DNA from: Aquila chrysaetos chrysaetos
Taxonomy: Eukaryota > Chordata > Aves > Accipitriformes > Accipitridae
NCBI RefSeq assembly: GCF_900496995.4
Contig: NC_044012.1
Coordinates: 25,210,759-25,274,758 of the forward strand
DNA length: 64,000 nucleotides
Direction: 5' to 3'
Below the pieces are notes generated by a model. That model ran no database searches, was not told the origin of the DNA, and saw nothing but the letters and a program-made list of their open reading frames with translations. This document shows, piece by piece, positions 1 through 64,000 of the stretch (the first letter of the stretch is position 1; each line of letters opens with the position of its first letter). Position numbers and translations under genes: made by a program.

Positions 1-6165
<6,165 letters not shown>

Positions 6166-6639
6166 CGCCCCCCCCCCTCCCGCAGCTCCGCAGTGGCGAG
6201 GGAGGGTGACCGGGCGCGGCGGGGGACCGACCGCGGGGTCGTTATCTACGGCGGCCGACCGCCGCCGGGAGGGAACCGGGAGTGGGGAGGGGAACGCCGC
6301 GGGCAGCCGCAGCCGCCACCCCGCTCCGCACACAGCTCCGACACCGTCAATGGCCGCTCGCACACTGAGCCTCCATGACATGGCGCATGGCGCCCCCTCC
6401 CGCCGCCACGCCCCCGCCCCGGGGCGGGGCTTCCTCCGCGCCACCGCCTTTCTCATTGGTCCCGCCACGCCGCGGGGGGCGCCAAGCGATTGGCTGATTG
6501 CGCTGCCCGTCCGGCGGCGCGACCCTTTAAAGGCGGGGAAGAGAGGGGCGGGGTTTGTCTTTGTGTATGTGCGCGCGCGCGGCGGGCAGGAACGAGCGAG
6601 CGGCGCGCGCCCTTCGCAGGCCGTGGCGGGGAGGTCACG

Positions 6640-7450
6640 CGTGGGGTTTTGCACGCCTGGGTTGCAGCAGGGACGGTTGTATGGCGGGGGAAGGGGTGGG
6701 AAATGCTGCAAGCGGCGTTTTGCACGTGGCGTTTTGCACGCCGGCTTGCGTGGGGCGGGGGCTGCGGGCGGGAGGTTGCGCGTCCGGTTGCACGGAGGGG
6801 AGGCTGCACGGTGTTGGGGGGGGTTGCATGCCCTGTTGTATGGCCGCGGGGGGGGCTGCAGATGGGGGTTTGCATGCCCCATTGCACTGGGGTGGGCTGT
6901 TCGCGGGGGTTTGCGCGGTATTGGGACGGGGTGGGTTTCTGGCCGGGGGTTTGCAGCCGCTGCATCCCCTGTTGTACGCTGGTGGGGGGCTGCAGGTGGG
7001 CGTTTGTATACCCCGTTACACTGGGGTGTGCTGCTAGCGGGGTTTTGCACGTGGATGAGGCTCCGGGCACCGTTTTGCAAGTGGAGGTTTGCACGCCTGA
7101 TTGCAGAAGGGGGCTGCAGGCAGGGGTTTGCATGCATGATTGCACGGGGGTGGTGTAGGTGGGGGTTTGCACATGGGAGCTTGCGTGAGGGGTCGCGCAT
7201 GGGGTTTTGCATGCCTGGTTGCATCGAGGACTGCAAGCAGAGTTGCACAGTGGGTGTTGCATGCCCAGTTACATGGTGGGAGTTTGCACTGACTTTCTGT
7301 ATGTCTGGTCGCAGGGATACTGCAGACAAGTTTTGCATGTGGGATTTTGCACACCTGGTTCCGTGGGATGGGAGGTTGAATCTGGGGTGTTGCATGGATG
7401 ATTGTGCAGGGGGGGGGTTGCATGCCCAGTTGCGCACAGGTTTGCGCTCT
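6640..7450. repeat. Degenerate TGCA-rich tandem repeat (minisatellite-like)
   Basis: Imperfect units of roughly 38-52 bases recur, built from a GGGTTTGCATGCC-like core, a short spacer with TTGCA, and a GGGGGCTGCAGG-like end. The tetramer TGCA is strongly over-represented. Because the repeat has few stops, it holds long open frames on both strands (5758-7437 minus, 6065-7672 plus) that I judge to be spurious. It sits just upstream of the ANP32E promoter. No gene recognised. Confidence 0.7.
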
Positions 7451-10400
7451 CTGGGGTTATACCGTTTCCTGGAGGCTCTGAAGGCAGGCAGGACATGGAG
7501 GCAGGCACTTTTACAGCTTCACTCTTCCTGGCAGACCTGTTCTGGTGCATTCTCCGCATGTGTGGTCACTGCAGACGAGCTCACTGCAAGGCAGGCCAGA
7601 GGTTGGCTGAATGCTCCGGTTGAAATTTGGATACTGTTGGCTTTGGGCCTTCAGCTGTTGATGCCCTGTTAGCATCTCCCCACCAATGGCTGCGTGGGCC
7701 TTGCAGTTAAAATTGCAAAAAAAGCCACAAATTAAGGATCTGAAAACTCCTTGAATAGGGAAACACAGGGGATGATGTGATGTGAAAGCAAAGCTGCAGA
7801 CGAAACCTGCTGGGTCCTGCCAGCTCTGGCCAAATCTTGGTCTGGGCTTCCCGCAGCTCTGCCATGGCTGAGAAGAAGCTGCTGTTGTTGCTGTTACTTT
7901 GCATTATATTTTGTTGATATGCACAAAGGCAGCTTTGCAAACATACATGATATATAGGGGAAGGTAGATGCATGAGCGAACAGCTCTGTAATAGCGTAAT
8001 TCTTTAATTTTGAGGCACCTCTGGGTGGATATATGTGGTTTATATACATCTGGAAGCATGGAAAACATTTTTGCTACTTAAATAATATTTCTATATTTAA
8101 AATATGGAAAATACAGAATCCAGCGGCTGCTGAATCATGCCCGTAAGCCCCCAACATCCTTAATGGTAAGTACAGGCAGGAGTGCTTTGCCAGCCTAGAA
8201 GTGTTAGTTCCTCCTAGACAAGCAATTCCAAATATTTATACGTTGATTCTTTTAACTTTGAGACACAAATAGCCAGAGACATTTTGGCAACTCTGTGACA
8301 GAACACCAAAAAAAAAAAAAAACCAACAAAAAACCCAACATGGGAATCTCTGCGGGTCTCTTCTGCTTTGTGTAAACTGAGTGGAGAAAATATTTCCTGT
8401 TTCAGGATCAGATAGTGAGAGTTCAGCCAGCCCGTTTCTCTGGTTATTTGAGAAGTGGTTAAAAATGGGGTCAAAATGACCTAATCTTGCCAATTCGGTG
8501 CCATAGTTGGTTGGGAAGGTACTGTATTTTAGGGGATCTCGAATACAAAGTCACCCCCTGATGTAGGAAAAATAAGGGGTGGGTTTGCTGAAGGGGAGAA
8601 TCCATCGCAATGCTGCGTGTGGTACTGAGGGCAGAGCATGGCTTTGTCTGAAATGGAAATTTATTGGTCATAGCTGATACTGAAGTGATTAAAAATACAC
8701 ATTTGGAAAAAATACACATTTGGAAATAAAAATTTACTGGGGGAGTTGGGGCAGGGTTTAAGACTGGCAATATTCTGTCATTGCAGAATTGTACTTATTG
8801 CTTACTTCACCTATATTGGGGGGTTTACACCAGGTCTGTGATCCTCCAGGATTGGCATTCTGCACATCAGGATCAATTTAATTTCAAATTTATTGTCTGC
8901 TTTTGAACAGCAGCAGAAAAAAGCATTTCAGGGTAAAAGCTGAACCTACGAAGGATCTCTAACGTTGCTGCTCAGCTGGGAAAAAAAAAGGAGTGTATTC
9001 AGTCAGACAGTGCAACAAATATTCGGCAGCCCCCAGGCCAGACACTGCCCTTGCACCTTGTCTCTGCCCGTTTGCTCCAGGAGTCCTGGTCTGAGAGGTG
9101 TGAAGTAAATGAAAGAAAAATGGGAGAGTTAAGCAATAAAAGGAGGATTATGGGGTGGGTTTTTTTTGTTTGTTTCTGATCCAGTTGCTCCACGTGGTGC
9201 TGATGGGAATGGTTTGTGTTCTCAGCGTCAGGGCTTTAAGGATCTGACATAAGGTTGGTATTGATGGACTACCAAGACAGAGTGAAGGCAGTAACTTAGG
9301 AATAATAAATGCAGGAGACCAGCCCCAGCCCTCATCAGTAATTGTATAAATCTGCACAAATTCATCTTAAGAAGTCTCTAAAAAAAGGGGGTTGCGAACC
9401 CCAGGACCAGTCACCTCCTTGCGGGCCCCATGGAGGGTGGCTTCGAGCTGCTCTTCTGTAGCTGTGTGTGGTTTTGTGCCCATTGCTGGTGGTTTTGGGG
9501 GTGAAACCAGGGCACTGCTAACCAGCCCCCCCCCACCCCCTGGGGTTGCTCCTGTACAAGTGCGGTGCAAAAAGCAGTATCACAAAGATTTGGAGTGAGA
9601 AACAAGCCCTAAAAACGCCCCAGCCCCCTTCCCCCCCCTCTCTGTTTTGTTCCTTTTGCATCCATGAGGTCACAGAGGCTGGAATTACCTTCTGAGGCTG
9701 GACCATGTTAAATGCATCCAAAAACTGCAGTTACCCCCCCACCGTGGGATAGCAGAAGGTGAGCAGTTTTGCATCAAACCTTGCTCCGGGATTCCACTGT
9801 GCTCTCGCAAAGCCCTCATGGGATGCAGCTCCTCCATCCAGGATGTCGGGCTAAGATGAGGTGCAGCAGAATTTGTTTCTCAGAAGAGTTTGATAAAGCC
9901 CTGCTAGAAAACACTGGAGCCCTTGAGAGACCTTCTGCTTGCTTCTTGCCTGACGATAACTAGGAAAGGTTTGCAAACCCAGAGGGAAATCCTCTTTGCG
10001 TTAAAGCAGCTTATCCCGTGGAGGTTTGCCGGGAGAGCTGGACGGCCGTTGGCAGAGCAGAGGGGTGGGCGGGCATCACATGGGCAGTGAAAAAAGGGGT
10101 AAATCTGGGAAAGCAACTCATGAAAGCATCCTGACACAGTGCAGGAGGGTGGCTTCACCCCTGGCTTCGTGTGGGGACTGAGGACAAACTCTCGGCTTTA
10201 CCGTCAGAAAGGGCCCCTGGTGAGATCTTGGTTTTCCTATTAGAAACGCAGGCATGCCTTTCCAAAGAAAAAGAATTAAAATAACACCTTAAACTCTTAA
10301 TATTTTCACTGATACAAGTGCACTGGCTCACTTTTAGTATCACATGAAAGACTGCAGGTCCTGTAACAGAAAACCTGAGGTTTTCCCCAGGTCGGAGCTC

Positions 10401-12207
10401 CCCAGCTTGGACCTGGAGCGTTGGGCGTGGCCAAGGATGGTCTGGCTGGAGCAGAGCCTGGCTGCACAAACCGATGCTTTTCCTACCACTTGCAGGAAGG
10501 TGGATTTAGTGTTGCAAGAAAAAAAGAGCATTTATAAACTAAAGAGATTTTGGTGAGTAATAGCAGCTTTGGGAAAGTGGTAAGGTCATTTCCAGCTAAA
10601 TGTCATTAGTTGTAATTAGGTCAGGACATACCTTATCCTAAACGCTGCTGTAACCTGAGTATAGTTTGTGGCCCTTTCTTCTGCTCCTGAAGTGAGCTAT
10701 AAAACGAAGCTGGGTTTTTACAATAAACTGGATTTATTGTATATGTCTTCACATATTTAATAACTTCTGTGCAGTTGAGTTTGTCTCACACTTGTGGAAA
10801 GGGCTTGTGGTTTTGTGTCCCTCGGTGTTGGGATCACCACCACTGAGTAGTGATGCCAATAATTATTTTGTAGTACTTTTTTTGTGAAGAAACTTAGCGT
10901 GTTATAAGCTTCGTGCACGTAACTAATTTTCCCTTAATTTTTTTTCTTCATTGCAGGGTTGAGAATCAAAACGCTGTATGTTCAGGAGTTATTTTCCGGA
11001 GCTCTCCTAGGCAAAGCTCAGCATTTTTTGTCAAATTTATAGCAGCGAGGAGCCAGGAGGTGGCACTGGCTGGCAGCGCATTTGGGTCTTGCTCCCTTCA
11101 GCAGCTCCTGGCCCTGGTTCAGAGCCTCTTGGCTTCCCCAGAAAATAAAATACTTATACTTTTCAAGGTTAGGAGCCTAGATAACCTCGCAAGCCAGGGT
11201 GCGAAGACGGTAGGACAGACTGGTGATGCCACCATCTGTGGCATCGCTGCTCTGTGGATGTAGAGGAGATGGATGGGTTTAGGTTGTACCCACTCCGGCA
11301 GTTCGGGGAATTTCTGCTTGGGGTTTTGAGGTCGAGTTTGAGGGACCTTGAAGGTCTGTGGACCAGGGGGCCGTGCGGACGTGACCACTGTGAGGTCTGC
11401 CTCTTGGGTTGACTCAACCTCCGTTGACTTGCGGGAGCTCCAAGACCATGCGGGAGCACCTGGATCAGGTTTGCCATCCTTCCTTCCCTGTAACTCCTCC
11501 AAAGAAAAGCAGTATAGACACACAGAGTGTGAGACTGCATTTTTTTTCTTTCCCCAGCTGGGCCAAGAGGAGCCTTATAAACTCTCATTTCCTGACCAAC
11601 AAAACCTGTTTCTGGCACAGTTTGTTCTGTGTGGGGAGCTGGTGGGGGCTGTATCAGTTGGAGGGGCTTTTTTTTTTTGTCCAGCTTCTCATTGCACTGC
11701 AGATATTGCTGGTGTTTCTAGAAAATAAATAGTATTAAGAGCAATTCTGGAAAAACTTAAGTGGAAATCTTCTGCCTTTTTCTAGCTAGCTATTAGCTTA
11801 TATCTTACGGGTTTAGATGCTTAAAAAGGCCCTTTTGGTGGGACAAGCACTGTACAAGTTTCTTGCATTTGTTATTCCTGTTCTGCTGGTGTTTACAGAT
11901 TGTTTACCAAGCAACTGCAAATGAAACTGCACCGCCGGCCACCGCAGACCTCATGGTGGGTGGTTGCTGGCACGGAAGTTTTGTCCCAAAACAGCCCAAT
12001 TTAATGTGGTGGCCTGGGAAGGTGGGACACAGCAAAATCTGTATCTGGTCCCCAAGGTGCTGAGGTTTTCCTGGAGAAAAGGGGTGGGAATTGGGGCAGG
12101 GGGAGCAGGTTAGCCCAGCTCGGGGTGGATGGGGTTGGCGTTTCTCGTGCTTTCCTGGAGGGTGTTGGTGGCTTCATGCTAGAGACCGAATGCTGATTGT
12201 TAGTAAT
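7451..12207. other. Intergenic region, no gene recognised
   Basis: Between the ANP32E upstream repeat and the 3' end of the C1orf54-like gene I see only short open frames without homology or consistent splice structure. Short A, T and C homopolymers are present. No RNA gene or mobile element was recognised, though old diverged CR1-type fragments could be missed by eye. Confidence 0.5.
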
Positions 12208-12213
12208 TTTATT

Positions 12214-12460
12214 GGCAGGAGTTCGTATTTACAACAGAATAATAGGAAATAGGAAAGAACCTAGTCATTACAAAGCTCTTCAGTGTTTGCACAACTCCTA
12301 TGGCTTGGGATGGCATCATCCATCTATTGAAAACTTTGTACGTAAAGCCACAACCGGACTAAAACCGGAGGTGACCGCTTCGTTCAGAGGATATAAGTTC
12401 CAACGCGGTGACGATGTTCTGTTCGTCATCAAAGCCATCGTGTCTGAAACAAGGGGAAAA
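12214..12460. other. Unassigned CpG-containing open stretch with splice-like borders
   Basis: On the plus strand this stretch is open for 82 codons, preceded by an acceptor-like TTTTATTGGCAG and followed by a donor-like AAAG|GTGAGG. On the minus strand a good acceptor (CCTTGTTTCAG at about 12458) also precedes open frames, one ending in SSERSGHLRF. It has more CpG than its surroundings. I recognise no family. It could be an alternative last exon of the neighbouring minus-strand gene, part of its 3' UTR, or chance. Confidence 0.25.
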
Positions 12461-12797
12461 GGTGAGGAAGTGGTTGCCACGTCCTCCTGTTGTGTTTCAA
12501 AGCCACGCTTGTGGTGGGAGGGGGATTTTGTGTGCACCTGGGGTGTCAGTGAGCTTCAGCCTCTGTAAAAAAAGGGGGATTTGGGTGATTGAGCAGCAGA
12601 GGTGCCTGGCGCTGAGACCCAATTTGGGCTGGGGGTACCAGAGGGGTGTTCACACCATTGAAGCTCCCACCGAAGGCTGTATGCAAAGAGGTTGCTTGGG
12701 TGCTTTGGAAAAATACCCTAAAATGCCTCTTCAGGTCGTTAGGAGCCATGAAAGCTGCTTTGGTTGTCCCCGGCATCGCAGCTGGATGCCTGAAAGC

Positions 12798-12803
12798 TTT
12801 AAT
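12798..12803 (-). terminator. Candidate polyadenylation signal (ATTAAA) of the C1orf54-like gene
   Basis: ATTAAA on the minus strand lies about 140 bases past the stop codon. A canonical AATAAA occurs further on at 12208-12213 and may serve a longer 3' end. Confidence 0.4.
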
Positions 12804-12944
12804 TATTTTTTTAATTGTTTTGAAAAGTTGCTGCAAAGCGCTGCTTGCTGCTGCTTTAGAAAGACTTGAGTTTTTTGCTGGCTTAAAGACATGGTTTGAG
12901 TGCTTAAGTCCTACGGGGCTTTAGTACCTTCTGAGCCCGGGGAG

Positions 12945-15900
12945 TCATAGCAGGAAGGCCAGGAGGCTGAGGAGGATGATGAGGGGGAGGTGGCACCGGA
13001 GGGGTGATCCCACTGACTCCTGAAACTCCTGGCAAGTCAAGGAAAAGAAATCGGTCAAAAATCACTTGGTTTAATGTGCTAAAAGCCAGCGGCAGAGTTC
13101 ACGCCCTGATGAGCCTTTCTGCCTTCCTAACTACCCCCAGTGATTGCTCCTTGGGGGAGAAATCACATCATTGCCCTGGAGCATCCTTATCCATAGCCAA
13201 TATCCATTGCTGAAACCTGGGGGGTGGCATCCTCATCTGCACATCCCTTCCCCAAAGCCCTAATGGTGCTTGGATGGATGCATAGGAAAAGGAATAACCT
13301 ATGATACCACAACATAGGATTAACTCGTATCCAGAGAGATCCCTCATTGGAAGAGGTTTGATGTTATTTAATTAGGAAAACTGGGAATTTCCCCTTCTCT
13401 GAGCTTCTGTCCAAATGGGCAAAATAAGTCCGTGGCAAACTAATCACAGCTGTTGCATGGATGTTCTTTGCCCAAACTCATTTGAGTTGTTCAGTGATTT
13501 AAAATCAACATTTTAAATCCATTTATTTCTTCTTGCAACAGTGATTTCTGCAAGGAAGTCCCCCTTTTTTCGGAAATACAAAGAGAAAGTCCAACTCACC
13601 TCATATAAATACATAGTGGGTATTAATGTGCTGTTCTCAGAGTAATACTCTACTGTTGCATATAAGTAATCACCTGGAACAAAAGCATTGTCTTGATGAG
13701 TGTGTGTTACTATTTAGTATAACCAGGCAGGCATCTTACCCACTCAGGCCATTATAATAATACTACCAATAACACCGAGCATCAGTTCCATAGGTTGGAA
13801 ACTTAATTGTAGAGGCTGCCTGGGTTGGGGGCTGAGTTTGCTCTTGAGCAGCGATGGCGGTGTGCCGGGGGGGTGCAGGAGGCTGTTACTGCTGCAGAAA
13901 TCAAAGCAAATCTGTCTGCCCAGGAGCAGCTACCAGGGTTATCTCTGCTCTTAGTCGGTGTCAGTAACCTTTCCCACTCAGCAAGACATGATTTCAGATG
14001 GTAATGAGAACCACCAGGGGCAGAACAGCTCCAGAATAATGTCTTTTAACTCTACTTTTAATCTTGTCTTAGATTTTACACCAAAGCATCGCTTAATTTA
14101 TAGTGGTCAGACCCATTGGGTGTTAGGGCGTGTATTTCCTACAGGTAAGTCACATTTGTATTGGATGCTCCTGATGTGGTTCAGACACAACTGTTTTCAT
14201 CTCAGAGGCTCTCCAGAGGCTCCTCTTAAATTTGGTGAAGATGTGGGGTACAACTTTCTCCCCATTGACGCTAAGGGGGGTTGGGGGCCCTTGTGCTCTG
14301 TGCACATCATCCAACCTTAGGTGAGATGAGTCCCACCCTTCTATCGTGACATTACTATTGCACATCTTTTCCCCTCTGAACAGTCAAATGTAATTCAAAT
14401 AATCCCAGTAACTCAGATAAATGAACTGCTGCTGCTTTGCTCACGTGTCCTGCCTGAGCACCCCGGGGCGGCTGTAACCAGCCCCTCCAATTCCTGTGCA
14501 GCCACAATTCAGCAATCCCTCTTCCTTCGTTAAGCAGCATCTCCCCAGATCCATTTTCCTGTGGGTATTTCTGCAAAGCTCCAATGCCAGAAGGACCTCA
14601 GGCTGCAGCAGCCCCTCGGTTTCCTTCTGCTGTGCGTGGCAGCCTTGAGCTTTTAGCTTCAATTAGAGATTGAGGGGTGCTGGTGGCAGCGTGGGGAGGT
14701 GGGGTGGGCTCAGTGTCCCTCGGGGGTTATTTGTAATTGCAGAGGGCTCGATTCAGTGGCTTCTCGGTGCCTTTGCGTTGGCCTTTATGGGCAAAGCCCG
14801 ATCTCCCTGCCTGGTGGAGACTGGATGGAGACCTCCCAGCATCCTTTCCATCCCTGGTTATTCCAAGTTGCTCATGCAGCTTGCATAAAATGATAAAAAA
14901 AAAAAAAAAAAAGGCAAGAATTACTCACTGAAACGAGATGCATAGTCATATAAAAACTCTGTTATCTCCTCGTCTCCTCCTATCTCAGCATTCCCTAAAA
15001 ACAAACAAAAACCAAACAGTTCATCATCTGGCGCTCTGAGTAAGCAGAGACTCACGTCGAGCCGACTGGATAGTTTCACATTAATAATTTCATTGATTTA
15101 TTGGCGCTTTGTGCAAAACCTATTCCCTGGTGGGAGTAATGGATTTGCAATCTGGCCCAGAATTAAATCAGAGACTTCACAACAAAGGGTATCATGTTCC
15201 AGACCGGACCAGAGCTCATCCCAGGTGGGTTTTTTTCCTTTATTTTGGGTGCAGATGTGCCTGGAGAGGGAGATGCAGTAATGGGGTTGCAGCCCTTCAG
15301 CCGCATTCCTGCACCCCATACCCCAAATTTATTTTGGGGTGGATCTCAAAGCTGTGCTTGTGCATTTTGAGCTGCTCCTCAGCCACTGACCTGGCTGCTT
15401 TATTCCTCGCCTGCCTTTTGCTGTGAAATTGCTGAAGGCTCAGAAAGGAGACTCATGTTTCCTTAGGGTTGAGTCACTATAAATAGATTTCTGAGTTGTA
15501 TGATGTTGTCAAAGTAATTTCAAGTTTCTCATTTCCCATTTCCAAATACAAGGTTCAATGTGTTTTCTTTTTTGGGGGGGTCTTGTAAAGTAGATTGGAA
15601 ATATTAATATTATAACACTTGTATAATCGTACAATAATATCAGATACTCATACAATAATATATTAATATTTTAGTATATAGCCACATACACTCATATTAT
15701 TAGATAATATTAATTAATATTATTCTAGATAATAAATATTAATGTTGTAAGTTACACTATTAATAACTTCAATGATGCCATTAGTCATGCCCAGGGCCAG
15801 CCGTAGCCCGTCTAATTAGATAATATTAATTAATATTATTATATATAGTATTATGTATAATATTAATGTTATATGTTATACTATTAATAACTTTAATGAT

Positions 15901-17201
15901 GCCGTTAGTTGTGCCTGGGGCCAGCTGTAGCTCTGGCTGCCCCTCTCTAAAACTTTCCTAACATAGCCCCAGGTTTCTCAGCACCGGCAGCCGGAAGCCT
16001 GGATCCAAAAACTGTCATCGTTGGGCAATTATCTGAAAAGAATGACCCAGCCTACAGATTTCTGTGCAGGCATTAAAGCCCTAGGGTAGGAGGCTGGGGT
16101 CTGCGGGTCGTGGCACAGTGCAGCCTCCTCCATCGCTCAGGAAAACGCCTCAACCCATCCTATTTTTGGGGACACTTGGACCAAAATGGGGAGCTGCATG
16201 GCGTAGCATATGTCCATCCACCCCCACGCCTTCCCATGCTCGCCCTTCAAAAAATATTCTGTCCTTTTTGGCTCCAGGGGTGTAAACTCCGGCTCTCAGG
16301 GCACTTTATCCCATGCGCAAAGATATCTGAGAAAGTTATTCCAAGTTGTATTTACACTGGAGCCCTGCTAAGGATAATAGAGGAGTTGTATCACCCCAAA
16401 GATCTTCCATCTGGAAATCCACCCCCTCCGCAACCACCTTTAACCCCTCGCATGATGTTTCATGTTTGGCTTCGTGCCTTCTGCACGGTAGAGGAGGAGG
16501 AAGGCTCTCTGCGGCTGGCGGGCACAGCAGAGCTGGGGGCGGCTGCCCGTTTCCAGTTCTCTGCCCCTCTGCTGGCACTGCCCATTATCTCATGCACCCA
16601 GAAGTGTTACCTAATTGCATGTGTCTTCATCCCAAATTAGCTTCAGGTTCCTGCCTGAAGCCTTGGGCGCTGTAAGCACTGTGGTTTTCCTCCTTCAATT
16701 GCCCCTGACTTTGGTCTCCCCACGTTGCCTAAGTGCCCACCGAATACTTCAGGAAATCCTGTTTGGTGGCTTTGGGGTTTTTTTTTTTTTTATTCCCTTG
16801 CCTGTATCTGTCTCTCTTAATAGCTCCCAGCTGTATATTGCAAATTACTTTGAATGCAACATGGAAAACATTAATTATCAGACTCTGTTCTGACTATATT
16901 CTGCAAGCACAGCCTGGATTCTTCAAGCACACGCTTTATTGTAACTTTTAGCAATTGCATCATGTTTTCCCCTGGGTTTTTTTTGCTACTGACCCCCCCA
17001 TCCCCAAGCAAACACCCCAAGACCTTTCAGGCTCCAAGACCCCACCCCAAGAGCCATGCAGCATCCCAGAAGCGTAGAAATAATTCGAGCCCAGCACTTA
17101 GTAGCATGATAAAATTAAATTGCAAGCTGGAAAACCAGAGAAACATATTTACCCAGTAAAAAATGAAGAACCAGGAGTGCTGCAATTAAAAAGTTTGTCA
17201 T
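12945..17201 (-). CDS. C1orf54-like small secreted or membrane-anchored protein, 90 residues
   Basis: Four minus-strand coding exons join in frame: 17153-17201, 14929-14994, 13601-13674 and 12945-13028, with GT-AG borders and phases 1, 1, 0, giving 273 bases with stop. Residues 1-17 are a signal peptide (MTNFLIAALLVLHFLLG). The next part is acidic and tyrosine-rich (GGDEEITEFLYDYASRF, then DYLYATVEYYSENSTL with one N-glycosylation site NST). The last 16 residues are strongly hydrophobic (CHLPLIILLSLLAFLL), suggesting a GPI signal or terminal anchor. Human C1orf54 has the same order: signal peptide, acidic Tyr-rich stretch, hydrophobic end after an SP-containing segment; it is longer (131). 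Human C1orf54 lies near APH1A and CIART, so synteny supports orthology loosely. Function is unknown. Exon structure is firm, the name moderately so. Confidence 0.68.
15596..15935. repeat. AT-rich block with a two-copy tandem duplication of about 116 bases
   Basis: A TTAGATAATATTAATTAATA segment at about 15700 recurs at about 15816. Both copies continue through ATTAATAACTT and AATGATGCC into a GGGCCAGC-like end (15795-15805 and 15918-15930). The copies have diverged by several substitutions. It lies in intron 1 of the C1orf54-like gene. Likely a local duplication rather than a mobile element. Confidence 0.7.
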
Positions 17202-18948
17202 CCTATGTTTCGGTGTCGTCCACTGGTGCGGCTCGGCGCTGCTGCTGGGGAATTTCTTGAGATGTCCCAGCAGAGGCAGGAAATGACTCTTGCAAGGGCT
17301 GGACCGAGCAGCCCCCACGCGCTGAGAAAATAAAAGTTTTTCTGCAGTTTGCCAAGCGGTGTGGTGCCGGGCTGGGCTAGAGGATGTCCTATATGGGCCG
17401 GGAGATGTGCGGTGCCTGTGACGCCGCTCCAGCGATGGAAGATTTTCCCTTTGCAAACACTTTTCTGATGGCTGAGTTGCAAATCTTGGGAAGTTATTCC
17501 CCAGGGAGGGTTAGCGCCGCTGGATGGGCTCGCAAATAGAAGGAGGATGGTTTTGATTATAACAAGAGTTATTAATAGCAAATCCTTCTTGCAGAGAAGG
17601 CAGCGATTAAGAGGCAAAAGGCAGAAACAACGACTAGGAGCCAGATTCAGTTCCTGACTTCCCTTAAAATCTTGGGGGATTTTTTTCTTGGCTTCATTTC
17701 ACCTTCTCATGCCTCAGTTTCTTTATCAGTAAGAAGAAATGCAAACGGTTGCGGTCTTATTTTATAGTGGCTAGAAATACCCCAGGTTGGGATGCTTTAG
17801 GAGCTACATTTGGTGTTTACGGTTGGCTCCTGCTACTGCATCTGCAGGGTGTGATGCCTCCGTACAGAGCTATATCAGCTGCTTATTTTCCTCGCTTCTC
17901 TAAAAATAAAAGCAAAATAGGAAAACATTCCTTGGAAGAGAAATGGGGAGGAAAACAAAATTTAGCTCTTCTGCTTTGTGGGGAAAAGCTGATACCAGTG
18001 CAGAAGGCCTTCCCTGAAGAGATGCCAATGTGATGCTGGTGGAAACTGGTGTTAACAAGGGTGTGAAGCAAAAGGGGAATAGAAGGAGCAGGAGGTAAAT
18101 CAGGTGTGACCAAGTGGTGTAAAATCAGTTCCTGAGCAGCACGTGGTGGGGGCTGCTCACCACCCTGGGTTTGCTGTTGGGGGGAGGTGCTGGGATCGTT
18201 GTGACTTTATTGCTTACGCAGCAATAAAAATCCATTTTTGTGGTGAAAAAACCCACACGTTCACCCAAGACGGTTTCCTCTCCCAACCGATCTCTTGAGC
18301 GCGATGGGCAGTGATGTATTTTTGTGGCTCTTGGCTGTGTTGTGGGAGACAGATGTTAGCAAACCGGGAAAGAGCAAGAGAAGCCTGAGAAAGTAAAGAG
18401 AGGAGCTCTGTTTTGAAGTATGATGAGAAGAAATTTATAACTGGGAAGATTCACCTGGAAAGAGAACCCTTCCCGGATGGGAGGGAGGTTGGAGATGGGA
18501 CAGCCTTGGGAGGAGTTGCAGACTGTGCTCTCGCCTCGTCTTTATCCACCATCACTGGAGGAATGTTCTCCCCATCTTAAAAATCTTTTCCCAGCCCTAA
18601 ATTTCAGTTTTTTCCAGCAAAATGCCTGGAGAACGATGCTCCCCTGCCACAGACCTGGGGGCTGCTTCCACCCCCCCCTCCCTCAGTGGGTGCCTGCCCC
18701 TGCGGGATGTGGGCTCAGGAGTTTCCTCTCGCAGATGAGAAAACGGAAGCGAGTTTTTCAGCGGGGTTGAGGGAGTTTAATGGCAAACAGCTGTGTTGAG
18801 CTAAGACTAAGATGGGGGGCGCACAGGCTGCAGGCAGGGGTGGAAAAGCACCAGCTGTGGTGGGAAGGGTGCGGGCATCCACGGGGCTGCCACCTGGCGA
18901 GAGCAGCAGCAGCCAATATTTGTCTCATCCTTATATTAACAATTTTTT

Positions 18949-19130
18949 AGCCGAGGATTGGTATCAATTTTAAGCCAAGGGTTGCTGTCAATTTTAAGCC
19001 AAGGATTGCTATTGATTTTTAGCCAAGGATTGCTATTGATTTTAAGGCAAGGATTGCTACTGATTTTAAGGCAAGGAGTGCTATCAATTTTAAGCCAAGG
19101 ACTGCTATTGATTTTAAGCCGAGGATTTCC
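18949..19130. repeat. 24-base tandem repeat, about 7.5 copies
   Basis: Seven full copies of a unit close to AGCCAAGGATTGCTATTGAT plus TTTA start at 18949, 18973, 18997, 19021, 19045, 19069 and 19093, with a partial copy to 19130. The period is exactly 24, so the minus-strand reading gives an eight-residue peptide repeat (LKIDSNPW-like); no start, splice or homology supports it as coding. Confidence 0.9.
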
Positions 19131-21031
19131 AAAGGCAGATTTTTTTTCGACTAAGAGGGGACCCAACTGAAGAGCTTTCCAAGTGCATCCCAAAAACGGC
19201 TTGCAGCCTCCCAGGGCTGTTCATGCTTTGCCAGAGTGTCTTTTCCCATCCATAGGGAGCTGCTTGGCAAAGGGTTAAGCACAGAGGAATGCTGAGTGGC
19301 CGAGCAGGCAGGAAACTAATATCTCCAGACCCTCCCCTTGACCCACAAAAGGAACATCAAAACTCAAAATCTCAACGCAAGCAGAAATCTGGCCTCGTCG
19401 GGATGAATCCCACCAGGGCTGGAGCTGCCAGCTCAGCCAGGAGACTCTTGGTTAGCGTGGGGAGACGTCGAGCTGTGAGAGAGTTAAAGTATTGTGGTTT
19501 TAAAGTGATGGGGGAGGAAAAGGGCAAGGAAGGTTTATGAGGATGGTGGTGGCTTTTATTAGATGAGCGGATGGGGTTGGACGGACCAACCTCTTGGCAT
19601 GCAAACCTGGAGTCGGAACTCAAAGGGATTTGCTGGCTTGGGGCTGAGAAAGGCTCCTCGTGGTTGGATGTGATGATGCAAAACTTGAAAAAACTTGGGG
19701 CGGGGGGCAGAGGTGTGGTACCTGCAGCATGGAGATGCTGCTAAGGGAGCTGGATAAAATGCAGTACAAGGTGATGCAAGGGGGCAAATGAACCCTTTGC
19801 ACCAAACTCTGCTGTTCTTGTGTGGCTGCGAGCACACCGGTGTGCAGCTGGAGCATCCCCAGCAGCGTCCTGCGTCTTCATGATGTGAGGGATGGTCCTT
19901 GGGTGCTGGGGACCACTGGGGAAATGGGGGTGTGGATTTTGAATTGTATTTCTGGCTGGAAGATGAAAATGCTCTATTTTTATTCAGTTTTTTTCCTTTC
20001 ATGTTTGTTCTTACTCACTTTTCATGTCTCACAACACAGAGCAAAAACATCACCCAAAGAGCAGCCAAAAAAAGCAGCCAAACCGTCTTTTCCGTCTCTG
20101 ATCCCATGCTCCTTTCCCAAAACCTAATTCCTATTTTGCGCAATCTCTGTACTTTTACGTCTCTTTTTTTTAATTATTAAAGTGTACGTGCCGAAATCAA
20201 ACCGTAAAAGGTCCTGCAGCGAGGGAGCAGCGTGGGAGCATTGCCTTTCACGTGGGAAAACTCAATGTGCGAGCCAAAAAAAAAAAGGCTTTTCCAGAAA
20301 GGGATGGCAAAGCCAGCTCTCACTCCTCACAATGCCGAACGTGCTGCATCCTGGGGATGCTCTGAGCATCCTGGCACGGTGAAGCCTGGCAGCAGTCAGA
20401 GGCTTGCAGCATGACTGTGAGTTTTACGTTGAGGACGAAGGTGTGAATGAGATCACCGCCATTCCCGGCTCTCGGGTACATTGCGTCATTTCCCAGCTTT
20501 AATAGGCGGAAGCAAAACTTGAAGGGAAATTAAAAAAATGCAGCCGGTAAATAAGACTCTTCCCTTAACAATGACTCGTGCCCAAGCAGATGACATTAGC
20601 AGGATTCCTGCGGAAGTGGCTGGAGGGGACATTGTTTGGTGTTTTCCCTGCCCAAGACGATGACGAGATGGATGAAGGAAACCCAAAAAATCCCTTCCCC
20701 CATGGCACCGGCTGCTGCAGGGTTTCCACCGCTCCCCAAGGTGCCGTGTGCCAGCCAAGAGGTAGGTGGGATGAGCTGCTCTTCCCACGGGAATCCTCTG
20801 AGGAACGGAGGGGCTTTTCTACTGAACAGGCTGTTCTCATTGTCCCATGCGGTTTTCTACTCTAAATAACGTTTTCCTGCCCTTCCCTGCCCTTTTTTTA
20901 AACAGTGGCTGCTTGGGCTGGCTGCTGCCAGCTGGGGTGTGTGGCTCTGCCAGAGAGACTGGGAAATAATAATGTGATACTTTAGATACTTTGAAATGAA
21001 GAAAAAAAATGCACTTTCAAACAGTATTTCT

Positions 21032-21102
21032 TAAAAAAAATTAAATTAAATTATATTAATGTAAAATAAAATAACTTAAAATAAAATAAAATAAAATAAA
21101 AA
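21032..21102. repeat. (TAAAA)n simple repeat
   Basis: An A-rich tract made of TTAAA and TAAAA units, about 70 bases. No target-site duplication or element body is visible, so I do not call it the tail of a retroposon. Confidence 0.8.
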
Positions 21103-23227
21103 CATGTTCCTGGTTCTCACAGTTGGTGCCCACTATGCATCAGGGCGGCAGCTCGCTCTTCCTCTGGGCATCATCCTCACGCGCGGCTCCCAGGGGCTCT
21201 CAGCACGACTGAAACATGAGGGATTTATAACCCCGTGCTGTCCCACCACCAGTTTTAGGCTGAGACGGGTGCTGCAACCGGTCCTTGCTGTCACCGGCCA
21301 TGGGATGCTGCCGGAGGTGATGCTGGGTGGCCCGTCCCAGCATCACGGCTCCAAGATGCTCGTTTTCCAAGCGTTGTCCTTTATTTTTTCCTGCCTTAAT
21401 TAGACCCAGCTCAGCTGCATGAACCCCCCAGGCGCATCTGAGGGCTCTGAGCAATGGGGGGTGCTTCCCATCCCTCCCCTCCCCTCCAAAATACCCCTCC
21501 AGCCACAGCACCGACTGAAATAGGGTGGGTGGTATGAATTGCACCCAAGCACCCATCGACTCCCAGCCCCAGAGGTGTTATCCGCGGGGTCACCAAGCAG
21601 CCGGGAAAATCAGGAGCATCCTTGGAGCAAGGAGAGGGGTTGCTTGTCATGTGTCATGTCTTTTACTGCTCCGTGAGCAAAATAAGGAAGGAAGGGGCTG
21701 TATTACAGCTTTGCTTAATTCTCTAACTTATAAAACCCTTTTTTTCCTGTTTAACAGCAATTTCGTATGGCTGCTATACAAGGTACCACAGAGCATAAAC
21801 TGATATAAATCCAAGAGCTCAGTTTCTTAGCCAGGAATCAGGAATTTTGTTGTTTTTATGCCATGTCTCCTTGCTATCGAGCATACCCTCCCCCCCCCCC
21901 CCTCCCGGTGCTTACAGCTTTCCTCCTCCTCCTCCTCCAAGCCAAGGAGAGAAACCCAGCAGGAAAAAAAGCAAAGGTTATTTCCCTACCCAGCCCCACT
22001 GCTCTGGAAGAGGAAAAATGGGATCGTGGAGCTGCCGGTGATGCTCCTGCTGCCCAAACTGGCCGTGCAGGGTCTGGCCACCACAGCACTAGAAGGCGGT
22101 GACGCCAAGCTGGCTGGTCCCATCCCACCTCGCTCTAAGCACTTGGCAGCTACCCAGGGGGTTTGCATTTTTTTTCCGGAGCGCTGGTGTGCTTATGAGC
22201 TGGTAAACCACTGAAATAAGCTTTCCGGGCTGTTTGTGTGTGACACCATCTACGAGCGGCTGTGAAATTTGCTTTCGAGATTATAAATGAATAAAAAAAA
22301 TTCTGCTAAAAGCCCTCCTCAAATGGCTAGCAAATATCCGAAGGGAATTTTCCCGGGGCTGGTGCTCGTATCCTATCAGAGAAGACGCCGCCGAAAAATT
22401 TCTCCTGGTTTTTGCAAAGCTCCTGCAAGTTTGCAAGCTATTCACAGGGCAAATGTGAGCTGCGGCCGACAAGGGGCTGTGCCCGCCAGGCTCCCATCAC
22501 GCAGACTCTCACAATTTTCCCATTTCTCTTGGGTTTTAACACATTTGCAGTCAGGGGTTTTGGCCAAGCGGGGCAGGGGCATTTCAGCACCTCACTGGCA
22601 TGGATCCATCTGCAAGAGAAAGCGAGAAGTAGCGTTATTAAAATCTCGTTTCACATTTGAGGCAAAAAAAAAAAGCTTTGAGTATTTTTAGCTCCCCAGG
22701 GTGAGAGCGGGTGGGTAATGCTGGGGGCTGGTGCCAGTGATGGCAAAAGCTGGTCCCTCTGAGTCAGAAAATGAAATATTTTGTGTTTAATGAAGTCTTG
22801 TGCCCAATTTCCATGCCTTTTGAAGCAGCTGGGCTCCTCCTGCCATGCAAAGGGCTGGGGTTCAGGCTGGGGACCTGCGGTGCTCCGCCATAGAGGGTTT
22901 TATTTTTAGTGGGATGGGGGACCACCCAACGCCTGGGTGTTCCCCGCTCGTGGTGCTGGCAGCTGGACCCAAGTGTGAGCTGATACCCGGACGAGATTTA
23001 CCCTCGGCTTTTGGGCGACCCGAGCAGCCACCTGCCCTTTGGGAGTTGCTCCAGGCAGCAGCCCGGTGATGCAGCAGCAGCGTTCGCACCACCAACACCA
23101 GCCAAAAATGAATTTTCTCACCAGGTTGGTGGGTTTTGTTCCCCCCAGTGAAACTCCTGAGGCAATTTTGAATCTGAGGGTGTTGGGGTTTGACCAGAGC
23201 AGCGTTACGATGCTATAAATAAATGAA

Positions 23228-23233
23228 TTTATT
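23228..23233 (-). terminator. Polyadenylation signal AATAAA overlapping the stop of receptor A
   Basis: On the minus strand AATAAA shares its TAA with the proposed stop codon. If used, the 3' UTR would be only some 20 bases. This either marks an unusually compact gene end or means that the true last exon lies further downstream. Confidence 0.4.
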
Positions 23234-24721
23234 TCAGGGTGGGGGTTGAGGAAGCAGTTTTACCTTCTGGATGGTTCTCCTGGGTGTACGTGTGGGTGGC
23301 TGGGGGAGGCGAGGAGAGAGCCGTGGCGAAGGGGCTGTGAGGGGTGCGGGGGGGGGGGACGGTCACCTCTGGCCAGATGCCGTCTGCAGAGCAGGGTGGT
23401 CAGCTGGAGCAGGAAAAGGAGGGAGACGCAGGACAGCCCCAGCGCCAGCGGCCAGGAAGGGCATGCTTCTGCAGGGGGGGAACGGAGAGTTAATAGAGGG
23501 GGGGACAATGGGGATTTGGTCACTTGGGAGATCCTGAAATGGGGGGCCAGGGCTGAGCACCCCCCGAAATGAGGGGGTCAGGGCTTTGCAGGGCGGCAGC
23601 AGGCATGTGCCGGTTTAAAGCCTTTCAGTGCAGGGGGATCCCAGTGAAGAGATGGGGGGGGCACAAGGGATTTCCAAATGTGTCTCAACAAGGAACAATT
23701 GGGGTGTAGGGATTTCCTGAATGGGGAAAGGCTGGAAGAATTGGGATGCAGGGGGTGGATGGAGGCTTGGATCTGCAGGAGGGGGTCAGGGATGGACTAA
23801 TTACCCTCCCCGGGTCCTTTAGTGATGGTGACGCTGATGGTCTTGCCCGTGCCGTTCTCCAGGGCCGTGCACACCGCAGCCCCGTCCCACCGCTTGGCCG
23901 AGACCCAGGTGATGCTCCAGGCGCTGAGGATGCCATGCTTGTCCACGGTGGCTGCTGTCACCGGTGTCACCTCCCCACCGGGCTGCCAGCGCACGGTGTC
24001 CCAGCCCGGAGGGAGGTCGTGGAGGTGGCAGAGCAGGGGGATGCTGGCCAGGGGCTGTCCGGGCTCCTCTGCATCGATGGGCACCAGGATGGAGAGCTTG
24101 GGCTCAGAGGCATCTGAAGAGGAAAACGGGAGTGCCATAAACCTCCCCAGGGCTGTCCCCAGCCGCCAGGTGACCTGCCGGGCACTCACTGGTGACGACA
24201 AGCCTGGTCCTATCCCCAAAGAGGGTGTAGAAGTTGGAGGAGCTGCAATAATAAACCCCGGAATCCTCCCTCTGCACGGAGCTGATGGTGAAGGAAAAAC
24301 TCCCCCATGTTTCACTCCTCCCAGAGTATTTTCCCGCCGAAGAGGGGTAGTTCAAGTTCCGGTAAATCCAGTACAAACTGCCGTCCGGCCTCTCCTTGTA
24401 CCAGTTCACGTACTGGCTGTGGTCCAAGACGCGACAGCTCAGCTCTGCCGTCTCTCCAGGGAGCACCCAGAGCTGCCCGGGGCTTTGCTGCACGTGTCTC
24501 ACCTCTGCCAAGGTGGGTCCTGCAGGAGGGGAGCAGTTTTGAGGTGGATTTTCTGCACTTCAGGCTTTCCAACAGATTGCATTAAAAATTATCTGGGGCA
24601 AAAAAAAACCCTAAAAAAACCCTACCCCCCTTCAGCAAATCCCGCCCGGGTTGGGGTATTTCTGGAGCGGGCACATACCTGGCAGGAGGAGCAGGAGGGT
24701 CCCCAGGAGCCCGTAGGACAT
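23229..24721 (-). CDS. Non-rearranging VJ-C1 immunoglobulin-superfamily receptor A, 284 residues
   Basis: Type I membrane receptor in five minus-strand exons, internal junctions all phase 1: 24679-24721 signal (MSYGLLGTLLLLLP), 24190-24519 V-J, 23805-24113 C1-like, 23367-23468 transmembrane, 23229-23299 tail; total 855 bases. The V exon has the first Cys (AELSC), the core Trp (YVNWYKE), the DSGVYYC motif and, with no intron, a J-like strand LFGDRTRLVVT (FGxGT with Asp-Arg in place of x-Gly). The C1-like exon has Cys (PLLCHL), Trp (DTVRW) and Cys (AAVC) and one NGT glycosylation site. The transmembrane segment (LALGLSCVSLLFLLQL) has no charge. The tail has HTYTQE, not an ITIM. The stop overlaps AATAAA (23228-23233), leaving a very short 3' UTR, so a further exon is possible. 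It diverges from receptor B. Domain type is firm; orthology is not known. Confidence 0.8.
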
Positions 24722-26378
24722 GCTGGCCAAAACCCTTTTGCCGGGGAGATTTTCTCTCTGTCTGGGGAGATTTTCTCTCCCTCCCAGGCTGGTGGGGGCT
24801 CTGAGGGATGAGCCTCCCCCCCAGCCGAGGGGATTGGCAACCACACGCCCTGGGGGTGCTCAGAGGAGGCACCCCAGGAGCTGGCCCTGCCCCAGCCAGG
24901 ACGGGGGGGGTCCCCCACGTGTCTGTCCCCCGTCCCGTGTGTCCCCCACACTTGGGGACAGTGCAGCCTCGGCCGCCTCTGTGGGTGACGGAAATTGGGT
25001 GGAAACCATTGTCTGCTGACAGGACCCTTTTGGGCTGGGTTTGGTGCAGGGTGATGCTAGGGGGGGCAGGCTGAGGGTCCCAGGGACCAGCACATCCTCC
25101 AGCCTGGGGGTTTATTTGGGGTTTGGGAGTCCGGGGGGGCAGGAGAGGGGGAATTTGGGGAGGGAACGGTGGAGGGAATTTGGGGAAGGAACCACGTGCC
25201 CTGGTCTCACTTGCAAAATTGAATTTTAGCTCCAGCTCTGTGTTGCAATGGGGCTTTTCATCGCCCTGCCTGTCTCTCCGAGGAGCCCCGGGCTTCGTTG
25301 TCCACTGGTTTTCTGCTCTCCGAGGCAAACGTTTTGCTCGCTGGGGCTGGATTTCCCCCAGCTGCCACGTGGGAGCCGCCAGGAATTGCGCCTGGAGCAC
25401 GGCATCGGCCAACGAGAGGAGTGCATGTAATACGTGCAATCTATAATACGTATCTTCTGCCTTTCTGCAGCAGCTGGAGGCTTTGCTCGAGCTGGAGATG
25501 GCTGCGGTCGTCCTCGCTGCTGAGTTTTGTCACTTCCACAGGGTTTATTGACAACAACCCCCTTCCCTCCCAACCCCCAGCAGTGGGGGTTTGTGATGTT
25601 TTTTGGCGCTGGTTTGGCCGAGGGCTCGGTGTGCTGAACCGCAGCAGGAAAGGCGGTGGCAGGCCTGGGGGCTGGGAATGGCTTTGCAGTTTTTAGTCCC
25701 TTTGAAGGATGTTTTTCTGGGGGGTGGCGGAGCAGCTGGGGGGTGGCGGGGGGAGACTCTCCATCAAATGCTGTTGGGTATTGCCCAAAGCCCAGCGGTG
25801 GTGATGGGATTTCTGCGATTTCAGCATGTTTGGGACCCAGCCGGGGTCAGGAGCGTGGACCCAGCCCCAGTCATCTCCTGGCTGAGACCATCTCCATCCC
25901 CCAGCATCCCCAAAATGCTTAAACCCCCGCCAAGTTCCCCACTCCCAGCCTGGTCCCAGGTACCGCCCAGCTCAGGACCTGCAGCATCTCACCTGGGTTT
26001 TGCATCCAGAAATGATTTTCTCTCCATTTTGGAGGTTTCAGAGGGGGGTTCAGCATGCCTTTGGCTCAGAGCATCGCCCGGGCAGGTTTATTCCCCCAGA
26101 ATGCTCCAAAAACCCCCAAGTTTTGCTCAGAGGCTTCGAAACCAGGGTGGGGGCAAGGGTGGCCGGTGGCATCCCACCCCCAGCACCCTCCTCCTGCCAG
26201 GGATGCTCTGGGATGCGGCGCGTGGCCGAGCGAACATTGTGTCCCCGATGATGAAGCCAGCGGGGTGAGGGGGGGGAGTCACTGCCCTGGGTCCCTGCGG
26301 TTTTGGCAGCGGTGGCAGCTCTGCAAACGGCTCGGCCCCGGGGAGGAGCTGGCCCCTCCATTGCGGTGCCAGCCACCG
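24722..26378. promoter_or_regulatory. Divergent intergenic region between the two VJ receptors
   Basis: About 1.66 kb separates the two start codons, which point away from each other, so both promoters and any 5' UTR exons must lie here. I found no clear TATA box or shared motif by eye. Several open frames here are short and without homology. Confidence 0.5.
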
Positions 26379-28584
26379 ATGGCAGCCAGGGGCTCACTGG
26401 CCCCCGTGGGGCTGCTGTGGCTCTGCCTGGGTGGGTGATGGCGGCAGGGGGGCTGAGACTGGTGGATGGTGGCCAGGCCCGGGTTTGAGGAGATTTCTGG
26501 GCTTTTTGGAGCAACTGGCTGCTGGCGGGGTGGGAGGGTGGTGGTGTTACAGTGGGGCTGGGGGGCAGAATGAGCCCCCGGTTGGTGCCTGCAGCCCCGG
26601 CAGCACTGCTGAGGCTGCACCAGCCCCAGTCCGTCCTGGTTGTGGAGCCTGGAGCGTCGGTGGAGATCGGTTGCAAGGCTGACGAGGACCCGGAGACAAA
26701 ATTTGCTGTGTCCTGGTACCGGCGTGGCAAGGATGGTCCTGACCTGCTCCTGGATGGTGAGAGTGGGACGAAGGGGAGGTTCTCCTGCACGTATGGGAGG
26801 AACAATGTCACCCTGCACATTGCCAGCGCTCAGCCCGACGACACCAGCCTCTACCTGTGTGCCTGCCTCCACATTAATTACTGGGTTTTTGGCAGCGGCA
26901 CCACGCTGCTGGTGGGAGGTAGGACGGCAGCTTCACCCTGATGGCCCCCATGTGACCCCCATGTCCCCTATCCCCTGCTGTCCCCCACTGTCCTGTCCTG
27001 TCCTGTCAGCCTCCAGCATCCTCCTCTGTCCCCCTCCATCTCCTGTGTCCCTCTCTGTCCCCATCCACCACCTCTTGTCCCTCTGCACCCCTCTCCATCG
27101 CCGTCATCCCCGTCCATTCCCTCCATCCCTTTCCATCACCTTCATCCCCCTCCATCCCTCTCCATCCCCCTTGATCCCCCCCATCCCTTTCCATCCCCTC
27201 CACCGCCTTCATTCCCCTCCATCTCCTGTGTCCCCCTCCATCGCCGTCCACCACCCCTTGTCCCTCTGCACCCCTGTCCATCCCTCTCCATCCCTCTCAA
27301 TCCCTTCCACCCCCTCCATATCTCTCCATCCCCTCCATCCCTCTACATCACCTTCATCCCTCTCTGTCCCTCTCCATCTCCATCCGTCCCCATCTACCAC
27401 CCCTTGTCCCTCTCCATCCCCTTCTTCCGCCTCTATCCCCTCTCCATCCCCTTGAATCCCCTCCACCCCGCCTCCATCCCCTCCATCCCGGGTCCGTGCC
27501 CGCATCAGACCCCGCTGCAGCCCCCTCTCCTTGTTGCAGACAGCTGGAGGGCTGGGAGCTGGGTGCGGGTGTTGGCGCCCCATGGTGCCCCCCAGGCCCC
27601 CCCCCAGCCTGGTCTGTGCTGTGGGTGCTACCGCCGGCCCTGTCCTTGTCTCCTGGCCAGGGGAGCCCCCGGGGGTGCTGGGGCTGGGGGGCGGCACGGG
27701 GCCGCTCGTCAGCCCCATGGGCATGGCCGGGGGGCCCGGGGGGCTCTGCGAGGTGAGCTTCAACACCTCCGGGCCCCCCGTCCGCAGGAGCGTGGAGCTG
27801 CACGGGGCCACCGGTGAGTACGGGGGAACCCCCCCTGAGTTGGTCACCCCTGGGGAAACTGAGGCAGTGGGGATGGCTTGGCCCCAGGGCGGCGGGATGG
27901 TGGAGGCTGTTGGGGGTCTGGGGAGGTGACGACAAATGGTGGGATGAGCCAGCCCCTCTCTCCCAGGCAGCTGCATGACCCCCGGCACCTGGGTCCTGGC
28001 CGGGGCTGGGGTGCTGCTGCTGGTCAGCCTCTGCCTCAGCATCCGCCACCTCTGCAGCCCCACGCCGATGGGTAAGGAGCCCGGCACGGCCAGGGGGTGG
28101 CTTGCTACCATGTCCGCCGCTGTCCCCCAGTGTCCTGTCCATCTCACTGTGACCCCTCCACTCCCATGCCCTTCCATCCCCAACCCCCCTCCATCATCCC
28201 TCATCCTGCCCCATCCCCCTCCGTCCCCTTCCGTCCCTCTGAGTCCCCTCCATCCCCATGCTGGGGACACCTCTCCCTGCTCTGTCCCCTCCAGGCCACC
28301 AGCCCAGCACCCCGATTCCACCAGTGTCACGGGAGGATGAGGTGAGGCCGTGCGGCCCCCCGGGTGCCCCCTGGGCCGGGCTGGGGCATCTGGGCTGGCG
28401 GGGAGGCAGCATCCCTCTGTCCCTCTGCTCGGGGACGGCAGGTGACAGGGGACGGTCGCAGCCCCGCCGGTGCCAGACGGGGGAACTGGGGGTGCGGGGG
28501 AGGCTCTGATGGCATCGTCCCCCACAGGGAGGGCTGACGTATGCCCAGCTGAGCTTCGCCACCCCGGGAGGGCCCACGCCGTGA
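26379..28584 (+). CDS. Non-rearranging VJ-C1 receptor B with ITIM tail
   Basis: Six plus-strand exons: 26379-26430 signal (MAARGSLAPVGLLWLCL, start context GCCACCGATGG), 26595-26918 V-J, 27540-27813 C1-like, 27967-28071 transmembrane, 28295-28341 and 28528-28584 tail. The V exon has Cys (EIGC), Trp (VSWYRR), DDTSLYLC and a canonical J motif FGSGTTLLVG in the same exon. The C1-like exon reads LVC, LVSW and GLCEVSF, with NTS and (in V) NVT glycosylation sites. The membrane span is VLAGAGVLLLVSLCLSI. The last exon ends in GLTYAQLSF, a full ITIM (LxYxxL), so the receptor is probably inhibitory through SHP phosphatases. From 27540 the C1 exon is one base out of frame with the next exon. Either a tandem acceptor at 27543 is used (start 27544, total 855 bases, 284 residues), or the C9 run at 27597-27605 has one base too many. 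The frame before the run (VRVLAP) looks more like a C1 strand A. Confidence 0.78.
27000..27490. repeat. Pyrimidine-rich CCATCCC minisatellite in receptor B intron 2
   Basis: Most of the 620-base intron between the V-J and C1 exons consists of irregular CTCCATCCC and TGTCCCTCTCCATC units. A shorter run of the same kind lies at 28140-28290. The strand asymmetry (almost no G) is striking. Confidence 0.85.
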
Positions 28585-28700
28585 CCCACAGCCGTACGCG
28601 GTGACGACCCCAAGCCCAGAGCTTGTCCGTCTGTGCCTGAAGCCCCCGGCATCACCCTGCGAGCCCCCCCCCCCCCCCCCCGCTTTGCCGAAGAGAAGGA

Positions 28701-28706
28701 AATAAA
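28701..28706 (+). terminator. Polyadenylation signal of receptor B
   Basis: AATAAA lies 117 bases after the stop codon, just after a C homopolymer (about 28667-28681). It is the first such signal after the gene. Confidence 0.7.
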
Positions 28707-29035
28707 GAGCTTTGGGCTTTGGCAGCCTCCTGGGGCGATGGCACCGCATGCCCAGCAGGTCCCCCAGCCCAGGGTCTGTCCCCAGGTCCCGGAGGTCTCC
28801 GGGGGGTCGCACAGCCCTCGCCCACCCTCTGGCTTGGAGGGCTTTGTGAGGTGCAGAGGGCCCCCCCGTTCTCCCCTTCCCCCTCCGGGAGGATCCCCGG
28901 GGCTGGTCCTACCCCCCCAGCAACTCCCGCGGCGCGGCCTCCCGCCGGCAGGGGGCGCTGTCCCCCGTCCCCCTCAGACTACAGCTCCCGGCGTGCCCCG
29001 CGCGGCTCCGCCCCGCCGCGCCCCGCCCCGCCGCC
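28707..29035. promoter_or_regulatory. APH1A proximal promoter
   Basis: About 330 bases between the receptor B polyadenylation signal and the APH1A start codon. The 3' half is CpG-rich with several CCCCGCC boxes (29006-29035) and no TATA, typical of a housekeeping promoter. An ACTACAGCTCCCGGCG element at 28978-28993 resembles the ZNF143-type ACTACA motif, an inference by eye. Confidence 0.5.
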
Positions 29036-32000
29036 ATGGGGGCCGCCGTCTTCTTCGGCTGCGCCGGTATCGCCTTCGGGCCGGCGCTCGCCCTCGTTCT
29101 TCTGACGGTGGCTGCGGAGCCGTTGCGGGTCATCGTCCTGGTGGCGGGGTGAGCCCGGGGGAGGGGGCTGGACACGCTGGGTGAGGGTCTGAGGGGGGCT
29201 TGAGGGCAGGCCTGAGGGCCCTGTGCTGCCGGGAGGGCGGCTGTGGGGCTGAGGGGGCCGCTTCGGGGGCAGCTGGGGGTCCGTGGGGGGCTTGGCAGCT
29301 TAGAGAGGGTAGATGGGGGTTCAGAGAGCATCGAGGGGGGCTGAGGGGTCCATTTTGGGGGCAGCTGGGGTATCAGAGAGCATTGAGGGGGCAGTTCTGA
29401 GGCAGTTGGGGTGTCAGAGAGCATTGAGGGGGGCTGAGGTTCCCTTTTTGGGGGCAGCTGGGGTGTCAGAGAGCACTGAGGGGGGCTGTGGGGGTAGTTC
29501 TGGGGCAGTTGGCGTGTTCTGGTGGTAGGCAGCTCTGAGGGAGCTGTGGGGGAAGTTCTGAGGCAGATGAGGGGTGGTCTGGGGCAGGGCAGGCAGTAGC
29601 AGGGGGGTGAGGTGTGAAAAGGAGGCTGACGAGGCAGGCAGGATCGAGGTGGTCTAGGGGGCAGCTGGAGAAGTTGGGGGGGGCCAGTTCTGGGGTGGCT
29701 TGTGAGGCCACTGGGGGGTTGGGAGCTTCAGGAGGGTAGATGGGGGGGCTAAGTGAGTCTGGGGTACAGGCAGTACTGGAGAGGGCTTAGGGGTGTCTGA
29801 GAGGCACAGGCCAAGGCAGCGTGCAGAGGGGCTGAAGGGGAGATCTTGGGGCAGTCGAGGGGGTCTAGAGTGGGTGAGGCAGCACCCTGGGGTCAGTTCT
29901 GGGGAGTCTGGGGGCAAGCTGGACCTGGACGGATGGAGCCTGAGGAAGATTTGGGAAATCACCTGCATAGGTGGGATGGGGCTGTGATTTTGTAGGGGGT
30001 GGGAAGGGCTGTCCCCATATCTGGGTCACCCTGCTTTGGGGTCTCCCAACAGCCAGCTTAAAGACGACGTCCCAGCAGAGGCGAAACACCCAGATGCGGC
30101 AGCCTTGTCTCTGCCTGAGCTCAGCGACCCCCTGCCTGGACCACAGAAGCCGTTCCTGGCTCTAACCATGCAGCCACTGCTGTGCCGGGCACCATGCCAG
30201 GGGCAGTCCTGGCACCGTGGTCCCTCGTGCGTCTCACAGGCATGGGCTTTATGCTAGCCGGGGAGGAAACAAAGCCAAAAACCTTCCTCGTGCTGGGACA
30301 GCCACAGCTGGGAGCAGCGACATGCCAGATGTTAAGTGTTCATCTCATTCCTCCTGTGCCTGGTTGGTCCCCAGGGTCATGACTCCGGCCCCATGTGTCA
30401 GCATGGGGGAATTTGCTGGTTTAAAAAGAGGACTGGCTCTGAGCGGCCATGTCCCGCCACGCTTGGGCAGACCCCTGTTTAACCTTCAAGGGGCGAAGCA
30501 CTGAACATCCTTCCCTGCTTTGCAGGGCAGCAGGTTCCCTCCAGGCAAGTCATCATTGCTCTGAGAAAGGAGGATTTCAGCTTCTGAATCTGTTTGGTTT
30601 TCAGCCGTGTGCTTCTTTTCGCATGCCCTCCTCATGTGACAGTGACCAGGCAGCCCGTGAATACATGACCTGGAGCCCGGGCAAACCAAGCAAGCAGCTT
30701 GGCACATGTTTGTGGTATTTTGAGCTCTGGAGCCTGAGTTTGGTGTTCCTCTCTCCCCAGGGCATTTTTCTGGCTGGTGTCACTGCTCCTGGCGTCTCTG
30801 ATCTGGTTCATTTCAGTCCATCTCAGTGACCGGGAGGATGCCAAGCTGCAGTATGGCCTCCTCATCTTCGGTGCTGCCGTCTCTGTCCTGCTGCAGGAGG
30901 CTTTCAGATTTGCCTACTTCAAGCTGCTGAAGTAAGAGCCTGTCCGAGGGTGGCCTGTGCACGCCCCGTGGGACTGGGTGACTTGTTCTGGTACCTGCAG
31001 TCAGTGTCCAACCTCCACTCTTTCTCTGGGGAACCCCACAAAGTATCTTCCTCATTAGATCCCGGGAGAGAGCTGTTCATCCTCGCCCCAGGCTCGTTTA
31101 TAACCATCCCTTCCCCTCTCCCATGTGACGAGGCCCCTGTTCTGAACCAGCTGCTCACACTTTCTCTCCTGCCTGAGCAGGAAAGCGGATGAAGGCCTGG
31201 CAACAATCAGCGAGGACGGCCGGTCCCCCATCTCCCTCAGGCAGATGGCTTACGGTGAGCATGAACCCGGGCAGGGCTTGGGCTGTTGCTGACCTCCCCA
31301 TGCTCTTCTGGGGCTGCCTGGCAGCGGGATGCTCAGGTATCAACAACCAGTGGCGGTGTTGATGAGCCTTGCTGGGCTAATGCAGCCTTCCCAACTTTTT
31401 CCTGCTCTCCCGCTTTTCCCTGGGCCTACACGCCGAGTCTGGGGCTCGTGGTGGAGGTAGCACAGCCACGATCACTCTTGGCTGACTCCTTTCTCCCTTT
31501 GTAGTCTCGGGCCTGTCCTTCGGCATCATCAGCGGCGTGTTTTCCGTCATTAACATCTTGGCAGACTCCATTGGGCCGGGCATCGTTGGGATCCATGGGG
31601 ACTCACCGTACTACTTCATCACATCCGGTGAGGCTGGGGGCCAGCATGTGCTGTGGGATATGGGCTCGGGGCCGGGATGCTGTGACAGCGCCGGTTAGAG
31701 CTGGAGTCCAGTCCTGGCATGTGGCCCTTCACTGAGGTGAGGAGGAGGAAGGTGATGACAAGGTCTGAGGGGGTCTGTGTTGCTCTCTTCCCCCAGCATT
31801 CCTCACCATGGCCCTCGTCTTGCTCCACACCTTCTGGGGAGTGATCTTCTTCGATGCCTGTGAAAAACGCCACTACTGGTGCCTGGGGCTGGTGGTTGCC
31901 AGTCACCTCCTCACCTCGGGGCTGGTGAGTTTGATGAGCCAGAGCCAACCGAATCTGCACTGCAAGCTGTCCCCAAAGTAAAGGGGCCGTGGCTGTCATT

Positions 32001-32813
32001 GGACGTCCGTCTGGGCATGGGGAGGGGGATGCAGGGACACCCGCTCTTCTTTCAGACTCCCTAAATCCCCACCTCTGAGCTGTGGGGTGAGTCACGGCCC
32101 TCTTGGGCACCTCCTGCTTGTTGGGGTGCGCTTGGCAGAAGGAGGGTTAACGAAGGACTGGGGATCGGATGGAGGATTAGCCACTAAGCTGCTGGTGGGA
32201 AATCGCTCAGCAGGAGTTTAAGCCAGGCTTACCGGAGCTCTGCTCTGCTTGGAGGGTCCCCTTTCCTTGGGGGGGGGGGGCTGTGGGGGTGGCTGGCAGG
32301 CGTTGACATTCCTAACATGGCTTTCTCTGTCCCCCCAGACGTTCCTGAACCCCTGGTACGAAGCCAGCCTGGTCCCCATCTTCATCATCACCCTCTGCAT
32401 GGGCCTCTGGGCCTTCTTCACTGCTGGGGGGTCCTTCCGCAACATCCTCAAGTGCCTCTCCTGTAAGTGGGGTGATGGGGGGCTCCAGTGCAACACGGGG
32501 GGCTTTGCTGGTGGGTCTCTATCCCCTTTTAGGTGTTGGGGGGTGTTGGACACGGGTGCAGGGGGGCCCAGAGCTGCTGGGAGGGGGGAGGACGGGTCTT
32601 GCCTGTAACCGTTTCCCTTTTGTCGAACAGGGGCCTGCGTCTCCTGGCTAACGGGGGCTCCTGTGAACCCGCAAACAGGCCCCCCACCCCTAAAACAACC
32701 CTGCTCCCCCCGCCATGCTCACCCTCTCCCTCTTTTCTGCCCCCCCAGGTAAGCAGGAGGACGACAGCAGAGTGATGATGTACTCCGCACTGCAGGTGCC
32801 TTTCGAGGACTGA
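29036..32813 (+). CDS. APH1A: APH1A, gamma-secretase scaffold subunit, 265 residues
   Basis: APH1A is the seven-pass scaffold of gamma-secretase, with presenilin, nicastrin and PEN-2, in ER, Golgi and plasma membranes. Seven coding exons: 29036-29148, 30761-30931, 31181-31254, 31505-31627, 31797-31924, 32339-32462 and 32749-32813; all junctions are GT-AG and in phase, total 798 bases, equal to the human long form (265). The start MGAAVFFGC sits in a CCGCCATGG context. The assembly motif GLSFGIISG (three Gly, GxxxGxxxG) and the conserved membrane histidines (LLHTFWG and ASHLLTSG) are intact. The end is MMYSALQVPFED. Exon 1 is followed by a 1.6 kb intron that holds a small tandem repeat. The gene runs tail to tail toward CA14. 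No damage. Identity is near certain. Confidence 0.97.
29311..29518. repeat. Tandem repeat in APH1A intron 1
   Basis: Four to five imperfect copies, about 40-53 bases each, of a unit containing TCAGAGAGCATTGAGGGGG and GGGGGCAGCTGGGGT. Variation between copies is mostly in a T-rich spacer. Purine-rich on the plus strand. Confidence 0.75.
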
Positions 32814-33442
32814 GCGGCAGGCGCAGCCCTGCCTGCTCCTGCTGCCTGCACTGCCTGTGCTGCTGCCGTACCCAAGTGCCCTCTTTTCGGCAGCTGGAAG
32901 ATCACGATGCTGCCTTCGCCTCTGCGGTTTGCTCCTCCGGTGCTGCCGCCTGGCCCGGCCCTGGCCCCTCTCCGTGACACAAGAGGCGGCTCTGTGTCCT
33001 GTCCCGCTCCAGAGGGGATTTTTGGGGTCTGACCGGTGCTCATGAGCAACCCTGTTAGCTTTGTTAGCGAATTCTGTTAGACTTTTTTCCTTACAGGGTA
33101 TGGCTGCAGGGGGAGCGCAGGGGAGGCAGGAAGGGGGGGCCAGGTGCCCTGTGGTGCAGCTGGGCTTGGGGGGCTCAGGGCAGAACCTCCTCCTTCCCTC
33201 ACATTTTCTTCCCCCCACCCTGCCACCGAGGGACGCCCCTGCCCTTGGTGCAGCCCCGGCCCAATGCGGTCTCCTGCCATTCCTCTGCGGAAGCAGGGTG
33301 GTGCTCTCAGGGCTGGGGGAGCCAGGATGGGGGGTGCTCTACCCCCTTCACCCCCTTTTTGCTCCCTGCCAGGTCATGTCTGGGGGCACTCGTTACCCTG
33401 CTGTGCAGCTGGGAGGGGGGGTAAATTATTTTTTCGATTCAA

Positions 33443-33448
33443 AGTAAA
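33443..33448 (+). terminator. Candidate polyadenylation signal (AGTAAA) of APH1A
   Basis: No AATAAA is seen on the plus strand between the APH1A stop and the CA14 3' end; the variant AGTAAA here, 630 bases past the stop, is the best candidate. Confidence 0.45.
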
Positions 33449-33705
33449 ACCCTTTTAATAGAGCAATGAGTACCATGGCACCGAGGCGACTTCTGTCATG
33501 GGGACAGGGTGAGGTGGTGGGGGGAAGAGAAAGGTCGGTTTCCCCCCAGCTTGCTCTGCTCCCAGCCCCTGTCCCAGCTTTGCGGGGAGCACCCAGGTGT
33601 CCTGGTTTCTCGGGGCTGACAGGATCTGGCCCCGAAGCACATCAGTGAATGGCCCCGTTCCCTCCCCAGCAAAGAGCCACCAGTGCCATGGAGTGGGAAA
33701 GGGGC

Positions 33706-33711
33706 TTTATT
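33706..33711 (-). terminator. Polyadenylation signal of CA14
   Basis: AATAAA on the minus strand, 124 bases past the CA14 stop. It lies about 260 bases from the APH1A candidate signal, so the two convergent genes end very close together without visible overlap. Confidence 0.7.
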
Positions 33712-33834
33712 TCCAGTCGGGCTGGGGCAAGAGCCACCACTGCCATGGGGCTGAGCCCCAGCCAGCTCCTCTGACATGGGCAGAGGGCTGGGGGGGGGTG
33801 GGGGTCCGTCGCAGCCCTATCTGGGCTGGGGGGT

Positions 33835-36800
33835 TCAAGGGCGAGGGCCGTCGTCAGAGTGGGTGCGGTGGGAGGAGGCTTTGAACACCACGTCCTGGTC
33901 CGGTGCCCTCCTTGCTCTGCCTCACGGGGGGAGAAGGGCTGAGGTGAGAGCAACCCTCCCCTGTGGGGGTCCAGACCCTCTGATTTGGGGGGTCTGGGCT
34001 CCCTGCTGCAACGGGGGGGGTCCCTCCTTAGGGTGGGGGCCTCTCACCGCATCCTCTTGGCCACAAAGTGGATGGCGAGGAAGAGGCCGAGGCAGCTGGA
34101 GACGGCGCCGAAGATGATGGCAATGACTTCACCTACGTGATGTAGCAGGGGGCTCAGGGGGGACCAGGGTGGGGGGGTGAACCCCCCAGCCCTGCCTGGC
34201 CCTGGCCGGTCTGTACCTGTCGAATACCCCTCGGGCACTGCAAGAGAAGAGCCGGGGGGGCTCAGTGCTGCAGCCTTGCACCCAGCCAGGGCTCTGGGAG
34301 CAATTTGGGGGGGGGGGGGCCCTTCCCCCCCCCCCCCCCCCCCCCCCGCCTCGAGCTGGCTCTCACCCCTGGGGAAGGATGACAGCACCAGCCGCTGGTT
34401 GAGCTCCTGTGGGACCCGAAAATTATCCACCAGGCGCTGGGGCTCCGGCTCGGCCGCTGTTGTGGTGTAAAGGGTTCCCTGGAGCTGCTCCAGCTGAAAC
34501 GGGGGGAGCACTGGGGCTGTCATCGTGTGTCTGTCCGTTGTGTCCCGTCCTCCCCGCCAAAACCAGGGGCTTTCACCCCAAAGCGGGTCCTACCTGGGCC
34601 AGGCTGATGCGGACGGGTTGCTGGAAGAGGGTCCAGAGGACGCTCTGGAAGCAGGGGGGGGTGGTGAGGGACCCGTTGTAGCGATAGTAGAGGTCCAGGC
34701 GCGGGGGCAACAGGTCCTGCACACTGAAGGAGGGGATGGCCGTTGTCTGCCCTGGGAGTGGGGGGGGAAGCAGTTGCAGGGGGCACAGAAGGAGAGTTTG
34801 GGGTCATCCCCCCCTGCCGCTATGTGCTTTCCCTGCTGTCTCCCCTTGCTACCCCCTTCCTCACACGCCAGTCGCTCACCTGCGTAGCGGATGCTCCCGA
34901 GATGGCTCAGGATGTTGTCATAGGTGGGGTGGGGGTCAGCACCCACCTGGGGGGAGCAAGGGGAGGGGGTGGTGTATATGTCAGGGCTGGGGGGTTGGTG
35001 GGTGGGCAGGGCGTTTTGGGGTCTGCATACCTCCAGGAGGACACCGAGCACGGCCAGCCCGCCAGCGTGGTGCTGTGCCTCGCTGGCGTTGGTGTAGCGC
35101 TCCACGTCGTAGTGCACCACGTGCATCTGCGGGCAGAGCGGCTCCGCGCAGGGCTGGGGGGGGGGGGGGGGGGGGGCGGGCAGAGCAGGGACACCCCCCC
35201 CCCCCAAACCCACACCCCCTGGGTTTCTGTCCCCCACTCACCCCCTTTCCCACACTCTGTTCCCAGACCCAATCCCACGCTGCTGCCTGCACCCATCCTA
35301 GCACCTTCTGTGGTGTCTGGACCTGCTGCCTGCACCTGGACTTGCTGCCTGCACCCGTTCCCTGGTCCTGTCACCCAGTCCCATGCTTGTTCCTGCTCCC
35401 ACTTCCCACTCCTGTTTCCCCTTCCTGCACCCATTTCCCACACCTGGACCCCTTTCTTGTGCCTTTTCCCATGCCTGCACCCAATTCCTGCACCCAGACC
35501 CCTTCCTGCACCCATTCCTGTGCCAGGTCCTGCACCCAGACCCCTTCCCACACCATTTCTGTGCTGTTTCACACCCCCAGGCCCATTTCCCACCACTATT
35601 TCCCTGCACACTTCCTGTGCCCAGACCCATTTCCCATTCCCTGCACCCAGACCCTTTCCTGCACCCATTTTCCACCTCCAGACCCATTTCTTGCACCCAT
35701 TTCCCTGCCTGTTTCCTGTGCCTGGACCTGTTTCCCACACCGGGGCCCCTTTCCTATTCCCTGCACTTGATTCCTGCACCCAGACCTGTTTCCCTCCCCC
35801 TTCCTGTGCTGTTTCCCACACCCAGACACCTTCCCATACCCATTGCCCTGCCTGTTTCCTGTGCCCAGACTCATTTCCCATTCCCTGCACCCAATTCCTG
35901 CTCCCAGCCCCCTTCCTGACCCCATTTCCCACCCCATTCCCATGTTATTTCCTGCACCCAGGACCCTTCCCACACCCATTTTCCACCCCCAGACCCATTT
36001 CCCATGCCATTTCCTGCACCCGGCCCCTTTCCCAGGCCGGAGCCCCTTTTAGGACCCTCCCACTCCTTTGGGACCCCCCACCACTACCCTCGTGGCCACC
36101 CTGTACCTCGGCAGGGGCACGGTGCCCGTCGAGGAGATGTTCGGCACCGCCGGCATGGCCGGGCCGTCCCCAGTGGAAGTGGAGCTGAGCGGCGGCGAAG
36201 CTGCGCGGCAGCCCCTGCAGCCGCAGGGAGGGCGGCAGTGCCAGCACCGCTGGGGTGGGGGACACGGGGGGGGTCTTAGCGGGGGCTGTGACATGTGGGG
36301 AGCCCCCCCCCACTACCACCCCAGACCCCCTCCCGGCACCCACTCACCGGTACCCACTCACCGGTGTGGCCGTTGTTGGAGAGGGTGAAGGCCGGGGTAC
36401 CGGGTTGGCCCACGGGGCAGATGGGTGGCAGCGAGGGGTCTGGCTGCGCCCACCGCGTTCGGATGTCGATGGGTGACTGGGCTCGGCCCCCGCATGCCGG
36501 GTGCCCCTCGGGCCAGTGCTGCTGCCCGTGGGGGCCTGGGGGGACCCAGGCGTCCGGGTGGGCCCCCCACCGACCCCCCCCCACCGTGGGGACGGTGCTT
36601 TACCCAGCACAGCCCCGTGACCCAAAATGCCCTCGTTTCCCCCCAAACGAGGACACGGGTGACATTCCCAACATGCTCGTTAATCTTCTGGGGACATTTT
36701 TTTTTCCGGCTGGGGGAGCGGGGACAAAGCTGATACCACGGGGGGAGGGGGACACCCATGGGGTCCCCATAGGCCAGGCGGGATGGGGCTTAGCCAGGAT

Positions 36801-37640
36801 TTGGCCGGGGCCGGATCCTAATTGGATTTGGCAGCCGCAGCCTTATGTAAAGGAACACAATGGGACCATTGGAGCGCGAGGGGGACCCAGGCGTCCTGGG
36901 GGGGCATGGGGGGGTAAGAGGGGGCTGCATCCATCCACCTCCCTCCCATTTGGGGGGACACAGGCAGCCAGGGGACCCAGGTGTCTTGGGGTGGGGGGGC
37001 ATTGGGGCTGTCACCCATCCATCTCCGTCCCATTTGGGGGGACCCAGGTGTCTGGGGGTGGGGAGCACAGGGGGGCACCCATCCACCTCCCTCCCATCTT
37101 AGGGGACCCAGGCTGGGGGGGGGGGTGGTGCATGAGGGGGCTGTCACCCATCCACCTCCTTCCCATTTGGGGGGACCCAGGTGTCGGGGGGGGCACAGGG
37201 GGCTGTCACCCATCCATCTCCCTTCCATTTGGGGGGAACCCGGGTGTCTGGGAGCAGGGGGTGGGGAGAGCATGGGGGGTTGTCACCCATCCAACCCCCC
37301 TCCCTCCTGGGGGGAGCCGGGTGATGCCCCTTTGCTCTGGGGTGGTGGATTCGGGGGGGGGGGGGGGGTTCCAGGGTGGGGTGGGGCCCCACTCACCCTC
37401 GTATGCCCAGTGCGGACCTGTCGGGGTGGGGAACAGAGGTGTTAGGGGGCCGGGGGTCAGGTGGCCCCCCCAGCCCTTCCCCGGGAGCCCCCCCATGGGT
37501 GCTGGCAGCTGCACCCCAAAGCAGGTCCCGCTCCTGGCAGGGGCGGGAATTGGGGTGAATGCCTGAAGAACTTGGGGGGGGCACTCACCGGCGGGCAGCG
37601 CGGGGGCCAGGCCCCCCAGCAGCAGCAGGGCACGAAGCAT
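33835..37640 (-). CDS. CA14: CA14, membrane carbonic anhydrase XIV, 341 residues
   Basis: Carbonic anhydrase XIV hydrates CO2 at the outer cell surface. Eleven minus-strand coding exons: 37589-37640, 37397-37417, 36362-36535, 36107-36249, 35031-35126, 34880-34946, 34594-34751, 34367-34493, 34217-34237, 34048-34132 and 33835-33916; all phases agree, total 1026 bases (human 337 residues). Signal [32 protein letters not shown] opens the catalytic domain. Zinc ligands are visible as HFHW (exon 4) and VHYD (exon 5), the proton-shuttle His in NNGHT, the SLTTPPC loop with its Thr pair and disulfide Cys. Exon 10 is the membrane span ([18 protein letters not shown]), then a basic stop-transfer and a tail with QDVVFKASS, like the human VVF motif. 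Two exons are only 21 bases. The last acceptor was chosen at GGCAG|AGC because the nearer CAG gives an unrelated frame. Catalytic residues are intact, so it is likely active. Confidence 0.94.
34307..34347. repeat. G13 run followed by C23 run in a CA14 intron
   Basis: Thirteen G (34307-34319), a short CCCTT spacer and twenty-three C (34325-34347) form a perfect potential hairpin, or a G-quadruplex and i-motif pair, beside the CA14 exon that ends at 34367. Copy number in such runs is often wrong in assemblies. Confidence 0.8.
35250..36060. repeat. Pyrimidine-rich minisatellite in CA14 intron
   Basis: The intron between the HFHW exon and the VHYD exon is filled with irregular units containing TTTCCTGCACCCAGACCC, CCCATTTCC and CCTGTTTCCTGTGCC. 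It explains the very long open frames seen here on both strands. No exon lies inside it. Confidence 0.85.
36880..37320. repeat. Minisatellite in CA14 intron 2, unit about 60 bases
   Basis: About seven copies of a unit that combines GGGGACCCAGGTGTCTGGG, a G-rich spacer and CACCCATCCACCTCCCTCCC plus ATTT. Copies differ mainly in the spacer length. It produces repeated WVPP and GDSP peptides in spurious frames. Confidence 0.85.
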
Positions 37641-37744
37641 GGCGGGGGGGGGGGCCGGGTACCGCCGGTCCGGCCTTAAATACCCACCCGGGATGGCCCC
37701 CCCCGGGGGAATGGGGAGGGATGGAGGGTCCATCCCCGGGGCGT

Positions 37745-38085
37745 CGGGGCGTGCGGACCGGGGGAGGCTGTGGGGCTGGGAGCTCTGGGGTTGTGGGGAG
37801 GGGCTGGGGGGACTAGGGATGCTGTGGGGCTCCGGGGGGGGGCTGTGAGCTGTGGTGGTGCTGTGGGGCTGGGGGCTATGGGGTTGTGGGGTGGGGGCCT
37901 CGGGGGGGGCTGTGGGGCTTGGCGACTTGGGGGGGGCTGGGGGTGCTGTGGGGTTTGGGGAGGGAGCTGTGGGGCTGGGAGGTCTGGGGTTGTGGGGTGC
38001 TGTGGGGTTTGGGGCTGGGGGTGCTGTGGGGCTCGGGGGGAGAGCTGTAAGCTGGGGGGGGGCTGGGGGCTATGGGGGGGCCCTG
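37745..38085. repeat. GCTGTGGGG tandem repeat upstream of CA14
   Basis: Irregular units of GGGGCTGTGGGGCTGGGGG and GTGCTGTGGGG cover about 340 bases directly upstream of the CA14 first exon. Almost no C runs occur on the plus strand, giving strong strand asymmetry and G-quadruplex potential. Confidence 0.8.
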
Positions 38086-38149
38086 GGGCGGGGGCGGACC
38101 CTGCACGAGCTGGCCTCACCCCGCTCCCTTTCTAGCCCCGCCCTCTTTG

Positions 38150-38800
38150 CCGGTGTCCCCGCCGCCCTCCCCCCCCGCGGTGGCCGGCGGGGCCGAGGAC
38201 CGCGCGCGCCCAGGACGCCCCGCCCCGCGACCGCTCCCGTGGGCGCGCGCGCTGACGTCGCCCAGACGCGTGCCCCGCCCCCGCGCGCCCCGCCCCCACG
38301 TGGGGGCCCACGCGCCTGCCTTCCTCCATTATGTAACGGCGCCGAGGCGAGGCCGGCCCACCCCCCCCCAGCCGCCATTGGCCGGGCCGGCCGTGACGCG
38401 CGGCCGAAGCCACCGCCCATTGGAGGCTCCAGGCGGAGCGGGGGGGCTCCTCGTGCCTCCGTCGCGCGGCGGGGGCGTGGCCGGGGACCCCCGTGACCCG
38501 TCGCGGCCCCCGGCCCCGCCACGGCCCGCTAGGGGGCGGAGCCCCGCGCCGCGCCCCCCGTGTCGCCACATGGAGGGGCGTGGCCCGGCCCCACCCTCCC
38601 GGCCAATCCACGCAGGGCGGCGTCCGCATTGGGCAGCTCCGGCGTCGTGGCGGACCAATGGAAACGAGGTGGAGGGGCGGGACGCTAAAGCTCCTCCCGC
38701 TGCCGGGAAGCGGTGACCAATGAGTGAGCGGGGGGGGCGGGGCCCAGCGGGAGGCACGTGCGGCCGCGCACGTGTCCGCGTGGGGGCCGCCGCAGCCGGG
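38150..38800. promoter_or_regulatory. CIART/CA14 divergent CpG island with clock-type D-box and E-boxes
   Basis: The CpG-rich region between CA14 (minus) and CIART (plus) contains a perfect D-box ATTATGTAAC (38328-38337, consensus RTTAYGTAAY), three CACGTG E-boxes (38297-38302, 38755-38760, 38769-38774), a CRE-like TGACGTCG (38253-38260), and several CCAAT or ATTGG boxes (near 38376, 38415, 38600, 38655 and 38718). Known family biology: CIART (CHRONO) is transcribed rhythmically under BMAL1-CLOCK and PAR-bZIP control. That the motifs act on CIART rather than CA14 is inference. Confidence 0.72.
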
Positions 38801-38807
38801 GCGGAAC

Positions 38808-38938
38808 CGGCACCGGCGCCGGGACGGGGACACCGGGACAGCGACACCGGGACAGGGACGGAGACACCGGGACAGGGACAGCGGCACCGGGACGGCGATA
38901 CCGGCACCGGGACGGGGACACCGGCACCGGGACAGCTG
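38808..38938. repeat. GGGACACCGGGACAG tandem repeat in the CIART 5' region
   Basis: Some eight imperfect units of about 12-18 bases with the core CACCGGGAC, rich in CpG, lie just downstream of the last two E-boxes. It probably falls in the CIART 5' UTR exon or first intron. Confidence 0.75.
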
Positions 38939-39478
38939 CAGCCGGGAGCAGGTGGAATCCGGGGTGGCCGGGGCCGGTTGGGGGGGGGTCCCGGGGCTGG
39001 GAGAGGGGTCGGGTCGGTCCCGGGACCGGTTGGTTGGGGGGGGTCTCAGTGCTGAGTATGGGGGACCCGGGGTGGCAGGTGAGGGGTCGCCACCCGTGGG
39101 GGGGGGTCCTGGGGCCGTGGCGGGGGTCCTGGTCCTGATTCTGGGGGTCCCAGTGCTGGGCGGGTCCCCACCTTGGGTGGGGGGGTTCTGGGGGGAGGGG
39201 GGTGGTCCCGGTGCTGGGGAGTCTTGGGACCGGGTGAGGGAGGGGGGGTGTCTTGGTGCCGGTGGTAGGGGTGGGGGGGGCCCCATCCTGGGTGAAGGGT
39301 CCCGGTGCCGGGTCGGTTCCTGCAGTCCCCCCCCCCCCCCCCGTGCCGGGAGGTGCCCCCGGGCGGGGAGGGGACACACACGACCCCCCATGGGGGCACA
39401 CGGCAATATCTCTCTTTTTGCCCAATTTCCCCTTTTTCCCCCTTTTTTTTCTCCCCCCCCCCCCCCCCCCCCCGCCAG

Positions 39479-40770
39479 GCAGCCTCACCCAGGCGGCACC
39501 ACAGGAGCTGAACCCAGCGAGAGGCTCCTCCGGGGGGGCCCCACCCTGCCCCCCCCCACCATGGACCCCGCCACCCGTGCCTGCTCTTGCGGCTCTCCCA
39601 CCTCCAGCCCGGGTGACCCCTCCTCTGACAGCGAAGCCGAGGCCAGTGGCCCCCCCCCCGACCCCCCCCAAAACTGAATGGAGCCGTAAGCGGCCGGGGG
39701 GCCCGGACCGAGCACCCCCCGAATTGTCCTCGTCACCCCGAGGGGGGAAACGACCCCGGAAGGGGGATGGGGGGGACAGCCCTCCCAGCGACGGCGATCG
39801 CCTCTTTGCCCAAAAAGTGAGTTTTTGGCAGCAAAATGAAGGAGCACCCCCAAACCTGGGGGGGGGGGGGCAGTGCTTGGTCCCCTAAAAATGCATCTCT
39901 CCCTCAGTTTCCCCACTTGAAACAGGTGGGGGGTGAGGGGGGGTAAGCAGGGTTGGCGGGGGGGAACATGACACCCCCTCGTTGGTCTGAATCCAGCCCG
40001 GCCGCCATCCTCCTCCTCTTCCTCGTAGTGCCAGGAGCTGCGGGGCTTCATCCGGCCGCTGGCGGAGCTGCTGGAGGGGCTGAAACGGGGGCGATACGAC
40101 AGAGGTGGGTGCCCCCCCCCCAACCCTCCTACCCCCTTTACCCCCCCCCAAGGAGGATTCCCAGATTTTTGGGGTTCGCCAGGGCTGAGCAGCTTCCAGC
40201 AGAGCGTGGCCATGGACCGGATCCAGCGGATCATAGGAGTCCTACAGAAGCCAGAAATGGGGTGAGTGGCCCCCCTCAAGAGTCCCCAGAAGAGGAAGGA
40301 GGGGGGGGGCAAAGGGACACCCCCCCTCCATGGGGTGCCCATCATTCCCCCCACCACCAGCAGCAGGGTGACAGCTCACTCTCTCCCCCCGCAGCGCCCG
40401 TTACCTGGGGACACTGCTGCAGGTTGAGGGGATGCTGAGGGTCTGGTTCCCCCACGTCGCCCCCAAGCCTGCACAGGATCCAGCCCCCTCCCCTGCCGCC
40501 GCCACCCCTCCTCGTCGCCGACCCCCCGCCGGCCCCCCCCGGAGCACCCCGTTGTCGACGTCTGCCTGGGGACGTCCCCCCTTCCAACCCCACGGGGACG
40601 TCGGGGACATCACATCGAGGGGAGCACCCCAAGTGCCAGACCGGGACCCCCGTGTCCCCCATGGCGCCGGATGTGTGACCCCCCCCCAAGCCGGGGAGGG
40701 TGTCTCCTGGATTTCTCGGGTTTTGCCTTTTTTTTTGGATGTTTTTTTTTTTTTGTTTGTTTTTTTTTAA
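39479..40770 (+). CDS. CIART: CIART, circadian-associated transcriptional repressor (frame break in a C10 run)
   Basis: CIART (CHRONO) is a nuclear repressor that binds the BMAL1-CLOCK complex. Exons: 39479-39816 (start codon 39561, context CCACCATGG), 40029-40104, 40183-40261, 40395 onward. The N terminus MDPATRACSCGSPTSSPGD resembles the family start with its SPTS and SDSE stretch. After the C10 run at 39650-39659 the homologous frame (KTEWSRKRPGG to DRLFAQK) is shifted by one base, so one C is extra here or in the assembly. The conserved core follows in phase: CQELRGFIRPLAELLEGLK, GLSSFQQSVAMDRIQRII with GVLQKPEMG, and ARYLGTLLQVEGMLRVWFPH. After that the sequence is proline-rich and unrecognisable. 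The core frame runs to a stop at 40768-40770 through a T-rich hydrophobic end, but another frame stops at 40676-40678, so the C terminus is uncertain. The first acceptor has a 60-70 base pyrimidine tract. Confidence 0.85.
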
Positions 40771-41094
40771 ATTGTGGACAGTGAGACCTGCGGGCAGGCG
40801 GGGCCATCCCATGGGGGGACCCCAAGACCTCCCCCGCCCCCCCAGGGACCCCCAAAACCACAGGGCAGGGAGGGGGGGTACGTGCCTTCACCAGAGCAGA
40901 GCCCCCTCCCCGGGCAGGGGGGTCGTGCCTCGGTGCAGAGGGGAGGGGGGCACAGGATGGGGGGGCTGGCCTCCCCACTGGCCTTGTGCCTTTCCCCCCC
41001 CCCGCCTGGCGTTTTGGGGAGGGCTGGGGTGGGGTGTGTGTGTCTGTGTCCCCCTGCAAGTGGGGCTGCCCCATGGCTCGGCCCTGCTGGAAGC

Positions 41095-41100
41095 AATAAA
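41095..41100 (+). terminator. Polyadenylation signal of CIART
   Basis: AATAAA about 325 to 420 bases after the possible CIART stops, followed by a GTGT-containing downstream stretch. It is the first canonical signal after the gene. Confidence 0.7.
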
Positions 41101-41465
41101 TGCCGCGGGAGCGGCCGGGGCCACCCGGTGCCGGTGTCCTCTGTGTCCCCTGGGGGGGGGCCGGGGGGGTGGGGGTTGTCTTGTCCCTGGGGGGGGGGTC
41201 GGAGCCGCCCCACCCTGCGCCTGGTCCTCTGTGTTGGGACCCTCGTGTGCCCCCGATGGTGCCTCCTGCCCCCCCCCCCGGTGTGGGGCAGGGGCAGATG
41301 GGGGAGGGCCAGGCCTGGTCCCCCCCCAAAGTCTGGCCCCACACGTCCCCCTGCCCCCCGCCCCAGCCTGGCCCTCTGGGGCCTGGTGCCCCCCAACAGT
41401 CCCCACCGCTCCCCAGGGCCCGGTGCCCCCCATCCCGTCCCTGACCTTTGACCCCGTGACCCGCA

Positions 41466-41667
41466 CCCTAAGCCCTGCCCCCTGCCCCCGTGCTCCACAT
41501 CCCAGCTACGCCCCGTGACCTCCACACTAAGCCCCGCCCCTGTCTCATAAGCCCCGCCCATCCGACCCCCCTGCCACCTAAGCCCCGCCCCTACCCCGGC
41601 CGTCCCATCTCGGACCCTCCCCAAGCCCCGCCTCCCAGTGCCGGGAGCCACTTCCTCTTCCGGCGTG
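41466..41667 (+). promoter_or_regulatory. MRPS21 promoter with repeated GC boxes and ETS sites
   Basis: Five copies of a CTAAGCCCCGCCCC-like unit (near 41470, 41527, 41548, 41580 and 41622) form an array of Sp1-type GC boxes. It is followed by CACTTCCTCTTCCGGCG (41649-41665), two ETS-type cores, as is common in promoters of mitochondrial protein genes. A short 5' UTR exon ends at 41667 before GTGAGT. Confidence 0.6.
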
Positions 41668-41924
41668 GTGAGTGGAGCGGTCGCTGTTCCTCCGGGGCGG
41701 GACCGGACAGAGCGGCTCTGCTGGGGCCTCTGGGGGTGGGGGGGTCCTACCGGGTTCTTCCGTGAGGGGGGAGAGCGGCCTTACCAGGTCCAGCCGTGAG
41801 GGGGGGCGGGGGACGGGCCGGGGGGAGGAGGAAGAGCCGGCCCCACCGGGGGTTCGGGGCCCGGGCCCACCCGTCCCGTTCCGTTCCGTTCCCCCTCCTC
41901 CCCCCCCGCAGAGCGGCGGCCGCC

Positions 41925-43135
41925 ATGGCGAACCACCTCCGCTTCCTGGGCCGCACCGTCATGGTCCAGAACGGGAATGTAGAAGCAGCCTACGGTGCTC
42001 TCAACAGGTGGGGGGGGGCCCCCGGTGGGCTTTGGGGGGTGCCGGTTGTCCCGGGGGGGGAACCCCGCAGCTCGGCCAAGAGCCGGTTACCAGACAAGGA
42101 CCCAGGCGGGGTGGGGAGGGTCCTGTTAAGTAAACTGGGTGTAATTAGTTACGGGTTGGGGTTGTCCTCCTCCTCCAGTCCCTCCCTGGTAACCACAGGG
42201 GGTTTGCCTCCCATTTTACCCCCGTGAGTTGGGGTTGGAACGTGCAGTATTGGAGTTTTTTCTCTCCACTCAAGGCCTCAGAAGCTTTTCCTGCTGGCGC
42301 TCCACCCTGCCGCCAATTTAGTGGAATTGAACGGAACTCTCCAGCAAATTGGTGGAAAAGTCGGCAGGAGTGTGGGCAGCGGCATCACTGGGGGTTTGGA
42401 GGGTTGGCGGTCGGTGACGGTGCCTCGCAAGGGAAGAGGAGGAGGAGGAAGCTGCACTGTCACCTGCCGTAGCTGTCACCTGCCACGCCCACCTTCGTTC
42501 GTCACAGCTTAACGAAGCTCCAAGGGTGCTCGTTCACCTCCTTGTTATCCTCGGCCTGTTGCCGGGAGGAAAACAAGCCGGGGTGGCTGATGGACCTTGG
42601 GGGAACGTGGTGTCCCTGTGGCACTGCTGCAGCTGGGCCTGGCGTGTACTGAGTTGTATCTGGTCTTAGCTGGGGGGGGGTGTTTTCCCCCTTCCCCATC
42701 CTCACACATCCCAGCACCTTTTCTTCCTCTTTTGGGATTAAAAAAAAACCAAAATCATCAGAAACGCTTCAGCTGTGGGGGGTGCAGTTGGAATCAATGC
42801 GGGGGAGTTCAAAATCCTGAAGTGAGACCCAATTTTAACCAAATCCCTTGGGTTTTGATTGGCTGCTAGCTTGTTTACAGAAAGGGTGGGGTGCCCTGTG
42901 TGTCTCGGGCGGGAGGGGGAGCATCTCATCTCACCCTGTCTCCCCCCTCCCCAGGATCCTCTCGCAGGATGGGCTGGTGGAGACGGTGCGGCGGCGGCGG
43001 TACTATGAGAAGCCGTGCCGCCGGCGGCAGCGCCTGGCCTACGAGGCATGCCGGCGGGTCTACAATGCCGAGATGGGGCGGAAGATCAGCTTCTTGGCGC
43101 GAGGCAGCCGGCAGGACCCCTGGCTGGGCTGCTAG
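41925..43135 (+). CDS. MRPS21: MRPS21, mitochondrial ribosomal protein bS21m, 87 residues
   Basis: MRPS21 is the small-subunit mitochondrial ribosomal protein of the bS21 family. Two coding exons, 41925-42007 and 42955-43135, join at phase 2 (N-AG|G-ILSQ) to 264 bases, exactly the human length of 87 residues. The start [19 protein letters not shown] lies in CCGCCATGG, 13 bases after an acceptor at 41911; an untranslated exon ends at 41667. The middle is very basic ([17 protein letters not shown]), as expected for an rRNA-binding protein, and the end is [14 protein letters not shown]. There is no separate cleavable presequence. The gene is compact and intact, with CIART upstream in the same direction and PRPF3 directly downstream. 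Confidence 0.97.
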
Positions 43136-43158
43136 GGGTTGGGAGGAGCCGCCCCCCC

Positions 43159-43164
43159 AATAAA
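43159..43164 (+). terminator. Polyadenylation signal of MRPS21
   Basis: AATAAA only 24 bases after the stop codon, giving a very short 3' UTR. The PRPF3 CpG island begins within about 200 bases. Confidence 0.85.
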
Positions 43165-43199
43165 GGCCTTTGCCCTTAGCGGAGTTTTAATTTAGCTTT

Positions 43200-43700
43200 C
43201 ATTAATTGCGGCGGATGAGGCAGGCCGTGACCAAGCTGCCCGCGGAAACGTGGCGGCGGTTCACGCGCTGGCTGCGAGAGCGGGAAAAAGGCGGGGGGGG
43301 CGGGGCTGGTGGTGTCTCTAGTCATGTGATGTGGGCGGTGCCGAGAGAGCCCGGTATTGGATGCCCCGCCCCTGCCCCGCACGCCAGGCCTTCTCCTTCC
43401 CGTCGCCCCCTGCGCGAGTGGGCGCGCAGGCGCCGCGCGGCCGTTTCCGCTTCCGCCCCGACGTGCCGTCGCCGTCAGGGCTGCCGCCGCCGCCGCTGAC
43501 CGGGCCGGGGCCTGTCGGGGGGTCGCACCCCGCCCCGCCCGCTCCGGTGAGGGAAAGAGGGTAGGGGGGTCGCTTCCGAGGGGAGGAGGGTGCCGGGGGA
43601 GGGCGGGGACGCGGCTGAGGGGAGACTGGGGTACCGGGGAGGCCGCGCCTGAGGCGGCACCGGGGCCCGGCACCGGCGCCAGCCAACGCGGAGCCCCTTC
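43200..43700 (+). promoter_or_regulatory. CpG island and untranslated first exon of PRPF3
   Basis: A GC-rich, CpG-rich block follows MRPS21 at once. A likely untranslated exon ends at 43546 (GCTCCG|GTGAGG); its start is not determined. The next exon (from 45849) carries the start codon. The 2.3 kb intron between holds nothing recognisable beyond T-rich stretches near 44020-44070. Confidence 0.6.
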
Positions 43701-45801
43701 GCCGCGGTCCCTCCGCCCTGGGGCCGCCTCCCCCGGTGAGGCCGGGGCTGGAACGGGGAGGGGGGCGGGCAACGCGGGTTCCGCCGGGCTGGACCGAGCC
43801 GCCGGCTCCGGTAGCGGTGGGAAGCTGGGGCCGTGCGGGAGGGGACCGGCCTCCGCGGGTACCAGCGGAGGTTGGGGAGTCACCGGGGAATCTCCAACGC
43901 CGAATTCGAGCGTTTCCGTAGCAACCGGGGCGTGCGAAGCCGCGACCGGGCTCTCGCGGCCGGAGCCTCTGCCGGCGTTCTGGCTTGGGGCAGGATTGAC
44001 ACAGCGGAGCTGAACTTTTTCTTTTTTTTTGTTATTGTTCTTTTTTTGTTGTTGTTTTTGTGGGGTTTTTTTAATCTCTGAAGGCAGCAGTTTGGCTGAC
44101 AGCGCCGCGGAAGCATCAGTTTCAGGTTCTCGCTGTTCTGGGAAGTAACACAGAGAAGACGGTTAGTGCCTGTGTCTTTCTAAATATATATATACATTTA
44201 AAATCTCCTATAGGTGTTATTTCCCCACCGGATTCCTTGTTGATACTCCATGTCTGCCCAGGAGTCCCTGAGGGCGCTCGGGGCGCTGATGGAGGCGTTC
44301 CTTACGGACTGGGTTTGCTCTCCCGATATTCTGAGCAGAACGCCATTAAACCTGTTGCGCTCCTCTGCCAGTCCTTATTAGATTACAGAAGTTGAAGATT
44401 AATATAGAAGTTAAAACAAGCCCTAATTATATAAGTTCTGTGTTTAATAGCATATGTGCATGAAGCCATCGATGCGTCAGCGTAGTAATTAATTATTTCC
44501 ACTTGTTTTGAACCTCTGGCTTTGTCCCGAAGCATTATGTACTGCAAAGTCAGAACTTACAGGTGAAATTCTGTAATGATGTTGTTTCGGGCTGTATTTG
44601 ATGCTACTTTTGAATATATCTGTCAGAAACCTGCTGTAAAAAGTAGCAGGCCATGGAGATTTTCAGGCATTTGGCTGCAGAGAGGGAAGGGCTCTCCAGG
44701 GAGAGCGTGAGTCCCCTCATCGCTGCTTTAAACCTGTAGATTTGCTTCTCTTGGCTGCTGTTCACAGACCCTAAATCATTAGAACTAATGCCCGGGCTCT
44801 TAACTCGCAGTTTCAGGAATGATAACTGTATTTGATGGGATTTCTGTTAAAATAGACCCACATTAATGTCAAGGCTCTGCTGGTCTTTTCGTGTGGGGAA
44901 GAAATGCCGAGGTCAAACATATTTCCTTAAGAAGATTTTCTCCTGTTTCCAGATAAAGGAGACTTGGTTTCCAAATCAGATTAGGGCCCAGGCACGTAAT
45001 TAAACGTTATTGCGTCTGCAGACTGTGACTGACAGTGTGAGAACTGCTAACGATTAACGGTGAGAAATTTTTGCCTTGAAGAATCTGCAATTTCGGGTTT
45101 GCCAGCGACAGCCGCTGGTTTAAGCAGCGACCACAGAGGCAGCCGGGCACGTGCTGAACTTCGAAGTTATCAGTGAAGCGGAACATGTTCAAAGTAGTTT
45201 GTGAACCTCATGGGAAAGAGACTAATTAAGGGTGAGCGGGCACGTGTGAGGTTTTTCTATATATTTTTGAAGGGTTATTTAGCTTGCGTTGTGCGAGGCA
45301 GGCTTGCAGTCGCTTTTCTGAAACTATCGAGCGCAGATTTGTGGGTCTTGGGGTGCGTTACTAACTGGCCTAGCAGCCACGAAAAGAGAGAAATTCAGAG
45401 AGAAGCCGAGGTGTGAAGGGACGCCCCAAGACCGAACATTCTCATCCCGTTTGTGGTGGATCCATGTGTGGAAGCGGAGCCCAATCCAGAAGGACCGGTA
45501 TGGTGCTCGCTGTGTGTCCTTCTGTCATCTGTGAGGGAAGGCTGGTGGGATGTAGGAGGTTCAGGGCTTTCCCTGCAGAGTAATCCGTGAGCGCAATTTC
45601 CCTTTGCAGGGCCTGATGCTGCATCTCGTCCGCTCAGGTCGTGGGCTCCTCGCTGCTGAGGCTCTTCCTCCCTGCGTGGCTGATCTAATTTTAGCTTGAG
45701 TTTTAAAAATAAGGGAGCAAAAGTCATCTCCAAGAGCTTTCACCACTTGTAAGCCTTCTCATGAAGGAGGAAAGTGTGGCACTGAAGCAATGATAATCTG
45801 A

Positions 45802-57200
<11,399 letters not shown>

Positions 57201-57295
57201 GGTGAGGGGGCTGCTAGTGCCCCCCTCCTCACACCACAACCCCTCCTCCAGATCTCAGACAGACCCCTCCTCTCCTTGCTCTCCTCAGCACACCG

Positions 57296-57301
57296 ATTAA
57301 A
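57296..57301 (+). terminator. Polyadenylation signal (ATTAAA) of PRPF3
   Basis: ATTAAA about 95 bases past the PRPF3 stop; no AATAAA is seen closer. Confidence 0.65.
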
Positions 57302-57559
57302 GTCATATTTTTTAAAACAAACCACTATACGCTTGTTTTCAGGATAAAGGGAGGTGGGGGGGCTGAGGGGGGAGACTTCTTGCCCCTGGGTTTTGCCTTT
57401 GCTGTCTGTGGAAAAAAGGGCGGAACAACACACCTGTCAAGGGTGTCTTTGAGGGAACGGGGGGCACGCCCTTCCCCCCCCCCCCGTGGGTCTGGCGGTG
57501 GCAGGAGCCGCCTTCCCCTCCTTTATTTACACCTTAAAACTGTTCCGTTTTTTCAAAAG

Positions 57560-58132
57560 CCGAAGCTGTTTTCCAGGCCCGATGCCCCCCTCACCGCCAG
57601 GGCGGCCGCCATCTTGCACGACGAGGGCACGGCGCAGGCGCGGGGTGCCGCGGGGCGCGCGCAAAGGGGCGGGGCGCATGGCGCAGGCGCGGCGGGACTG
57701 GCGGGATCAACGCGTGCGCAGCGAGTCGGCGGCGCAGGCGCGGAGGGGCGGTGGCGGGGGGGGGCGGGGGGCAGAGTCGCGGCGGGCCGTGTGAGGGAGC
57801 CCGGCACAAAATGGCGGCGGGGGGGCGGGCGCTGCGCGCGGGGGGGGCCGGCCGCTGACCGCGCCGCCGCCGCTCCCAGCCGCCGCCCGGGTCAGCCGTA
57901 CGGGGGCCCGACGGGCCGCGGCCGAACGATCGCCCTCGGGGCGGAGCCGCCCGTCCGCCGTTTACTCCTCGGTCCGGCGTAGTCAGGGCCGTCGCATTCC
58001 CCGCCCCGCCGCGGCGGGTCCCGCCGCCTCCTGAGGCGCCGCCGCCCGGGCCCCGCCGAGGCCGAGAGCGTGAGCGGGCAGAGCCGCGCCGCCGCCGTCC
58101 GCGCGGCCCGGTTGGGCGAGCAGGGCGGGAAG
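57560..58132 (+). promoter_or_regulatory. RPRD2 CpG-island promoter with YY1-type sites
   Basis: Extremely CpG-rich sequence upstream of the RPRD2 start codon. Three matches to the YY1 pattern AAnATGGCGGC occur: 57605-57615 (inverted), 57808-57818 and 58130-58140, the last covering the start codon itself. There is no TATA box. Site function is inference. Confidence 0.6.
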
Positions 58133-58355
58133 ATGGCGGCGGGCGGCGGAGGCGGCGGCCGGGCCTCCTCCTCCTCCTCCTCCTCGGCCGCCGCCTCCTC
58201 CTCCTCGGCCGGCGCGCTGGAGGCCTCGCTCGACAGGAAGCTGCAGGCGGTGACCAACACGATGGAGTCCATCCAGGGCCTCTCCTCCTGGTGCCTGGAG
58301 AACAAGCGGCATCACAGCACCATCGTCTACCACTGGATGAAGTGGCTGCGCCGCT
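58133..58355 (+). CDS. RPRD2: RPRD2 first coding exon (gene continues off window)
   Basis: RPRD2 is a nuclear protein whose N-terminal CID domain binds the phosphorylated RNA polymerase II C-terminal domain. Only the first coding exon is present: 58133-58355, phase 1 at its donor (CGCCGCT|GTGAGT). It encodes a Gly- and Ser-rich start ([16 protein letters not shown]) typical of this paralogue, then the first CID helices: [40 protein letters not shown] and MKWLRR. The repeats of Gly and Ser codons (GGC and TCC runs) are probably length-variable. The expected second exon (AYPHRLNLFYLANDV-like) was not found up to 64000, so intron 1 exceeds 5.6 kb. Confidence 0.95.
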
Positions 58356-61300
58356 GTGAGTGCGGGGCGCCGGTGGCGGGAGACCGGGGGCCGTGGTCGC
58401 GGGGGGACCGTCCCTTGATTTCGGGCAGGTGCTCGTCCACCTTCCCGTAGCCTCGTCCTGCTTCACCCGGTGTTTGTCGGGGCGAGGAGAGTGCGTGGGG
58501 CAGGAGGCTGTCGGCTGCCGCTGGCTGGGGTTGGGGGGTCCGCAGTGGGGGAGGGCGATGGGGTGCAGTTTACGCGGCTGTGTCGGAGGTTTTGGAGCCG
58601 ACATCGGGCAGCGATGAAATCGGAGGGTCTCTGATCGTTCGGAACTCTGTCGGTGTTGCGTGGCCCCTGGGCAGGGTTTCTGCTTAGCATCACCTTGTCA
58701 TGCTTAGAAAAACACAAAATTGCGTGTCTGCGCCTGAATGGTGGCACCTTCAATCTCCGGAATTCTGCGTGTGCTTGCCCGGGATCTTCTAAAACGTTGA
58801 GAGCTGGGGGGAAAGATGCCTTCAGCATTGTGGGGGTCAGGGACCGTCGCTGTCCCCTTCCATGGTCAAAGCAGCCTGTTGTGGGCACGAATAAGTATTG
58901 GGTGCCAACGCTCGGATTTGGCGAGCGCCCACGGGTGATGCAGCAGTGACCTGAGAGTGGGAAAGTTAATGTTTTCATGAGTCTAAACAAGGTGGCGTTA
59001 TCTCCGCTGTCTCGCTGCTGTGTGAAGGTTTTGCCTGTTGTCACAGGAGTTAAAGTAAGCTTTGCAGTAACAGGAAGATAACATTCCCATCCCAGAGCGT
59101 TGCTCTAGTTTGTGCTAAACCTTTTGTAAAGTTTGGGATAGTTGGCTTTCATTATCAAGGCCCTTCTGCAAAATGCAGAGGGCCCTTTTCCCCGAAATTT
59201 TTGATTTACGTTTTTTTTCTTGTCCATACATGCGTGATTAAAGAGGGTAAGGTGAGAGCCCGAGGGCTGTTCTCTGGTCCATACTGACCTGCTGGTGAGG
59301 AGAAGCTGGCCCTGGTCCATCCTGCCTCGCTGTCATTGCCCACCTCTCCTGAAAATCCTCATCTCTGTGACAGCCCCTGTCACCAGGGGGGTCCTGTGGG
59401 ACCATCCTCGGTCCTCCCTCTCGCTCTGAGCACGTCCCCTCCAAACAAAATCTAGCTCATGTCTCTCCTCGGGATGCGCAGATTCCTCTGGACTTGGTGT
59501 CTCTTGTCACAGCTGCCGTTCTGGCTCTTCTCTAGGACCTCAGTGAACGTCTCGCTGTAGGTCAGGCTCCTCGTTCCCTGTCTGTGCCTCCGGGCAGGTC
59601 CTTGCCAGCGCAACTCCCCCATGTTTACCATCCTACAGCTCCTGTCCCGCTGGCTCATGGAGCGGAGACTCTTCCCTGGACTCCTGCTGCTTCTCCATGG
59701 CTGACATTCGTCTTTCAGCTCCTGGCCAAGGCAGCTGAGCTTCCAGAGACGCTGTTTTGGCGCTGCCCCTTCCTTCTCCCTTGCACTCCTCCGTTACTCC
59801 TTCCCTCCTTCTCAAGCTCATCAAAAGTAATTTAATTGTTCCCACTTGCAGGGCCCTTGATGCTCTGTTCCTGCCTTGCCAGCTCATGTCTGCTGCTGGG
59901 CTGTTGGTTCCTCCCCCTGAGCCCTTAGTACCGGCCTGGACTTTTTGTTTTATTTTGGTATGAGCGCTTTCAAGGCTTTCCTTGCGCAGCCCTTGCGAGG
60001 ATCTCCCCTTAACACCCCTCATGTTTGTCCAGGTTCCTCCTAAAGCATCTTGTCCAAGGTACCAGCTAAAACAATCCCTTGACAGCAGCCATGATGCTGC
60101 TGTGCCCTGACCCCTGATTGTTTGGTTACTTCCCGCTTATGTGGTGGGGGTTTTTTCCCTGCTTTTCCCATCATGGTAGACTTCATTCTCTGCCCCAAGG
60201 ACCTTACAGCCTCTCCCGTCTTCTCGCGCAGCAGGAAGTTGTGGTCCCAACCAGAAGAGTTCAGTGGTGATAGCAACGGCGAGTGCAGCTTGCTTTTGGG
60301 TTCCTTTCCCAGCTTTTAAATATTTTAACTCTAAATCTTCTAAGAATGCATAAAAGCTGCTTTCTCCAGGGAGCTCCTAGCAAAGAATGGCTGTGGTGGG
60401 ATTGGGGGCTGTATGTCGGTGCTCTGCCCAGGTGAAGGTGAAGGCACCCCCCTTTAACTGGGGGGAGAAGTGCCTTCGTATCTCTTAGACGCACATCTCT
60501 GTTAAGCGTGAGACCCTTGAGTGGGTCACTTCCTGCCCGGTGTCTCTCCAGCAATGCCAGTATTGAGCTGAGGGCGGTTTCTTGCAGGAGGCTTTTAGAA
60601 AATGTCAAGTGTGGGGAAAAAAATCGGCCTTTTTATTCTTTATCTTCTATAAATCAGAGTAAGTAGGCGTTGGGCTGGCCTGCGGGTCAGTTGGTGCTCC
60701 TGCCTTGGGCTGTGAAGGGATTTTGCCTGAGCATTGGTGGTCTCGTGGGTGCTCCTGCCCTGAGGGGTGGCCGATCCCTCTCCCCCTGCATGCTCTTGAG
60801 AGGAAATGGCTGCATTTTGCTGTGGGTATTTCCTAGCATCTGTATTTTACCGTACCTTGACAGATTTTTCTGTGCTTCGCTGTTAGATACTCGTTTCAGC
60901 TGATGTGAAATGTCCAGTGTAACCAAAGAGGTATGTGGCTAGTTGGACAAAAGATTTGGTCCTTTCAGAAAAAAAAAATGAGTGCTGGTATTTAAATACA
61001 TTGCTGTTGGCATGGGCATCTCCTTCCCCGGGTCAAGGCTTGTCCTGAGCATGAGCCAGTCACGGCTGCAGTTGCTGGCCAAGAGTTTCATGTCATAAAT
61101 GTTTCTGCAAGGTAATGCTGCAATAACTTTACCTCTGGAAAGTTTCTGTTGTGAATCAAGAGCTTTCCCTCAAGAGGAGGGTTGTCTCATCAGTGCGTCC
61201 AGGTGAGCAGCTCTTAAATGTGAGTTAAATTGGACACATTGCATGCCGGCCACCCAGAGGCATCAGTCAATGGAGAAGGTGGCTGTCCTGGAGCTGAGCA

Positions 61301-64000
61301 AAAAGCTGCGGTGGGCTCAGTTATAAAATTTCCTGTTTCTTGTCTATATTTCCTCTCCAGTTTAAGCTGAGACAGTCTAAGAGTAATTAAGAAGCCATTC
61401 ACCCATCAGATATGGCTAGTTGCATAACGTGGTTGAAACCCCTTTGTACAAAGTGTGTCTTGGACCCCAAGGTGCTTGGTTTTCTTTTTGCAGCTTGTCC
61501 GTAGCCTAGGTTATTGGTCTAGCATGGATCTTTCCTACTGTGCAATTTGGGTGAATCTTGTTTTATAAATATTAGCTCTAAATCAAGGAGCTAAATTAAT
61601 TCTGCCTTGGCTGAGGTCTGCGTTCAGCCTTGTGGAAGTGGTGGCAGAGGTGATGGTGCGAGCTGTGCTCCACGCGTTTGGCATTTGTCTTGAACTTGGC
61701 TTCAGGTTTTATATATCTTCAAGATCTATTTTGCATTATCTCACAAGATACGAAATCAGTGCTATCTCTGCTGGTGGATAACATCACCGAGATAGAAAGA
61801 GCATCCAGTGACCAGCGGGTGAACTAGCAGTGGAGTGCTGGGTTTTAATTAAATCACAGAAAACCCATTTTGATGGGATGCTGATCTGATAGATTATTGA
61901 GGCTGGCGTTTTGGGGAAGGCTGGCTCTGAATCGTCTCGGGCAGCCAGGTGAGCGCAGCACCACTCTGGGTGGATTTCCAGCCCTCCAGGCAGAGCAGAG
62001 CGCTCCTCACTCTGCTTCTCACTCAGACAAACTCCTCTCTACCGTGTAAGCATGTTTAGGGTGAAGGTTGTAAATAACAGTTTCTGGTAAAGAATCCTTG
62101 GGCTTGTTGTGCTTGTTGCTGTAAAAGCTTATGCTGGGACATGGGAGTTGGGGCTCCTTGACATGGCAGCTGCCGGAGCGGTGTTGGAGTAGCCTGGTGG
62201 GAAGGATGAAAAATACCTTCAGCAAAAAAATAGCTGGAAAATATGTGAGGAGCAAAAGTACAGGTGAGAAGCTGGGTGCAGTGCTGGTGGAGGCAGCGGC
62301 TGTGCGATGCCTGGCTTGGGTCTCACACCTTTGGCCATGTGTCCCGGTGGCCGCTGTAGGCAGGGGTGGTGGAGGGGACAGGGCTGTGGGAAGCAGGGTC
62401 GCCCCGGGGGCTGGCTGTCCCCTTGACTGCCGTGCTGTTCCTGTGCTAGGTTTAGGGCTGGACGATGCTTCTTGCTTACCCATTGGGCTGTAGTGATGCT
62501 CAGCAGGCGCCAGCAACGAGCAAGAAGAATCAGTGCCGCTTGTAGGGGTTCATGGAGGGTCTTCTCTTCATGGCATCAACCTGTTGAGGATTTGACGATC
62601 AAACCAAACTAAGCCTTTGCATGTATCCCCAACTTTGCTTTCCCGAAGAGGCTGCCTTCTGTGAAAGATCTTCATTTTGAACAAACAACATGTTAAATTA
62701 TCCTTTAATATCAGTAGGTCAGTGTAGAGCTTGTACGGTCAAAATGTTCCTGGTGTGAGCTTTTAAACCAAGTTCACTGCATGCCGGGACTCCTGTGATA
62801 GGTGTGTGCTGGACCTGGGTCTGCTTGGTTGGTGCTGATTCCTCTTCAGGGATCGAGCCCTTCCACAGGAAAGGCGTGCGAGAGGACAGGCAAGAGTTGT
62901 GCACAGAGAGGAGTCCCAGAAAGCACTGGTGTTTCATGCCCAGCTTCCCATGGGTGAGCACGCCCTGTCATTTGTGAGCAGGAATTCTCTGCTTTATGAT
63001 AAGGATTTTAAATAATTGCATTCAGTGTACTAAAAATAAACTAACCGTGTATTTCTGTGGCTATGATCCTACTTTGATGGATTCCTTGCCAGAAGTCTGT
63101 CAGTGGCCATGGACCCTCTTTGCTGCATCAGAGAGGAACGTTGAAAAAGAGCCAGGTGATAAAATTTAACAATTAGTTTCCAATAAAAGCATGTGAGTTT
63201 ATTGTTGGCTGGAAAATACTCACGTAGTGGCTTTTCCTTAGGCGCGGTCTAAGGTGTGAATGAGTTTTGTGAAAATCCTGGCTTTATTTCTGGTTGGCTT
63301 TGAGCAGGAGGAGAGCGCAGAGCTGCCGGAGATTGAGTTGCCGCGGTGGGTGGGTTGGGGTTTTTCTGCGACAGGTTGAATGCAGGAGTGGTGTCAGTAA
63401 GGGGTAAGCTCCCACCAAGGGCTCTGAACCAGGGATGATGCTAAGAGCTTCCTGACGGGAAACCCGGAGACCATGAGAGCGGCAAGGTGCAGCTGTGCCA
63501 TGGGAAGAGGCTCTGCTGAGGTAGGGACAACTGGAAAATGAAGCGGGATGGAGAATTAAGGGGTTTTTAGATAAAAACTCTGATTACTGGTGCAGCTGGG
63601 GTACAGCCGGAGGGGGGTGTAATGCGGGGAAGGTGGGAGCCTGATAGAGCTCATGGGCACGTGAAACAAAACCGTCTATTGTCACTGTTCCTATATTTAA
63701 ATCCTCGTGTTGTGTTGTTAAATTAAGTGAAGCAGCTAATTAGCATGTGGATGAGCTTACTGCGCTACAAGCGCTGTTACTGGCCAACTGAAGAAGAGGT
63801 TTGGTGAAATAATTAGATTTGGAGCTGAATATAAGGAAGATCAGAGGTGCGTTTGGTGTGGATGCATTTGGAGTATGGCTGTGGGTGGGAGGTCTGGGCA
63901 CGAAGGTCAGTGCCAGCTCAGCAGGGACAGGGGAGGTGTTTTTGGAGAAATCGATCTCTGGAGGAGAAGGGACGGGGATCCGGGGTCCTTTGTGTGCCGC
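58356..64000 (+). other. RPRD2 intron 1 (partial), no further exon seen
   Basis: This stretch shows only short open frames with no homology or matched splice borders. Moderate GC content, a few T and A runs, no recognised RNA gene, and no confident mobile element. The second RPRD2 coding exon must lie beyond the window. Confidence 0.6.

Follow-up and report, generated by a model that had tools for sequence, protein, structure and literature searches.

Background

UrIg, NKp30 and PRARP are named as VJ genes in PMC10751288, which also lists PRARP among the VJ genes of the MHC and cites the study of chicken PRARP by Fu et al. (2019, J Immunol 202:1992). The original prediction for the eagle locus analysed here had given the names UrIg and PRARP, and both are borne out as published names by that source. 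PMC10751288 also describes UrIg as a non-rearranging VJ-C1 gene of elasmobranchs, which in sharks maps to MHC class III, and, together with the title of Fu et al., it presents PRARP as two non-rearranging VJ genes of a bird. The NITR of teleosts are type I membrane receptors with continuous V and J that resemble inhibitory/activating receptors (PMC7916673), and the NICIP of lamprey has two Ig-like domains, a transmembrane segment and two ITIMs (PMC5071834). Non-rearranging VJ-C1 genes are important as living evidence on possible pre-RAG antigen receptors. Another system for comparison is SIRP, which has a V domain, two C1 domains, a transmembrane segment and ITIM-type signalling.

We analysed a window of 64,000 nucleotides (C9:25210759-25274758) from the golden eagle genome, which was searched as an assembly of 1.23 Gb in 144 contigs. 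The window contains two genes, here called A and B, that we judge from sequence comparison to be a real, conserved receptor pair. Taken as a whole, the locus is probably, though far from certainly, best explained as a pair of immune receptors that are encoded in the germ line, span the membrane in type I orientation and resemble non-rearranging VJ-C1 genes, with B probably inhibitory. It is probable that the locus is a member of an already known kind, the non-rearranging VJ-C1 genes. Judging by the title of Fu et al. and one citing paper, the named genes nearest to it in kind are probably those of the chicken PRARP family, although PRARP is placed in the MHC (PMC10751288) and the eagle genes sit beside a block of APH1 and carbonic anhydrase. 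Likewise, the pair is similar to UrIg in its non-rearranging VJ exons and in the C1 domain of A, but differs from it in location, since it is found by APH1, carbonic anhydrase and CID-domain exons. If the eagle genes do belong to the chicken PRARP family, this family is extended by a divergent pair, by the loss of a tail motif and by an expansion in turtles. Both A and B have transmembrane exons, whereas to our knowledge UrIg has no transmembrane part. The pair resembles SIRP in its V domains, in the C1 domain of A, in its transmembrane segments and in the putative ITIM-type signalling, but each gene model has one further Ig-like exon instead of two C1 domains, a different locus and an FGxGT-like J strand. 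Like NITR, the pair has continuous V and J and the build of type I membrane receptors; the A family is distinct from NITR by its C1 second domain and by its presence in birds, turtles and alligator. The lamprey NICIP, which belongs to a jawless vertebrate and has two ITIMs, is likened to B by build and not by kinship, and may serve as a model for B signalling.

Gene structure and chromosomal location

Gene A (minus strand, 23229-24721) and gene B (plus strand, 26379-28584) are divergent neighbours with start codons 1.66 kb apart. The spacer (24722..26378, 1657 bases) has a CpG observed/expected ratio of 0.41 and is therefore no CpG island. Both models have 284 codons and GT-AG introns throughout (four in A and five in B), with junction phases of 1,1,1,1 in A and 1,1,1,1,0 in B. 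The gene models thus confirmed the divergent pair of 284 residues each and the mostly phase-1 junctions that had been predicted, the sole exception being the last B junction, in phase 0.

In the model of gene A, all on the minus strand, exon 1 (24679..24721) encodes the start of the signal peptide and ends in a phase-1 donor, and exon 2 (24190..24519) encodes a V domain, matched by Pfam V-set with 59.3 bits (cut-off 26), followed by the J-like strand FGDRTRLVVT. Exon 3 (23805..24113) encodes the C1 domain, exon 4 (23367..23468) the transmembrane segment with a preceding Cys codon at 23461-23463, and exon 5 (23229..23299) a short tail that lacks any tyrosine inhibitory motif, where the end of the gene is uncertain. 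The V domain is identical, over the 104 columns compared, to the Aquila chrysaetos chrysaetos protein P0001, which shows the same reading through C1 and the transmembrane segment in the alignment. In this NCBI protein the transmembrane exon is read through to a different stop and the first residues of exon 2 differ; because P0001 ends differently, the tail as we modelled it is a guess.

Gene B, on the plus strand, starts with a signal peptide exon (26379..26430), and its exon 2 (26595..26918) encodes a V domain (Pfam V-set, 47.8 bits, cut-off 26) and the J-like strand FGSGTTLLVG; the V domain has 91% identity over 104 columns to Accipiter P0088. The second Ig-like domain is encoded by exon 3 (27540..27813), the frame of which breaks in the assembly. 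It is followed in the gene model by exon 4 (27967..28071), with the transmembrane segment and a preceding Cys codon at 27972-27974, by the cytoplasmic exon 5 (28295..28341) and by exon 6 (28528..28584), which holds the end of the tail and the ITIM LTYAQL at 28534-28551. Gene B is followed by an AATAAA poly(A) signal at 28701..28706, also on the plus strand.

In both genes the V domain and the J-like strand occupy a single exon. RSS-like sites were not found on either strand at 23000-29000 under the strict rule (shuffle mean 0.01) or the loose rule (0.335). The sensitivity of these rules is modest, as the loose one picked up an RSS at 3 of the 57 V-set loci parsed from the eagle genome and the strict one at 1 of these 3, many of the 57 not being rearranging V. 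On this basis the possibility that A is a rearranging V was rejected. The germline-joined V and J exon of the original prediction is upheld by these results together with the V-set matches and the FGDRT and FGSGT strands; most relatives of A have FGxGT where eagle A has FGDRT. The CDR-like loops are more variable than the framework in A (mean entropy 2.1-2.6 vs 0.5-1.1) and in B (1.5-2.2 vs 0.5-1.2). Such a difference between loops and framework is common to many Ig domains, ligand-binding or otherwise.

Among nine translated pieces of the flanks, four scored above the cut-off of Pfam (APH1 twice, carbonic anhydrase and a CID domain once each), two were below it (LRR and carbonic anhydrase) and three had no Pfam match. 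The pair therefore adjoins an APH1-carbonic anhydrase block with CID-domain exons, and our own readings of the translations would identify flanking genes as ANP32E, CA14, CIART, MRPS21 and RPRD2. We take this block to be the human 1q21.2 block, an MHC-paralogous region. Searches of the eagle genome with the V domains of A and B revealed no other copies of either gene. All 23 non-self matches of V-A fell in one cluster at C9 39.26-39.31 Mb, where the two weak non-self matches of V-B (E 0.016 and 0.043) were also located. This cluster, adjoined by an IGLC exon, is read here as the Ig light chain locus.

Second domains

In PDB, the profile of the A family matched Ig constant domains, with 61.9 bits for the best full chain and about 20 bits for single domains; the best 60 of 5480 rows were antibody chains, the ranks of other families being unseen. 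Pfam C1-set was matched by three of eight A-family members (best E 2.8e-7), eagle exon 3 alone falling below it, and PF07654 is precomputed for many turtle relatives of A. By way of its family relatives, the second domain of gene A is a C1 domain. For the second domain of B, no C1 model was matched in Pfam, and the profile retrieved chance-level pieces of CD33 and TCR alpha from PDB (E 0.25 and above), so that B as a typical C1 gene was rejected. In an alignment judged by eye, the B domain retains its first strand and a Cys-Trp-Cys frame and has a shorter middle, which suggests a shortened C1-like domain.

The profiles of the two second domains alone gave no alignment. The whole-chain profiles of A and B aligned end-to-end (E 5.9e-14 in the two-profile comparison), with the V domain, the Cys and Trp of the second domain, the juxtamembrane Cys and the transmembrane segment in register. 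The C1-like exon that had been predicted for each gene is consequently supported in A by the family profiles, but is without a Pfam or PDB C1 match in B. In the same way, the proposed place in the non-rearranging VJ-C1 receptor group agrees with the joined VJ, the C1 domain of A, the lack of RSS-like sites at 23000-29000 and the receptor-like build, and is less secure for B, whose second domain matched no C1 model.

Relatives in other species

A search with A (E <= 1e-3) retrieved 87 proteins, of which all the named ones are from birds or turtles and a few rows are nameless; no passerine, parrot or falcon was seen by eye among these 87. The profile search with A, in which 8000 candidates were scored, detected at least 146 proteins at E <= 1e-10, and the 120 listed are from birds, about 20 turtle genera by count and Alligator (P0191). 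With B, again with 8000 candidates scored, at least 51 proteins were detected, and the named ones are all from birds. The original prediction had proposed a comparison with other proteomes, and among the matches listed this placed A in birds, turtles and alligator and B in birds. As the domain order is the same in the proteins of many birds, the eagle pair is more than a chance arrangement. Several turtle species have multiple A-type entries, and one turtle relative of A (P0080) is named SIRP-like by its source. We also found an uninterrupted A-type protein of 306 residues (P0052), running from the signal to a TEYAMV tail, in a 1275-base contig with 18 member sequences. Since P0052 is uninterrupted while gene A has introns, it should represent a spliced transcript in some bird; its tail is galliform-like. 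A locus with clear flanks, many bird relatives and multiple turtle copies is tractable for studies of ligand, pairing and signalling and of whether these genes are relics or were joined secondarily.

Phylogenetic analysis and origin of the pair

Sixty V-set stretches of the eagle genome were fetched, 57 were parsed and 34 entered the first V tree. The references in our trees are eagle loci that we labelled from sequence, with no mammalian ones. Deep order was unresolved in both the first (49 rows) and the second (42 rows) V tree, and a single clean V phylogeny was given up. In the first tree, trimming shortened four B rows to 84 residues, and P0091 was left out because the J pattern missed it. 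That tree also placed a PD1-like eagle row with a long branch within the A group (98/98), which is a warning about it. The second tree was built without seven rows (HAPLN-like, PD1-like, TREM-like, B7-like, C90x, CD8A-like C5 and TRAV4), all among the ten long branches of the first; the remaining three of these, TRBV1, C7_GDGT and CD8-like C1, were retained. In the best second tree, A and B are placed with IgL, IgH, TCR V and a CD8-like row (support 66/86), apart from SIRP, BTN, CD300, PVR-like and other rows. AU tests rejected none of five V groups: A+B (p 0.457), A+SIRP (0.331), B+SIRP (0.434), A+B+rearranging V (0.445) and A+B+rearranging+SIRP (0.447).

The C1 tree, which had 4 eagle reference domains, showed A as its own group (98/98), with a p of 0.162 for A+SIRP, so this grouping was unrejected too. 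Constant exons of TCR alpha, gamma or delta were not detected in 13 eagle stretches scanned with regular expressions. The C1 profile of A scored 16.6 bits with IGLC, 13.0 with TRBC and 11.5 with SIRP d3, SIRP d2 being unreported. The best trees for the V domains of A and B and the C1 domain of A showed no nesting inside SIRP or butyrophilin, which the original prediction took as a sign against itself, although A+SIRP is unrejected in both AU tests. The three eagle loci that we read as BTN form a group separate from the A and B V domains (99/91 and 98/92).

One reading of these data is that a rearranging Ig or TCR locus gave rise to A and B after germline joining of its V and J, in which case they would be no pre-RAG relics. 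The position beside IgL, IgH and TCR V in the best V tree points that way, as do the Ig light chain V cluster, which among other eagle loci is the best match of V-A and weakly of V-B, and the restriction of named relatives, among the matches listed, to birds, turtles and alligator. We nevertheless hold this origin to be rather unlikely, given that no RSS trace was found at 23000-29000, that tree support is weak and that deeper relatives may be missed when 8000 candidates are scored. The claim that the pair is a relic of the antigen-receptor precursor stays conjectural, since the named relatives among the matches listed are from birds, turtles and alligator and the V trees cannot separate a relic from secondary joining. 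It appears improbable that A and B belong to the paired innate receptors, as diverged relatives of SIRP or of another such kind, and gained the J-like motif by convergence. The build of V, C1 and ITIM resembles SIRP, the AU tests leave SIRP groupings unrejected for the V domains of both genes and the C1 domain of A, and the source name of P0080 agrees with such an origin; but the eagle SIRP-like exons (our label) lie elsewhere, at C3 1.46-1.50 Mb with two C1-like exons in reach, and the C1 profile of A favours IGLC and TRBC over SIRP d3, with no SIRP d2. A SIRP kinship of the pair is consequently not favoured.

The state of gene B bears on whether both members of the pair work in the eagle. 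From the acceptor used by its relatives (27540), exon 3 reads DSWRAGSWVRVLAPHGAPQAPP, with the same start as the relatives, whose second domain begins GDSWRxxSWVRVLAPxGxP..PPSLVCAVG. Past a run of nine C (27597..27605, plus strand) the reading is off frame and would lose the transmembrane segment, whereas the Accipiter, Buteo and Haliaeetus proteins are in frame. The exon originally predicted (27544-27813) restores the frame through an acceptor at 27544, which is unused by intact relatives and which replaces the first strand of the domain by AGGLGAGCGCWRPMVPPRPPP, with loss of the conserved DSWxxxSWVxVLAP stretch. In the eagle assembly, gene B has either lost its function recently or been affected by an error within the C run. 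It is quite conceivable, though we lean slightly against it, that B is a pseudogene in the eagle and A alone works. In favour are the frame break, the absence of Aquila from the names of the 51 B relatives (best matches from 8000 candidates scored) and the similarly disturbed Harpia model (P0099), where V starts out of frame and a Tyr replaces the conserved second-domain Cys. Against this, no other lesions were seen, with V, transmembrane segment, tail and ITIM open in the model, and assembly errors commonly occur at homopolymers in GC-rich DNA.

Membrane segments, tail motifs and proposed signalling

Transmembrane segments were located with a heuristic finder in 70 A-family and 35 B-family proteins, isoforms and paralogues being counted apart. 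A Cys lies before the segment or within 4 residues of its start in 68/70 A and 34/35 B proteins, and the segment is charge-free in 68 of the A and 30 of the B proteins. With a loose pattern, an ITIM/ITSM-like motif was found in 51/70 A proteins (P0139 clearly false) and in 21/35 B proteins, the other 14 having no ITIM-like motif. The tail of eagle B carries LTYAQL, which fits S/I/V/LxYxxI/V/L; this ITIM was absent from the original prediction.

A-type tails show TEYA[ATS][VL] in turtles, TEYVAV in ostrich, TEYAxV in most galliform entries, AEYAAV in Lagopus and CEYAA[VL] in swan and ducks. The motif is absent from Alligator P0191 and from all ten neoavian proteins with a transmembrane segment, eagle P0001 included, many neoavian A proteins being gene models with unsure tails. 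Eagle A, too, is without the TEYxxV/L motif of its turtle, ostrich and most galliform relatives; its tail has no S/I/V/LxYxxI/V/L motif, and no TEYxxV-type exon was found downstream at 19500-23500 on the minus strand.

In the mechanism that we propose for the two germline-encoded receptors, the V domains would use their CDR-like loops to bind a ligand that is either soluble or on a cell surface. The ITIM of an intact B would recruit SHP-type phosphatases and inhibit the cell. Ancestral A would have signalled via its own TEYxxV/L motif, lost in the eagle, where A may bind its ligand but send no signal by itself, or serve as the partner of B. The juxtamembrane cysteines could link A to B, or each chain to itself. 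A more specific proposal, which we regard as unlikely, is that A and B make up a disulfide-linked, germline-fixed V-C heterodimer that would be shaped like a TCR, use an ITIM and not an ITAM, be linked to an MHC-paralogous region and have had chain A since the ancestor of birds and turtles.

Five B relatives (P0120, P0123, P0126, P0131 and P0133) have an Arg in the transmembrane segment and no ITIM. These proteins might be activating forms; just as possibly they are damaged copies or faulty gene models, since in at least three of them the tail resembles the ITIM exon read in another frame.

Inspection by eye of the matches listed in our database searches revealed no passerine, parrot or falcon protein among the named relatives of either gene A or gene B, and no galliform, ostrich or turtle protein among the named relatives of gene B, for which at most 8000 candidates were scored; these absences apply to the matches listed. 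Turtles show multiple gene A family entries per species among the matches listed, and in Pelodiscus our own count, isoforms included, gave at least nine such entries on a single 25.6 Mb contig.

The duck and goose relatives of gene B designated P0120, P0123, P0126, P0131 and P0133 are B-type proteins that carry a transmembrane Arg and lack an ITIM, and proteins of this kind were found beside ITIM-bearing ones. Together with the latter they may represent activating/inhibitory paired receptors; alternatively, they may be broken copies or model errors. In P0099, the gene B model of Harpia harpyja, the V start is out of frame and a Tyr replaces the conserved Cys of the second domain.

Intron 2 of gene B is mostly occupied by a C-rich degenerate minisatellite (window 27017-27489) with periods of about 10, 19 and 29, which includes a 183-base unit present in 1.8 copies (window 27031-27360).
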